DNA of 56,608 nucleotides from Campylobacterales bacterium (GTDB taxonomy: Bacteria; Campylobacterota; Campylobacteria; Campylobacterales; Sulfurimonadaceae). The first letter of the stretch is position 1. Every line of letters begins with the position of its first letter. The DNA lies in the NCBI GenBank assembly GCA_024280035.1, contig JAJRQV010000083.1, forward strand, positions 1 through 56,608, in the 5' to 3' direction. Shown here one piece after another: positions 1-56,608 of the stretch. Below the pieces are notes generated by a model. The model saw only the letters and a program-made list of their open reading frames with translations. It made no database searches and was not told where the DNA came from. The translations under genes were made by a program, and so were the position numbers.

Positions 1-31
1 CTTCAATCTTCAATCTTCAATCTTCAATCTT
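1..31. repeat. Heptanucleotide tandem repeat (CTTCAAT)
   Basis: Four perfect copies of CTTCAAT plus a partial fifth lie at the very start of the window, and the array may extend beyond it. The repeat covers the last codons and the stop of the minus-strand OmpA-domain gene. A 7-bp unit is not a multiple of three, so each gain or loss of a copy would change the reading frame and the C-terminal tail. Confidence 0.85.
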
Positions 32-1737
32 ATTTCAAACTCTACTCTTCTTGAGCGTACCTTATTCTCTTTTTTATCCGCTAGTATTAGGTTTGAATAA
101 GAGTAGCCATCTGTACTTAGTTTTTGCGATAACCAGTTATGGTATTTTTTTAGAGTTTTTAGTGAATAGGAGTAGTCTAAGATATGCATAGCTCTGTCGT
201 TTGATAGATGTGCATTGTTTAGGTACCTTTGGGTGTTTGGTGCATTCCATTCTGTAGATGTATACCCATTAACTTGAATATTCTTTATCTCTTGTTTATA
301 GCTATTTAAGACCTTTGTCAGTCGTGGCATAAAGTTCTTTAATACCTCTTTATGTTTTGCAGTAAGGCTGGCACTTCCTTGTTTGAAGATGAGGCCATTA
401 TGGGTGATTCTCAGGTTCTTATAAATCTGAATGTCTTTATCTTTTGCAAATTCTACTCGGAGTGCTTCATATAAGGTTGTGTATCTTTTTTGTCTAATTT
501 TTACGATGCTTCCATCATCATTGAGTTTCATTACCCATATTTGACGACCTTTATTAGCAAAGGATTTTGTGAATCCTGCAATGGTAAAGCTGTTATCATG
601 GAGTAAACTGACTGCATTAAAACTATCTTGTCTATGTTTCCCAAACTTTCTCTCCCAAATCATATTTCCATTATGATCATAATAACGAACTAAGGCATCC
701 TTATCTCCTTGGTGCTCATCTTGTGAATAACCCACACCAATAATATTTCCTCTCATATCAACATTAACATCATTAAGGTGCTCATGTGCATTATTAAAAT
801 AGTCGTGTTCCCATAAAACATTCCCCTCATTATCTATTTTAATAAGGCGGATATTATCTTGATTATTTTTATTTTCAAAACTTGCTGAGATTAAATAGTC
901 ACCATCAGAAAGGCGAGTGATTTTAAAGGCTTTTTGACGACCACTTTTGGGATAATCTTTAACCCATAGTGTATCTCCTGTATCACTTATCTTTGCGAGC
1001 CATAATTTAAAATCATCGGCTTCTTGGGTGATACCTAATAAAATAAAACCACCATCATTGGTAGCGGCACCATCTACGCCAATATCTTTTTTAGTTGAAC
1101 CATATTTCTTTCGCCAACGAATCTGCCCATTAGGTCGAAACTTAACCAGATAAACATCATTTCTTCCTAGTCCTTGAACAAACATATTATCATTAGTATT
1201 GCGTGAAGTTTGTGAAGTACCAATAGCAATGGCACTTCCATCTGGCATAGAGATTAAAGAGTGAAGCTGATCAAAGTTTGCAGTACCAAAGTCTTTGAGA
1301 TAAAAGCTTTTTCCATCAGCATTAAGACGTGTAATTAACATCTGTCCTGAGTGTATATAACCTCCAAGAATATAGCCATTCCTTGCTGTTTTACAAATAC
1401 TTGTTCCATGGTTAAAGCTCCTAAGTTTTAATGAAATATCATTAACAATCTGAGCCGAGGAATTTAATTTAATTAAACGAAGTTGTTCCCCATTATACTC
1501 ATTTGTACTGCGTAAATAATCAAAAGCATTATTATAAGAAGTGTTATGTTGTTGTGTTGTTTTGTAGTATTGAGTATATCCAACAAGAGAAATATTATAA
1601 TCATAATCTTCAATAATATCGAGGGCTTCATCATCAAAGTTTTTTCCAATTAGAACTTGGTAGTCATCTTTTGCAAATTGACTAACAAGACCATGTAAAG
1701 AAGATAAAAGCAGTATAAACAGAAGAAAAAACTTCAT
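10..1737 (-). CDS. Exported beta-propeller-like protein with C-terminal OmpA-like domain
   Basis: A 575-aa protein. A signal peptide is visible at residues 1-20 (MKFF, then a Leu-rich core). The middle, about 30-430, holds recurring ~50-residue units with the pattern GGF-G-D-WL-K-D--G--W-K-YG, typical of PQQ-like or delta-60 propeller blades. The C-terminal ~120 residues look like an OmpA/Pal peptidoglycan-binding domain: VNGYTS, then LSNDRAMHIL, then RSRRVEFEI, matching the family's LS--RA and NRRVE signatures. I infer a periplasmic protein tethered to the cell wall; the ligand is unknown. The stop codon lies inside a heptanucleotide repeat, so the true C-terminus may vary. No partner gene is adjacent in the same transcript. 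Confidence 0.75.
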   Translation of the reverse strand: MKFFLLFILLLSSLHGLVSQFAKDDYQVLIGKNFDDEALDIIEDYDYNISLVGYTQYYKTTQQHNTSYNNAFDYLRSTNEYNGEQLRLIKLNSSAQIVNDISLKLRSFNHGTSICKTARNGYILGGYIHSGQMLITRLNADGKSFYLKDFGTANFDQLHSLISMPDGSAIAIGTSQTSRNTNDNMFVQGLGRNDVYLVKFRPNGQIRWRKKYGSTKKDIGVDGAATNDGGFILLGITQEADDFKLWLAKISDTGDTLWVKDYPKSGRQKAFKITRLSDGDYLISASFENKNNQDNIRLIKIDNEGNVLWEHDYFNNAHEHLNDVNVDMRGNIIGVGYSQDEHQGDKDALVRYYDHNGNMIWERKFGKHRQDSFNAVSLLHDNSFTIAGFTKSFANKGRQIWVMKLNDDGSIVKIRQKRYTTLYEALRVEFAKDKDIQIYKNLRITHNGLIFKQGSASLTAKHKEVLKNFMPRLTKVLNSYKQEIKNIQVNGYTSTEWNAPNTQRYLNNAHLSNDRAMHILDYSYSLKTLKKYHNWLSQKLSTDGYSYSNLILADKKENKVRSRRVEFEIRLKIED

Positions 1738-1818
1738 AAGAGTCCATTTTTATAAATGAATAAGCAATATTTATACCATCATAATATTAAAATTAATGCT
1801 TTGCTTAAGTCCGCTTTG

Positions 1819-3141
1819 CTACTCTTTTGGTGAGACCGCTCCATAGTTTCTTAAGATAGGTATGATACTCATTCTCTCATTGTCGATTGCGACCTTTAAG
1901 GCAGTCAATCCTTTTTTACTGCAAAAATTAACATCAGCACCATTATCTAAAAGTAGCTGTACCGTCTCTTTTTGATTATAATAAACACCCAGCATTAAAG
2001 CCGTCCAACCAAATTTATCCGCAAGATTTAATTTAGCATTATGTTTCATTAATATTTCAATAGCCTCTATCCGTCCTAAAGAAGCAGCAATCATTAAAGC
2101 TGATCTAGAGTTTTTATCTCTTTGATTTATATTTGCTCCCAGATGAATAAGTAGTTGCAAATGTAAAATATTTCCATTATCTTGGTAATGACTAGCCGTT
2201 AACATTAAAGGGCTCCACATAAGCTTATCTTCATTACTATTAACATGGGCATTTTTTATAAGAAGTAGGGTCTCTAGATTACGAAGTTCTTGTTTTAAAA
2301 TAGCATTACTCGTAGTATTAATTGAGGAATGAACAAGAGTTAAAGGGGTGTTAATACTGTCTCTAATATTTACATCAGCACCGTGTTCTACTAACATTAT
2401 GGCTGCTTTGATATTGTAGCGTTTAATTGCCATACTAAGAGCCGAAATTCTACGATTATTTCTTTGATTTAATGTTGCACTTCTTTTTAGTAGTATCTGT
2501 AAGAGAGCTAGATTATGAATATCCATAGATGCCAAAATAAGAGGTGTTGTTCCACTTTTATCTCTTGCATCAATATTCAAGCCCTTATTTAAAAGATAAA
2601 CAAGTATGTTTTCAGATTGGGAATCTATGGCTAAATGCAAAAGTGTTGTTTTGTTTTCAAACTTTTGGTGTATGTTGGCACCTAAGTGTTGGTAATATAT
2701 TAGGGCATCTAAGTCACCATTTATCACTGCTTGTGTAACGTTATCTGAGGCATAATAAATGTCTTGTGATTGTGTACTAGAAATAGCACCATGAGATTGT
2801 AAAACAGAAGCAATCATTTTATTTTTAGTTTCGAGTGCGTAGTCTAAGGCACGTCTGTTAAAACTGTCTACAAAGTTTAAATCACATCCATAATACAGAA
2901 GAAGCTTTACTGCTTCAAGTTTTGATGTTTTTACCGCATAAGAAAGAGCTCTAATATGGTTTTCTTCACATTTATCACTGTCTACACCAGAGAGGATGAG
3001 TTGTTTTAGTTTAGAAATATTATCTTGTTTAATATATTTAAAAAGTTCTTTACAAAGTGGTTTATTAAAATGCTCTTCATCAGGATGAACCATTTTCGTA
3101 CCTAAGATAAGACTACTTTGTAGATGTGTAATAAAACTCAT
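1819..3141 (-). CDS. Ankyrin repeat protein
   Basis: A 440-aa protein made almost entirely of ankyrin repeats from about residue 30 to the C-terminus. Recurring units show the consensus TALM-AA/TPL, then LL--GA-VN. The repeats in the second half (about 300-440) fit best. No signal peptide or membrane segment is visible, so a cytosolic protein-binding scaffold is inferred; partners cannot be predicted. The gene stands alone, downstream of the rpsR terminator and reading the same way as the OmpA-domain gene. Confidence 0.85.
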   Translation of the reverse strand: MSFITHLQSSLILGTKMVHPDEEHFNKPLCKELFKYIKQDNISKLKQLILSGVDSDKCEENHIRALSYAVKTSKLEAVKLLLYYGCDLNFVDSFNRRALDYALETKNKMIASVLQSHGAISSTQSQDIYYASDNVTQAVINGDLDALIYYQHLGANIHQKFENKTTLLHLAIDSQSENILVYLLNKGLNIDARDKSGTTPLILASMDIHNLALLQILLKRSATLNQRNNRRISALSMAIKRYNIKAAIMLVEHGADVNIRDSINTPLTLVHSSINTTSNAILKQELRNLETLLLIKNAHVNSNEDKLMWSPLMLTASHYQDNGNILHLQLLIHLGANINQRDKNSRSALMIAASLGRIEAIEILMKHNAKLNLADKFGWTALMLGVYYNQKETVQLLLDNGADVNFCSKKGLTALKVAIDNERMSIIPILRNYGAVSPKE

Positions 3142-3320
3142 TATAGCCCCCGCAAAATTGTTTTAATTGTATAAATATGTATATAGGTTAATCTAATTTG
3201 CTTTAAATATTAATTAGGTGTAGAAATTAGAGTAAAGAGCTTAGAAATATACTATAAGAAAAAATAATATAAAAAGAGGGGTACGTTAAAGCTTATTGGA
3301 TGAAAAGTCTTTGTATAAGT

Positions 3321-3350
3321 TTAGAAAAAGGAGGTTGACTCCTTTTCTAA
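3321..3350 (-). terminator. Rho-independent terminator after rpsR
   Basis: A near-perfect inverted repeat (TTAGAAAA-GGAG / CTCCTTTTCTAA around GTTGA) lies just downstream of the rpsR stop on the minus strand. T-rich sequence within the 3' arm supports intrinsic termination of the rpsF-ssb-rpsR transcript. Confidence 0.7.
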
Positions 3351-3363
3351 TATTCAAAAAAAT

Positions 3364-3630
3364 CTAGTTAACGATGCTTTCGAATGGGTTTGCAACAACG
3401 ATTTTACGAGTAACAGTGTAGGGTACTAGTGCCGCTTGACGTGCACGTTTGATTGCATTTGAAATCATCTCTTGGTGACGTTTACAGTTACCTGTTAAAC
3501 GACGTGGCATGATTTTGTAACGCTCAGACATTGAATGTTTAAGAGAGTTAGTATCTTTGTAATCAATGAAGTCAATTTTTGCTTCACAATATTTACAATA
3601 ACGTTTTTTGTATTTTCTTCTTTCAGCCAT
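3364..3630 (-). CDS. rpsR: 30S ribosomal protein S18
   Basis: An 88-aa protein with the S18 core: an N-terminal basic, Cys-containing region ([15 protein letters not shown]), then the RNA-binding segment around [11 protein letters not shown] and a basic helix [14 protein letters not shown]18 binds S6 on the small subunit platform. It is the third gene of rpsF-ssb-rpsR, a classic bacterial arrangement. It is separated from ssb by an unusually long structured spacer (3631-3837) and followed by a clear terminator. Confidence 0.97.
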
Positions 3631-3696
3631 CTTGTGGTCCTTAATTTTATTTTCGAGGAGAGATCTATTTAACAGACCGTCTCAGCTTGTTTTATC

Positions 3697-3816
3697 AAAT
3701 GAAGGGAGTTCCCTCATTTATTAAGATAGTAATGGAGTTCAATCCATTACCTACGTTAACACTAGGTCCCACTCGGTATGATGCCCAAGGGCATTAACCT
3801 GTGTTCTTAATCCTAG
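3697..3816 (-). promoter_or_regulatory. Structured spacer between ssb and rpsR
   Basis: The ~207-nt gap between ssb and rpsR holds several stem-loops: 3697-3719 (AAATGAAGGGA / TCCCTCATTT, one bulge), 3729-3750 (perfect 8-bp GTAATGGA / TCCATTAC) and 3781-3794 (perfect 6-bp ATGCCC / GGGCAT). Interleaved AACAC/GTGTT and CTAGG/CCTAG pairs surround the last one. I infer an RNA processing or translational control region for rpsR; no named motif was recognised. Confidence 0.45.
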
Positions 3817-3837
3817 CGTCCCGCATTATGTACCTGT

Positions 3838-4440
3838 TTAGAACGGAATTTCTTCATCATCGATATCAATTTCCGGTATTGTCTGCGTAGGCATCTCTTG
3901 TTTTTGGTAATTTTGTTGCGGCGCTTGCTGCTGTTGGTTACCATAAGAGTTCTGCTGTTGAGCACCATATTGTTGCTGAGACTGCTGTCCTGCACCATAT
4001 GCTGGTTTTTGCTGAGATTGTTGTCCATAATTATTGTTTTGCTGTGCAGGTGCTTCATACCCACCGCTGTTTTCAGCAGGTGCTGTAGAGTAATCTCCAC
4101 CACTTGCTTGTGCATCAGCTTTTGAGTCTAACATCTGCATAGTTTCTACAACAATTGTATGTTTTGAACGTTTGCTACCATCTTGGGCAACCCACTGATC
4201 AAACTTCAATCTACCTTCTACAAGAACTTTACTACCACGTCTAAGGTACTGGTTCGCAATCTCAGCAGAACGACCAAAAAAAGTGATGTCTACAAAACAT
4301 ACCTCTTCTTTACGTTCTCCATTTTGGTTGAACTTACGTGTTGTCGCAATGGCTGTGTTAGCAATAGCACTACCGCTTTGAGCATAACGCATTTCAATAT
4401 CACGAGTGAGGTTTCCTACCAGTATGACTTTATTAAACAT
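3838..4440 (-). CDS. ssb: Single-stranded DNA-binding protein
   Basis: A 200-aa protein. Residues 1-105 form the OB fold (start MFNKVILVGNLTRDIE, then RKFNQNGERKEEVCFVDI and the segment with QYLRRGSKVLVEG). A Gln/Asn/Gly-rich flexible linker follows at about 115-185, and the acidic tip ends DDEEIPF, the motif that recruits replication and repair proteins. It sits between rpsF and rpsR. The low-complexity linker gives long shadow ORFs in other frames, which are not real. Confidence 0.97.
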   Translation of the reverse strand: MFNKVILVGNLTRDIEMRYAQSGSAIANTAIATTRKFNQNGERKEEVCFVDITFFGRSAEIANQYLRRGSKVLVEGRLKFDQWVAQDGSKRSKHTIVVETMQMLDSKADAQASGGDYSTAPAENSGGYEAPAQQNNNYGQQSQQKPAYGAGQQSQQQYGAQQQNSYGNQQQQAPQQNYQKQEMPTQTIPEIDIDDEEIPF

Positions 4441-4455
4441 GGGTATCCTTTAAAC

Positions 4456-4917
4456 TTACGCGTCAGCTTTTGGAGCTTCTGCTTCTGTTTTTACTTCTTC
4501 AGTTTTTACTTCTTCAGTTTTAGCTTCTGTTGCTGCTGGAGCTTCAGTTTTTGTAGCTGCTGCTGCAGCTCTTGCTGCTGTAAGTTTTTCAGTTTTAGTA
4601 ACTAAATCATTCCAGGCTTTAACTTCACGTTTGCTGTCATATTTAACAGTAACGAAACGAAGTACATCTTCATTAATACGGTAAAGACGTTCGATTTCTT
4701 CGATTGCCGTTGGAGCAATTCTGAAGTACATAATGTGGAAGTAACCACGTGCATTTTTGTTAATTTCGTAAGCTAAACGTTTCATACCTTTAACGTCACG
4801 AGCAACAATTTCACCACCATCTTTAGTGATGTTTTCTTCAATTTGTGCAACAGCTGCTTGCATTTCTTCTGCAGTTAGTGTTGGCTTTAGGATTACGAGG
4901 TTTTCGTAATGTCTCAT
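4456..4917 (-). CDS. rpsF: 30S ribosomal protein S6
   Basis: A 153-aa protein starting MRHYENLVILKPTL at 4917, supported by AGGAG just upstream. A longer frame reaching 5031 is upstream leader and lacks S6 similarity. The S6 ferredoxin-like core covers residues 1-100 (KRLAYEINKNARGYFHIMYF, then RFVTVKYD). The last ~40 residues are an Ala/Glu/Lys/Thr-rich tail with the repeat KTEEVKTEEV, longer than the E. coli tail. S6 pairs with S18, encoded two genes downstream. Confidence 0.96.
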   Translation of the reverse strand: MRHYENLVILKPTLTAEEMQAAVAQIEENITKDGGEIVARDVKGMKRLAYEINKNARGYFHIMYFRIAPTAIEEIERLYRINEDVLRFVTVKYDSKREVKAWNDLVTKTEKLTAARAAAAATKTEAPAATEAKTEEVKTEEVKTEAEAPKADA

Positions 4918-5170
4918 AGAGATCTCCTTTTGGATTAATAGCGCCTTCTGGATTAGAGTAGCGTGTAGACACGCGGGGATGGGTAGATGAGTGCACAGCA
5001 AGCTGCTTATGTGTAGATGTGGGATTGCCACATTTACACATAACTCAATTTACACATTCACGATAAGAGAAACTCTTATCTACCCATTATGCATCTCATA
5101 ATAGGGCCTATCGAAACGATATACAGGCGTCTGTTGAGATACAAAGAGCAAGGAACGCGCGAATTATATC
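4918..5170 (-). promoter_or_regulatory. rpsF promoter and structured leader
   Basis: A minus-strand -10 box TATAAT lies at 5163-5168. The ~245-nt leader that follows carries strong hairpins: 5062-5080 (perfect 8-bp GATAAGAG with AAA loop), a TGTGG/CCACA stem near 5019-5033, and 4962-4975 (perfect GCGTGT / ACACGC). Many bacteria autoregulate this operon by S6:S18 binding to the rpsF leader; whether one of these hairpins is that site is inference. AGGAG precedes the start codon. Confidence 0.5.
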
Positions 5171-5191
5171 CAAGTAGGTCTTATTATATGC

Positions 5192-5893
5192 TTAGTGAGT
5201 AAGGAAAAAATCTTTTGCATCATTGACTTCGCCTATAAAAGAGATTTTCCCTTGATGCAAAACTAAGATTTTTGTAGCAATATCAAAGGCTTCTTCTTTA
5301 TTATGTGTAACATAAAGCAGGGTGAAAGAGAGATCTTTTTGTAAGTAGATAATTTCTTCTCTTATCTCTTTATTTAAAGATTCATTTAGGCTTGATAAAG
5401 GCTCATCCATCAGCACAATTTTTGGTTGTGTAATTAAGGCTCTAGCAATAGCAAGTCTCTGTTTCTCTCCACCAGAAAGTGTTTCTGGTCTTTTGGTAAG
5501 TTCTACATCAAGTTTGACTAATTTTAGTATAGATTTTATCTTTTTATCTCTTTTATTTTTGGGTATACCCTGTGCTTCTAGTCCAAAACTAAGGTGTTCT
5601 TCTACATTTAAATGAGGCCATAAGGCAAGGTCTTGAAAAACCATATTTAAGTTTCTGTTTTCAGGTGGTATAAGAATTTTATTTTGTGTTGATACTTTGT
5701 TATTGTTTATATAAATTTCACCAAGACTTGGTTTTTCAAAACCTGCAATAAGACGAAGTAAACTTGTTTTTCCTGAGCCTGATGTACCTAAAATTACAAG
5801 TCGTTCAGACTGTTCTACCTGCAAAGAAATACTCTTTAAAATGTTCGTAGAAGCCGAGGCTAAAGAGATATTGTTTAGCTTAATTATAGACAT
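5192..5893 (-). CDS. ABC transporter ATP-binding protein (FbpC/PotA type)
   Basis: A 233-aa ABC ATPase. Walker A is GTSGSGKT at 36-43, Q-loop FQD at 86-88, signature LSGGEKQ at 139-145, Walker B IVLMDEP at 159-165, and the switch His is in YVTHN near 196. It lacks the long C-terminal regulatory domain of full-length FbpC/PotA proteins (usually ~350 aa). It is the last gene of an operon with a permease and a solute-binding protein, so it should power import of their substrate. Confidence 0.9.
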   Translation of the reverse strand: MSIIKLNNISLASASTNILKSISLQVEQSERLVILGTSGSGKTSLLRLIAGFEKPSLGEIYINNNKVSTQNKILIPPENRNLNMVFQDLALWPHLNVEEHLSFGLEAQGIPKNKRDKKIKSILKLVKLDVELTKRPETLSGGEKQRLAIARALITQPKIVLMDEPLSSLNESLNKEIREEIIYLQKDLSFTLLYVTHNKEEAFDIATKILVLHQGKISFIGEVNDAKDFFLTH

Positions 5894-5897
5894 TTTT

Positions 5898-7424
5898 TTA
5901 CTTTTTTTGTAGAAAATATAAGAGAAAGATTCCTGGTAATAAGATGCTGAGTATCATGTAGATACAAAGTGCAGCAATAAAAGATGATGAACCATTAGCC
6001 ATTAAGGTTAAAATCTTCACACTAAGGGTTTCGTATCCTGCTGGATAAACAAGCATACTTAAATTAGTATCACGTAAAGAGAAAATATAGCTAATAATCC
6101 AGCTTAAAATAAAGGCATTTTTGAGTAAAGGAAGTAAAATAAAAAAAATACGCCTAAACCATGATGCCCCACTCATTTGAGCTGCTTCTTCTAGTGAAGG
6201 TGAAATGTTACTCAGATGATTTAAAAAGATACGAATGCTTAAAATAAGGTACTTAGCCACATAAGCAAAAATAATGATAAGAGGGCTTGCATAGATAAAG
6301 TTTGTCCATGTATTATTATAAAGATAAACCAAACCTATGCCTAAAATTGTACTGGGTAAGGCAAAGATAAAAAGGCTTAAAAAGTCTACAAATAGATGAA
6401 ACTTTAGGCTTTTTGTATGAATAGCATAAGCCATAAAAAAACCCAAAAAACTTAAAAGTGTAGCACTAATAAAAGCATAAATAAAAGAGTGAAGTAAACT
6501 TTCTTTAGCGCTTTTAAAGGCTAATATATAAGACTCAAGATGTAAAGAGTCTATAAAGAGACTATTAAGTGGAAGTAAAACTAAGATAAAACAAATTAAT
6601 AATATAAGAATAAAAATAGGTATCTTTAAATTGCCCAAAAGAAGGAGATTAGTATTTTCATAATGATTTGAAGAAGATGTCTTATAGCTTCTATTTTGTA
6701 AAAATAATTTTTCTGATAGGAGTACAAGAAGGGTAATAAAAACGAGTGGAAGCATCGTAATAACAGCAGATTTTACATCATAAAAGGCTGAAAACTGTGT
6801 GAAACTTTGGAGTATATAGACCTTATATCTAAAATAATTTGTAACATTAACATCTGCAAAACTTAAAAGAAAAACGATAATCATAGAAAAAGAGATGCTT
6901 TTAAGCAAAAGTGCAAAGATAATACGTTTAAAAATAAAATATTTTCCTGCCATTAAAGAAGCGACCTCCTCATATTGAGGATTGATATTTTTTAAAAAGA
7001 AATAACTTATAAGCATAGGAATAGACATAAAGGTGCTAGATAAGACTAAAACACTTCCATAAAATCCAACTAGAAGTTCATGAGGTACAAGGTTTGACCA
7101 AGAAATAGCTAAGATGTAAGAAGGAATAAGTAAGGGGAAAATAAAAATAAAAATAAACGTTTTTTTATATGGAAGGTCTGTTTTTGCAAAAATAAATCCT
7201 AAACTGACTCCGATAAGTGTTGTTATAAAGGTGACAGATAAAGAGAGTTTTAGACTGTTTAGCATGAGTTGAAGGTTATGTTTAGAGTGAAAAAGTGAGC
7301 TAAAGGTTTTAATACTTAGCGTAGGGTTATTAAAAAAAGCATCAGCAAACATAATGATAAGAGGCAAAAGACCTATACTTATTAAAATACTAAGAAGCGT
7401 CAGTAAAAAAAAGTGTTTAAACAA
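5898..7424 (-). CDS. ABC transporter permease (FbpB-type, fused two-domain)
   Basis: A 508-aa inner-membrane protein with about 12 hydrophobic segments. Two binding-protein-dependent permease domains are fused head to tail, with EAA-like loops near EEVASLMAGK in the first half and EEAAQMSGAS in the second. This is the FbpB/AfuB layout of iron(III)-type importers. The start is TTG at 7424, directly abutting the stop of the solute-binding protein, so the two are probably translationally coupled. The ATPase gene follows after 4 nt. Substrate is uncertain. Confidence 0.88.
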   Translation of the reverse strand: MFKHFFLLTLLSILISIGLLPLIIMFADAFFNNPTLSIKTFSSLFHSKHNLQLMLNSLKLSLSVTFITTLIGVSLGFIFAKTDLPYKKTFIFIFIFPLLIPSYILAISWSNLVPHELLVGFYGSVLVLSSTFMSIPMLISYFFLKNINPQYEEVASLMAGKYFIFKRIIFALLLKSISFSMIIVFLLSFADVNVTNYFRYKVYILQSFTQFSAFYDVKSAVITMLPLVFITLLVLLSEKLFLQNRSYKTSSSNHYENTNLLLLGNLKIPIFILILLICFILVLLPLNSLFIDSLHLESYILAFKSAKESLLHSFIYAFISATLLSFLGFFMAYAIHTKSLKFHLFVDFLSLFIFALPSTILGIGLVYLYNNTWTNFIYASPLIIIFAYVAKYLILSIRIFLNHLSNISPSLEEAAQMSGASWFRRIFFILLPLLKNAFILSWIISYIFSLRDTNLSMLVYPAGYETLSVKILTLMANGSSSFIAALCIYMILSILLPGIFLLYFLQKK

Positions 7425-8453
7425 CTACAATCCTGTCCACTCTTTTAAATAGTTTTGAATCATAATCATTTTTGATGCAACATCAGCATAATTAACGGGC
7501 ATAACTTTAATATTTTCAATACTCTTTAGCTCTTTTGGTGCTTTAAGCCCTTTGTGTAAAGGAATTTGGGCACAATTAGCTAAGGCTAGAGCCTTTTCGG
7601 TTTGTTTAGAAAGAAGATAATCAATAAGAATCTTGGCTTCTTGGGGATGGGGGCTATTTTTAATTAAAACTGTGGCATTAGGTACAATAAAAGTTCCTAT
7701 CTCATCTTCTTTTTGATCAGGATAAATTAAATGTACTTTTTTTCCTTCACGCATACGGTTAATGACATCATCGCTGTCTACTAAAGAAAAATCAAATTGA
7801 TGCGTGGCAACAAAGTCAGCACTTTCGCCATTACTAGTAGAGAGTTTGACCCCATTTTTTTTAAGAGCTTCCATAAATATTTTAGCTTTTGTATCTCCCA
7901 AAAGGCTAAATAGAGCAGACACCTGTGCGGTTGTTGTACCAAAAAGAGGATTGGCAATGATAAGTTTATCTTTATATAAATCAGAGGTGTAATCAAAAAT
8001 AGTACTGGGATTGTTTTTAGCCTCATCATTCACAATAAAGACCCTTGCTCGTGCTGAAAAACCACACCAATAACCTTGTGGATCCTTAAATAAAGAGGGT
8101 ATACCTTCACAATTTTTTGAGTGATATATTTCAGAAATAGATTTGATTTTGAGTATTTCTGCACGAATAGGCTCATTAGCCCAATACACATCAGCTTGAG
8201 GATTGTTTTTTTCAGAAATAAGACGGTTCATTACTCCTGTGCTTTTTGACTCTTCTGTGTCGTAAATAGCACTAACCTTAATGCTCGTATCTTTTTCAAA
8301 GGCTTGAATAATAGGTTCTGAAAAAACTTGGTCTTGAGATATGTAAACAGTAACCGTTGGAGTAGGCGTATAAAGATTTTCATCAAAGTTCCATAATAGT
8401 AAGGAAATAGTAATGATAATAAAACTGCAAAAGGCTAAGAATATTTTTAACAT
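7425..8453 (-). CDS. ABC transporter solute-binding protein (family 1, FbpA-like)
   Basis: A 342-aa protein with an N-terminal hydrophobic segment (about 3-21) that acts as signal or anchor. The mature part resembles Fe(III)-type family 1 binding proteins: VTVYISQDQVFSEPI, then QADVYWANEP, then FGTTTAQVSALFSLLG. The paired Tyr residues that bind iron in classical FbpA proteins (NHYY-like) are replaced here by an acidic DSDD stretch, so I would not assume iron. Its start codon directly follows the stop of the lectin-like gene and its stop directly precedes the permease start: one tight operon. Confidence 0.82.
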   Translation of the reverse strand: MLKIFLAFCSFIIITISLLLWNFDENLYTPTPTVTVYISQDQVFSEPIIQAFEKDTSIKVSAIYDTEESKSTGVMNRLISEKNNPQADVYWANEPIRAEILKIKSISEIYHSKNCEGIPSLFKDPQGYWCGFSARARVFIVNDEAKNNPSTIFDYTSDLYKDKLIIANPLFGTTTAQVSALFSLLGDTKAKIFMEALKKNGVKLSTSNGESADFVATHQFDFSLVDSDDVINRMREGKKVHLIYPDQKEDEIGTFIVPNATVLIKNSPHPQEAKILIDYLLSKQTEKALALANCAQIPLHKGLKAPKELKSIENIKVMPVNYADVASKMIMIQNYLKEWTGL

Positions 8454-9089
8454 CTATTTTTTCTTTATGATTAAGTCATCAAATGCAGTTTGAGCATCTG
8501 CCTTGGTCCATACACCAACACCACCTGCATTTGGAAAATGATTATCTTGACCTTGAAGATATTTCTTTCCATTTAAAAAAGCCTGAAAATGGTTTCCATT
8601 TTGAATAATTTTCATACTGTGCCATGCTTTTGGGTCAAGTTGAACATGAGTAGAAGCTAAGGTGGTTCTTCTTCCATTACTAACATAATAAAGACGAAAA
8701 TTATCTTCAAGGGGATTAAAACGAGCTATATAATAGTTGTTTTTATCTTGAACCCGCCATATTAATCCTCCTCCTTGGTCTGCTTTCCCTTTAATGGCTT
8801 TAAATTTTACACTTATTTTTCCATTTAAAAAAGAGAAAGAGTCATTATAAAAGAGGTTAAAGGTATTACCTGAATTTTTTTCTATATGAGTGAGTATAAG
8901 AACTTTAGATCTACGGGGTTGTATCTCTTGCCGTATTATCCATGTACCACCTTGTATAGAAGACTTGGGATTTGTCTCTTGTGCTTTCCAATGAGAGGGA
9001 AGTGTTTTACCTTCAAAGTCTAACTGGTACGCATATATAGTGGTGCAAGTTACTAAAAAGAGTAGAAGATAATTTTTTAAATAAGGCAT
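8454..9089 (-). CDS. Exported lectin/DUF1080-like beta-sandwich protein
   Basis: A 211-aa protein with a signal peptide at about 1-20 (MPYLKNYLLLFLVTCTTIYA). The rest looks like a concanavalin-like jelly roll of the DUF1080/laminin-G kind: LPSHWKAQETNPKSS, then GGGLIWRVQDKNNYYIARFNP, then KAWHSMKIIQNGNHFQAFLNGK and GGVGVWTKADAQTAFDDLI. It is the first gene of the ABC operon, so it may present or bind the transported ligand in the periplasm. Enzyme activity is not evident, and carbohydrate binding is inference from fold only. Confidence 0.7.
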   Translation of the reverse strand: MPYLKNYLLLFLVTCTTIYAYQLDFEGKTLPSHWKAQETNPKSSIQGGTWIIRQEIQPRRSKVLILTHIEKNSGNTFNLFYNDSFSFLNGKISVKFKAIKGKADQGGGLIWRVQDKNNYYIARFNPLEDNFRLYYVSNGRRTTLASTHVQLDPKAWHSMKIIQNGNHFQAFLNGKKYLQGQDNHFPNAGGVGVWTKADAQTAFDDLIIKKK

Positions 9090-9115
9090 AATCTATTTCC
9101 TTTGTACATAAGTAT

Positions 9116-10093
9116 TTATAAAAGTGTTTGAAACTTTAATAGGGCAGAGAGTAAAAGGGCATTGGTGTCTTTATTTCCACCACTTTTCATTAAAAGTTCA
9201 GTTTTAAGAAGGTGATCAAGCATTTTTTCATAAGTCTGAAGTCTAAATTTTATAGATAAGGCAGCTCTGTCTTTTTCTATAAAAGTGGGGAGTTTATAGC
9301 CTAAAATAGCAGCTGAATCTATAACTCCATTAATTTTAATATAGGTGTGAAAAAGAAAAAGTTGGGTAACAAAATTAGAAATAGCAGTAATAATTTGTAT
9401 CTCATTTTCTCCCGTTTCTAAAAGTCTTTCTATATTAGAACGGAAATCTTTTTTTGCTAAGATATCTAAAATCATCTGGTCGAGTTTTACTTCAGCAAGG
9501 GGATAGACCAACTCATCAACTTCTTTAGCATGAATGGGGACTTGTAAAATGGATAACTTTTCTAACTCATTACAGGCAAGAGAGAGGTTTGAGTTTTGTG
9601 ATAAAAGCAGGTGGGTGATAGCATCATCATTAATTTGTAAGTTTAAGCTCTTTGCTTCTTGCCTAATAATATTTTTTGCTTCATTGAAATAGGGGTTAAA
9701 AAACCGGATACTGTCCCCACCTGCCTTAGATGTAAATGACTTGTTTGAAGTTTTATAATCGGGTCCATAATAACAGTAAATTAGAAAATTACTGGGGCTT
9801 TTGCTGACGTAAGAGATAAGCTCATCTAACTCTTTTTTGGGAACTTTTTTATCACTTTTTATAAGCAGAACATTATTTCCGCCAAAAAGAGAGCCTTGAG
9901 AGATATGGTCCTTGGCGTCAGAAAAGTTATAGTCTTGATGATAGAGTGTAAAAATATCATCTTCTGCGCCCCAACACTCACAAAGTTTTTTGGCATGAAA
10001 ATCAATCATAAAATGAGATTCTCCAAAAAACATCATGGCCCGAGGTATTTTTGCCTCTTGTAAAAGACGTTCAAAGTCCTGTTTTTTTATCAT
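9116..10093 (-). CDS. holA: DNA polymerase III subunit delta
   Basis: A 325-aa protein matching the divergent HolA family of Campylobacterota in length and layout: N-terminal AAA+-like region (PRAMMFFGESHFMIDFHA, then GSLFGGNNVLLIKSDKK), followed by the helical domains. Delta opens the sliding clamp in the clamp loader. It overlaps the upstream rnr gene by 4 nt, a holA-rnr pairing I recall from Helicobacter. The motifs are weak because delta lacks a functional Walker site; assignment rests on length, context and overall pattern. Confidence 0.85.
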   Translation of the reverse strand: MIKKQDFERLLQEAKIPRAMMFFGESHFMIDFHAKKLCECWGAEDDIFTLYHQDYNFSDAKDHISQGSLFGGNNVLLIKSDKKVPKKELDELISYVSKSPSNFLIYCYYGPDYKTSNKSFTSKAGGDSIRFFNPYFNEAKNIIRQEAKSLNLQINDDAITHLLLSQNSNLSLACNELEKLSILQVPIHAKEVDELVYPLAEVKLDQMILDILAKKDFRSNIERLLETGENEIQIITAISNFVTQLFLFHTYIKINGVIDSAAILGYKLPTFIEKDRAALSIKFRLQTYEKMLDHLLKTELLMKSGGNKDTNALLLSALLKFQTLL

Positions 10094-12021
10094 GTCAGAT
10101 CCTCATCAATATGTTTAATGAAATTTGCATAGATTTTTGTACTGCTAATACTGGCTTCAATAATTTCAAGTTCAACATTTCCAAAGAGTTTAATGCCTTC
10201 ATCTGCTTTTAAAAAAATTCGTGCACCAATGATTTCATCAAATAAAATGGCAAGAGGTGAAGGTTCTATAGAGATAATTCTTGCCTTACCTCTTTGTCCA
10301 ATTCTTTCACTTGCCCAACGTGCATATTTTCGATTTTCTAAATCTTTTGCGGTGTAATCAGCCTCACGCTCTAAGATACTAATTTGCTCACATAAGGCAT
10401 CAATATTTCGCATTAAATAACCGGCTTGATCCCTGTCTTTGGCTAATATTGCCTTTAAGAATCGGTGAACCATTAAATCAGAATAACGCCTAATAGGTGA
10501 GGTGAAATGGGTGTAAGTGTCAAAACCTAAACCAAAATGACCAAGATTATCAGGTGCATAACGGGCTTGCATTTGAGACTGAATTATAAGGGTATCAACC
10601 TCTTCACGTATATCTAATTCTTCTGCTTTTTTCTGAATATCTGCTATTGTGTGACGCATAGAACCTTTAATCTCAACATCTATACCAATACTTGAAAGTT
10701 GCCCATATAAAGATTGTAATTTAAGAGGACTTGGTTCTTCATGGACTCTAAATACACCACGTTCAAACATACTTGCTGCAGCCTTGTTAGCCAGAAGCAT
10801 ACAGTCCTCAATTAGGGCATGAGAAGGTGTTTCTTCTTCAGAATCAACACTTTCAATTAAACCCTTGTCATTAAGATGAATATTAAATTCACGCGAACGG
10901 AAGTCATAACCTTTTTGCATACGGGTTCTTTTTAGAGAATGAGTCACTTCTTTAAGACGAGGAAGATAAGCCATAGTCACTGCATCATTTTCATTTTTTG
11001 CCTTTAAGTTACCTTCAAAAAAAGCATCCACTTCAGCATAAGTGTAACGACGACGTGAATGGATGAGTGTCTCATAAAGTTCGGTATGGGTAACATCAAA
11101 ACTTTGTGGGTCTAAAAAGATTTTAAAGGTAAAAGCCAGTCTGTCTTCAGTGGGTCGTAAAGAACAAAGATTTTCACTCAGTTCCCGGGGAAGCATAGGA
11201 ACTGATTTATGGGGAAAGTAGACGGTAAACCCTCTATAAATGGCTTCTGTGTCAATAGGACCAAAGGGCTCTACATAAGTAGATACATCTGCGATAGCTA
11301 CATAAAGGGCATTTTCCTTAATATCAAAATAGATAGCATCATCAAAGTCTTTTGCTGTAACAGGGTCAATGGTACAAAAGGGAAGATGACGCAGGTCTTT
11401 TCGTTCAGGATATAAAGAAGCATCAACACTTTTCCCAAAATTCTTAGCAATCTCTAAAATATCAGGTTCAAACTCATTATGTCGGTTAAATAGAGCTAAG
11501 GCAATGCGCTCATCAACAGCAGGATCATCTAAAGAGCCTAGTTTTTCTTTAATCTTTGCATTTTGGTAATTGATTTGAAAAACATCATTATCTGAATACG
11601 CTTCTAAGGCGTCCGTTTCTAAGCGAAGGGCAACAGGTGTATTGGTTTTTAAATCAAGTAAACTTTTACGTCCATCAATGGTTTTTATTACTGCAACACC
11701 GTAGTGTTCCGCCTTACCGACTATAAAAGCGACAACAGCAGAAGGTTTGCCCCGTTTACCAATAAGTCTTTGTGCAATAACTAGGTCATCTTTATCTGCT
11801 TTATTACGGTCTTTAGCTTCAATATAAAGATCTTTCATTGAACTACCAATAACCTTTAAATAGGCATCGCCTGTTCGGGTTACATCAATAAGCCCTGCAC
11901 GGTATTTTGAATGAAGGGTATAAACATTATCTTCGAATTTAAGAAAGCCTTGGTCATTGAGCTCTTTTAAGAGCTTTTTTTCAGGAGTTTTTAAATCGGC
12001 TTCAATGACACCATGGGTCAA
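10090..12021 (-). CDS. rnr: Ribonuclease R (RNB-domain exoribonuclease)
   Basis: A 643-aa 3'-5' exoribonuclease. The RNB catalytic motif DPVTAKDFDDAI is at residues 219-230, with the metal-binding Asp residues 219, 225, 227 and 228. Further RNB signatures are FPHKSVPMLPRELSENLCSL and HFTSPIRRYSDLMVHR. It is shorter than E. coli RNase R (~813 aa) because the N-terminal cold-shock region and the C-terminal basic tail are reduced, as usual in this phylum. The start is TTG at 12021 with no clear Shine-Dalgarno, only 5 nt after the HDOD gene, suggesting coupling. Confidence 0.93.
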   Translation of the reverse strand: MTHGVIEADLKTPEKKLLKELNDQGFLKFEDNVYTLHSKYRAGLIDVTRTGDAYLKVIGSSMKDLYIEAKDRNKADKDDLVIAQRLIGKRGKPSAVVAFIVGKAEHYGVAVIKTIDGRKSLLDLKTNTPVALRLETDALEAYSDNDVFQINYQNAKIKEKLGSLDDPAVDERIALALFNRHNEFEPDILEIAKNFGKSVDASLYPERKDLRHLPFCTIDPVTAKDFDDAIYFDIKENALYVAIADVSTYVEPFGPIDTEAIYRGFTVYFPHKSVPMLPRELSENLCSLRPTEDRLAFTFKIFLDPQSFDVTHTELYETLIHSRRRYTYAEVDAFFEGNLKAKNENDAVTMAYLPRLKEVTHSLKRTRMQKGYDFRSREFNIHLNDKGLIESVDSEEETPSHALIEDCMLLANKAAASMFERGVFRVHEEPSPLKLQSLYGQLSSIGIDVEIKGSMRHTIADIQKKAEELDIREEVDTLIIQSQMQARYAPDNLGHFGLGFDTYTHFTSPIRRYSDLMVHRFLKAILAKDRDQAGYLMRNIDALCEQISILEREADYTAKDLENRKYARWASERIGQRGKARIISIEPSPLAILFDEIIGARIFLKADEGIKLFGNVELEIIEASISSTKIYANFIKHIDEDLT

Positions 12022-12026
12022 TTTAA

Positions 12027-12842
12027 TTAAGAATATTTTAACGCAGACATTTTTTCAATAGCAGCCTCAAAACTTTTTAAGTCAAGGTCATACTTTTCAA
12101 TTAAAACCTTTGCATCGGCTAAAGTCTTATCTGTAAAAATACCATCAAGCCCAGTGGCTATACGGATAACATGAAGTGCCTTACTTGCTTCTTGCATATC
12201 TTCATCAAGATTATCAGGTTCACCACAATACCGAACAAGGTTAACAAGTTTTTCATCAAACTTCCAATGATTAAAGATGTCCGCAGAGATATCAGCAGTA
12301 TATGTTTGTGTAAACTCTTCTTCAACTGCACGAATAGAGTCAGTTTCAGAAATCTTTTCTTTAAATTCTGTTTCTTGATTATTTTCTAAAATAAACTGAG
12401 CAATCAGTACCTTGCCAATTTCAATTAAAAATGAGGCAGGAGATAAAAACTCCATAAGTCTTGGTTGTTGACGAAGGTACCAAGTAACGGCTAAGGCATT
12501 TTGTGTTGCAGAAAGGTTTGAAAATTGGTCATTTGAGATATTATAAGGAGAGAGATTAAGTTCAAAACTTTTCTTAACAATCATAGCTAAAGCAAAACCA
12601 CGAATCGTGCCCATTCCAAAAAGACTAACGGCTTGAGAGATAGAATTGATCTCACGTGTAAATCCATACAGAGGGGAATTAGCAGCTTTTAAAATATCTG
12701 CTGTTAAAAGAGGGTCAAGTTCTAATACCTTAACCATATCATCAAAGGTTGAATCTGGGTTATGATAAATTGCTTCAAGTTTAATAGCTGATTCTGGTAA
12801 TGCAGGAAGTTGTTGAATTTTCTTTTTTAAAACACTGTTCAT
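12027..12842 (-). CDS. HDOD domain signalling protein
   Basis: A 271-aa protein when read from the second ATG (12842); GAGG sits 9 nt upstream of it, while the first ATG (12851) is too close to that GAGG. An HDOD domain covers most of the length: LPALPESAIKLEAIYHNP, DPLLTADILKAANSPLYGF and ISQAVSLFGMGTIRGFALA. HDOD proteins are non-hydrolytic relatives of HD phosphohydrolases used in signalling. It leads into rnr and holA on the same strand. A second HDOD protein is encoded at 18686-19963. Confidence 0.85.
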   Translation of the reverse strand: MNSVLKKKIQQLPALPESAIKLEAIYHNPDSTFDDMVKVLELDPLLTADILKAANSPLYGFTREINSISQAVSLFGMGTIRGFALAMIVKKSFELNLSPYNISNDQFSNLSATQNALAVTWYLRQQPRLMEFLSPASFLIEIGKVLIAQFILENNQETEFKEKISETDSIRAVEEEFTQTYTADISADIFNHWKFDEKLVNLVRYCGEPDNLDEDMQEASKALHVIRIATGLDGIFTDKTLADAKVLIEKYDLDLKSFEAAIEKMSALKYS

Positions 12843-12959
12843 ATGGGGCATCCTCGATTATTAAATGATTTAATTCTCACTATTCTAGTTGAGTTTGGAT
12901 TAGGGTTTACTGAAAAGAGTAGCTATAATAATTTAAAAAGAAAAGTTTGAGGGAAAACT

Positions 12960-14041
12960 ATGTTGAGATGGATTTATATTTTAATGTTTTCAATGAATTT
13001 AATGGCGACAGAATATTGTGATTCTTATACTTTATATGAAAAGGGAGACTTAATAGAATCAAAACGTTTACTCGATTCTTTAGCATTTAAAGGTGATACT
13101 AAGGCGCAAAACCTTTTAGCATTAGTTAATTTTTATAGTTCAAAAATGTCTGCAACACAGAAATGGTTTCAAAGGGCAGCAACAAAAGGAGATCTGAAAG
13201 CGGCTTATAATCTTGGTATTTATAATTACATGAATGCTAATATAAAACAGAGTGAAAAATGGATGCATAAGGCTGAAGTACTTAATGAAGCTAAGTTCGC
13301 CTTAGGTGTTCTTTTTACTAGGAATAATCCTCAAAAAGCTAAGGCATATTTTTATCTTCCCGCAGTAGAAGGAAACCTTTTTGCAAAAGCCCATCTTTGT
13401 GTGATGCCCAATTTTTCTAAAGATTCTAATAATGCAAAATATCAAAAACTTTGTCAAGGTTTTCAAGAACAAGCCTCTTTGATTACAGGAAAGTTTTATG
13501 ATACACCTAAACAGTATGGTTCCATTAATAAGGCACTATATTATTTAAAATATGCAGTAGATCAGGGAAATGCAGAAGCGATGAATTTATATGGATCCTT
13601 ATTATACAAAAGAAGAGGGCAGAGTGATGAAGCCAATGCCTTATTGTATTTTTTAAAGGCTGCTGATAAAGGCAATGTAGAGGCTAAGGTTAATGCTGCA
13701 TGGATTTATTATGTAGGTCAGAAATGGACACGTAAACCAGCTCTTGGTTATAAGATGTTGTGAGTGCAGTGAAAGAGAAGAGCGCAAAAGCCAAGTTCTA
13801 TATGGGAATACTTCATATTAGAGGATGGGAATTTAGTCATCAAACGGTGAAAACAGATGTTAATGTAGGTTATGAGTTTATTAAAATGGCTGCAAAAGAG
13901 GGAGATACAGAAGCCATGCAGTATATGATAAATAATGGTGCCTCAAGAGAAGAACAAAAAATGTATAAAAAGCAATTACAAGCCTGTTTTAAAACAGAAG
14001 AAAAAAAGAGAGCCATGCACTTTTTATATGATGGATGTTAA
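12960..14041 (+). pseudogene. Sel1-repeat exported protein, split by a frameshift
   Basis: Two frames together encode one Sel1-like repeat protein. The first (12960-13763) has a signal peptide (MLRWIYILMFSMNLMA) and several repeats such as AAYNLGIYNY and GNAEAMNLYGSLLYKR, and stops at TGA after GYKML. The second (13760-14041) continues in another frame with KAKFYMGILHIRGW and FIKMAAKEGDTEAMQYM, completing the very repeat the first frame begins. One missing base near 13761 would restore a single ~360-aa protein. GTGA overlap could in principle allow coupled translation of the second half, but splitting inside a repeat favours a genuine frameshift or a sequence error. Confidence 0.75.
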
Positions 14042-14091
14042 GTTTTTATGATTTGAGAAGAATTTTCAGCCTATTTTATGAAGAATTTAAG

Positions 14092-14097
14092 TATAAT
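14092..14097 (+). promoter_or_regulatory. -10 box of ilvC promoter
   Basis: TATAAT about 90 nt before ilvC. The leader contains a small stem (CAC-CGG / CCG-GTG near 14117-14133). No leader peptide rich in branched-chain codons was seen, so attenuation is not supported. Confidence 0.45.
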
Positions 14098-14165
14098 CCG
14101 CGAAAACGAGAGAATCACTCGGTTTACCGGTGTTTCTTCAGTAAAATTTCTAAGTCTAATAGTGA

Positions 14166-15209
<1,044 letters not shown>

Positions 15210-15213
15210 AATA

Positions 15214-15234
15214 GCGACGCACCTGCTGCGTTGC
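15214..15234 (+). terminator. Hairpin downstream of ilvC
   Basis: A 7-bp stem (GCGACGC / GCGTTGC, one G-U pair) with a 7-nt loop lies just after the ilvC stop. It begins a short GC-rich block (to ~15270) that contrasts with the AT-rich surroundings. No T-run follows directly. A second small stem, TCTAC-ATTAA-GTAGA (15300-15314), is followed by TTTT. Termination by one or both is inferred. Confidence 0.4.
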
Positions 15235-15400
15235 TTCCTTCGTGATGTCCAAAAGGATACTTCCTCAGTCTCTATAATTTTATTTTACTTATTAAAAACT
15301 CTACATTAAGTAGAATTTTCAAGAAGGTATCATCACTTTTTAGTTTTTATGTACATATACAATATAATTATAAATAATTTAATTTTTCTAGAGGACTTTA

Positions 15401-15694
15401 ATGTCTATTCAACTAAAAACAGAGCTTACTCATGAGTTAGATGAGCCTAAACATTATATTGTTTATATGTTAAATGATGATTACACCTCATGGGATTTTT
15501 GCCTTCGTATTATTAGCACTATTTTTCATAAGACCTTAGAAGAGGCAGATGAAATTACCCATGAAATACACACTAAAGGTAGAGGATTCTGCGGCATTTA
15601 TACCTATGAGATAGCTGAAACAAAGGCGAGTATTGTTGAAAAACAAGCTCGTAAAGAGGGTTTTCCCATGAAGTGCGATATTCAAGAAAAATAA
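15401..15694 (+). CDS. clpS: ATP-dependent Clp protease adaptor ClpS
   Basis: A 97-aa N-degron adaptor that delivers substrates with N-terminal Leu/Phe/Tyr/Trp to ClpAP. The substrate pocket residues are present: N25-D26-D27 in MLNDDYTSWDF, and H57 in EIHTKGRGFCGIYTYEIAETK. The C-terminal part aligns well with the E. coli protein. No clpA or aat gene is adjacent. A stem with flanking AAGTACA/TGTACTT and T5 at ~15701-15737 may terminate it. Confidence 0.92.
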   Translation: MSIQLKTELTHELDEPKHYIVYMLNDDYTSWDFCLRIISTIFHKTLEEADEITHEIHTKGRGFCGIYTYEIAETKASIVEKQARKEGFPMKCDIQEK

Positions 15695-15873
15695 AATAGA
15701 AGTACATCTTTTGTATCGTTACACTGTTGTACTTTTTATATAATACTTTCTAAAAATTTAATAATATGTACTATAAAATTATTTTTGAAATTTTTACTTA
15801 GTTGTAATTAATTATTTTTGTAAAAATACATGTCAAAATGCCTTTTATTATGGCACTGTTATTGCTTTAAGTG

Positions 15874-15879
15874 TATAAT
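15874..15879 (+). promoter_or_regulatory. Extended -10 box upstream of minD
   Basis: TGTGTATAATC, a TATAAT with an extended TG, about 30 nt before the minD start. No convincing -35 is seen, as is usual for the vegetative sigma factor of this phylum, which relies on the -10. Confidence 0.5.
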
Positions 15880-15905
15880 CATTGAAAAATAATCTAGGGA
15901 ATTTT

Positions 15906-16718
15906 ATGAGTATAGTTATTACAGTTACATCAGGTAAAGGTGGGGTTGGTAAATCGACTACATTAGCTAATATTGCTGTGGGTATGGCAGATGAGGGTAA
16001 AAAAGTTGTGGCGGTAGATTTTGATATTGGACTTCGTAACTTAGACATGCTATTAGGTTTAGAAAATCGCATTGTATATAATGTGATTGATGTGATGGAA
16101 GGGAAGTGTAACCTTACTCAGGCTTTGATTAATGATAAACATTCTAAGAACTTATTTTTTCTTCCTGCATCTCAAACAAATGATAAAAATGTTCTTAATA
16201 AACAGAAGGTTAAAGAACTTCTTGAAACCTTGAAAAAAGAGTTTGATATTATTTTAATTGACTCTCCTGCAGGTATTGAGGGTGGTTTTGAACATGCTAT
16301 TGCTTATGCGGATAGAGCCTTAATTATCTCTACTCCTGATGTTTCATCTGTACGTGATGCTGACAGAGTTATTGGGATTATTGATGCAAAAAGTGAGAAG
16401 GCACATAAGGGTGAAGAAGTAGAAAAATATGTTATTATTAACCGCATTAAACCTGAACTTGTAGAGCGTGGTGATATGTTAACCACAGAAGATGTTTTAA
16501 ATATTCTTGCGCTTCCTTTGATTGGAATAGTTCCTGATTGTGAAAAGGTGATTAGTTCAACCAATATGGGTGAACCTATTATTCGTGACCTAAAAGCAGA
16601 ATCTGGTGAGGCATATAGACATATTTCACGTCGTATACTAGGCGAAGAAGTTGAATACCTTGATTTGTCTGTCAAAAAGGTTTCTTTAAAAGGATTTTTT
16701 CATGAGTTTTTTTGCTAA
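15906..16718 (+). CDS. minD: Septum site-determining ATPase MinD
   Basis: A 270-aa ParA/MinD ATPase that oscillates with MinE to keep the division site at midcell. The start is [17 protein letters not shown] at 15906 after CTAGGGA; a longer frame from a TTG at 15882 adds 8 unrelated residues. The deviant Walker A has K11 and K16, and the switch regions include [10 protein letters not shown] and [11 protein letters not shown]. The C-terminus LKGFFHEFF is a plausible amphipathic membrane-targeting helix. minE overlaps its 3' end by 17 nt. Confidence 0.97.
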
Positions 16719-16938
16719 TATTTTTGGAAAAAAAGAGTCTTCAGCTTCGGTGGCAAGAGACAGACTCAAGGTGGTGCTTGCCCATGAACGTGCCTCTAAT
16801 GCTTTACCGTATATGGAAGACATGAAAGCAGAAATCATGGAAGTCATTAAAAAGTATACTAAGGTGAAAGATATTCATATCTCTACACAATCTAATCAAA
16901 ATATAGATGTTTTGGAGATGGAAATTATTCTTAAATGA
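16702..16938 (+). CDS. minE: Cell division topological specificity factor MinE
   Basis: A 78-aa protein. The N-terminal ~30 residues ([17 protein letters not shown], then [13 protein letters not shown]) match the membrane/anti-MinCD part, and the rest the dimerisation domain ([14 protein letters not shown], then VLEMEIILK). It overlaps minD by 17 nt, so the two are coupled. Its stop overlaps the next start as ATGA. No minC is present in the window. Confidence 0.95.
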
Positions 16939-17942
16939 CAAAACGTAAAAAGAAAAAAAGTTCAAGTTCTTGGGCTATTAAAGTACTTATTGCTTCGATT
17001 ATCATTTTATTTGTGGGGCTTATTGGAATTGTTTCTTATAAAACGGGTTACAAAGATGGTCAGAACTTTGTTGAGAGTAAATATAAAAAAATACAGAAAA
17101 AACAAGAAGAACTTTTAAGCCAACTCAGTAAGGTTTCTGCACCTAAAAATGACCTTGTTGGAAAACTTCAAAAGGTTTTAACTACTGCGCGTAAAAAAGA
17201 GATAGATACAAAACATGAGTTTGATACCAATACCTTAGGTCGCCCACCAAAGGGACCAACACGTGTTGTGAAACAGAAAAAGATTTATTCAAATTTTAAT
17301 AAACCTAAACTTGCCATTATTATGGATGATGTTTCATTCTTACATGATGTAAAATCAATTAAAGCACTGCATATGCCTTTAACAATGTCTTTTTTACCTC
17401 CGAGCAATATTCATCCTGATTCAGCAATACTTGCCTCAAATGAGAAAATTTATATGGTACATCTACCACTTCAAGCGATGAGTTTTTCAGCAGAAGAGCC
17501 TACGACCTTACATGTAAATGATTCAAAAGAGACTATAAGACAAAGAGTTAAGGAGATTAAAATACTTTTTCCTAGAGCGTATTATGTTAATAATCACACA
17601 GGAAGTAGGTTTACCTCAGATAAACGAGCCATTAAAGATTTAATTATTGCACTAAAATCTGAAGGTATTGGTTTTTTAGACTCGCGAACAACAGCAGAAA
17701 TAAAGGTTCCTGAAGTGATGGCATCTTTGGGTAAACCTTACATTGCAAGAGATATCTTTTTAGACCATGAAGCTAATGTTGAATATATACAAGGGCAGAT
17801 TTTAAAAGCAATTAAAAAAGCAAAAGAACTGGGTTCAGCAATTGCTATTGGACATCCTCGAAAAGAGACATTAGAAGCACTTAGACGCTCTAAAGGAGCC
17901 TTGAAAAGTGTTGAACTTGTTTACATCAATAAGGTGATTTAA
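16935..17942 (+). CDS. Divergent polysaccharide deacetylase family protein (DUF610)
   Basis: A 335-aa protein with a basic N-terminus, one membrane segment (about 15-35), a Lys-rich coiled linker, then a divergent polysaccharide deacetylase domain at about 115-330. Motifs are KLAIIMDDVSF, MVHLPLQAM, VNNHTGSRFTSD, FLDSRTTA and AIGHPRKETLEAL. It should lie in the periplasm, anchored to the inner membrane. Homologues are common beside cell-division and dprA genes in this phylum; the substrate is unknown. It overlaps minE by 4 nt and dprA by 1 nt. Confidence 0.88.
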   Translation: MTKRKKKKSSSSWAIKVLIASIIILFVGLIGIVSYKTGYKDGQNFVESKYKKIQKKQEELLSQLSKVSAPKNDLVGKLQKVLTTARKKEIDTKHEFDTNTLGRPPKGPTRVVKQKKIYSNFNKPKLAIIMDDVSFLHDVKSIKALHMPLTMSFLPPSNIHPDSAILASNEKIYMVHLPLQAMSFSAEEPTTLHVNDSKETIRQRVKEIKILFPRAYYVNNHTGSRFTSDKRAIKDLIIALKSEGIGFLDSRTTAEIKVPEVMASLGKPYIARDIFLDHEANVEYIQGQILKAIKKAKELGSAIAIGHPRKETLEALRRSKGALKSVELVYINKVI

Positions 17943-18715
17943 TGCCTTTCTCACAACGCCTTAGTAAAGTGCCTTGTGAGTTAGAAAACTTAGATAAGGC
18001 TCTAGAAAACTTATATTATCAAGGTGAACTAAGCCTTTTAAACTTAAGAAAGGTTTCTATTGTTGGAGCACGTCGAGCTTACCCTTATTCACGTGCTTTA
18101 ATCCATACTCTCTCTCTAGCCCTAGCCAGTCGTAATGTATGTGTTGTGAGTGGTATTGCCATGGGAATTGATGCTATCGCTCATGAGGCAGCTTTTCCAA
18201 AAACTATTGGTGTTATGGCGAATGGTTTAGATATCATGTATCCTAAGGTGAATAAAAAACTGATTTCTAAGATGGCAGAGTCTTCTTTAATTTTAAGTGA
18301 ATATGAAGATGGTTGTGAAGCCCGTGCCTACACCTTTGTACAGAGAAATAGAATTGTTGTTGCATTAGGTGAAGTGCTTGTGATTGCCCAAGCTGACCTT
18401 AATAGTGGAAGTATGCGTTCGGCTGAGTTTGCCTTAAACAGTGGTAAAAAAATATATGTTTTACCGCATCGTTTAGGAGAGAGTAGGGGAACAATGAAAC
18501 TTGTGCAAGAAGGAAAGGCAGAGCTTATTACTGATATAGAAAAATTTGCAAATATCTTTGGTAAGATAGAATTAAATCAAGATGAATTTTTGCAGTTTTG
18601 CTCTAATTCTCCTTCTTATGAAGAAGCCCTCTCTTTTAATTCACAAAAACTTTTTGAATATGAGTTAGCCGGAAAGATTAAAGTCTTAAATGGAAGAGTC
18701 TGTTTGAATGCTTAG
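17942..18715 (+). CDS. dprA: DNA-processing protein DprA
   Basis: A 257-aa Rossmann-fold protein that loads RecA on incoming single-stranded DNA in natural transformation. Family motifs are VSIVGARRAYPYS, VVSGIAMGIDAIAHEAA, MANGLDIMYP, FVQRNRIVVAL and SGSMRSAEFALNSGKKIYVLP. The N-terminal SAM-like domain is short, as in other Campylobacterota. It ends the minD-minE-deacetylase-dprA operon. The last 30 nt overlap the 3' end of the convergent EAL/HDOD gene. Confidence 0.94.
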   Translation: MPFSQRLSKVPCELENLDKALENLYYQGELSLLNLRKVSIVGARRAYPYSRALIHTLSLALASRNVCVVSGIAMGIDAIAHEAAFPKTIGVMANGLDIMYPKVNKKLISKMAESSLILSEYEDGCEARAYTFVQRNRIVVALGEVLVIAQADLNSGSMRSAEFALNSGKKIYVLPHRLGESRGTMKLVQEGKAELITDIEKFANIFGKIELNQDEFLQFCSNSPSYEEALSFNSQKLFEYELAGKIKVLNGRVCLNA

Positions 18716-19963
18716 GCTTGAAGTGAATTTTTCTGTTACTTCATAAGCTTCTTGAATCGCTAAAGAAAACTCTTCATGTGTGATGGATAAGGTGTTAATA
18801 AAACTTTCAATACTTTGAATATCAAAAAGTTCAACGGCAGAGACAAGCATAAACACAGTACCCAAATTCCCCTCATGCAAAATCAGTGTATTAATAATTT
18901 CTTTATCAACATTTAACTCTTCAAGAATAACTCTAATAGGTGTTTGAAAGAGCGCCTCAACTAGAGATAAAAGACCAATAAAAGCAGCCTGTTCCAAAAG
19001 TGTATTTGTACATTCATCTTTATAAATAATCTTACAAAGACTCTGCATCATATTTGAACGGGTCTGTGCAAGTAAAAAGAGAGGATTAACAACACCCTTA
19101 GGTCCATGAAGGGGATTTGCATAAGAGATAAGCAGTAACCATGAACGAAGTTGATTGGGTCCAAGAAGTGTAATAGCTTGACGAATGGATTTAATAGAGG
19201 TTCTAAAACTAAAGGCTGCAGAGTTTATAAAACGTAAGAGTTGTAAGGTTAAAGCAACATTTTGTTCAAACATATGAAGAACTTCATCAATATCATAATC
19301 TTTTTGAAGATGGCGAACAATACTTAAGATAATAATATGTTCAGGATCAAGACGTCTGTTCTCAATAATATCAGGTTTTGCAAAAAAGAAACCTTGAAAG
19401 AGACTACAACCCAGTGCTTTATATTTATCAAACTCTTCTTGTGTCTCAACTTTTTCTGCTAAAATTTTTAGATTAAACTTTTTAAAAATAGCCAAAAATT
19501 GAGTAAGTTGATCTTCTTGAAGTATACTAATATCAAGTTTTAAAAAATCTATATATTCAAAAATTGCTTGAAAGTTAAGTATATATTCTTTTGAACAGTC
19601 GGCATCATCAAGTGCAAAACGGTACCCTAAGTCCTTAAGCTCTTTAACCCGCTTAATAATAGTCTCATCCACTACAACGGTTTCTAAAATCTCAAGCACA
19701 AACTTCTCTTTAGGGACAGATAAAATCATATCATCAAGCAGAAGTTCTTTGTCGATATTAATGAAGGCAATGGCATCACCTAAGATGTCTTTTAATTTAA
19801 CAAGATTGAGTGCATTTACAAGGACTTGTGCCGTTGCAGAGCGTTCATCATTGATTTTGGAAAAGCCTTGCTCATAAGAGCTTCTGTACAGAAGCTCATA
19901 AGCAAAAATCCTTCCACTTATATCAAGAATGGGTTGACGTGCAAAGTAAATACTTTTTGGCAT
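18686..19963 (-). CDS. Degenerate EAL plus HDOD signalling protein (YuxH-like)
   Basis: A 425-aa protein. Residues 1-210 form an EAL fold but with catalytic motifs changed (EAL replaced by YELLYR; DDFG-type loop reads LDDADCS), so cyclic-di-GMP hydrolysis is unlikely and binding or signalling is more probable. Residues 210-400 form an HDOD domain (LTLQLLRFINSAAFSF, then SIRQAITLLGPNQLRSWL). This EAL-HDOD pairing is a known family of signalling proteins of poorly defined role. It overlaps the 3' end of dprA tail to tail. Confidence 0.88.
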   Translation of the reverse strand: MPKSIYFARQPILDISGRIFAYELLYRSSYEQGFSKINDERSATAQVLVNALNLVKLKDILGDAIAFINIDKELLLDDMILSVPKEKFVLEILETVVVDETIIKRVKELKDLGYRFALDDADCSKEYILNFQAIFEYIDFLKLDISILQEDQLTQFLAIFKKFNLKILAEKVETQEEFDKYKALGCSLFQGFFFAKPDIIENRRLDPEHIIILSIVRHLQKDYDIDEVLHMFEQNVALTLQLLRFINSAAFSFRTSIKSIRQAITLLGPNQLRSWLLLISYANPLHGPKGVVNPLFLLAQTRSNMMQSLCKIIYKDECTNTLLEQAAFIGLLSLVEALFQTPIRVILEELNVDKEIINTLILHEGNLGTVFMLVSAVELFDIQSIESFINTLSITHEEFSLAIQEAYEVTEKFTSSLSIQTDSSI

Positions 19964-20014
19964 AGATGAGTCCCCAAATTAATTTAGATGTAATTAATAA
20001 TAACGATATAAAGC

Positions 20015-21034
20015 TTAAAGTATTAACATTGCGTCACCATATGAAAAAAATCTGTATTTTTCTTTGATGGCTTCAGCATATACTTTTTTAGAATTTTCTA
20101 AACCTATAAAAGAGGCAACAAGCATCAGTAGCGTTGATTTAGGAAAATGAAAATTAGTAAGAAGATGGTTTATACGTTGGGGTCTGTTATTGGGATGTAA
20201 AAAAAGGTTTGCTTCACCCTCGTTTTGTTGTGTTCTTGCATAAAACTCTACGGTACGTGTAACCGTAGTCCCTATGGCTAAAAGTTTTTTATCAGAATTT
20301 ATGAGTTCTAGAGCAGAGGGTGGAATATGATAATACTCAGAGTGCATAGGATGTTGAGTAATAATATCTGCCTCTACAGGTTTAAAGGTACCTGCCCCCA
20401 CATGCAGGGTTAAAAATTCTGTTTGATGTTTATTTTTAATTTCTTCAAAAAGTTCAGGAGTAAAGTGTAAGGATGCCGTAGGTGCAGCGACGGCACCTGC
20501 ATTAGCTGAAAAGACTGTTTGGTACTGTGTTTCATCACTTTTTTCATCATCTCGGTTAAAATATGGAGGAAGGGGAATGTGCCCTATCTTATCTAAGACT
20601 AAAATAAGCTCTTCAAAAATAAGTACTTTTTGCTTATGTTCAAAAAAGACAGTACGAGAGCCATCTTCATTAAGAGACTTTACTGTGGCGGTGAGATTAT
20701 TATCAAAACTGAGTTGTATACCTTCATGAACTTTTCCTCGAATAAGACAAGAAACATAGGTGGCATCTAAGGGTTTATTAATAAGAAGCTCAACCTTACC
20801 TCCCGTAGGCTTTTTCCCAAATAGACGTGCTTTTATAACCTTGGTATCGTTACATAAAATAGCACAATCTTTAGGAAGATAGTTGTTTATTTTTGAAAAA
20901 ACTGTATGGGTAATGCTTTGGTCTTGTCTATTATAAACAAGAAGTTTACAGCTGTCTCTGGGTGAGACAGGTTGTGTTGCGATTAACTCTTGAGGAAGAG
21001 TGTAATCATAACTTTGCGTTTTTAGTGGATCCAT
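20015..21034 (-). CDS. queA: S-adenosylmethionine:tRNA ribosyltransferase-isomerase
   Basis: A 339-aa enzyme that makes epoxyqueuosine in tRNA from preQ1. Family signatures are YDYTLPQELIATQPVSPRD, AILCNDTKVIKARLFGKK, HVGAGTFKPVEADI, HSEYYHI and LLTNFHFPKSTLLMLV. Full length. It overlaps the tatC stop by 1 nt, so tatB-tatC-queA are probably one transcript; I recall the same order in Campylobacter. Confidence 0.97.
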   Translation of the reverse strand: MDPLKTQSYDYTLPQELIATQPVSPRDSCKLLVYNRQDQSITHTVFSKINNYLPKDCAILCNDTKVIKARLFGKKPTGGKVELLINKPLDATYVSCLIRGKVHEGIQLSFDNNLTATVKSLNEDGSRTVFFEHKQKVLIFEELILVLDKIGHIPLPPYFNRDDEKSDETQYQTVFSANAGAVAAPTASLHFTPELFEEIKNKHQTEFLTLHVGAGTFKPVEADIITQHPMHSEYYHIPPSALELINSDKKLLAIGTTVTRTVEFYARTQQNEGEANLFLHPNNRPQRINHLLTNFHFPKSTLLMLVASFIGLENSKKVYAEAIKEKYRFFSYGDAMLIL

Positions 21035-21840
21035 TAATCTTTGCTAATTTCTTTAACGACGTCATCAGATGTTTCATTTTCTTCTTCATCTTCATCTTCA
21101 TCTTCATCTTCATCTTCACGAGGTGGAGCAGGGTTAACTATTCTTACAATTAAGATAGAAAAACCGTAAAGAATAATCAGTGGTCCTGCCATAAGAAGTT
21201 GAGTAAGAACATCAGGAGGTGTTAAAAGTGCGGCTACAACAAAGATAATAATAACAGCATATTTGAAAAACTCACGCATCATACGGTCATCAATAAGACC
21301 TAAGAGGGCTAAAAAGTATGAAAAGACAGGAAGTTCAAATGCAAGACCAAAACCAAACATAATTTTAGTAAAAAAACCAACATAATCTTCAATATTGATA
21401 AGTGCGGTGTAGTTAGCAGAATAACCAAAGGCGATTAAAAATTCAAAACCATAGGGCACAACAATATAATAGGCAAAAAGTACACCAATAACAAACATGG
21501 TTGTTCCACCGAAGATAAATGGTAAAAGTGTTTTTTTCTCATTATCATATAGACCTGGAGCGATAAAAAGCCAGATTTGCCAGAGTAAGATTGGAATTGA
21601 AAAGAGTAATCCCGCAAAAAATGAGACCTTAATAGCTACAAAAAATGTTCCCCCTGTTTGTGTACTAATAAGTTTACTTTCTGGATAGGCTTCTAAAACA
21701 TGACGCAAGGGTGCATCTACCCATGCCATAATGATTTCATGAAAGGTAAAGGCTATCGCAAAGAAAAGGATTAACGTACCAACAATAACCATAAGTCTTT
21801 TTCTTAACTCAACAAGGTGAGGGCGTAAATCATCAAACAT
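21034..21840 (-). CDS. tatC: Twin-arginine translocase subunit TatC
   Basis: A 268-aa inner-membrane protein with six membrane segments. TatC forms the signal-peptide receptor of the Tat pathway. Conserved parts are the N-terminal HLVELRKRL, FETPKI-like ELPVFSYFLALLG, and the final helices near LLTPPDVLTQLLMAGPLIILY. The cytoplasmic C-terminus is an unusual Asp/Glu-rich tail encoded by a hexanucleotide repeat (21084-21119). tatB lies directly upstream; tatA is not in the window. Confidence 0.96.
   Translation of the reverse strand: MFDDLRPHLVELRKRLMVIVGTLILFFAIAFTFHEIIMAWVDAPLRHVLEAYPESKLISTQTGGTFFVAIKVSFFAGLLFSIPILLWQIWLFIAPGLYDNEKKTLLPFIFGGTTMFVIGVLFAYYIVVPYGFEFLIAFGYSANYTALINIEDYVGFFTKIMFGFGLAFELPVFSYFLALLGLIDDRMMREFFKYAVIIIFVVAALLTPPDVLTQLLMAGPLIILYGFSILIVRIVNPAPPREDEDEDEDEDEEENETSDDVVKEISKD
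21084..21119. repeat. In-frame hexanucleotide repeat in tatC tail
   Basis: Five perfect copies of CTTCAT and one variant (CTTCAC), read on the minus strand as alternating Asp-Glu codons. The 6-bp unit keeps frame, so copy number changes would only lengthen or shorten the acidic tail of TatC. Confidence 0.85.
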
Positions 21841-22292
21841 TAATCTTCTTCACTTTCGGCTGCTTTCTTTTTAGGTTTTTCAGATTTATCTTCTGTTTTA
21901 ACAGTTTTGTTTATCTTCTTTTTCTCTTTTTTCTTGAAGGTGACTTCTTTTTCTTTTTCAACAGGAGGTTCAACTTCTTCTGTAGGAACAGGAGAAATTC
22001 CTGGTTTAAAATCATCATATAAATCAGGTAAGTCAAGATTCGCCATATCTTTGATACGGTCTATTTCACCTGTTGCTGCAGTTAATTCATTTTTATAAGA
22101 AAGAGCCTCTTTTTTAAGTTCAGATATATTCATCTCTTGTTCAATTGAACTTTTTGCATCAGAGAGAGTGTTCTTAAACGATCTGAAAAATTTTGCAATA
22201 TTTATCATCGCTTCAGGAAGTTTATCAGGACCTAAAAAGATTACGGCAATAACGGCAATAATCATGATTTCAGTAAAGCCCATTCCAAACAT
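21840..22292 (-). CDS. tatB: Sec-independent translocase protein TatB
   Basis: A 150-aa protein with the Tat A/B layout: a short N-terminal membrane helix (MGFTEIMIIAVIAVIFLGP), the hinge GPDKLPE, an amphipathic helix (IAKFFRSFKNTLSDAKSS), then a charged Lys/Glu-rich tail. Length and the FGMGFTEI start favour TatB over TatA. It abuts tatC (the stop and next start share one base). Confidence 0.9.
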   Translation of the reverse strand: MFGMGFTEIMIIAVIAVIFLGPDKLPEAMINIAKFFRSFKNTLSDAKSSIEQEMNISELKKEALSYKNELTAATGEIDRIKDMANLDLPDLYDDFKPGISPVPTEEVEPPVEKEKEVTFKKKEKKKINKTVKTEDKSEKPKKKAAESEED

Positions 22293-22467
22293 AGTAATTC
22301 CTAAAGTATTATTTTCGAGATTCTATCTAAAAGCAGATTAAAAGTTCTTGACTGACGTTAAGCAGTGGGTCTATATCTTCTTAGGAATGATACTTGCTAA
22401 ATTAAATTTGGAGAGATGAAATGTGGGTTAAGCACCTTAAATGTTTATATATCAGGGGGAATCAGTT

Positions 22468-22557
22468 ATGGCTGCACAGGTCAAAGTTGGGTTTTTTGTT
22501 TTTTCTGTTGCTATTATTGTAGCATCTGCACTAACTGTTTTAAGTCAATTAGCTTAA
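22468..22557 (+). CDS. Small single-pass membrane peptide (29 aa)
   Basis: ATG at 22468 is preceded by AGGGGGA with 7-nt spacing and opens a 29-aa frame: MAAQVKVGFF, then a hydrophobic stretch to the C-terminal SQLA. One membrane helix covers about residues 8-25. It sits in the gap between tatB and the hemW 3' end, on the opposite strand from both, and overlaps the hemW stop by 9 nt. The KVGFFVF start resembles the first helix of MlaD-type proteins, but nothing follows it. Function unknown. The good RBS and clean hydrophobic profile argue that it is real. Confidence 0.5.
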   Translation: MAAQVKVGFFVFSVAIIVASALTVLSQLA

Positions 22558-23604
22558 GATAAAGAGTGCTATCTCATCACTGAGTAGATAGTCTGAGTTA
22601 AAAATATAGTTCTCTTTACGAATGACCTTCTTATCATTTTCAAGAAAACTCACCTGTTTTAACTCAGATTCTGTCAAAATATCTAAGTTAAGCCCCACCT
22701 TTGAGCGTAAACCTAAGAGTACTTTTTCTGTTTTTAAATCTTCATCACTTAAGTTTTCTATTCTAATATCTAATGGATTTTTAATATAGTTATCAATGTC
22801 AGTTGTCGGATAAAATCTCTTATTTTTTAACATACCAACAGCACCTGAACCGGCACCTATGTAATCATTAAGTTTCCAATACCCAATATTATGTTGACAC
22901 TGGTATGTTCCAAAATTAGAAATTTCATACTGATGAAAACCTCTGTCTTTAATACTGTTGATAAAAAAGTTAGAAAGTTCTAACTTCTCTTTAGCTGCAT
23001 CTGGGTGGGCTTCAAAAAGGGTGTTTTCCTCAATCGTTAAGGCATATGCCGAAATATGATCAACCGGGAGAGAAAAAGCAGTTTGAATATCTTGTTCTAT
23101 CATCTCTTTATTATCTACCTTTGTTGCATACATAAGATCTAAAGAGATATGTTCAAAACCTATTTTTTTTGCAGATCTTATAGCATTAATCGCTTGAATA
23201 GAGTTATGTTCACGTCCTAAAAATTTAAGTTTAGTGTTATTAAAACTCTGAACACCAAAACTAACCCTAGTGCAACCAAGGGCAAACATTCCTTTTAACC
23301 AAATCGCGGAGGCGGAATTAGGATTCGCTTCTGTAGTAATTTCAATACCTTCTTTAAAATAAGGCTCTAATAGAGTAAAGACTTTTGCATAAAGTTGGGG
23401 TTCTACTGTTGAAGGGGTTCCTCCTCCAATAAAGAGTGAAGTAATAGAGTTCTTTTTGGCTTTAAAACGTTTTAATTCAAACTCAATTTGTTGGTATAAA
23501 GAAGCCATATAGGCTTCGATCTGTTCAAACTTATCAACATAAGAGTTAAAGCTACAGTAGTGGCATTTACTGTCACAAAAAGGAATATGAATATAAAGTA
23601 AAAT
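22549..23604 (-). CDS. hemW: Radical SAM HemW-like protein, initiating at ATT
   Basis: A 351-aa radical SAM protein of the HemW family (haem chaperone, often misannotated as coproporphyrinogen III oxidase). The frame that opens at an ATG (23508) lacks the iron-sulfur motif. Extending upstream gives LLYIHIPFCDSKCHYCSF, which contains the CxxxCxxC cluster site and begins exactly where homologues have Met. The codon there is ATT at 23602-23604, preceded by AAAAAAGGA at good spacing and by an in-frame stop just beyond, so ATT is the only plausible start. Other motifs are GGGTPSTVEPQLY and the HemW-type C-terminus. Confidence 0.9.
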   Translation of the reverse strand: MLLYIHIPFCDSKCHYCSFNSYVDKFEQIEAYMASLYQQIEFELKRFKAKKNSITSLFIGGGTPSTVEPQLYAKVFTLLEPYFKEGIEITTEANPNSASAIWLKGMFALGCTRVSFGVQSFNNTKLKFLGREHNSIQAINAIRSAKKIGFEHISLDLMYATKVDNKEMIEQDIQTAFSLPVDHISAYALTIEENTLFEAHPDAAKEKLELSNFFINSIKDRGFHQYEISNFGTYQCQHNIGYWKLNDYIGAGSGAVGMLKNKRFYPTTDIDNYIKNPLDIRIENLSDEDLKTEKVLLGLRSKVGLNLDILTESELKQVSFLENDKKVIRKENYIFNSDYLLSDEIALFILS

Positions 23605-23669
23605 ATCTGTCCTTTTTTAGTTGCTATTAATACACAATTTTGTAGAATTCTAACATAATTTACCCCCCA

Positions 23670-23675
23670 TATAAT
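23670..23675 (+). promoter_or_regulatory. -10 box upstream of rppH
   Basis: TATAAT within CCATATAATAAAC, 24 nt before the rppH start. GGAAG lies before the ATG. Confidence 0.45.
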
Positions 23676-23699
23676 AAACTGGGGACGAAACGGAAGTAG

Positions 23700-24164
23700 A
23701 TGGAAAAAATATACCGTCCTAATGTCGCTGTTATCGTACTTTCAGATGAGTACCCTAATAAAAAAGATATTTTTATTGCAGAAAGAACTGATCTTAATGA
23801 TATCTGGCAGTTTCCTCAGGGAGGAATTGATGAAGGCGAAACAGCTGAAGAGGCACTTTTTAGAGAATTAGAAGAAGAGATAGGAAGTAATGATGTTAAT
23901 ATCGTTGCAGAATTTCCTGAGTGGATTTCATATGACTTTCCTTCTCATGTGGCTAAAAAAATGAAACCCTTTGCTGGGCAGAGACAGCGTTATTATCTTG
24001 TTAAACTTAATAAGGGTGCAAAAATTGATATTGCAACCCAACACCCTGAGTTTTCAGCCTATAAGTTTGTCAATATTTCAGAACTTTTAAACCATACAGC
24101 ACATTTTAAAAAACCTGTGTATGAGAAAGTTATTAATTATTTTAAAGAAGAGGGTTATCTGTAA
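23700..24164 (+). CDS. rppH: RNA pyrophosphohydrolase (Nudix)
   Basis: A 154-aa Nudix hydrolase that removes pyrophosphate from mRNA 5' ends to start decay. The Nudix box is intact: GGIDEGETAEEALFRELEEE followed by IG. The N-terminus YRPNVAVIVLSDE and the PQGGIDEGE pattern fit RppH. Its stop is immediately followed by the left arm of a large inverted repeat that spans the gap to lysC. Confidence 0.95.
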   Translation: MEKIYRPNVAVIVLSDEYPNKKDIFIAERTDLNDIWQFPQGGIDEGETAEEALFRELEEEIGSNDVNIVAEFPEWISYDFPSHVAKKMKPFAGQRQRYYLVKLNKGAKIDIATQHPEFSAYKFVNISELLNHTAHFKKPVYEKVINYFKEEGYL

Positions 24165-24434
24165 CTTCTTTTCTTTGCTCCTTGCTGTTCACAGCGAGTC
24201 ATAGATGAGGGTGATCAAGGAAGAAGGTTTTTAGTGTAGCTAAAGCTACGATGGAAAGTTTCTGACGATGACTCACGTTCATTTATGGATCGCCCACAGG
24301 GAAGATCTGAAAGAAGTCATCTAAAACATTTTTGTTTTCATGCGTAGCTCAGGTTATGCACTCGACAAAGAAATATATTATCTAACTCTTTTCAGGTCTT
24401 TTGTGATCTGTAAGGAGCAAAGGAAAGAAGTCAT
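24164..24434 (+). promoter_or_regulatory. Large inverted-repeat leader between rppH and lysC
   Basis: The 270-nt gap is bracketed by a 30-nt inverted repeat with 26 matches: 24164-24193 (ACTTCTTT-CTTTGCTCCTT-C-G-TCACA pattern) and 24402-24431. The right arm includes the purine-rich lysC ribosome-binding region (GGAGCAAAGGAAAG). Inside are nested stems: GAGTCAT (24196-24202) with ATGACTC (24268-24274), enclosing the perfect hairpin GTAGC-TAAA-GCTAC (24236-24249), and AAAACA-TTTT-TGTTTT near 24323-24338. This looks like a structured RNA that could hide the lysC start, or a small mobile-type element. It does not match the lysine riboswitch as I know it. Confidence 0.55.
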
Positions 24435-25646
24435 ATGTTAATTGTTAAAAAATTCGGTGGAACGAGTGTTGGTGATTTAGACCGTATCCAAAATGTGGCT
24501 AATCGTGTTCAAAAATCAATTCAAGAAGGTCATCAAGTTGTTGTTGTTGTGTCAGCAATGAGTGGTGAAACAAACAAACTTGTGGGATATGCTGAACATT
24601 TCAGTAAAAATCCTTCTCCTGCTGAGGTTGATATGCTTTTAAGTTCAGGTGAAAGAGTTACGGCTTCATTAATGTCAATTGCACTTAATGAGATGGGTCA
24701 TTCTACAGTAGCTATGACAGGAAGACAGGCAGGAATTATTACCACTTCAAAACACACTAAAGCAAGAATTGAAGAGATAAATCCTGAATATATGCAAGCT
24801 GCCTTAGATAAGGGAAAGATTGTTGTCGTTGCGGGTTTTCAAGGGGTCAATGAACATGGTGTTATTACTACCTTAGGACGTGGCGGTTCTGATCTTTCAG
24901 CGGTGGCTATTGCAGGGGCTTTACAAGCAGACTTATGTGAAATTTACACAGATGTAAATGGAATTTATACCACTGACCCTAGAATTGAGCCTAAGGCTAA
25001 AAAACTTGATCAAATCTCTTATGAAGAGATGTTAGAGTTTGCTTCTTTAGGAGCAAAGGTTTTACAAAACCGTTCAGTAGAGATGGCAAAAAAATTAAAT
25101 GTAAATTTAGTAACACGTTCAAGCTTCACTGATGAAGAGGGAACATTAATTACGAAGGAAGAAAATATTATGGAACAACCATTAGTTAGCGGTGTCGCAT
25201 TAGATAGAAATCAAGCACGTGTGAGTCTTATTGGTGTTGCTGACCGTCCTGGTATTGCAGCAGATATTTTTAATACACTGGCGCAAGAAGAGATTAATGT
25301 TGATGTTATTTTACAAACAGTTGCGCATGATGGTACAACAAATATCGATTTTACGGTTCCAACGAATGAGCTTGAAGTAGCAAAAAATATTGTTAAAATA
25401 TTTGTTGATAAAGATGAAATTAAAAGTACTGACTTTAATGAGGCTATTGCAAAAGTTTCTATTGTGGGTGTGGGTATGAAATCACACGCAGGTGTTGCTG
25501 CAAAAGCTTTTAGCACTATGGCAAACGAGAATATTAATATCAGAATGATTTCTACTTCTGAGATTAAAGTATCAATGGTTATTGAAGAGAAATATGCAGA
25601 ACTTGCTGTGCGTTCACTTCATAATGCCTTTGACTTAGATAAATAA
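24435..25646 (+). CDS. lysC: Aspartate kinase
   Basis: A 403-aa monofunctional aspartokinase, first step of the lysine, threonine, methionine and diaminopimelate pathway. The kinase domain starts LIVKKFGGTSVGD and includes FQGVNEHGVITTLGRGGSDLSA and YTDVNGIYTTDPR. Two C-terminal ACT domains (about 265-400; VALDRNQARVSLIGVADRPG, then VSIVGVGMKSHAGVAAKAF) bind feedback inhibitors. It heads lysC-hobA-holB-folP. Its RBS lies within the inverted-repeat arm described upstream. Confidence 0.97.
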   Translation: MLIVKKFGGTSVGDLDRIQNVANRVQKSIQEGHQVVVVVSAMSGETNKLVGYAEHFSKNPSPAEVDMLLSSGERVTASLMSIALNEMGHSTVAMTGRQAGIITTSKHTKARIEEINPEYMQAALDKGKIVVVAGFQGVNEHGVITTLGRGGSDLSAVAIAGALQADLCEIYTDVNGIYTTDPRIEPKAKKLDQISYEEMLEFASLGAKVLQNRSVEMAKKLNVNLVTRSSFTDEEGTLITKEENIMEQPLVSGVALDRNQARVSLIGVADRPGIAADIFNTLAQEEINVDVILQTVAHDGTTNIDFTVPTNELEVAKNIVKIFVDKDEIKSTDFNEAIAKVSIVGVGMKSHAGVAAKAFSTMANENINIRMISTSEIKVSMVIEEKYAELAVRSLHNAFDLDK

Positions 25647-25662
25647 ACAAGGTTCTTGGGGG

Positions 25663-26214
25663 ATGCAACAACTTTTAAAATGGACACTTGACACCATTCG
25701 TGCTGATGAGGCGATGATGTCGTGGCTTGAAGAACAACGCTTTGAATGGACGGCAGCGGCGGGACAGGCAATTAAGCAGATTGTTGAAGGGCGTACGATG
25801 ATTATTGTTACCGATTATGAACGAAAGTGGTTCGCACATTACATTACCTCTTCAATTAATAATCCTTCACAAGATCGTCCGATTATTCCTATCGTCTGTT
25901 TAGATCAGGTTTATCCTTATTATGATGCTATTACGGGGGGCGAAAAAATTGATATCTTAACAGATATGCTCTCTATGTCGTATGGAGAAGAGTACTTTTT
26001 TTGGTATATTGGGAAAGGAGATGATAGACGCGCTGATATTGCTAAACGTGAAGACAGCTCATTTTTATGGATTATGGATGAAGATTTTCAAAATGCCTTT
26101 CCTCTTCGCTCTTATGATAAACTTTTAGATATTAAACTTTTACATCTGTATCGAATCTTTGATAAGACCTTAAATGCCGTACTCTTTGGTGAGGTCGATG
26201 TCGTTGATGAATGA
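25663..26214 (+). CDS. hobA: DnaA-binding replication initiation factor HobA
   Basis: A 183-aa protein of the HobA family, known in Campylobacterota as a tetrameric DnaA-binding protein that promotes orisome assembly (functional counterpart of DiaA). The start MQQLLKWTLDTIRADEAMMSWLEE and the segment FFWYIGKGDDRRADIAKR fit. The lysC-hobA-holB-folP order supports the call. Its end overlaps the start of holB. Confidence 0.92.
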   Translation: MQQLLKWTLDTIRADEAMMSWLEEQRFEWTAAAGQAIKQIVEGRTMIIVTDYERKWFAHYITSSINNPSQDRPIIPIVCLDQVYPYYDAITGGEKIDILTDMLSMSYGEEYFFWYIGKGDDRRADIAKREDSSFLWIMDEDFQNAFPLRSYDKLLDIKLLHLYRIFDKTLNAVLFGEVDVVDE

Positions 26215-26818
26215 TTTAGACTCTTCACATATTCTTATTTCTTCAGATATAGAAAAAGAGATACGGCTTATAAAAGAAAGACTTCACCCTGCACGCATAG
26301 TTGTTTTTCATAAAGAAGATGAATTTAAAGTTGATGATGCCAGAGAGGTTATACGAGAGGATTATATTGCTGAAGCTCAAACAAAGTATATTATATTAGC
26401 CTCAAAGTTCTTTAATTAAACCTCTCAAAATGCACTCTTAAAACTCTTAGAAGAACCCCCTAGAAATATAGAATTTATTATTATTACTGAGTCAAAATCT
26501 GCTCTTTTACCTACGGTACGTTCACGTATGCCTTTAATTTCACATAAGGGTGAAAAAGAGATAATGGAATTAGATATTTCTTTAAAAAAACTTGATTTAG
26601 CAAGGGTCTTTTCTTTTATAAAAGAGCATGAACGTACACCTAAACACGAGGCAAAGGTTCTTATTGAAGCTCTTTATAATAAGGCGATGCAAGAAAAAAT
26701 CATGTTAAATCAGCAACAATTAGAGAGTTTTGAGATGGCGTACAAACTCTTAGGTCTTAATGCCCGAATGAATTCTGTATTAAGTATGTTATTAATGAAG
26801 TTTATTAAGAAAAGCTAA
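26207..26818 (+). pseudogene. holB: DNA polymerase III subunit delta', interrupted by an in-frame TAA
   Basis: A ~203-codon frame encoding the short HolB of this phylum. It starts at ATG 26207 (or 26198), overlapping hobA. Codon 71 is TAA (26417-26419), directly before TSQNALLKLLEEPPRN, the conserved clamp-loader segment, and the same frame continues through ITESKSALLPTVRSRMP to 26818. Upstream are REDYIAEAQTKYIIL-type residues expected before the stop. Delta' is normally essential, so the stop is a recent mutation, a sequence error, or is read through. The next ATG (26528) would lose the conserved core. folP starts at the stop (TAATG). Confidence 0.85.
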
Positions 26819-27612
26819 TGGATAAGAATTATCAAATTATGGGAGTATTAAATGCTAATGATGACAGTTTTTATAAACAGAGTCGTTTTACTGCATCTAA
26901 TGCCATTAGTAAAATACAAGAAATGATACAAGAGGGTGCTGATATTATAGATATTGGTGCGGTTTCCTCTCGTCCGGGAAGTGTTGGGGTGAGTGATGCA
27001 GAAGAACTGAAGCGACTTAAACCCATATTAGATGCTATTTACAATGAAAAACTTTATGAACAGGTAGAGTTTAGTTTAGACTCTTATTCTCTGCCTTCGT
27101 GTGCGTATGCATTAGACAAGGGATTTGGTATTATTAATGATATTACTGGGCTTGCTAATGATGAACTCTGTGTTTTAATTGCAAGATATAAGGCAAAGGC
27201 TGTTGTTATGCATATGTTAGGAAAACCTCAAAATATGCAAGATAATCCAAATTATAAAAATCTTTTACTTGAGGTGAAAGAGTTCTTTATCAAACGAATT
27301 TCTAAGGCAGAATCCTTAGGTGTTAATGAGGTTATTTTAGATGTAGGTATTGGTTTTGGTAAGAGTTTGACAGACAACATTGAACTTATTAAACAGATGC
27401 ATTTTTGTAAAGATTTAGGAAAAGAACTCTTAATAGGTGCGAGTCGCAAATCTATGATAGATCTTATCTCTGCTTCTGCATCTGAACAGAGGTTAGCAGG
27501 AACATTAGCCATTCATCTCAAAGCATATGATAATGGTGCCTCACTGATTCGTTGTCATGATGTTAAAGAGCATGTTCAAGCCTTTAAGGTACATACTGCA
27601 CTCCTGAGTTAG
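26818..27612 (+). CDS. folP: Dihydropteroate synthase
   Basis: A 264-aa TIM-barrel enzyme of folate synthesis joining 4-aminobenzoate to the pterin. Signatures are IMGVLNANDDSF, GADIIDIGAVSSRPGS, INDITGL, VILDVGIGFGKS and LLIGASRKSMI. It has the canonical bacterial length, shorter than the ~380-aa Helicobacter and Campylobacter proteins as I recall them. The start overlaps the holB stop by one base, so translation is probably coupled to holB; a stop in holB could therefore affect folP. Confidence 0.94.
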   Translation: MDKNYQIMGVLNANDDSFYKQSRFTASNAISKIQEMIQEGADIIDIGAVSSRPGSVGVSDAEELKRLKPILDAIYNEKLYEQVEFSLDSYSLPSCAYALDKGFGIINDITGLANDELCVLIARYKAKAVVMHMLGKPQNMQDNPNYKNLLLEVKEFFIKRISKAESLGVNEVILDVGIGFGKSLTDNIELIKQMHFCKDLGKELLIGASRKSMIDLISASASEQRLAGTLAIHLKAYDNGASLIRCHDVKEHVQAFKVHTALLS

Positions 27613-27673
27613 CTCTAAAAACCCCACATTTTACCCACATTACACGGTTACACTTCTTTAATAAGGAGTTATT

Positions 27674-27979
27674 ATGGCAGATACGCAAGGGATACAGATT
27701 AGAGCAGATGATTTTGCTTATGTTACTTTTAAGATGCAAGCAAATCTGTATGAAACTGATGAAACTTTTTATGGAGTTGAAAATACAGTAGAAAGAATTT
27801 GTAGCTGTATTCTCTCTTGTACTCATGAGAGTGAAGCACTTCTTTCTCAGGCTAAACTTGGAATTATAGATGCCTTTAATCGATTAAAAAATGAAGAGAA
27901 TTTGCCGATATTGTCTTATGATACGATTACTGATGTAATCAAATATATAGATGATAAGTCCTCAAAAAGGAGTGTATAA
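27674..27979 (+). CDS. Small acidic protein related to the next gene
   Basis: A 101-aa protein with a good RBS (AAGGAG). No named domain recognised. Its C-terminal half (ALLSQAKLGIIDAFNRL, then LPILSYDTITDVIKYIDD) is similar in pattern to the C-terminus of the following protein (NLLRAGREGVLQGLKDA, then LPDISYATIDKAVELID), indicating tandem paralogues. Two Cys lie in ICSCILSC. The stop overlaps the next start by one base (TAATG). Confidence 0.7.
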   Translation: MADTQGIQIRADDFAYVTFKMQANLYETDETFYGVENTVERICSCILSCTHESEALLSQAKLGIIDAFNRLKNEENLPILSYDTITDVIKYIDDKSSKRSV

Positions 27980-28521
27980 TGATTAATACAAGTACAAATG
28001 CAGGTGTAAATATTAAGTACAGTGGAAAAGAAGAGTTTACTGCACAAAGAAAAGAAGAGGTGAAAGCCTTACAAGAAGAGCATCAGGCTTCAAAAGAAGC
28101 CAATATCAGTCAACTCCTTTCAAGTCTACAAGCTGTTATTGAAAAAAGAGCAGAAGGAAGTAAAAGTTTTGAAGTTCAATATGAAGAGTTTCAAAGTTTT
28201 TTACAAGATATTGCTTATGAATGTAAGGCTATTGCTAACTTATCTCAAGACGAAGCGACGGAACTGGTGAGTGAAGATGGTTTTTTTGGAGTCACTCAAA
28301 CATCTGAACGAATAGCAAACTTTGTTATTTTAGGTTCAGGTGGAGATGAAAATCTTTTAAGAGCAGGTAGAGAGGGTGTTCTTCAAGGGCTTAAAGATGC
28401 AGAAGCCCTTTGGGGTGGGAAACTTCCTGATATCTCTTACGCGACGATTGATAAGGCTGTAGAACTTATTGATCAGGCTTTAATTGATGGTGGCTTCTCT
28501 GTTTTAGATGTAGAAGCCTAA
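27979..28521 (+). CDS. Hypothetical protein (DUF5610-like / 'hydrogenase-4 component G' annotation)
   Basis: A 180-aa soluble protein: Lys/Glu-rich helical N-terminus (about 15-75), then ERIANFVILGSGGDENLLR and LWGGKLPDISYATIDKAVEL. Proteins of this pattern in Campylobacterota are, from memory, annotated as hydrogenase-4 component G or DUF5610, with no evidence for a hydrogenase role here because no hydrogenase genes are near. Coupled to the paralogous gene upstream. Confidence 0.65.
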   Translation: MINTSTNAGVNIKYSGKEEFTAQRKEEVKALQEEHQASKEANISQLLSSLQAVIEKRAEGSKSFEVQYEEFQSFLQDIAYECKAIANLSQDEATELVSEDGFFGVTQTSERIANFVILGSGGDENLLRAGREGVLQGLKDAEALWGGKLPDISYATIDKAVELIDQALIDGGFSVLDVEA

Positions 28522-28553
28522 GGTATAAAGAAAAACTCTTTAGAAAATCTAAA

Positions 28554-30194
28554 CTAAGACATAATTCCTTCAATAATAGTATAAACTAAGGCTGAGATTC
28601 CTGCTGCTGCGGGAACAGTAATTATCCATGCTGCAACAATTTTCATAATCGCAGAACGTTGAACATATTTAGTTTTTTTGGCACGTTTAAGATGTTTTTT
28701 CTCTTGTTTAATAAGTTGATCTTCGGCTTCAATTAAATCTTTTAATGTCTGAATACGTGCTTTTATCTCATCTGTTTTTACTTCTACTGCTTTTAACTCT
28801 TTAAGTTCAGATTTATGTGTTTTTTTGATTTTTTTATCTTCTTTAATCTGTGCTTCTTCGGCTTCTATTCGTTCTTGTGCTGTAGTGTCTGAGAGGTACT
28901 CTCTTAAAAAACCAACACCAAAAATTCCCCCAATTGCAATGTGCGTTGATGAAACAGGAAGACCTAATTGAGAAGCGATAATAACAGTGATTGCGGCTGC
29001 CATTGCAACAGAATAGGCACGGATTTGATTTAATTCAGTAATTTCAGAACCTACCGTTTTGATTAGTTTAGGACCATACAGAGCAAGTCCTAAAGAGATA
29101 CCAAATGCACCTACAAGCATTACCCATAAAGGAATAGATGCCTTAGTTGAGATGCTTGAACTCTGAATGGCATCAGCAACAGCAGCTAAGGGCCCAATGG
29201 CATTAGCAACATCATTAGCACCATTAGCAAAAGATAAAAGTGCTGCCGCAAAAATAAGGGGGATAGTAAATAGTGTATTCGCTGAATGGGCGGTATTTTC
29301 TAATTTTAAAGAGGCTTTTTTAACCATAGGTTTAACAAGAATATAGACAATAATTGCAAATACTAAACCAATACTTAGACCTGCTAACAAGGTTGGTTTT
29401 TTTGTAGCTTCAAAAGCAAAAGGTAAAACAGAGTTAGCCGTGTCAATAATACTTGGCCAAATTTTCTTTAAACCCTTTAATGTAAGGTAAGTAGTAAATG
29501 CAAATGCCATAATAGAGACATAAATAGGTACCATAGTACGCATAGCAGCAAGACGATCTTCTTTATAAAGAATAGTCTTTTTAATAGTATAAAGGAATGT
29601 TGCTGCGATAATAGCCCCTAAAACAGGTGAAATAACCCATGAAGCAGCAATTTTCCCCATAGTTCCCCAAGAAACAATACTAAAACCAGCAGCAGCAATA
29701 CCACCGCCCATAACACCACCCACAATTGAGTGTGTTGTAGAAACAGGTGCACCCACCTTAGTTGCAATGTTTAACCATAAACCACCGGCAAGTAAAGCTG
29801 AAGTCATTGCCCAGATAAACTCTTGGGTGTTGATAAACATCTCTGGGTCAATAATGCCTTTTTTAATGGTACTTACAACGTCACCACCAGCAATTAAAGC
29901 ACCACTGGCTTCAAAAATAGCGGCAATAATAATTGCACCCCCCATGGTAAGTGCTTTTGAACCCACAGCAGGACCAACATTATTGGCAACATCATTCGCC
30001 CCAATATTAAGTGCCATATAACCACCAAAGACAGCAGCAATAGCTAAAAAAGCGTTATTCGTTACATTTTCTGCCCCAAATGCATACGCAAGAACAGCAA
30101 GTAAAAAGGTAATTGCCATTCCCATTTTAATAAAGTCACCTTGGGTGCTTTTTTGTGCCTTGTTTTCAAGTTTTGTGAGTGTATGGATGTCCAT
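28554..30194 (-). CDS. Inorganic phosphate transporter (PiT family)
   Basis: A 546-aa inner-membrane protein with two PiT repeats: GANDVANNVGPAVGSKALTM in the first half and FANGANDVANAIGPLAAV in the second, plus PVSTTHSIVGGVMGGG and PVSSTHIAIGGIFGVG. About 12 membrane segments. A charged Lys/Glu-rich coiled-coil insertion (about 445-510) precedes the last helices and is longer than in PitA, a feature I associate with this phylum. It probably imports phosphate with a cation. Confidence 0.93.
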   Translation of the reverse strand: MDIHTLTKLENKAQKSTQGDFIKMGMAITFLLAVLAYAFGAENVTNNAFLAIAAVFGGYMALNIGANDVANNVGPAVGSKALTMGGAIIIAAIFEASGALIAGGDVVSTIKKGIIDPEMFINTQEFIWAMTSALLAGGLWLNIATKVGAPVSTTHSIVGGVMGGGIAAAGFSIVSWGTMGKIAASWVISPVLGAIIAATFLYTIKKTILYKEDRLAAMRTMVPIYVSIMAFAFTTYLTLKGLKKIWPSIIDTANSVLPFAFEATKKPTLLAGLSIGLVFAIIVYILVKPMVKKASLKLENTAHSANTLFTIPLIFAAALLSFANGANDVANAIGPLAAVADAIQSSSISTKASIPLWVMLVGAFGISLGLALYGPKLIKTVGSEITELNQIRAYSVAMAAAITVIIASQLGLPVSSTHIAIGGIFGVGFLREYLSDTTAQERIEAEEAQIKEDKKIKKTHKSELKELKAVEVKTDEIKARIQTLKDLIEAEDQLIKQEKKHLKRAKKTKYVQRSAIMKIVAAWIITVPAAAGISALVYTIIEGIMS

Positions 30195-30319
30195 TATTTT
30201 CCCTATGTAAAAATATTTTGGAAGTTTATTACAGTTAGATTACAATACGGTTACATGTTGATATCATGGTGTAAAAATAATGGGGAATTATACTCTAAAA
30301 AGATTTAAAAAAAAGGGAG

Positions 30320-30338
30320 GTAGAAGCGTGGCTTCTAC
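30320..30338. terminator. Bidirectional terminator between the cyclophilin and phosphate transporter genes
   Basis: A perfect 8-bp stem GTAGAAGC-GTG-GCTTCTAC followed by T7 on the plus strand and, on the minus strand, by CTCCC then T8. It ends the minus-strand cyclophilin transcript; the cyclophilin stop codon itself lies in the stem. Confidence 0.75.
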
Positions 30339-30916
30339 TTTTTTTCTAAGAGATAGGCTTTTATAATACGCTGCTCTTCATAAGGGCGATTACCACGAGG
30401 GTTAACCTTTACCATTTCAAGTTTACGAATGTTTTCATAACCTGATTTTACCTCACCAAAAATAGTATGGCGACCATTTAAATGAGGGGTTGGAACTGTT
30501 GTAATAAAAAACTGGCTTCCATTTGTACGAGGACCTGCATTTGCCATTGCTAAGATACCTTTTTTATTAAAAACTACATTAGGCGAAAACTCATCTTCAA
30601 AAGGTTTATGCCAGATTGACTCACCGCCACGCCCTGTTCCCGTTGGGTCTCCACCTTGAATCATAAAACCTTTAATAATACGATGGAAAATAATACCATT
30701 ATAATAACCTTCTTTTACGTGTGTAACAAAGTTTTCAACAGCCTTAGGGGCAATACGTGGAAATAATTCAAGCGTAATATCTCCTTGTGTTGTTTCAAGC
30801 ACCACAATAGGGTTGTTTGATTTTTGGCTCTTTTTTGAAAGAGAGTCACTAAGTCCTCCTGCATAAGCAAAAAGTGTTAAACTCAACAGTGTCAGTAGTG
30901 TTTTAATGATATTCAT
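30335..30916 (-). CDS. Secreted peptidyl-prolyl cis-trans isomerase (cyclophilin)
   Basis: A 193-aa protein with a signal peptide at 1-19 ([19 protein letters not shown]), so it should act in the periplasm on folding proteins. The cyclophilin domain is complete: [39 protein letters not shown] and [11 protein letters not shown], including the catalytic Arg of FHR. It ends in a TAG stop, which shows that TAG is read as a normal stop in this genome. Confidence 0.93.
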
Positions 30917-30944
30917 GTTGTATATGTCCTTTTAATAAGATAAA

Positions 30945-31076
30945 TTAGTTGTTTTCGTGTTCAAATAACTCATCTTTGATTTGGTTGATAATTTGGTAAA
31001 CATCTTTGTTGGCTGAAAGTATAAAACTTTTTTCATTAGCCCTAGATATAAGTTCGATTTTATCATAACTTGACTA
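30945..31076 (-). other. Displaced C-terminal segment of the P-loop protein behind an amber codon
   Basis: Directly after the TAG (31074-31076) the same frame stays open for 42 more codons to a TAA at 30945-30947: SSYDKIELISRANEKSFIL, then SANKDVYQIINQIKDEL. This reads like a genuine helicase-type C-terminus (the final strand and helix after the last motif), so the intact protein was probably ~483 aa. Confidence 0.7.
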
Positions 31077-32396
31077 TGCGTGTATTACAACAATAACAAA
31101 TCTGTTTAAAATACATGCAGTATGACTTAATGGGTAAATAAGTAGACCTTCTTTTACTTTTTCAGGGTCATCAAACTGATATGCGATAGGTTCAAAATAA
31201 CTGTTAATTTCGCTTTGAAGTTTAAGTGACTCTTCTTTATTGTAATGAACAATAGTAATCTCTTGTGCGGGTACATTTTTAAGAAGGTTAGCTAAGGTTA
31301 GTAAGGTATTCATAAAAATATTACCCTGTAAGAAACTAAGGTTTTTATTTAAGTTCTCAACACGTAAACCTTCACAAGCCGCACTTACGCTAGGTGTAAG
31401 ACGAAAACTCTCTTCTAAAGACTGTATAGTGAAATCATGGAGTTGATGATTGGAAGAGACAAGAAGTTTACCTTCTTTGCTTAACAGAGAATTTAAGCCT
31501 TCTATATCAGCCTCATTAACATTATCACAAATCACTAATTCATATTTCTCTTTTTCCCGATGACGGCGTTGAATGGTTTCAAAACTACTAACATTAATAT
31601 CTGCAGGATTAATCATCCAGCTAGAATTTTCTATAAAAGAGAAAATAAGAGATTGCAAAAAATGAACATTACACGCACGTGAAGCAAAAATTATAAGGTC
31701 TAAATCAGGATTTTTCTGTTTCTCATAAAGCGCCTTGGCGATAAGAACTGAACTTTTTCCTGAACCAGGAAGACCTTGAATACAGAGTTTACTACTAAGT
31801 TCTAGGTGTACAGCACGTTCTTGTGCCTTTGTCATAAGTTTATTATTTTGGGCAATATTAAGTTCTGAAAAGAGGGCATGTTTAATCTGTTCTACGCTGT
31901 ATTTTTGTTTCTCTTTTAAATCATGTAAAGATTTAGCGTTATTACTGTAACTAAAAAGAGTTAAGTGTTTAGGAATAAGTTGATGAAAACTTTCATCTAA
32001 GGCATCAAAATCCTCTTCACTTAGAACAGGGCAGATTAAAATTGAATGTACAGGGGCAATTTGTTTATGAAAAACATCTTCAAAACGGTTTTTAATAAAG
32101 CTTTTATCATCTTGGGTTTGAACATCAGCATTTTTTTCAGTGGATTCTGCCTTAGAAGCGGTCACGCCTTTAAGTTTTGTTGCATTATAATGAAAAGAGT
32201 TAAAAAGAACAACACCCATATAAGGATGAATCATCATGTATTGAATATATTTACTTTTGTCTTGAAAAAAAATAGGAATATTAGTATAAAACTCTGCCTC
32301 ATCTTTTAAGAGGTTTTTAATGTACTCAAAATTGTTCTGTATAGCCGAAGGTTTAGGTGTTGATGGAGAAGAGAAGAATTTAGAGAAGATACTCAT
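31074..32396 (-). CDS. P-loop NTPase / UvrD-like helicase fragment, ending at an internal TAG
   Basis: A 440-aa protein as terminated. The N-terminal ~150 residues resemble a nuclease-related (NERD-like) region. An ATPase domain follows, with Walker A CIQGLPGSGKSSVL near 213-226 and a Walker B-like LVICDNVNEAD in the middle, in the order of superfamily 1 DNA helicases but much shorter than UvrD. The canonical DEAQ is changed to DNVNE. The TAG that ends it is followed by 42 sense codons in frame, so the C-terminus is truncated or read through. Role unknown; DNA or RNA unwinding is inferred. Confidence 0.75.
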   Translation of the reverse strand: MSIFSKFFSSPSTPKPSAIQNNFEYIKNLLKDEAEFYTNIPIFFQDKSKYIQYMMIHPYMGVVLFNSFHYNATKLKGVTASKAESTEKNADVQTQDDKSFIKNRFEDVFHKQIAPVHSILICPVLSEEDFDALDESFHQLIPKHLTLFSYSNNAKSLHDLKEKQKYSVEQIKHALFSELNIAQNNKLMTKAQERAVHLELSSKLCIQGLPGSGKSSVLIAKALYEKQKNPDLDLIIFASRACNVHFLQSLIFSFIENSSWMINPADINVSSFETIQRRHREKEKYELVICDNVNEADIEGLNSLLSKEGKLLVSSNHQLHDFTIQSLEESFRLTPSVSAACEGLRVENLNKNLSFLQGNIFMNTLLTLANLLKNVPAQEITIVHYNKEESLKLQSEINSYFEPIAYQFDDPEKVKEGLLIYPLSHTACILNRFVIVVIHA

Positions 32397-32468
32397 TATC
32401 TGCCTGTATATACTTTTTTTTAAAGATTAATCGAATACTTAAAAAAAGTACGAATTTGTGAAGAAGGT

Positions 32469-32486
32469 GTTCAGCCGAGGCTGAAC
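32469..32486 (-). terminator. Hairpin downstream of the HU gene
   Basis: A perfect 8-bp stem GTTCAGCC-GA-GGCTGAAC lies 8 nt after the HU stop. No T-run follows directly, so termination efficiency is uncertain. Confidence 0.45.
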
Positions 32487-32493
32487 AAGGTAA

Positions 32494-32778
32494 TTATTTA
32501 CCAGCAGCTACGCGATCTTTAAGACCTTTACCTGCTTTGAACTTAGGAACCATCTTATCCGATGTTGTATATGTTTTATCTGTTCCTGGAACTTTACCAC
32601 TTTTACCTTTTTGAAGAGCAGAAGCGAATGAACCGAAACCTACTAAAGAAACGTCTTCTTTAGAAACAAGTGCTTCAGTTACAGCTTGAGTAAATGCTTT
32701 AATTGCAGTTTCTGCTTCTACTTTTGTTTTGTAGTCGCCACTTTTTTGTACTAGTTCAACGAATTGTGCTTTATTCAT
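32494..32778 (-). CDS. hup: HU family DNA-binding protein
   Basis: A 94-aa nucleoid protein that bends and compacts DNA. It starts MNKAQFVELVQKSGDYKTKVEAE, has the core VSLVGFGSFAS, and the beta-arm KGKSGKVPGTDKTYT leading to VPKFKAGKGLKDRV. The beta-arm tip departs from the usual RNP sequence. AGAGGGAT precedes the ATG. It is monocistronic. Confidence 0.95.
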   Translation of the reverse strand: MNKAQFVELVQKSGDYKTKVEAETAIKAFTQAVTEALVSKEDVSLVGFGSFASALQKGKSGKVPGTDKTYTTSDKMVPKFKAGKGLKDRVAAGK

Positions 32779-32879
32779 CGTAATCCCTCTATGAGTTAAA
32801 GTATGCTCATAATTTAAAGCTTAAAAATAAACTATAAATTAATCAACTGCGAATACTTTATAGCTTTTTACCTTAAAAA

Positions 32880-33137
32880 TTACTTCGAGTCCCTATTTTT
32901 AGGGCGAAATTGCTTAAAAAGTTTAGTTTTAGGTAGTTTTGCACCCTGAAGGAACACATTTTTTTTAGATTTAATATAAGAAATGCCTATCGGTACTCCT
33001 TTAACAACTACCTGAGTAAGGCTTGATATAAGGCGATTTTTATGCTCTTTTAGTTTGTCTCCTAATTTTTCATCCTTACCTAAAGATAAAAAAAGATCAT
33101 CTAAACCCACTCTTTCATGTTCACTTAAACTGCTCAC
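32880..33137 (-). CDS. Small basic protein paired with an HTH regulator
   Basis: An 85-aa protein read from GTG at 33137, overlapping the HTH gene by 4 nt (GTGA). N-terminus acidic, C-terminus strongly basic (KLPKTKLFKQFRPKNRDSK). No domain recognised. The tight pairing with an XRE-type regulator is typical of autoregulated two-gene modules (for example toxin-antitoxin pairs), but nothing in the sequence proves toxicity. Confidence 0.6.
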   Translation of the reverse strand: MSSLSEHERVGLDDLFLSLGKDEKLGDKLKEHKNRLISSLTQVVVKGVPIGISYIKSKKNVFLQGAKLPKTKLFKQFRPKNRDSK

Positions 33138-33379
33138 TTAGCACCCCTTAACTTATTTATTTTCCTTACCACTCTTACCATATCTTCATCATCTAACTCG
33201 CCTAACATCTGCATCACAACACGGGCTGCTTGGGGAGCTGAATTTCCTAACTTCCAGTCCTGATAGGTTCTCATAGAGACGCCTACGTGTTTAGCCATCT
33301 CCTTTTGAGAGATTTTCTTACCCATGTTTTGTGATTCGACGGCGTTATGAAGCATATTAAATACATCTGCCAAATCCAT
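33134..33379 (-). CDS. XRE-like helix-turn-helix regulator
   Basis: An 81-aa protein with a clear HTH at about 25-50: ISQKEMAKHVGVSMRTYQDWKLG, followed by a short helical C-terminus. It may repress its own operon; the promoter side (33380-33624) contains helically phased TTTATCT repeats and a strong palindrome. It is upstream of, and coupled to, the 85-aa basic protein gene. Confidence 0.8.
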   Translation of the reverse strand: MDLADVFNMLHNAVESQNMGKKISQKEMAKHVGVSMRTYQDWKLGNSAPQAARVVMQMLGELDDEDMVRVVRKINKLRGAK

Positions 33380-33429
33380 AAGGACTAGTGTAGTCGAAGT
33401 TTCCTTAAAGTATACATTATATTGTATGT

Positions 33430-33459
33430 TTTATCTATCTTTTATCTGTATTTATCTAT
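33430..33459. repeat. Helically phased TTTATCT repeats upstream of the HTH gene
   Basis: TTTATCT occurs at 33430, 33441 and 33451, that is every 10-11 bp, in the AT-rich gap upstream of the HTH regulator. The spacing places all three on one face of the DNA, as expected for an operator or iteron-like binding array. The binder is unknown; the adjacent regulator is the obvious candidate. Confidence 0.5.
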
Positions 33460-33535
33460 TTAATTGTGTTAAATATACACATAAAATGATATATAGACAA
33501 TTTAAATATATAATAAGAATATAATAACGTTGTTA

Positions 33536-33555
33536 ATATACGGTTTTCCGTATAT
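33536..33555. promoter_or_regulatory. Palindrome in the HTH/DUF342 gap
   Basis: Perfect 8-bp arms ATATACGG / CCGTATAT around TTTT, in the 245-bp AT-rich gap between the DUF342 gene and the HTH gene. It could be an operator or a weak terminator. There is no T-run on either side. Confidence 0.4.
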
Positions 33556-33624
33556 AATTAAGATAAATATATAAAAAGTTAGGGATATAAAAAATAGCAG
33601 TTTACAAGAGTTTAGGGGAGTGGT

Positions 33625-35292
33625 TTAGAGGTCTATACTAATATTAACAGGCTCTAGGGTTATTTTGTTTTCATATTTACGAAGGCAAAAAGGCTCAAAA
33701 CTTTTGGCTTCTTTGGTACGATAAATAAGAGAAGTTTGTTTTTCTACCACACAGAACTCAATAGTATTAAGCCCAGTAATCGGTGCCATAATAGTAATAA
33801 CAGCATTATAATGACATAAGGTAATATCTTTAATCTCTTGATTTTTCTCTTCAAGCTCTTGTTTAATGGCAGGGCGTTTTTCAGGAGAGTGTTTAATTGC
33901 ATCTTCATATTTCCACTTAAGCTGTTCAGATTCTTCGATTAAAAAATGAAGTTTACTTTGTAAAACAGGAAGTTTTCTATAATCAATTACAAAATGGTTG
34001 TCTTCACCTAAAACTCTTTCAATCGTAATACTCTTAGAAGCAAAAACCTTAAGATTATGTTTAAGTGATTTAATTGTTACATGCTCTGCACAGATTGTTC
34101 CACCTAAGGCAGCGTTTACCTTTACATAAGTGGCATATATGGTGCCACCCTCAAGAGAGGTGATTTCTGCCTTATGACAACGGATGGTTCCCTTGTGTCT
34201 GTTGACTTTAACTATTTTTGCCGTGATAAAGGCTTCATTATGCGTGGCACCATCAATAATTACCTCTTTGGCTTCAATACTAGACTTGGCACCCATATGC
34301 CCTGTAACATGTACACTTTCAGACTTTAATTCTACACCTTCACCCAGACCATCTCGGGTAACATCGGTTTGAGAAATAACAACAGAGACCTCATTTTCCT
34401 CTTTTTTAGTGAGTTTAGCTTCTGAACGTTTTATATTTTGTACAACAATTTTGTTTGATATCGACAGGGTATTATTTAATATACTTACAAAACCACGTTT
34501 TTTACTGTAATAACGAATCTGAGTAGGGCTCTCTTGTATACGAATACTAGAGGTGTCAATGTTATACTCAATCTTAGCAATATTTTTAACATCACCTTGA
34601 AAGATGCGTTGACCTAAGGCATTAAGCCCGGCTTCTCCATATATGGGTTTCTTATAAGTGATAATCAGTTCAGAATCCTCAACTTCAACGACTTTTTCTT
34701 GTGTGCTCTTTTCTTTATAGTGTTCAATCACCTTGCTGGGTTCAGATATCTCAGGGTCAATACCTTCAAAAAGTAAGATAGACTCACTCTGGGTAAACGC
34801 TCCTTCATAAAGTTTTGAAACAAAAGTTTTTAAGTCACTCACCATACATGAGGAAAAAAGGTTAACCATCAAACGATTAAGGGCTTTAATTTTATTAAGT
34901 TCGGTATAAATAAGTTTGAGAAGTTCGACCTCACCATACTTAACTGTGGGTATTTCCGAATCAGGAGAGATAATCATCATGGGATAGGTGGAGAATTCAC
35001 CACGTTCAAGAGTATAGTTAAGATTTAATTCACTCTTTTTTTTAGAATGAATTTTTATTTTATACAGTTGTATAAACTCAACACGATCATCAATGAGTTT
35101 TTTAGGGTCTTTGTACTCTTTTTTATAATTATCATGAAACTTTACATAACTCTCATGATGGCAAGATTTAAAATAGGTCTGAACACCCACAAGGGTAAAG
35201 TCAAGAGAACTACGTTTATAGTGATGTTCCGCAGCAAACTCTTTGAGTGTACGTTGAATATAGCGGGTTGAGATTATTTTAGACGTAGCCAC
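33625..35292 (-). CDS. DUF342 (FapA-like) family protein
   Basis: A 555-aa protein. The middle third is a right-handed beta-helix-like stretch of short repeats (VHVTGHMGAKSSIEAKEVII, then AFITAKIVKVNRHKGTI, then TYVKVNAALGGTICAEHVTI), followed by a Lys/Glu-rich coiled coil (about 430-490), the DUF342/FapA layout. GTG start at 35292 after AGGG, 2 nt after the stop of the upstream gene. Members have been linked to flagellar assembly or cell-surface regulation in other bacteria; no flagellar genes are near here. Confidence 0.75.
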   Translation of the reverse strand: MATSKIISTRYIQRTLKEFAAEHHYKRSSLDFTLVGVQTYFKSCHHESYVKFHDNYKKEYKDPKKLIDDRVEFIQLYKIKIHSKKKSELNLNYTLERGEFSTYPMMIISPDSEIPTVKYGEVELLKLIYTELNKIKALNRLMVNLFSSCMVSDLKTFVSKLYEGAFTQSESILLFEGIDPEISEPSKVIEHYKEKSTQEKVVEVEDSELIITYKKPIYGEAGLNALGQRIFQGDVKNIAKIEYNIDTSSIRIQESPTQIRYYSKKRGFVSILNNTLSISNKIVVQNIKRSEAKLTKKEENEVSVVISQTDVTRDGLGEGVELKSESVHVTGHMGAKSSIEAKEVIIDGATHNEAFITAKIVKVNRHKGTIRCHKAEITSLEGGTIYATYVKVNAALGGTICAEHVTIKSLKHNLKVFASKSITIERVLGEDNHFVIDYRKLPVLQSKLHFLIEESEQLKWKYEDAIKHSPEKRPAIKQELEEKNQEIKDITLCHYNAVITIMAPITGLNTIEFCVVEKQTSLIYRTKEAKSFEPFCLRKYENKITLEPVNISIDL

Positions 35293-35294
35293 AT

Positions 35295-35987
35295 CTACCC
35301 TAGCTTAAGTAAATCACTATAATCATACCGATCAAAGTCTAGATAAAATAACCCACTTTTTAAAATAACACGTGAGTCTGCTCCGTAGGCTTTTGCAAAA
35401 CGGCGTTTAATTGTTTTTCTCTGCGTTGATTTTATATCTAAAGAACGAAGGTATTGTTTAAGTTCAACGGGTGCTTGAGACCTGTTCTCTACCTTCTGTT
35501 CAATAATATCAATATTTTCAATCTGCTCATTAATAACGGGTGCAATATTAGCATCATGCAGAAGTTTTGTATTAACTAATTCAAGAATAGCCTTAAGTTG
35601 TGTGTCCTTGTCTTGATACACTTTTTCAATACGTTTACTCTCGTCTTTAAGCAGTTGCTCTTTGTCATCAATGAGTTTGTCAATCTTAGTCTCAAGCTCT
35701 TCAATCTTGAGTTTTAAATAACGGTTCTCTTTTTGGTAAAGCCCAATAACAGTTGCTACGGTTGTTTTTTTAGCAGCAACAGGAGGTGTTTGAGTTTTTT
35801 GTTCAGGGTTTGGGTACTTCACTGAAGAAACATCATTGTCTAGATAAGGAACTTGATGTTTGGGTACGACTATGTAGGTGGTATCATTTTCAATAATATA
35901 ATTAAGTCGATTACGACGAAGTCTAGAGTGCACCATTTCAGGTGAGATACTGTAGGCATTGGAATATTCTTCAATTGTAAATCGCAT
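35295..35987 (-). CDS. Coiled-coil protein with N-terminal HTH-like segment (possibly DUF3972)
   Basis: A 230-aa protein. The N-terminus MRFTIEEYSNAYSISPEMVHSR looks like a MerR/excisionase-type helix-turn-helix. A long coiled coil follows (about 85-130, ENRYLKLKIEELETKIDKLI). The C-terminal ~50 residues (TQRKTIKRRFAKAYGAD, then FYLDFDRYDYSDLL) look like a small conserved domain I associate, without certainty, with the Campylobacterota-specific DUF3972. Coupled to the DUF342 gene downstream. Confidence 0.6.
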   Translation of the reverse strand: MRFTIEEYSNAYSISPEMVHSRLRRNRLNYIIENDTTYIVVPKHQVPYLDNDVSSVKYPNPEQKTQTPPVAAKKTTVATVIGLYQKENRYLKLKIEELETKIDKLIDDKEQLLKDESKRIEKVYQDKDTQLKAILELVNTKLLHDANIAPVINEQIENIDIIEQKVENRSQAPVELKQYLRSLDIKSTQRKTIKRRFAKAYGADSRVILKSGLFYLDFDRYDYSDLLKLG

Positions 35988-35999
35988 GATTTAATCTCC

Positions 36000-36689
36000 T
36001 TATAACTCTTTGAGCGAGTTGAATTTTATATGAGGGGGGTTAATAACACTCCCTTTTCTTAACCAAACAAGATAACCTGACCAGCTATTATCATGTTTGT
36101 CTTTAAAGGTTTGAAGGCGTGAATGTTTAAACTGTTGTTCTAACAAGAGTGCTTCAAAATCAGGATAAAGTTTTAAAAAGTTGTTAAACGATTTATACGC
36201 TGCCTTAGAAACAAAAACAGTACTAATGGTGTAATCTTTTTGTTCTAAAAAACGAGCACAGTGGTTTAGCCCATCACCAATATAATTTTGATGTCCTAAG
36301 ATATCTTTAAAGGCATATACTCGTCCCGTATGAACAGCAACACGTATACCTTTAAAGTATGAAAATTTTTCAGCAATAAGTTCAGAAAAATGGTTAAAAG
36401 AGAGACCAAGAATTGTTCCAAAGCCTTTCATCCTTGAATTTAAAATACAGTAAAAACCATCTCCCGTAGAGATAAAATCTAAAATCATCTGAGAAAGGTT
36501 CATATCTGAGTTAGAAAGAAGTTTTTCAAGCATACGTGTGTAACTTTGTGTGAGGTACTCAATGAGTTGGAGTTGTTGTCGAGGAGTGAGTTGTGAAAAG
36601 CTAATGATATCAACAAGAACAATGTCAGTATTATAGTCACGTGAAGGTGCTTTTGCCACTTTTACCCCTAAATTCATAATTTTTATCAT
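36000..36689 (-). CDS. Class III nucleotidyl cyclase-like protein
   Basis: A 229-aa soluble protein made of one class III adenylate/guanylate cyclase fold. Metal-binding Asp residues are probably D27 (VLVDIISFSQLT) and D76 (STGDGFYCIL). Later motifs IRVAVHTGRVYAF and YIGDGLNHCARFLE match the NTP-binding region. No sensory or membrane domain is fused. Whether it makes a cyclic nucleotide or is a binding relative cannot be told. It precedes the DUF3972-like and DUF342 genes in one probable operon. Confidence 0.75.
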   Translation of the reverse strand: MIKIMNLGVKVAKAPSRDYNTDIVLVDIISFSQLTPRQQLQLIEYLTQSYTRMLEKLLSNSDMNLSQMILDFISTGDGFYCILNSRMKGFGTILGLSFNHFSELIAEKFSYFKGIRVAVHTGRVYAFKDILGHQNYIGDGLNHCARFLEQKDYTISTVFVSKAAYKSFNNFLKLYPDFEALLLEQQFKHSRLQTFKDKHDNSWSGYLVWLRKGSVINPPHIKFNSLKEL

Positions 36690-36802
36690 AATAGTATTTT
36701 TATCTATAAAAAGAACTAAAAGGAGATGAATTTGTGTTAATATGGGGCTTTTAAATGTATAAATTAAACATAATCACAACTCTAAATAGATGTAGATTTT
36801 TT

Positions 36803-36817
36803 AGAGTTGCTTATAAG
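36803..36817 (+). repeat. Shared 15-bp motif upstream of pyk (copy 1)
   Basis: AGAGTTGCTTATAAG, preceded by a T-run, ends 10 nt before the pyk start. An identical 15-mer with the same T-run lies at 38444-38458 upstream of the next plus-strand gene. It is probably a shared promoter or regulator site; the right part (TTATAAG) could be a -10. Confidence 0.5.
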
Positions 36818-36827
36818 GAAGTTTTAT

Positions 36828-38318
36828 ATGAAACGAAGAACAAAGATTTTAGCTACGGTCGGTCCTGCAAGTAAGAGTGTAGAAGCTCTAGAAAAATTGA
36901 TTCGTTCAGGTGTTAATGTATTTAGAATGAATTTTTCACATGGCACGCATGAAGAGCACTCTCTTGTACTTAAAAACATTAGAACAGCGATGAAAAACTG
37001 TGGTTGGATTGTAGGTGTTCTTCAAGACATTTGTGGACCAAAAATACGTGTGGGTACCTTAAAACAATACTTTAATCTTAAAAAAGGCGACAAACTTGTT
37101 TTTATGCGTGAAGAGATTGAAGGTTATCAAGAGTCAGAAGACCGATATATCTTAAGTATTAATCAACCCTCTATCTTAGCACTAATAAAAAAAGATGAGT
37201 ATATCTATCTTTATGATGGGCGTATTCGTATTCGTGTAGAAGAAGTTGCTGATGATGCGGTGATGGGTGTTGTTGAAAACTCAGGTACTTTAGCTTCAAA
37301 TAAGGGTGTTAATTTTCCTAATACTAAAATTAATATTAATGTCATTACTGAAAAAGACAGGGCAGATATGCTCTGGGGAATTCAGAACCAAGTAGACTTT
37401 ATGGCAATATCTTTTGTTCAAAATGCTGAAGATATGAAAAAGGCGAGGGCTGTTTTAGAAGATAATGGTGGCGCTCAAGATCTTATTGCTAAGATTGAGA
37501 AGTTTGATGCTGTGGAAAATATTGATGAGATTTTAAAAGAGAGTGATGGGCTTATGGTTGCGCGTGGTGATTTAGGCATTGAAGTGCCTTATTACATGGT
37601 GCCTACCATTCAAAAAACCTTAATTAAAAAGGCTAATGCTCAGGCAAAACCTGTAATTACAGCAACACAAATGTTGCTCTCTATGACAGATAGTGAAAAT
37701 GCAACACGTGCAGAAATATCTGATGTTGCTAATGCTGTTTTAGATGGTACGGATGCGGTTATGCTTTCTGAAGAGACCGCCATTGGGCAAAACCCAGCAT
37801 TAGCGGTTGAGACGATGTCAAATACTATTATTCAAGCAGAAACTATTTATCGTTATAACAAACTACATGAATTTGAAAATCGTGATGATAAAGATGTTAT
37901 TGACCATGCTACAACAACCTTAGCTACCCAACTTAATGCAAAGGGGATTTTAGCCTTAACCACATCAGGAATGTCAGCAAAAAAGATGGCACGTTACCGT
38001 CCTCATGTAGATATTTTAGCCGTAACGCACAATATTAAAGTGGCACAGCGTTTAACTTTAGTTTGGGGAGTTGCTCCTGCTTTTTCTGTGCGTAAAAACA
38101 AGTTTGAGTTAATGCTAAGTGAAGTGATGAATAAGGGTCTTGAAAATGGTTTTATTAAAAAAGAAAATACTTATATTATTACAGCAGGTGATCCAGTAGG
38201 TGTTCCTGGGACAACAAATAATATTCGTATTTTAAAAGAAAAAGAGATAGAATACTTCTCAGAATTAGGTACAAACAGTAAAAAGAAAAAAGAAGAAACA
38301 AGCGCGACACTTTTTTAA
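36828..38318 (+). CDS. pyk: Pyruvate kinase
   Basis: A 496-aa glycolytic enzyme, phosphoenolpyruvate plus ADP to pyruvate plus ATP. Start MKRRTKILATVGPASKS at 36828 after AAGGAAG; an upstream extension of 7 codons has no support. Signatures are VFRMNFSHGTHEEH, ICGPKIRVG, the active-site region DLIAKIEKFDAVENIDEIL, MVARGDLGIEVP and TATQMLLSM. The C-terminal allosteric domain is complete. It is preceded by a 15-bp motif repeated before the next gene. Confidence 0.96.
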   Translation: MKRRTKILATVGPASKSVEALEKLIRSGVNVFRMNFSHGTHEEHSLVLKNIRTAMKNCGWIVGVLQDICGPKIRVGTLKQYFNLKKGDKLVFMREEIEGYQESEDRYILSINQPSILALIKKDEYIYLYDGRIRIRVEEVADDAVMGVVENSGTLASNKGVNFPNTKININVITEKDRADMLWGIQNQVDFMAISFVQNAEDMKKARAVLEDNGGAQDLIAKIEKFDAVENIDEILKESDGLMVARGDLGIEVPYYMVPTIQKTLIKKANAQAKPVITATQMLLSMTDSENATRAEISDVANAVLDGTDAVMLSEETAIGQNPALAVETMSNTIIQAETIYRYNKLHEFENRDDKDVIDHATTTLATQLNAKGILALTTSGMSAKKMARYRPHVDILAVTHNIKVAQRLTLVWGVAPAFSVRKNKFELMLSEVMNKGLENGFIKKENTYIITAGDPVGVPGTTNNIRILKEKEIEYFSELGTNSKKKKEETSATLF

Positions 38319-38443
38319 GATCTGATTTATGTTCTTTTACTTAAAACTAGAAGGTTTAGTTTTAAAAATAAAAGTTTCATTTATCTTGAAAGTGATACCA
38401 TTATAAATAGAAGTACCTCTACCTAATTTTTTTTAATTTTTTA

Positions 38444-38458
38444 AGAGTTGCTTATAAG
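38444..38458 (+). repeat. Shared 15-bp motif (copy 2)
   Basis: AGAGTTGCTTATAAG, identical to 36803-36817 and also preceded by T-rich sequence, 40 nt before the 107-aa gene. It suggests common transcriptional control of pyk and this small-gene cluster. Confidence 0.5.
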
Positions 38459-38497
38459 TCTGAATTTATAGAGCCTAAGGCAAATAAAGGATGCATA

Positions 38498-38821
38498 ATG
38501 GAAGAAGAACTTTTACAGATGTGTGGATATAAGGATGATAAAAAATCTTTATTATTAGTAAATGAGATAAAAAATAACTATTTTCATTTTGATGAGCTTG
38601 TTTTGGCATTAAGAGATTTACAACCTTTTTTACAACACAGTGATTATTATCTTTCACTTCGAAGTGAACAGCATATGATAAAGTTTAAAAATGATTTTTT
38701 AGACCAAGATGATTTTTTAGCTCTTGATGCTGAGATAATAGTCTGGGCAAATGAGCATAATATTGAACTACAAGAAGATTTAGGTAAGATTTTAATTTTA
38801 GGAAAACGTGTAACAGATTAG
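38498..38821 (+). CDS. Hypothetical acidic protein
   Basis: A 107-aa acidic soluble protein starting MEEELLQMCGYKDDKKS with AAAGGATGC upstream. No domain recognised; mostly helical, with LDAEIIVWANEHNIELQED near the C-terminus. It ends in TAG and is followed within 10 nt by an interrupted exported-protein gene, then a small membrane protein. Confidence 0.65.
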   Translation: MEEELLQMCGYKDDKKSLLLVNEIKNNYFHFDELVLALRDLQPFLQHSDYYLSLRSEQHMIKFKNDFLDQDDFLALDAEIIVWANEHNIELQEDLGKILILGKRVTD

Positions 38822-38830
38822 GGAGAGAAT

Positions 38831-39376
38831 ATCAAATACATTTTAGGGATAATTTTAATAATAAGTAACCTGTTAGAGGCAAGAGATATTGGGCCTTTTA
38901 TTAAGGATTTTAAGGCAGAAAAATATAATAAGGTATGTGAAAAGGGTTCACGACTTTTTTATGGAGGTTATACAGATGAGAACTTTATCTCATTAGTAGG
39001 AATTTCTTGTGCTAAGGTAGACAGAATAAATATTTTAGGTATGTTGCAGCGTTCTTTAGTAAGTTCAGAGTCTTCACGAGAAAATGCTTCGTATTTTTCT
39101 ACATTATTATTGCAAAAACGTCTAATTTATCAGTTTATGATAGATGGTACAGATATTTCATATCTTACACTTCCCTCGTCTAGACATCTGCTTTCACGTG
39201 TGTTTGAACACCTCTCAACAAAATAGTACACGGTATTGTCTAAACGTCCAAAACTGATTGAAATTAATGATAATGGAAGAAAAATAATACTTTCACTTTC
39301 AGATGATGAACCTATAAAAGTTTTAGTAGATGAATATACAGGAACGGGTGAACTTAAACGCCATTGGTACCAATAA
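38831..39376 (+). pseudogene. Exported hypothetical protein with ATC start and internal TAG
   Basis: A 182-codon frame. The first codon is ATC at 38831, 3 nt after GGGAGAG, and the next residues KYILGIILIISNLLEA form a good signal peptide, so ATC occupies the place of ATG. At 39224-39226 a TAG interrupts the frame, which then continues for 49 codons (YTVLSKRPKLIEINDNG, then VDEYTGTGELKRHW) to TAA at 39376. No ATG precedes the signal peptide. The mature part (GPFIKDFKAEKYNKVCEKGS, then SRHLLSRVFEHL) matches no domain I recognise. Probably a decaying gene, or affected by sequence errors. Confidence 0.65.
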
Positions 39377-39377
39377 A

Positions 39378-39548
39378 ATGCAGTTAAAACAGATGCCTTT
39401 AAAGAAAAAAATTCTTACTGCTTTTATGATTCTTGCTTCAGGATTTTTCCTTTATCAAGGCTTTAGTATGCTTTTTCATCCAGTTCAAGAAAATACGGTC
39501 CAAAAGATAGAGCTTAAAGCACAAGAGCTTTCTACAGAGTCTCCTTAA
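39378..39548 (+). CDS. Small membrane protein
   Basis: A 56-aa protein read from ATG 39378, one base after the previous stop. A longer frame from 39330 overlaps the preceding gene and is unlikely. Basic N-terminus (QLKQMPLKKK), one membrane helix (ILTAFMILASGFFLYQGFSMLF), then an acidic periplasmic tail. Function unknown. Its last 17 nt overlap the convergent agmatine deiminase gene. Confidence 0.6.
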   Translation: MQLKQMPLKKKILTAFMILASGFFLYQGFSMLFHPVQENTVQKIELKAQELSTESP

Positions 39549-40529
39549 GTTCTACTCCCTTAGGAAACTGCATACTTACGCAGTGGAGGCTTCCTCCTTG
39601 ACGAATGAGTGTAGTACAATCAATAGCTATAATTTCATGTCGAGGAAAGGCTCTTTGTAAAATAGCCTGTGCTAAGTCATCATTATCGTCATTATAGCTT
39701 GGCATTAAGACCGCGCCATTAAGTATTAAAAAGTTTGCATACGTGGCAGGAAGACGTTTTCCATTCTCATAAATTGCCTTAGGCAAAGGCAGAGGAATAA
39801 GATGAAAACTGTTCTGATCTTGATCACTAAAGCGTTCTAACTCCTCCTCCATGTTTAAGAGTGCATCAAAATGTTCATCTTCTTTATCTAAACATTGAAC
39901 ATAAGCAATGGTTTTCTCATCTACAAAACGTGCAAGGGTGTCAATATGACCATCAGTATCATCACCTACTAAATGCCCATTACTTAATACAATGATTTTT
40001 TTGCGCCAATCGCTTTTTTAAGCAGTCCAAGGTGTTGGTCATTGTTTCTATTTTCATTAAAAATACAGCTGGCTGTTGTTAAAACAGTACCGACTCCATT
40101 ACTATCAAGCGCACCTCCTTCAAGGATGTAGGCAAACTCTTTTATCGCACAAGGATAAAAAGAAGAAAGGTTTTGCGTTAACTGATTATCGAGTTTGGCA
40201 TCAAACTTTCCACCCCAACCATTAAATTTAAAATCTAAAAGAAGTGTTTTTTCATCAACTTCAATGCTAATGGCTGAACAGTCTCTTGCCCATGAATCAT
40301 TAGTTTTAGCCTTGGCGAAATGAAGATTTTTTAAATCACTAAACTTACTCTTTACATACTCTACTTCATCACAGACTACTAAACATTTTTGGTAGTGTGA
40401 TATGGTCTTAATAATCTCAATAAAGTTTTTTTCAGCCTCTTCTAAACAGCAAACCCAGTCACTGTTTTTGTGGGGGAAAATAACTTGTATAAAAGATTGC
40501 TCTTCAAATTCTGCGGGTAAACGTCTCAA
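39532..40529 (-). pseudogene. aguA: Agmatine deiminase, frameshifted in an A7 tract
   Basis: The gene makes N-carbamoylputrescine from agmatine. Two frames are needed. The first, from 40529, carries NDSWARDCSAISI, FNGWGGKFDAKLDN and LEGGALDSNGVGTVLTT, and runs into a stop just after AIGAKK. The second continues with VLSNGHLVGDDTDGHIDTL, holding the catalytic His/Asp, and ends with the catalytic Cys in GGSLHCVSMQF. The break is at seven A's on the coding strand (T7 at 39996-40002); one more A restores one ~330-aa protein. The tract is prone to polymerase slippage, so phase variation, ribosomal slippage or a sequencing error are all possible. Confidence 0.88.
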
Positions 40530-40556
40530 TTAATTTTCCTTAGATATAATTACATC

Positions 40557-41555
40557 ATGTCATATATAGAACTTAACAAATCAGCATTTTTTAATAATTT
40601 AGACATTATCGCCAAAAAGTGTAAAGAGAGAGATAAAATTGCACTTGTACTTAAAGATAATGCATATGGGCATGGGCTTTTAGAAGTTGCCTCTATGGCA
40701 AAAGAGTATGGAATTACTAAGGTAGTTGTTCGAAGCGTTGAAGAAGCAGAATGCATTAAAGAACTGTTTGAATATATTTTAATCTTACGTCCTACGTTTC
40801 CACTTCGAAATGAGAAGAATTATGTTTTTACTATTAATAGCATAGAAGACTTAGAAAAGTTCTCACCTGAGGCACGTTTAGAATTAAAAGTGGACTCAGG
40901 AATGCACCGTAACGGTATTGCTAGAGATGAAATTGAACAAGCCCAAGAGATTATTAAAATTAAAAACCTGCAAGTAGAAGCAGTGTTTACTCATTATCGT
41001 TCAGCCGATACGATGAGTGCTGAGTGGTTTTGGCAAGTCTCTAATTTTAAAAATATAATTAAAACTTTTTCATCTGAATTAAGATTTCATTCGTGTAATT
41101 CAGCCGCTCTGTTTAGAGTAAGTGATTTTAATGAAGATATGGTTCGAGTAGGTATCTCTGCTTATGGATGTTTACAGATGGATAGAGGTTTTAATGAAAC
41201 TGGGCTTCAGCCAGTCTTATCTCTGTATGCACAACGTATTAGTAGCCGAGACTTAGAAAAAGGTGAACGTTTGGGGTATAACGCGACCTTTGAAGCAAAA
41301 GAGCTTATGCACATTGGTAATTATGATATTGGATATGCAGATGGACTAAAACGCTCCTTATCAAATGCGTATCAGACTCCTGATGGGTACGAGTTATTAG
41401 GGCGGGTTTCAATGGATAACAGCTCTTATAATACAAGTGAAGATACCCTTTTGATTTTTGATGATGCAAATGAGATGGCAGCCTTTGCGGACACCATTGC
41501 TTATGAGGTGTTGACCTCTCTTTCTCCTTATTTAAAGCGAACTATCATTGGATGA
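40557..41555 (+). CDS. alr: Alanine racemase
   Basis: A 332-aa PLP enzyme supplying D-alanine for peptidoglycan. The PLP-lysine motif is KIALVLKDNAYGHG near the N-terminus; LKVDSGMHRNGI and GRVSMDNSSYN follow. The second catalytic residue, Tyr, is in LGYNATFEA. Shorter than the usual ~360 aa, as in other Campylobacterota. It is divergent from aguA with only 27 bp between start codons. The next gene overlaps it by 8 nt. Confidence 0.93.
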   Translation: MSYIELNKSAFFNNLDIIAKKCKERDKIALVLKDNAYGHGLLEVASMAKEYGITKVVVRSVEEAECIKELFEYILILRPTFPLRNEKNYVFTINSIEDLEKFSPEARLELKVDSGMHRNGIARDEIEQAQEIIKIKNLQVEAVFTHYRSADTMSAEWFWQVSNFKNIIKTFSSELRFHSCNSAALFRVSDFNEDMVRVGISAYGCLQMDRGFNETGLQPVLSLYAQRISSRDLEKGERLGYNATFEAKELMHIGNYDIGYADGLKRSLSNAYQTPDGYELLGRVSMDNSSYNTSEDTLLIFDDANEMAAFADTIAYEVLTSLSPYLKRTIIG

Positions 41556-42300
41556 TGAACATTTAGAAATCATCTATTTAGATGAACATATAGTAGCCAT
41601 AAATAAACCTTCAAACCTCTTAGTTCACCGTTCATGGATAGATAAAGAAGAGACCTGTTTTGCCATGATGATGGTGCGTGACCAGATTGGAAAATATGTT
41701 TATCCTGTACACCGTTTAGATAAACCCACTTCAGGAGCATTACTCTTTGCTTTATCAAAAGAGATGGCAAGAAGTCTTTCAGAACTGATGCAAGAAGGTG
41801 GTTTTAAAAAAGAGTATCTCGCGGTGGTTCGTGGATATACGGACGAAAAGGGTGAAATAGATTATGCCTTAAAAGAGGTCTTAGATAAAATGACTGATAA
41901 AAAAGCCAGACAAGATAAAGAGCCTCAAGAAGCAGTAACCTTGTATGAAAAACTCTCAGAAGTTGAACTTCCTTTTCCTGTGGGACGGTATGATACAACG
42001 CGGTATTCTCTTGTGCATCTAAAACCTCAAACCGGAAGAAAACATCAACTTCGCCGTCATATGAAACATATTTTACATCCTATCGTGGGTGACACAAAAT
42101 ATGGAAGAGGGGAACATAATAGGTTCTTTAGAGAAAATTTTGATTGTCATAGACTTTTACTGCATGCTTCAAAATTAAGTTTTGTACATCCACTCACTCA
42201 AGAAAATATTGTTTTAGAAGCGGGTTTGGATGAGGTTTTTCTAAGGGTTATAAAGGCCTTATCTTTTTCCATAAAACCGTCAGAAACAGAATTGAAATAA
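41548..42300 (+). CDS. RluA/TruC-type pseudouridine synthase
   Basis: A 250-aa protein, start TTG at 41548 overlapping the alr stop by 8 nt; no ATG lies nearby in frame. Pseudouridine synthase signatures are LDEHIVAINKPSNLLVHRS, the catalytic HRLDKPTSGALLFA (Asp in RLD), and LKPQTGRKHQLRRHM. The lack of an S4 domain and the short length fit TruC (tRNA U65) or a short RluA type. The last 53 nt overlap the convergent MFS gene. Confidence 0.88.
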   Translation: MDDEHLEIIYLDEHIVAINKPSNLLVHRSWIDKEETCFAMMMVRDQIGKYVYPVHRLDKPTSGALLFALSKEMARSLSELMQEGGFKKEYLAVVRGYTDEKGEIDYALKEVLDKMTDKKARQDKEPQEAVTLYEKLSEVELPFPVGRYDTTRYSLVHLKPQTGRKHQLRRHMKHILHPIVGDTKYGRGEHNRFFRENFDCHRLLLHASKLSFVHPLTQENIVLEAGLDEVFLRVIKALSFSIKPSETELK

Positions 42301-43396
42301 GAAAAAGTCCCAGCCCCACAAGCCAGAAAAAGTCTTTGATTCCAAAGTTTAAAATAATAGGATGAAAAACAATAGGTGAAAAAAACTGCCCTAAAAATAG
42401 AGCACTTGTGGCATAAGCTGTTGATTTTACACGTCTTTGTTTTGAAGACTTGTGCAGTACCCAAGCAATAATATTGGTAATTAAGATACCAGCACCTATG
42501 CCCAAAATAGGCGCTGAAAGATAGAGTTGACCTACCTCTTTACTCAGTCCAATTAAGATAAAACTGATGCTCACTAAAATCATACCGATAAGGTACAAAA
42601 GAGTAAAACTAAGATGTTTTTTAAGTTTAGAGTAGGCTAAGGCACCGATAGCATTGCAGACAAAAACCGTGGCAATTACAGTTCCCGTATAGGTGCCACT
42701 TTGTTTAAAATGTTCTATGATTAAAAAAGGAAACTGTGTAGGCATAATATAAAAAACAAGCATCACTAAAAAGGCTAAAAAATAGATGCCTAAAAGAGAG
42801 TTTTTCTCTTTTTCATCACTCTCTTGTTCTTGATGCGTTAGAGGCTCTTTAAGATAGAGTATGATTAAAGGGATATAGAGTAAACCAATAAGATATATTC
42901 CAAAAGGATAACGCCAGTTAAGGTCACTTAAATAACCCCCACTAAGTAAAAACAGCATACCACCTACTGCGGTAAAGGTACTTTGTAAACCCATATATTT
43001 ATGTCTAGCCTCTTCTTCAAAATAATCACCAACCAAAGAAGTTGTAATAATCATTAAGGTGGCAATAGAAATACCAAGAAGCGCACGTGATAAGAGTAAA
43101 CTCTGCATATTATCTAGGTACAAACCTGCACTTCCAAACACACAAAAGAAGATTACAGCTACTAATGTAACATGCCTTCGTTTGAATTTATAAATAAGAT
43201 GACCTAAAAAAGGAGATAAAAATGCAACTGCCAAAGAGGGAAGGGTAATTATTAGACGTGAATAAAACTCTATATCTTTAAGCTGTGAGAAATGTTCTTT
43301 AAGATGAGGAAGGGTGGTGATAATCGCAACATTTGACATCATTGCTATCATCGTTAAAAGAAGTAAGGTGATTTTAGTGGCTAAGGAGATGTGCAT
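42248..43396 (-). CDS. Major facilitator superfamily transporter
   Basis: A 382-aa inner-membrane protein with 12 hydrophobic segments and the loop-2 MFS motif region (SPFLGHLIYKFKRRHV). It looks like a drug or arabinose-efflux type MFS pump; no substrate clue. The start at 43396 (MHISLATKITLLLL) lies 2 nt after the upstream stop; an earlier ATG at 43438 would overlap the NlpC/P60 gene by 40 nt. The 3' end overlaps the pseudouridine synthase gene by 53 nt tail to tail. Confidence 0.88.
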   Translation of the reverse strand: MHISLATKITLLLLTMIAMMSNVAIITTLPHLKEHFSQLKDIEFYSRLIITLPSLAVAFLSPFLGHLIYKFKRRHVTLVAVIFFCVFGSAGLYLDNMQSLLLSRALLGISIATLMIITTSLVGDYFEEEARHKYMGLQSTFTAVGGMLFLLSGGYLSDLNWRYPFGIYLIGLLYIPLIILYLKEPLTHQEQESDEKEKNSLLGIYFLAFLVMLVFYIMPTQFPFLIIEHFKQSGTYTGTVIATVFVCNAIGALAYSKLKKHLSFTLLYLIGMILVSISFILIGLSKEVGQLYLSAPILGIGAGILITNIIAWVLHKSSKQRRVKSTAYATSALFLGQFFSPIVFHPIILNFGIKDFFWLVGLGLFLISILFLTVLWKKIRPL

Positions 43397-43398
43397 AC

Positions 43399-43923
43399 TC
43401 AAAATAGACGCCTTGTCTGCCAATAATGTTTTTTCCAATAAGGGTTATTAATACTAGAAATACATACCCCCTTAGAGTCAGAAGCATGCATAAACTTTCC
43501 ATTTTCAAGATAGATACCTACATGACGAACATTCCATCCTGTTTTAAAAAAAAGAAGGTCTCCTGTTTGCAGTTCATATTTATAAACAATACGCCCTTTT
43601 TTAACCTGATCTTTTGTAGAACGAGGAAGCTGTATGCCGTAAACTTTTTTATAAGCACTTAATACAAAACCTGAACAATCTACCCCTTTTAAAGAGAGCC
43701 CTCCATACTGATAAGGTGTACCTTTCCAAGCATGGTATTGAGAATATAACGAGTTAAGTTTAGAAGATTTTTTTGTTGGTGATGAACTCTTTTTTAAGGA
43801 GCTTTTTTTGCGACTGTTTTGTTTTCGTTGCTTTTTTAGCTCAGCTGCACTTGTAGTAGGAAGTTTACGTGAACATCCACTAAAAAGGATAAGCGTGATT
43901 AAAAAAATACAGAGGTGTTTCAA
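43399..43923 (-). CDS. NlpC/P60 family lipoprotein (peptidoglycan endopeptidase)
   Basis: A 174-aa lipoprotein with a lipobox LFSGC (Cys17). A Ser/Lys-rich linker (about 20-58) precedes an NlpC/P60 domain with Cys83 (VDCSGFV), His134 (RHVGIYL) and His146 (FMHAS) as catalytic residues. It should cut peptide stems in peptidoglycan from a membrane-anchored position. It is located directly between the MFS gene and a hypothetical gene on the same strand. Confidence 0.92.
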   Translation of the reverse strand: MKHLCIFLITLILFSGCSRKLPTTSAAELKKQRKQNSRKKSSLKKSSSPTKKSSKLNSLYSQYHAWKGTPYQYGGLSLKGVDCSGFVLSAYKKVYGIQLPRSTKDQVKKGRIVYKYELQTGDLLFFKTGWNVRHVGIYLENGKFMHASDSKGVCISSINNPYWKKHYWQTRRLF

Positions 43924-44313
43924 TTAGCTTATCTTAATAATTGCCTCAGGCAATATTGCCCCGTCAATACCCAGTGTTGCCACTTCTTCAATCTCTTCTT
44001 CATTCTTGATATGAACTAAAACCTTTGCATCAAAAAGATACGTGTCTGCTGCATTTTGAACACTTTTACAAAGTGTTTTATTAACAAGAAGGTAATGAGC
44101 ATCTAAGTTTTCACAAATAATTGCCTGTGTTAAGGTTGAGATGTCTAAGGCAAAAAGAAGATCATTTGTTTTAGCAAATTCAATCAGTTCAAAAACTTCT
44201 TCATCACAAGAAAAAAGTAAAATTGAATGAGAAGGTGTATGTTCAATAGCCTCAATAGAAGCGATATGATAAAGTTTTTCACTGGGTATATGAGGATGTC
44301 CAAATAACAACAT
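43924..44313 (-). CDS. Hypothetical cytosolic protein
   Basis: A 129-aa protein: MLLFGHPHIPSEKLYHIASI, then DLLFALDISTLTQAIICEN and VLVHIKNEEEIEEVATLGID. The alternating beta/alpha pattern suggests a small Rossmann-like or TIM-barrel fragment fold. No domain recognised. It is adjacent to the NlpC/P60 gene with no gap and follows the small zinc-ribbon-like membrane protein gene. Confidence 0.7.
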   Translation of the reverse strand: MLLFGHPHIPSEKLYHIASIEAIEHTPSHSILLFSCDEEVFELIEFAKTNDLLFALDISTLTQAIICENLDAHYLLVNKTLCKSVQNAADTYLFDAKVLVHIKNEEEIEEVATLGIDGAILPEAIIKIS

Positions 44314-44314
44314 A

Positions 44315-44539
44315 TTAAGCCTTTAAACACTCATCTGAGCAGTAATAATTTCCATTACTTAGCAGTGCCTCATCTAAAGAGGTGTAGGTACCGCATTTTT
44401 TACAAGCGACCATTTCATCACTCTCTTTTGTATCTTCTTTTTTCTTTGTTTGTTTTACTGAATTTAGTGGTTTCTTTTTAATAAAAAAGAAATAAACACC
44501 CAAGATAAGAACACCAATAAGTATCCATTGAGGTGACAT
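44315..44539 (-). CDS. Small membrane protein with treble-clef Cys motif (PP0621-like)
   Basis: A 74-aa protein: one N-terminal membrane helix (about 4-21, PQWILIGVLILGVYFFF), a Lys-rich linker, and a C-terminal zinc-type motif CKKCGTYTSLDEALL followed by YYCSDECLK (two CxxC/CxxxC pairs). The pattern resembles the PP0621 family of small proteobacterial proteins of unknown role. Confidence 0.75.
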   Translation of the reverse strand: MSPQWILIGVLILGVYFFFIKKKPLNSVKQTKKKEDTKESDEMVACKKCGTYTSLDEALLSNGNYYCSDECLKA

Positions 44540-44622
44540 GTGTCTCCAATTTTTTAGTTATTTCGTTGTTAGCGTAATATTATAATATAATTTCGCTTTT
44601 AATAAATAGGTGTAGGATTAAG

Positions 44623-44997
44623 ATGTTTGATTTTTTAGATAGTGATTGGTTTATTATAGGTTTAGAGGTAGTTTTTATTGTACTTATTTCGTATGATGTT
44701 TATAAATATGTAAAAACAAAAAAGAGACAATATATTATTAATATTGTATTGACTCTTGGTTTAGCTGTTTGGACACTTTACCCTTTTTATACGAAGTATT
44801 ATGAATGGAATGATAAAGACAGAGAAGCCCTTATTCAGGAGTGTCTTTCACATGGAAATGAACGCTACTGCGGCTGTTTAGAGAATATGATTTTTAAAGA
44901 GTATGAAGAAGATGTTTATAAAAAAATAGATAAAGAAAATGATATGGATTTTTTAGAGTTTATGAATGAATCAAGGAAGGAATGCCTTGAATATTGA
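44623..44997 (+). CDS. Hypothetical membrane protein
   Basis: A 124-aa protein with two membrane segments (about 8-26 and 40-58, the second NIVLTLGLAVWTLYPF) and a C-terminal soluble part with Cys-rich RYCGCLENMIFKEYEEDV and a final Cys. No domain recognised. It overlaps the start of the RluA-type gene by 11 nt. Confidence 0.65.
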   Translation: MFDFLDSDWFIIGLEVVFIVLISYDVYKYVKTKKRQYIINIVLTLGLAVWTLYPFYTKYYEWNDKDREALIQECLSHGNERYCGCLENMIFKEYEEDVYKKIDKENDMDFLEFMNESRKECLEY

Positions 44998-45667
44998 GAT
45001 TATTTATGAAAATAAAGACTTTATTCTTATTGATAAACCCTTTGGTCTGAGTTTTCATAGTGAAGATGGAGAAGGACTTGTTGTGAAGTTAACACGGCAG
45101 TTAGGCGTAGAACAACTTTTCTCGGTACATCGTTTAGATAAGATGACCTCAGGGCTTATTATTTTTGCAAAAAAATCTGAAATTGCAAATACCTTGAGTA
45201 GACTTTTTGAAAAAAAAGAGATTCAGAAGTTTTATCTTGCCATTTCAACACGTAAACCAAAAAAGAAACAGGGCTGGATTAAAGGAGACATGGGACAGGC
45301 TCGAAGAGGCTCTTATAAATTTCTCACTACCAATGATAAGCCTGCAATAACACAGTTTATTAGTACAGCAGGAAGAGTACATGAACGTTTATTTTTGATT
45401 AAACCGCATACGGGTAAAACCCACCAAATTAGAGTGGCTCTAAAGTCTATTGGCTCGCCAATAGCAGGTGATATTCGTTATGCAGCTGTTGAAGATGCGA
45501 AAAAAGAAGAACGGGCTTATCTTCATGCCTTTGCTTTGGAGTTCACCCTAAATAAAGAAAAATACTCTTTTGTATGTGAACCTAAGCAAGGAGAACGTTT
45601 TACTAATGAAACTTATAAAAAACAACTTCTTCTTTGGTCTGAGCCTTGGCATTTTTTTAAAAAGTAA
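44987..45667 (+). CDS. RluA family pseudouridine synthase
   Basis: A 226-aa enzyme read from TTG at 44987, which is well placed after AAGGAAGG; an ATG at 44966 adds residues inside the previous gene. Signatures are DFILIDKPFGLSFHS, catalytic VHRLDKMTSGLIIFA, and KPHTGKTHQIRVALKSIGSP. It is a TruC/RluA-like stand-alone catalytic domain, and the second such gene in the window. RNA target not predictable. Confidence 0.88.
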   Translation: MNIEIIYENKDFILIDKPFGLSFHSEDGEGLVVKLTRQLGVEQLFSVHRLDKMTSGLIIFAKKSEIANTLSRLFEKKEIQKFYLAISTRKPKKKQGWIKGDMGQARRGSYKFLTTNDKPAITQFISTAGRVHERLFLIKPHTGKTHQIRVALKSIGSPIAGDIRYAAVEDAKKEERAYLHAFALEFTLNKEKYSFVCEPKQGERFTNETYKKQLLLWSEPWHFFKK

Positions 45668-45732
45668 GAAGCCACTTAAAGGACACTCTCATAGTTTACA
45701 ATTTTAATAGATTAAGAACATTAATAAACCTT

Positions 45733-45748
45733 AGAGATTAAAATCTCT
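45733..45748. promoter_or_regulatory. Perfect 16-bp palindrome before the ADP-ribosylglycohydrolase gene
   Basis: AGAGATT-AA-AATCTCT, 17 nt before the start codon of the ADP-ribosylglycohydrolase gene. It could be an operator or a leader hairpin. Confidence 0.4.
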
Positions 45749-45764
45749 GGAAAAGAGGTGTGAG

Positions 45765-46697
45765 ATGTTAGAAAGAGTAAGAGCAGCTATTATGGGCTCC
45801 TTTGTAGGAGATTCTATGGCTCTAGGAACACATTGGGTGTATGACCAAGATGCAATTAGACGCAGACATGGACGGGTAGATAGTTTTCTTAAACCTGATA
45901 TGGTGCAGTACCATCAAAACAGAGAACTTGGTGATTTTACGCATTATGGAGATCAGGCTTATGAACTCTTGATGGAAGTTAGTAGTGATGACAGTTTTGA
46001 TGTTAATAGTTTTGCTAGTCGATTTAGATCCTTATTTAAAGGTGATTATAAAGGATATATTGACCATGCTACACAACAAACGCTTGACCTTATTGGTGAA
46101 TGTACCTCTTATGAAGAGTGTGCTTCTCACTCAACTGACTTAGGTGGTGCTTCAAGAATAGCACCTTTACTTCTTGCTTATGGGGATGATATGCATGGTT
46201 TAATGGATGCAACACAAAGGTTTGTCTCGTATACACATGATGAAATTCGTGTAAAAGAAGCCGCCGCCTTTTTTGCAGAACTTAGCTATAAAATGATACA
46301 TGAAGAGATTTCTCCTGTAGTGGCGATACGTGAACTTCTTGAATCAAAAAGATTTATGCATATTGAAAGTATGATAAGAGAAGGTCTTAATAGTACCGAT
46401 AAAGATAGTGTTCATGCCATTGCTTTCTTGGGTATGTCCTGTTCGGTTGAGGGTGCCCTGGCTTCAACAATTCATCTGATTGTAAAATATGAAGATGATT
46501 TTAAAGAAGCAATGATAAATAATGTTATGGCAGGTGGAGACTCTGCTGCTATAGGTATGTTAGTAGGTATGGTCTTAGGTGCTTACTTAGGTATGGATGC
46601 GATTCCAGAGGAGTGGTTAAGTGCACTTAAACGTAGAGATGATATTAACGCGCTTATTAATCATACGAAACATTTTCATTATTATGATGTGGCGTGA
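45765..46697 (+). CDS. ADP-ribosylglycohydrolase family protein
   Basis: A 310-aa all-helical protein of the DraG/ARH family. Metal-site motif near the N-terminus is GSFVGDSMALGTHWVYD; GDFTHYGDQAYELL follows. The C-terminal motif, GGDTDT in classical DraG enzymes, reads AGGDSAAIGMLVGMVLGA, losing one metal ligand, so activity on ADP-ribosyl-arginine is uncertain. AGAGGTGTGAG precedes the ATG. No nitrogenase genes are near, so a DraG nitrogenase role is not supported. Confidence 0.85.
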   Translation: MLERVRAAIMGSFVGDSMALGTHWVYDQDAIRRRHGRVDSFLKPDMVQYHQNRELGDFTHYGDQAYELLMEVSSDDSFDVNSFASRFRSLFKGDYKGYIDHATQQTLDLIGECTSYEECASHSTDLGGASRIAPLLLAYGDDMHGLMDATQRFVSYTHDEIRVKEAAAFFAELSYKMIHEEISPVVAIRELLESKRFMHIESMIREGLNSTDKDSVHAIAFLGMSCSVEGALASTIHLIVKYEDDFKEAMINNVMAGGDSAAIGMLVGMVLGAYLGMDAIPEEWLSALKRRDDINALINHTKHFHYYDVA

Positions 46698-47360
46698 TTA
46701 TTGTTTCAGTCGATAGCCTTCAGAGGCAAGGTTTTCAAGTTGCCCTGGGGGTAATTTTTTTCGTAATTTCTTTACTAATGTTTTGAGTGCATTCGTACTC
46801 ATCTCATTATTTTGCCAAACCTCGTATTCAATTTCTGCATAATAAACAAGATAACCTCGTCTACTTAATAAAAGTTCTAAAAGAAGATTTTCATGATGAC
46901 TAAGATTAACCTTAGTCTCTTTTGATAATAAGGTTTTTGTTCCGTAACAATAAAACATCTCCCCAATCTCTTCCATCTCCCCTGAAGCGTTACGTACAAT
47001 TTGGTGTATTTTTTGTATAAGTGCTGTGGGTTTAGTACTGGCGTGTATGTAAGCACTGATATGGAGGGTTAGTAAGGCTTCTAGTTCCTGTTTTTTAAGC
47101 TGTTTATTAAGAAGAATAAGAGGTGGTCTTTGACTCTTTTTTCGAATCTTTTTAATGAAATCAAGACCATTAGGAATGAAAAAGTCCATAAGAATAAGAT
47201 CACAATGTTGACTCTTATAAATCTCTAATGCCTCTTGTGTAGAGGTGCAATAATAGAGATGTTTAAAACAGAAGTTAAAGGAATTACATAACTCTAAAGA
47301 TTGTTTTCCTTTTTTATAAATAAAAAGTAAACTAAGTACCTTTTCAACATGTGCATCCAT
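46698..47360 (-). CDS. Atypical OmpR-family response regulator
   Basis: A 220-aa protein: receiver-like domain at 1-120 with a possible phospho-Asp (D59 in LILMDFF) but without the usual N-terminal acidic pair (reads SLLFIYKKGK), and a winged-helix DNA-binding domain at 130-220 (LSHHENLLLELLLSRRG, then NALKTLVKKLRKKL, then LASEGYRL). The missing acidic pocket suggests phosphorylation-independent action, as in some Helicobacter regulators. No histidine kinase gene is adjacent. Confidence 0.85.
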   Translation of the reverse strand: MDAHVEKVLSLLFIYKKGKQSLELCNSFNFCFKHLYYCTSTQEALEIYKSQHCDLILMDFFIPNGLDFIKKIRKKSQRPPLILLNKQLKKQELEALLTLHISAYIHASTKPTALIQKIHQIVRNASGEMEEIGEMFYCYGTKTLLSKETKVNLSHHENLLLELLLSRRGYLVYYAEIEYEVWQNNEMSTNALKTLVKKLRKKLPPGQLENLASEGYRLKQ

Positions 47361-47426
47361 GCCTAATTAAACATCATTTTTAGTTAAGTTTTACTATAAT
47401 ACTGAAAATAAAACATAGGATTAACA

Positions 47427-47642
47427 ATGAGCTCAGCATGGGGATGTACCTATTTAGTAGAAGATAATTTTTGTAGTTTATTAAAAAAAGTATGTGATCC
47501 TGGGGATAAGGGTTGCGTTTTGTATGGTAAGGCACTCTTTTCTAATCCTCAAAGCCCTTCAAGTATCTCTTATGAAAAAAAGAGAGAACATGAACGGCAA
47601 AAAGTTATTCAAGAAGAGTTGGATAATGCAAAGTTTCATTAA
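47427..47642 (+). CDS. Small Cys-rich protein
   Basis: A 71-aa soluble protein with four Cys (7, 16, 23, 30) in the first half (GCTYLVEDNFC, then KKVCDPGDKGCVLYG) and a charged helix at the C-terminus. The spacing suggests metal or iron-sulfur binding. No known family recognised. It is transcribed divergently from the OmpR-type gene with ~66 bp between them. Confidence 0.6.
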   Translation: MSSAWGCTYLVEDNFCSLLKKVCDPGDKGCVLYGKALFSNPQSPSSISYEKKREHERQKVIQEELDNAKFH

Positions 47643-47701
47643 ACACTAGAAATACGTAAGAGGGTGATTATAAAAAGGTTGCTGTAATATTTAGCAGTAG
47701 T

Positions 47702-47721
47702 CTGTTCCCCAAAGGGAACAG
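47702..47721. terminator. Hairpin between convergent genes
   Basis: A perfect 8-bp stem CTGTTCCC-CAAA-GGGAACAG between the 71-aa gene and the 3' end of the exported coiled-coil gene. No strong T-run on either side; it probably ends transcription from both. Confidence 0.5.
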
Positions 47722-47728
47722 ATGTAGA

Positions 47729-48331
47729 TTAAAGAATATTAAATGTTAATACGTTTGAAAGAGATGAAATTGTATTGGCATCAATAGTTTTTACAGCAAT
47801 ATAAATATTTCCATCTGTAGAAAGTGTTTCTAATTGTGCCCATTGTGCTTGTAATTCATCATTATTATGAACAATAATAGATGTTGTGTTAGTCCCCATA
47901 ACTAAAGTTGATGATACATATACAATATACTCTGGAGTTGTTGTAGAAATTGTAAATGTTGGTGCAATACCTGTATTAATAGTTAAAACATCTGAAGAGA
48001 TAAGTACAGTTGGAGCTGAAGTTCCATTAAGTTCTGCAATAGATGCATTGATTTGTGCAAGTTCAACAACCATATCTGCCATAAGTTGCTCTGTTGCAAC
48101 GATTCTATCTGCCATTTCACCTATCTTATCTGCCATTTCTAAGATTCTATCAGCCATTTCACCAATATCATCCGCTAATGCAGCAAAAAGTGCTAAAACT
48201 TCTGTTGAAACAGTAGTGTCTGTACATGTGGTAGTTGTAGAGTCAACAATATCTGTTAGAAGAGTTGCATTTGCCATAAATGGCATACTAAGTATTAAGG
48301 CTAAGAATAATCCCATTAGTTTTTTGTTCAT
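47729..48331 (-). CDS. Exported heptad-repeat coiled-coil protein
   Basis: A 200-aa protein with a signal peptide (MNKKLMGLFLALILSMPFMANA, cut near 22). Residues about 50-95 are a coiled coil of near-identical heptads (pattern GEMADRI/LEMADKI) encoded by 21-bp DNA repeats near 48105-48170. The C-terminal ~90 residues are Thr/Ser/Val-rich beta sequence (PTFTISTTTPEYIVYVSS, then IYIAVKTID). It resembles small trimeric surface or periplasmic stalk proteins. Function unknown. Confidence 0.65.
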   Translation of the reverse strand: MNKKLMGLFLALILSMPFMANATLLTDIVDSTTTTCTDTTVSTEVLALFAALADDIGEMADRILEMADKIGEMADRIVATEQLMADMVVELAQINASIAELNGTSAPTVLISSDVLTINTGIAPTFTISTTTPEYIVYVSSTLVMGTNTTSIIVHNNDELQAQWAQLETLSTDGNIYIAVKTIDANTISSLSNVLTFNIL

Positions 48332-48500
48332 TTTATTTTCCCTTTTTTAAAGTTTCAAGAATAAAAGTATATTATATAACTGCTTTAAATAATCTTATAT
48401 TATAATAAGTATAAGTTATAACTATTTTATGATAATTTATGAGAAAAAGCAAACTATAATCTACGCTATACTTTCACTACTTATATATAAAGATAAAATA

Positions 48501-49874
48501 ATGGCTTCAAGACAATTTTCCACACTTTCACTTTCGGTTGAAACTTTAAAAAACTTAGATGAACTGGGATATAAAGAGATGACCCCTGTTCAAGCGGAGG
48601 CACTTCCTCCTGTTTTAGAAGGAAAAGATGTGATTGCGCAGGCTAAAACAGGTTCAGGTAAGACGGCAGCCTTTGGTTTAGGTGTATTAACAAAACTTCA
48701 GGTGAAAAAATTTAGAGTACAGACGATGATTTTATGCCCTACACGTGAATTAGCTGACCAAGTAGCAAAAGAGCTTAGACGTTTGGCTCGTGCAACGCAT
48801 AATATTAAAATTTTAACCCTTTGTGGAGGTTCTGCTTTTGGTCCTCAACTGGGTTCTTTACGACATGGGGCACATATTGTAGTGGGTACTCCTGGGCGTA
48901 TTCATGAACATCTTAAAAAGGGTTCATTAAACCTAGAAAACATGGATACCTTAGTGCTTGATGAAGCCGATAGAATGTTAGATATGGGGTTTATAGAAGA
49001 GATAGAACAGGTGATTTCTTATGCTCCTGCTGAACGTCAAACCCTTCTTTTTTCAGCAACCTTTCCTGAAGAGATTAATAGTTTAAGTCAAAGCATTCAA
49101 AAAGATGCTATTTCTATTAAAACAGTTGCAACGGAGAGTTCTAATAAGATTATGGAACACTTTTTTGGTACAGACCAACATGAAAAACTTTCGGCCTTAG
49201 TTAATATCTTAGGAACTTATGAACCTGAAACAACTATTGTTTTTGCTAATACAAAAATAGAGTGTCAAGAGATTGCGGATACCCTTAGAAAACGTAATAT
49301 TGATGCCTTGGCTATTCATGGTGATTTAGAACAGTATGAAAGAAATGATGTTTTAGTACAGTTTTCTAATGGTTCATGTTCGGTTCTTATTGCAACAGAT
49401 GTTGCAGCACGGGGTTTAGATATTAAAGACTTGGCGATGGTCATTAATTATGATATCCCTTATGATGAGTCAACCTATACTCACCGTATTGGAAGAACAG
49501 GTCGTGCAGGAAAAGAGGGTTTAGCCTTTACGCTGTTTACAAATGATCAACTTCGTCATGCAAATGAATATAAAAATGAAACACGAATTTTTGATGATGC
49601 AAGTTCTTTGAAGAGTTTTAAATCTTTTAGTATTAAACCACCTAATGTTACCCTTGTTATAGAGGGGGGTAAAAAAGATAAGATGCGCCCAGGCGATATC
49701 TTAGGTGCTCTCACGGGTGATGCCGGTCTAAAAGGAAGTTCTATTGGTAAAATAGATATTTATGAGCGACAATCTTATGTTGCTATTAATAGAAGAGATA
49801 TCCTAGAAGCGCATAAACAGCTTCAAAAAGGAAAGATAAAGGGTAAGAACTTCTCGGTTTGGATACTTGAGTAA
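48501..49874 (+). CDS. dbpA: DEAD-box RNA helicase with DbpA-type C-terminus
   Basis: A 457-aa helicase starting MASRQFSTLSL; a longer frame from 48429 adds an unlikely hydrophobic leader. Motifs: Q-motif MTPVQAEALPP (Gln31), Walker A AKTGSGKT (48-55), [28 protein letters not shown] and [10 protein letters not shown]. The last ~75 residues (KMRPGDILGALTGDAGL, then IDIYERQSYVAI) match the DbpA RNA-binding domain that recognises 23S rRNA helix 92, so ribosome assembly is the likely role. Confidence 0.9.
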   Translation: MASRQFSTLSLSVETLKNLDELGYKEMTPVQAEALPPVLEGKDVIAQAKTGSGKTAAFGLGVLTKLQVKKFRVQTMILCPTRELADQVAKELRRLARATHNIKILTLCGGSAFGPQLGSLRHGAHIVVGTPGRIHEHLKKGSLNLENMDTLVLDEADRMLDMGFIEEIEQVISYAPAERQTLLFSATFPEEINSLSQSIQKDAISIKTVATESSNKIMEHFFGTDQHEKLSALVNILGTYEPETTIVFANTKIECQEIADTLRKRNIDALAIHGDLEQYERNDVLVQFSNGSCSVLIATDVAARGLDIKDLAMVINYDIPYDESTYTHRIGRTGRAGKEGLAFTLFTNDQLRHANEYKNETRIFDDASSLKSFKSFSIKPPNVTLVIEGGKKDKMRPGDILGALTGDAGLKGSSIGKIDIYERQSYVAINRRDILEAHKQLQKGKIKGKNFSVWILE

Positions 49875-49913
49875 AGATAAAGATTATATCCACTACAATG
49901 TTGTAAAAATGTA

Positions 49914-51902
49914 ATGGATATAACAATGAACTACATAAAGAATTTTTTCCTGTTACTCTTGCTTCCTCTTCTTGTTTTTGCTGAAAATATAGAAGATCCT
50001 TATAAAGATATTTATTATGAACAACTAGACAATGGACTAAAGGTCTATCTTCTTTCAGACACTCAGGCAGAAACTACGAGAATTATAATTGATGTTCAAG
50101 TGGGAGATGATGTTGAAACAACTGAAAATATTGGTCTTTCACATCTCGTAGAACATCTTGTTTTTCGAGATCAAAGAGTTCCTTATAAAGATTATTTGGA
50201 TTATATGAAAGAAGAAGGGGCTACGGAAGTTAACGCCTATACTCATAGATATACGACTGAGTACTTTGCCACTATCGGTAGTGAAAAGTCTTATTGGTTA
50301 GTAAAAACTTTTTTCCAGATGATTTTTGATAAAAAGATAAATAAAGAAGATTTAGATGTTGAAAAGAAAGCTTTGCAGACGGAGATAGGTGAGCTGCAAT
50401 GGTACTCAAAAACTTCATATTATATAGCCTCTTTTTTTAAGTTAGTTGGAGAGAGTTTTCCAAAACGTCAAGAAGATATATATGAAAATGATTTTGGACT
50501 TGAAAAACCAAAAGAGCTACCCGAAAAATACTTTTCAAGGCGTAATAATAAGTTGTTTAGTTTAGATGATATGCTTAAACATTATTCTGATTATTATTAT
50601 CCAGCAAATATGACGATGAAGGTCACTGGAAATTTTAATCTTGAAAAGATGATTAAATTAATTCACAATAAATATGGCTCTGTAACAAGAACAGGAGATA
50701 AAAAATCTAAAGAACCTGTTTATAATGCTTCTCTTAGTGGTAAGGCTTTTGAAAGAGAACATACGGGTAAATTAAATAAAAGTCAGGCTTATCTTGGAAC
50801 AAAATATATTCTTGATGATTATAAAAAATATTTAATACTAACAAGTTATTCTGATAACTTAGCCCAAAGAATGCAACAACTTTTAAGGAATGAATTAGGC
50901 AAAACTTATAGTGTAAGCAGTATGGATTATACTGCAAGAGATGCTGGAGTTGCAGGTGTCTCATTTGGCTCACTGCATGATAGTTTTCATACCAATATCA
51001 AAGATGTTAATAATCAAATTCAAACAGATACCAAGGCAATGAAGCGAGAAGATATAATAAACGCTTTAGAAGCAGCTTCTTTGTATTATAGTAACGTTGA
51101 ACATGACAGTACGAGTTTGTTAGATTTAATTGAAACCCAAGAATATTTACATAAATATCATAATGTTTTTGATAAAACACCTTATGAAGTTTTTCAGTCG
51201 ATTAATGTTTCTGATTTCCAAAATGAAATTACTAAGGCATTTGTAGATGAAAACAGATACTCATATATCTCTAATGACTATTATCTATTTCCTTACGATA
51301 TCTCTTTACTCTCACTGTTTTTAATTGTAGTAATGATTTATGCATATATTAGAATAACACAGCTCTATTTAAAGAAAAAAGGGCTTTTTTATCAACCGAG
51401 AGAAGTACTGTTTACAAGACGAATAACAAATCGTTTTTTCTCTTTTTTAAATTTTGTATTGTTGATTTTTATAACAGTATGGTTTAGTGAATGGTCTGAA
51501 GCTCTTGTTTCAATGGTGTTGTTTGGTAATACCTATTCATTGGATACTTTAAATTCAGTAGCCTATTACATCTATTTTATTTTAGGTTTTGTTTGGTTTA
51601 TGTTTCTTTTGATAGTACTTAGTTTAACACTTTTTAGACATTTCTTTGTTCGTCTTGATGTGACAAAAGATAGATTGAACTTTATAGGTAGAGCCTTATT
51701 AATAATCAATAAAAGTGAAATTAAAGAGATTAAAAAAGTCAATTGGTCTATTGATAAATTTTTAAAAATTTTTGGGTTTAGTTTTCTCTTTTATAAACCT
51801 TTAGTGATGTTAACCTTAGAAGATGGACGAACAATTTATGTAAGAACTAAAAATGCAGATGAGTTAGAAGAAGATTTAAATGACTGGAAAGATAAGGAGT
51901 AA
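49914..51902 (+). CDS. M16 zinc peptidase fused to a C-terminal membrane domain
   Basis: A 662-aa protein (658 from the second ATG). Signal peptide at about 6-24. M16 catalytic domain: inverted zinc motif HLVEH (77-81) and the third ligand Glu near 157 (LQTEIGE). A second M16 half-domain follows to ~430. Then come about four membrane helices (SLLSLFLIVVMIYAYI, FLNFVLLIFITVWF, YYIYFILGFVWFMFLLIV) and a small C-terminal domain resembling a bacterial PH fold (VTKDRLNFIGRALLI, then LTLEDGRTIYVRTKNADEL). The fusion of an insulinase-type peptidase to membrane and PH-like parts is unusual. Confidence 0.85.
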   Translation: MDITMNYIKNFFLLLLLPLLVFAENIEDPYKDIYYEQLDNGLKVYLLSDTQAETTRIIIDVQVGDDVETTENIGLSHLVEHLVFRDQRVPYKDYLDYMKEEGATEVNAYTHRYTTEYFATIGSEKSYWLVKTFFQMIFDKKINKEDLDVEKKALQTEIGELQWYSKTSYYIASFFKLVGESFPKRQEDIYENDFGLEKPKELPEKYFSRRNNKLFSLDDMLKHYSDYYYPANMTMKVTGNFNLEKMIKLIHNKYGSVTRTGDKKSKEPVYNASLSGKAFEREHTGKLNKSQAYLGTKYILDDYKKYLILTSYSDNLAQRMQQLLRNELGKTYSVSSMDYTARDAGVAGVSFGSLHDSFHTNIKDVNNQIQTDTKAMKREDIINALEAASLYYSNVEHDSTSLLDLIETQEYLHKYHNVFDKTPYEVFQSINVSDFQNEITKAFVDENRYSYISNDYYLFPYDISLLSLFLIVVMIYAYIRITQLYLKKKGLFYQPREVLFTRRITNRFFSFLNFVLLIFITVWFSEWSEALVSMVLFGNTYSLDTLNSVAYYIYFILGFVWFMFLLIVLSLTLFRHFFVRLDVTKDRLNFIGRALLIINKSEIKEIKKVNWSIDKFLKIFGFSFLFYKPLVMLTLEDGRTIYVRTKNADELEEDLNDWKDKE

Positions 51903-51905
51903 AAT

Positions 51906-52361
51906 TTGACACTTTTTGTAGATGGAGACGCTTTTCCTAATCTTCTTAAACCTATTTTAGTGCGCACCATTGAAAGACTCTCTTTAAAAACTTATGTAAT
52001 TGCAAATAAAAAGATTTCATTAGGGAGTAAGTCACCCTTGGTTGAATACATTATTGTAGAGCAGGGTGCAGATGAGGCTGACCATAAAATTGTAGAGATG
52101 GCAGATGAGGGTGATTTAGTGATTACAGCCGATATTCCCTTAGCCGATAGAATTATCTCTAAAAAAGCACATGCGATTGACCATAGAGGAGAGTTGTATA
52201 GTGTGGATAATATCAAACAATATCTTGCTATGCGTAACTTAATGGAGAGTATTCGAGAGAGTGGAGAGATGACAGGTGGGCCAAAAGCCTTTTCTAAAAA
52301 AGATGCCCATGCCTTTGCTAATCAACTTAATTCTTTTTTTACTAAGTATTATAAGAACTAA
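51906..52361 (+). CDS. YaiI/YqxD family protein (DUF188)
   Basis: A 151-aa protein starting with TTG at 51906 after AAGGAG, 4 nt after the M16 peptidase. DUF188 signatures: LFVDGDAFPNLLKPILVR, VEQGADEADHKIVEMADEGD, VITADIPLADRII and GGPKAFSKKD. The PIN-like fold suggests nucleic acid processing, but the function is unknown. Confidence 0.92.
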   Translation: MTLFVDGDAFPNLLKPILVRTIERLSLKTYVIANKKISLGSKSPLVEYIIVEQGADEADHKIVEMADEGDLVITADIPLADRIISKKAHAIDHRGELYSVDNIKQYLAMRNLMESIRESGEMTGGPKAFSKKDAHAFANQLNSFFTKYYKN

Positions 52362-52419
52362 TTTTAATTGGTTAACCTAAATTATAGTACACAAAAGTAA
52401 ATTAACTTTTTAATGTATT

Positions 52420-52557
52420 TTAATTTAATATATCGTGAGAAGTATTTATATTAGGATTAATACTACAATGCCCACCTCTGAATCCACCTCTGTGTCTACC
52501 TAAACATCCACTTAAAAGTAGACTCATTAAAAGTATAATTAAAATTGTTCTTATCAT
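52420..52557 (-). CDS. Small lipoprotein (45 aa)
   Basis: Read from ATG at 52557 after AAGGAA. Signal sequence MIRTILIILLMSLLLSGC with a perfect lipobox LLSGC (Cys18). The mature part is Gly/Arg/His-rich (LGRHRGGFRGGHC), then SINPNINTSHDILN. The gene is too short for standard ORF cut-offs. It fills the otherwise empty gap between the DUF188 gene and the merR-type gene. Function unknown. Confidence 0.7.
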   Translation of the reverse strand: MIRTILIILLMSLLLSGCLGRHRGGFRGGHCSINPNINTSHDILN

Positions 52558-52663
52558 ATTGTTTCCTTGTCTTGGTTGTAATAGTATAAGATTATTGTGT
52601 AAGTAAAGTGTTAGTGTTATTAGTAATAGTGTGAAATATACAAAAGTAATCAGAGATTTTAAA

Positions 52664-53350
52664 TTAGTTTTCTTGAGTTTTTATTTCATCTTTAATCCCT
52701 TGAAAAAAGAGTTTATGTGTGTAGCGTGAGAAGAGATACTCTTTTGCATTAAACAAGGTTTCAAACATAATCTTCCATAAGGTTGTTTGATTGTCTTCAT
52801 TTCTAATATCGCAAAACTTATCTTTAACCTGATACTCGATTGAGGCAAGCTCTCGTGCATGATGGACATAAGCCTTTAGAAGCTCATAATCTAAATCCAC
52901 CTCTTTAAAATCCTCAACTAAGCGAATAATAGCAGCTTCTTTGTCTGTAAAATCATCAGGACTAAGAGGCATTAAAATACCATCATCTAAAAGTGTATCT
53001 AGGAGTTTGGTATCAACATCATAAAATGCTATAAACTCTTTTTTACTAAAGTGCTGAGCATTAAGAGGTATATTGCTGAGCGTGTGCATAAGTGGAGCTA
53101 ACCTAGCGGCTGAACTGGAGAGGCTTTCATCTCTGTTTTCAAGTGCAACTCTTATCTGCTCATTACTACTGCCTAACTCGTTTTTCATATATTTAATGTA
53201 CTCAATGCGTTCAGCATGCTCATTATTGTAACGATGAACATTAGACTTTAGTTTTTTAGCCTCAGGTAAAAGACCTTCTCTAATGTAGTATAAAATAGTT
53301 GATTTAGGTGTACCTGTTTTGGCGACAAGTTCAGATATTTTATACTCCAT
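52664..53350 (-). CDS. MerR family transcriptional regulator
   Basis: A 228-aa protein with an N-terminal MerR winged helix: YKISELVAKTGTPKSTILYYIREGLLP, then HRYNNEHAERIEYIKYMKNEL. The C-terminal ~150 residues are helical with no Cys cluster typical of metal sensors, so the inducer is unknown. It is divergent from the AhpD-like gene, and a perfect palindrome lies in the shared 108-bp promoter region, so it probably controls that gene. Confidence 0.9.
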   Translation of the reverse strand: MEYKISELVAKTGTPKSTILYYIREGLLPEAKKLKSNVHRYNNEHAERIEYIKYMKNELGSSNEQIRVALENRDESLSSSAARLAPLMHTLSNIPLNAQHFSKKEFIAFYDVDTKLLDTLLDDGILMPLSPDDFTDKEAAIIRLVEDFKEVDLDYELLKAYVHHARELASIEYQVKDKFCDIRNEDNQTTLWKIMFETLFNAKEYLFSRYTHKLFFQGIKDEIKTQEN

Positions 53351-53399
53351 TTAGTTAACCTTTTTAAGTTTATATATAAGAATTATACCCTATAATCTA

Positions 53400-53426
53400 A
53401 AAACGTTAACCTTAACTTAACGTTTT
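53400..53426. promoter_or_regulatory. Operator-like palindrome in the merR/ahpD-like promoter region
   Basis: Perfect 10-bp arms AAAACGTTAA / TTAACGTTTT separated by 7 bp, between the divergent MerR and AhpD-like genes. A plus-strand TATAAT lies just left of it at 53392-53397. This is the size and symmetry of a MerR-type operator; binding by the adjacent regulator is inference. Confidence 0.65.
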
Positions 53427-53458
53427 GAGTTAGATTAAGATAAATAGAGGATACTACT

Positions 53459-53989
53459 ATGGCACATATTGATTTACCAGAATTTAAGCAGATGAGCCCT
53501 GCAATTCAAGATAAGGCAAGACCTATCTTAGAAAAGACAGGAAAACTAGGAGAAATTTTTAAACTTTTAGCGATAGATGAAAAGGTTTATTTTGCAACTG
53601 ATGTAATGATTCAAAAATACCTTTTAGATGAGACAACACTCTCTTATGATATTAAAGAGTCTATTGCACTTTTGATTTCTGTAGAAAATGGCTGTAAAAT
53701 GTGTGTGGATGTACACAAAAGTATTGCAAAAATGCTTGGGCTTTCACAAGAACGTATTGAGCAGGTACTTCAAGGGGTTGACTCTATTGATACTTCTGAT
53801 GAAGAAAAAGCACTACTGAATTTTTGTATTAAAGCCTCAGGAAAAGATAATTATAAAATCTTAAAAGAAGAAATTGATGCCTTGAAAGAGATGGGTTACT
53901 CGGATGTTCAAGTGATTGAAGCCGTTGCCATTACAGGCTATTTTAATTATATCAACACCCTTTCAAATGTTTTTGCCTTAGGTGAATAA
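53459..53989 (+). CDS. AhpD-like carboxymuconolactone decarboxylase family protein
   Basis: A 176-aa all-helical protein. The AhpD redox motif ExxCxxCxxxH is intact (E76, C79, C82, H86 in VENGCKMCVDVHKS), so a thiol-based peroxide or disulfide reductase role is more likely than decarboxylation. GAGG precedes the ATG. It is divergent from the MerR regulator and followed within 1 nt by the DsrE-like gene. Confidence 0.88.
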   Translation: MAHIDLPEFKQMSPAIQDKARPILEKTGKLGEIFKLLAIDEKVYFATDVMIQKYLLDETTLSYDIKESIALLISVENGCKMCVDVHKSIAKMLGLSQERIEQVLQGVDSIDTSDEEKALLNFCIKASGKDNYKILKEEIDALKEMGYSDVQVIEAVAITGYFNYINTLSNVFALGE

Positions 53990-53990
53990 G

Positions 53991-54440
53991 ATGTTTATAA
54001 AACTTATGCTCTTTTTATTTATGTTGAGCAGTTTAGTTCATGCTAATGAGTATAAGGTGGTGTTTGACTGCAGTGCAAAAGATGCTCGTTTTGTAATGGG
54101 ACGTATGATATTAATAGAAAGAACCATTAAGATGATAAAAGAGCAGGGCAATACGGCACTTGTTGCTTTAACGCTTCATGGGGGTTGTGTTGCTATGGTT
54201 TCTAAAAATTATGATGAGATTGTTGCAGACGAGGATATGGACTATATTCAAAAAGCACAAGAGAGTATTACTCGATTAAAAAAAGAGAAAAATGTTGAGG
54301 TTGTAGTCTGTGCCATGTCATTAAATGCAAATACAATTGATGAAGATGATGTACTGCCTTTTATAAAAATAACACCCAACAGTTTTATAGATACGATTGG
54401 GTATCAAAATGATGGATATGCTCTAATGAGCTTTAAATAG
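53991..54440 (+). CDS. Periplasmic DsrE/F-like protein
   Basis: A 149-aa protein read from ATG 53991 (AGGTGA upstream); a GTG three codons earlier overlaps the previous stop. Signal peptide at about 1-18 (KLMLFLFMLSSLVHA). The rest is a DsrE-type alpha/beta fold (YKVVFDCSAKDARFVMGRM, then VALTLHGGCVAMVSKNYDEI, then VEVVVCAMSLNAN). The Cys in FDCSAKDA, GGCVAM and VVCAM may handle sulfur. Linked to the AhpD-like gene, suggesting a small redox/sulfur unit. Confidence 0.78.
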   Translation: MFIKLMLFLFMLSSLVHANEYKVVFDCSAKDARFVMGRMILIERTIKMIKEQGNTALVALTLHGGCVAMVSKNYDEIVADEDMDYIQKAQESITRLKKEKNVEVVVCAMSLNANTIDEDDVLPFIKITPNSFIDTIGYQNDGYALMSFK

Positions 54441-54448
54441 GAAAAATT

Positions 54449-55255
54449 ATGGTTCAAGATATAATTGTTTATCCCCAAACACCCAGTTTGGGATATAACG
54501 TAGATATTAGGGTTTTTGATAAAGAGGTACTTGAATTAATTCAAGACCTAAAAGATACAATAGAAGCGAATAACTTAAAAGCTTTAGCTGCTTTTCAAAT
54601 TGGCTCCTCTAAGTCAGTGATTGTTGTGAAAAAAGAGGATGGAGAATTCTTAGAACTTATTAATATTCGAATGTTTAAAAGAGAAGGTACGGTAATAACA
54701 AGGGAGAGTACAGCGTATTTTCCTGGTCTTAGTGCAGAAGTTAAAAGATATAAAAAAATAACAATAAGTTATCAAGATATTGCAGGAACACAGCAGTATT
54801 TAGAGGCTGATGGCGAGTTGGCTATTACGCTTCAAAGAAAATATGATTATATCTTTGGTGGGAACTTTAGACTTAGATTAGATGAAGATGAAAAAAAACT
54901 TTTTGATGCAAAACTGGAGTTTGGAACAGATGTAATTGATAAAAATGATTGTCCAACAACCTTTAAACGTGATGTTCTTCTAAAAGGGTTTAATTATCTA
55001 CTAATTGCTAGTGTAATTGGTGTTTTAATAAGTTTCTTTTTAGGCGATGAAAGTTTAAAGGTTTTAGTTCAGATAGAAAATTATACCATGTTTGTGATGT
55101 TGGGCACACTTCTTGTTTACTTCTTTTATGCGCAGTATGAGGGTAAACAGTATAAGCACTGTACCTCGTGTCAAATAGGAAATATTATAGGCACATGTAT
55201 TATTTCATTGGCTAAATTATTGGGCGTATTTATTTTTTATTACTTTTTAGTTTAA
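54449..55255 (+). CDS. Degenerate peptide deformylase homologue with C-terminal membrane helices
   Basis: A 268-aa protein. Residues 1-150 follow the peptide deformylase layout but the catalytic motifs are lost: GxGxAAxQ reads LKALAAFQ (43-50), EGCLS reads ESTAY (Cys replaced near 88), and HExDH reads RKYDY (130-134), so both His ligands and the catalytic Glu are missing. After it come three membrane helices (about 182-198, 212-228 and 244-266) with a short loop containing HCTSC. It cannot deformylate by the known mechanism. A ligand-binding or sensor role is inferred. It follows the DsrE-like gene by 8 nt. Confidence 0.75.
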   Translation: MVQDIIVYPQTPSLGYNVDIRVFDKEVLELIQDLKDTIEANNLKALAAFQIGSSKSVIVVKKEDGEFLELINIRMFKREGTVITRESTAYFPGLSAEVKRYKKITISYQDIAGTQQYLEADGELAITLQRKYDYIFGGNFRLRLDEDEKKLFDAKLEFGTDVIDKNDCPTTFKRDVLLKGFNYLLIASVIGVLISFFLGDESLKVLVQIENYTMFVMLGTLLVYFFYAQYEGKQYKHCTSCQIGNIIGTCIISLAKLLGVFIFYYFLV

Positions 55256-55306
55256 GCATAGATTTAATTAACTTTTAAACCCGACCTAAGTTGAAGTTAA
55301 TCTGGT

Positions 55307-55312
55307 TATAAT
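55307..55312 (+). promoter_or_regulatory. -10 box upstream of the second DEAD-box gene
   Basis: TATAAT in GGTTATAATTTAAC, about 115 nt before the helicase start. The long leader contains repeated GACTGACTC/GACCGACTCAC-like segments but no clear hairpin. Confidence 0.4.
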
Positions 55313-55427
55313 TTAACTAACTTCAGCGCCCATCGGTCGGTGACTGACTCCGTTTTTAACTAAAACAAAACCCCCTTCAAACTAGACCGACTCACATAAG
55401 TGACAGGTTTGAACCCAAAGATTATTA

Positions 55428-56608
55428 TTGAAATTTACAGAGCTCGGTCTTAATGACCATATTTTACGTGCTATTAAAGAGCAAGGCTACACTGAACCCA
55501 CTCCTATTCAAGCTAAGGCAATCCCTTTAGTTTTAGAAGGTAAAGATGTACTTGCTGGCGCACAAACAGGAACAGGAAAAACAGCAGGTTTTACTTTACC
55601 GATTTTACAACTTCTTTCTAAAAAACCTAAGCCTCAGGGCAAAAGAAAAGTACAGGTATTAGTGCTTACTCCTACGCGTGAACTTGCGGCTCAAGTAGCT
55701 GAAAGTGTTAGAACGTATGGAAAATATCTTCCTTTTAAGTCTATGGTTATTTTTGGTGGTGTGAGCATTAATCCTCAGATTCATACGCTTAAACAAGGTG
55801 TTGATCTTGTTATTGGAACACCAGGGCGTATCTTAGACCTTATGAATCAAAGAGCCTTAGACCTTCGTAATGTTGAGCATTTCATCTTAGATGAAGCCGA
55901 CAGAATGTTAGACATGGGTTTCATCCATGACATTAAAAAGATTTTAAAAGTTCTTCCACAAAAACGTCAAAATCTTCTTTTCTCAGCAACCTTTTCAAAA
56001 GAGATTAAAACATTAGCCGATGGGCTTTTAAACTCTCCTATTTTAATTGAAGTAGCTAGAGATAATGAGACTTCAGCTCAGGTTGAACAGATTGTTTACC
56101 CTGTAGACAAGGGTCGTAAACGTGAGCTTCTTTCTCAACTTATTATAGAAGAAAAATGGGCACATGTTTTAGTCTTTACCCGTACTAAACATATGGCAAA
56201 TCGTCTTGCTGAACAGCTTGACAAAGATGGTATACCCTCAGCAGCTATTCATGGGAACAAGAGCCAAAATGCACGAACAAAAGCACTTTCTCAGTTTAAA
56301 GATGGAAAAGTAAAAGTACTTGTGGCAACAGATATTGCGGCACGTGGAATTGATATTGATCAGCTTGCTTATGTTGTAAATTACGAACTTCCTAATGTTC
56401 CTGAAGATTATGTTCACCGTATTGGTAGAACGGGTCGTGCAGGAAATACAGGTCAGGCTATCTCTTTAGTCTGTGTTGATGAACATGAATACCTAAGAAG
56501 TATTGAAGCACTTATTCGAAAGCGTGTTCCTCAGGTTCAAATTAAAGGTTTCTTACCAGACCCAAGCATTAAAGCAGAAAAAATTAACCAAGGTGGTGGA
56601 CGTGGAAG
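55428..56608 (+). CDS. rhlE: DEAD-box RNA helicase (RhlE-like), cut by the window end
   Basis: An open frame from TTG at 55428 (K-F-T-E-L-G-L follows, the usual RhlE start with TTG in the Met position) to the window end, at least 393 codons. Motifs: [23 protein letters not shown] (45-52), [29 protein letters not shown] and [10 protein letters not shown]. No ATG lies nearby and no clear Shine-Dalgarno precedes the TTG. The C-terminal extension is only partly visible. It is the second DEAD-box gene here, differing from the DbpA-type at 48501. Confidence 0.92.

Follow-up and report, generated by a model that had tools for sequence, protein, structure and literature searches.

A membrane-anchored peptide deformylase homologue with a replaced active site, a candidate accessory protein of sulfide:quinone reductase in Campylobacterota

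The window locus

The window analyzed in this study is a stretch of 56,608 nucleotides from a Campylobacterales bacterium of the Sulfurimonadaceae (assembly GCA_024280035.1, contig JAJRQV010000083.1). It contains an open reading frame on the forward strand (positions 54449–55255) that a preliminary description, made from the letters of the DNA, had read as a membrane-bound relative of peptide deformylase (PDF); the frame was confirmed, with an ATG start and a product of 268 amino acids. We use PDFL as the name for the family of PDF-like proteins with a membrane domain and PDFL2 for the window copy. The same strand carries, ahead of PDFL2, genes for an AhpD/carboxymuconolactone decarboxylase-like protein (53459–53989; PF02627, 1.3e-9; TIGR00778, 1.6e-12) and for a DsrE-like protein with an N-terminal stretch that looks like a signal by eye (53982–54440; Pfam PF02635, 2.1e-11), and a MerR-family regulator is encoded divergently on the reverse strand (52664–53350; Pfam PF13411, 6.2e-15). 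This order of MerR, AhpD-like and DsrE-like genes, here supported by Pfam, is the one proposed earlier. Elsewhere in the window (49914–51902), a frame reads by eye as an M16-type zinc peptidase, with HLVEH and hydrophobic segments toward its C-terminal end.

A palindrome, AACGTTAACCTTAACTTAACGTT, lies between the MerR and AhpD genes (53402–53424) and is probably the operator of this MerR, as all 14 distinct MerR-linked loci have the same dyad between the divergent genes, with 0–3 mismatches to AACGTWAAGTNNNACTTAACGTT. The window site is the only exact copy of the pattern in its own genome, where two places with two mismatches compare with two for the control. With at most one mismatch, the pattern was found in seven of 20 selected genomes (control 0). 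Its 11 sites comprise seven beside this MerR (one of which contains an N), two before sulfur-transport genes and two elsewhere; the sulfur-transport sites lie directly upstream of PF04143 gene pairs in G020 and G368 (L177 and L184, near position 1501), and the two remaining sites have no PF04143 neighbour. The presence of the palindrome before both the MerR operon and the PF04143 pairs suggests a small sulfur regulon. Together with the DsrE-like gene of the window operon, these sites recall DsrE and YeeE/YedE-type sulfur trafficking, but no sequence relation between these systems and PDFL was found, and the link is purely genomic.

The MerR/AhpD/DsrE setting is loose and AhpD dispensable in it: in one locus the AhpD gene is cut to a 22-codon remnant that joins its start and end, with PDFL kept behind it (L034, 5930–5998; also in L092), and in another it is absent, so that MerR faces PDFL directly (L150). 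A congener of the window organism (G001, L176) has kept MerR, AhpD and DsrE and has no PDFL; a 91-residue membrane-like frame stands in its place.

Retained fold, replaced active site and membrane cysteines

Residues 4–148 of the window protein match Pfam PF01327 (Pep_deformylase) with an E-value of 5.9e-27 and 94.6 bits against a cut-off of 22.8, and PDFs are also its best sequence matches in the PDB (3.6e-13). The AlphaFold (AF2) model, for which 76 sequences were aligned (mean pLDDT 88.8, pTM 0.60), retrieved the PDF of Helicobacter pylori, 2ew5, from the PDB with Foldseek (E = 1.2e-13), and VIA-align superposed residues 1–159 on that structure with Z 23.1 and rmsd 2.0 over 159 residues. 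The PDF-like domain covers amino acids 1–160 (54449–54928), and the claim that the deformylase fold is retained stands: the predicted structure is that of a PDF and not of an unrelated fold. The NCBIfam PDF models also match, all below their own cut-offs (best equivalog score 61.9 bits against 190; TIGR00079, 57.7 against 103.95).

PDFL resembles peptide deformylase (Def, PF01327; the H. pylori structure 2ew5 and those of Escherichia coli) in fold and in the order of its motifs, but differs from it in the residues of the active site. In E. coli PDF numbering, Cys90 is replaced by Thr88 in the window protein, His132 by Arg130, Glu133 by Lys131 and His136 by Tyr134. When 102 distinct PDFLs, each 240 residues or longer, were aligned with six normal PDFs of their group, the catalytic Cys, Glu and second His were seen in none of the 102 and the first His in four; the earlier statement that the Cys, the Glu and both His are lost consequently holds for the window protein but, as regards the first His, not for every relative. 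None of these PDFLs has the full set of metal ligands, and the substitute set Thr-Arg-Lys-Tyr is itself conserved in 89 of 102.

The former EGCLS motif (EGCxS, with the Cys metal ligand) now reads ESTAY in the window protein (E86-S-T88-A-Y90; 54704–54718), with Glu86 in 102/102 PDFLs, Thr88 in 91, Cys at this position in none and Tyr90 in 100. The former QHExDH motif, which holds the two His ligands and the catalytic Glu, reads QRKYDY (Q129-R-K-Y-D-Y134; 54833–54850), in which Gln129 and Asp133 are invariant (102/102 each) and Arg130, Lys131 and Tyr134 are present in 93, 92 and 97 of 102, respectively. From the first motif, GxGLAAxQ, the LAAFQ portion is kept in the window protein without the glycines, and its Gln (Gln50) occurs in 98/102. 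Arg100 is likewise found in 102/102; in E. coli numbering, the PDF residues that PDFL retains are Gln50, Glu88, Arg97, Gln131 and Asp135. The consistent replacement by Thr-Arg-Lys-Tyr, together with these retained residues, indicates that the fold has been kept and the known chemistry is gone.

The gene is not decaying. Across 21 close PDFL pairs, some of which have dS near or above 1, dN/dS is 0.05–0.20 for the whole gene (0.04–0.16 in the PDF half and 0.05–0.25 in the membrane half), and these low values in both halves point to maintenance by purifying selection and rule out a decaying pseudogene. Nor is PDFL a spare copy of the household enzyme, since the window genome encodes two PDFLs and one normal PDF (L063, with EGCLS and QHEIDH) and PDFLs branch apart from the six PDFs with an SH-aLRT of 100. 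A plasmid gene was also considered and set aside, as a search of 72,556 plasmid records with the PDFL membrane domain matched just one, from Sulfurovum. The survey of relatives covered the best 80 of 166, which leaves room for PDFL outside Campylobacterota.

Behind the PDF-like domain lies a C-terminal membrane domain (amino acids 165–268; 54941–55252), in which the model places helices at 173–197, 200–234 and 243–267. Hydropathy averaged over the family has two clear peaks and a weaker middle one, consistent with three appended membrane helices and with the earlier picture of a dead enzyme fused to a membrane part. The membrane domain of the window copy falls below the cut-offs of all Pfam and NCBIfam families, and a PDB profile search gave two matches at E 0.73 and 0.75. 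Foldseek of this domain alone against the PDB returned nothing at E ≤ 0.001, which does not in itself show a new fold. Pfam scans of 22 members of the domain gave weak and scattered matches, of which the most recurrent, FeoB_associated (three of 22, best 1e-4), was not adopted.

Three cysteines mark this domain. Cys168 (54950–54952) belongs to a CPTxFxRD motif just ahead of helix 1 and is present in 96 of 102 PDFLs; the six without it (L050, L051, L052, L054, L055 and L058) do not adjoin a gene for sulfide:quinone reductase (SQR). The other two lie between helices 2 and 3, in the loop motif C238-T-S-C241-Q242 (55160–55174). Cys238, Cys241 and Gln242 occur in 102/102 PDFLs, a figure that is partly circular because part of the loci were found by the CxxCQ pattern, so that the fair figure is the 31/31 in the set found by whole-protein similarity and unselected for the motif; Glu231 is present in 101/102. 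The helix 2–3 loop is basic across the family (basic/acidic averages 1.87/1.08), the helix 1–2 loop is the reverse (0.63/1.61), and PDFL has no signal peptide by eye, which together suggest an N-in topology with the cysteine loop in the cytosol. A standalone 98-residue three-helix protein with CTGC and no PDF domain is encoded behind SQR and a small gene in G254 (L151, 4551–4847), on a contig that ends soon after.

Association with sulfide:quinone reductase

Homologues with the same fusion, 102 of them distinct, are most commonly located in an SQR operon. The prevailing order among 112 loci is pepN, SQR, a protein of approximately 55 residues, PDFL, a hybrid histidine kinase and a response regulator, where the kinase and the response regulator were named by Pfam and pepN by NCBIfam, with three neighbour frames left out of the family scans. 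Among 104 distinct PDFLs, 58 have SQR at most two genes upstream, 49 have the kinase at most two genes downstream, 13 have a divergent MerR no more than four genes upstream, and 27 have none of these neighbours. The SQR neighbour matches solved SQRs, with three cysteines that align with those of the Aquifex aeolicus enzyme, and the kinase has a predicted PAS-HisKA-HATPase-RR-Hpt architecture (Pfam).

Across 397 Campylobacterota genomes of at least 90% completeness, the PDFL membrane domain was identified in 81 and SQR (E ≤ 1e-100) in 111. Both are present in 80 genomes, SQR without PDFL in 31 and neither in 285; the sole genome with PDFL only (G204) has a marginal match (E = 3e-4). At the genus level, 21 of 22 genera with PDFL have SQR, as against 34 of all 69, and in genus g2 both occur in 27 genomes, neither in four and just one of them in none. 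Of the congeners of the window genome, five were searched, and none encodes either gene; two of these five are 89% complete. Fisher's test for the co-occurrence gives p = 1e-56, which we give no weight because it ignores the kinship of the genomes and the joint loss of adjacent genes in one event; as adjacent genes can go in a single deletion, the shared absence of PDFL and SQR is likewise no independent proof. The coupling is one-sided: PDFL comes with SQR, and SQR, which occurs without PDFL in the 31 genomes, does not need it.

PDFL itself is no SQR, but it stands directly downstream of SQR and the small gene, on the same strand, in 72 of the 81 PDFL genomes (counted on the stronger SQR matches, down to G021); the window copy is not so placed. 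Type IV SQR is described as conserved in all sequenced Sulfurimonas (PMC4584964).

The frame between SQR and PDFL is unannotated, encodes approximately 55–60 residues and ends in ...RTCxIWQFIRFxxINIKM...KSH; examples are L031 6978–7151 (reverse strand), L162 4586–4768, L168 3874–4062 (reverse strand) and L171 7230–7391. Distinct SQR genes followed by 350 bases or more of sequence number 77, and a profile HMM seeded with four of these loci detected the frame behind all 77, also where PDFL is absent; in 59 of them the PDFL membrane domain lies within 1.8 kb. Two members of this small protein scanned against Pfam and NCBIfam matched no family there. The annotation of Sulfurovum mangrovi (NZ_CP087125) lists at this place, in the same order, an FAD-dependent oxidoreductase, a hypothetical protein and two peptide deformylase fragments. 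The PDFL of this strain (L171, 7497–8312, NZ_CP087125.1) is split into two frames, both annotated as peptide deformylase.

The window copy itself belongs to a different branch. We placed the 102 PDFLs and six PDFs in a quick-search tree, the deep order of which is unsure because of five long end branches. PDFL2 falls in a clade of 29 rows with no member seen beside SQR, for at least three of which (L088, L089 and L091) the upstream DNA is cut off by the contig. In the sister clade of 45 rows, 43 have SQR upstream, and two are cut by the contig start and have the kinase downstream; L045, L107 and L115 were included in the SQR group of the tree on the downstream kinase alone. Deeper branches are mixed, with some linked to SQR and others not (L050–L055, L058 and L143–L146). 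From these placements, the window copy is most simply regarded as a duplicate in a derived-looking MerR-AhpD-DsrE setting.

Three genomes bear on the relation between this duplicate and the copy in the SQR operon (PDFL1). The SQR operons of G020, G033 and G342 have the small gene and no PDFL1; in G020 and G033 the SQR cluster also contains a MerR-AhpD-PDFL2 block, at a distance of approximately 7 kb from SQR, and in G342 PDFL2 is located elsewhere. These arrangements suggest that PDFL2 may stand in for PDFL1.

Possible roles of PDFL

The reading we favour, to which we would give an even chance, is that PDFL is a catalytically dead, membrane-anchored PDF homologue that serves as an accessory protein of Campylobacterota SQR; the constant membrane cysteines, the conserved dead pocket and the presence of SQR speak for it. 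According to this reading, a PDF homologue that lost its metal site and gained a membrane domain would have been recruited to serve SQR. In the N-in orientation, the PDF-like domain, Cys168 and the Cys238/Cys241 loop would all be cytosolic and close together at the membrane. With its Thr, Arg, Lys and Tyr around the retained Gln50, Glu86 and Arg100, the dead site may be a pocket of positive charge for an anion or the end of a peptide, and would no longer hydrolyse formyl-Met. The three cysteines could accept or sense sulfane sulfur from SQR, in a direction of flow that we infer, or hold a redox-dependent state, and PDFL might thereby help SQR to release its product, to hand it over or to tolerate it, or might assist the assembly of SQR at the membrane. 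PDFL2, which shares its place behind MerR with the AhpD- and DsrE-like genes, would act in the same way once that regulator is switched on. Against a role with SQR stand the 31 genomes with SQR and no PDFL, the deeper branches that are not SQR-linked, the six of 102 PDFLs without Cys168 and the window clade, never seen beside SQR.

The preliminary description had proposed a sensor or binding protein. A membrane PDFL that detects sulfide, polysulfide or redox state by its cysteines or dead pocket, and signals to the adjacent soluble hybrid kinase or acts with MerR, is possible but in our view unlikely. Regulators are frequent neighbours, as the counts for the kinase (49 of 104 distinct PDFLs) and for the divergent MerR (13 of 104) indicate, and the kinase has no membrane segment by eye, which makes an outside membrane partner plausible. 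If PDFL were its sensor, the kinase might be expected only where PDFL is, but it adjoins SQR in three genomes without PDFL (L153, L161 and L163, by BLAST to the kinase cluster) and is part of three SQR operons in genomes that encode PDFL at another place (L186–L188). That SQR keeps the kinase as a neighbour even without PDFL weakens a signalling role toward it. Moreover, the 14 PDFLs of the window clade that are linked to MerR/AhpD/DsrE were seen without a neighbouring kinase, and MerR proteins usually sense by themselves. A sensor is thus less favoured than an accessory protein of SQR.

It also seems rather improbable that PDFL is a biogenesis factor, in which the dead PDF domain would bind the start of a nascent chain or the exit of the ribosome, and SQR, or the small protein that accompanies it, would be brought to the membrane by the membrane domain. 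The intact fold and the near-invariant Gln50, Glu86, Arg100, Gln129 and Asp133 would suit such a factor, as would its neighbours: SQR, a small protein with an amphipathic-looking conserved end (by eye) and, often, aminopeptidase N. However, SQR occurs without PDFL in 31 genomes, and none of the features examined is specific to ribosome binding. A non-classical deformylase or other hydrolase with a new active site, to which the conservation of Thr-Arg-Lys-Tyr might point, is very improbable given the absence of a complete ligand set from all 102 PDFLs and the normal PDF in the window genome.

The suggestion that such a protein had not been described agrees with the open-access literature searched. 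Among the matches listed there, no deformylase homologue is tied to SQR in these bacteria, PDF pseudoenzymes are not treated, and 'peptide deformylase' and Sulfurimonas are not found together. A review on Fe-S clusters contains both 'peptide deformylase' and 'sulfide quinone' but not Sulfurimonas (PMC8614886); two papers cover SQR types in Sulfurimonas, and the main text of neither contains the word deformylase (PMC4584964; PMC7490688). The label 'peptide deformylase' on the one annotated relative seen points to a mislabelling, which would mislead gene counts and target studies.

Two questions about SQR are, to our knowledge, open, namely how its products exit and how the enzyme gets to the correct side of the membrane when no signal peptide is obvious. 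PDFL and the protein of approximately 55 residues are two concrete candidates for them. At its boldest, and with low confidence on our part, PDFL may be a previously unrecognised subunit of the sulfide-oxidising machinery, in which the PDF fold, once that of a metallohydrolase, has become a module for binding anions or persulfides. Together with the membrane cysteines and the small partner, this module would take the sulfane sulfur of SQR through or along the membrane into the sulfur relay of the cell, with PDFL2 as the MerR-inducible version of PDFL. The family as a whole suggests that a translation enzyme has been recruited into respiration.
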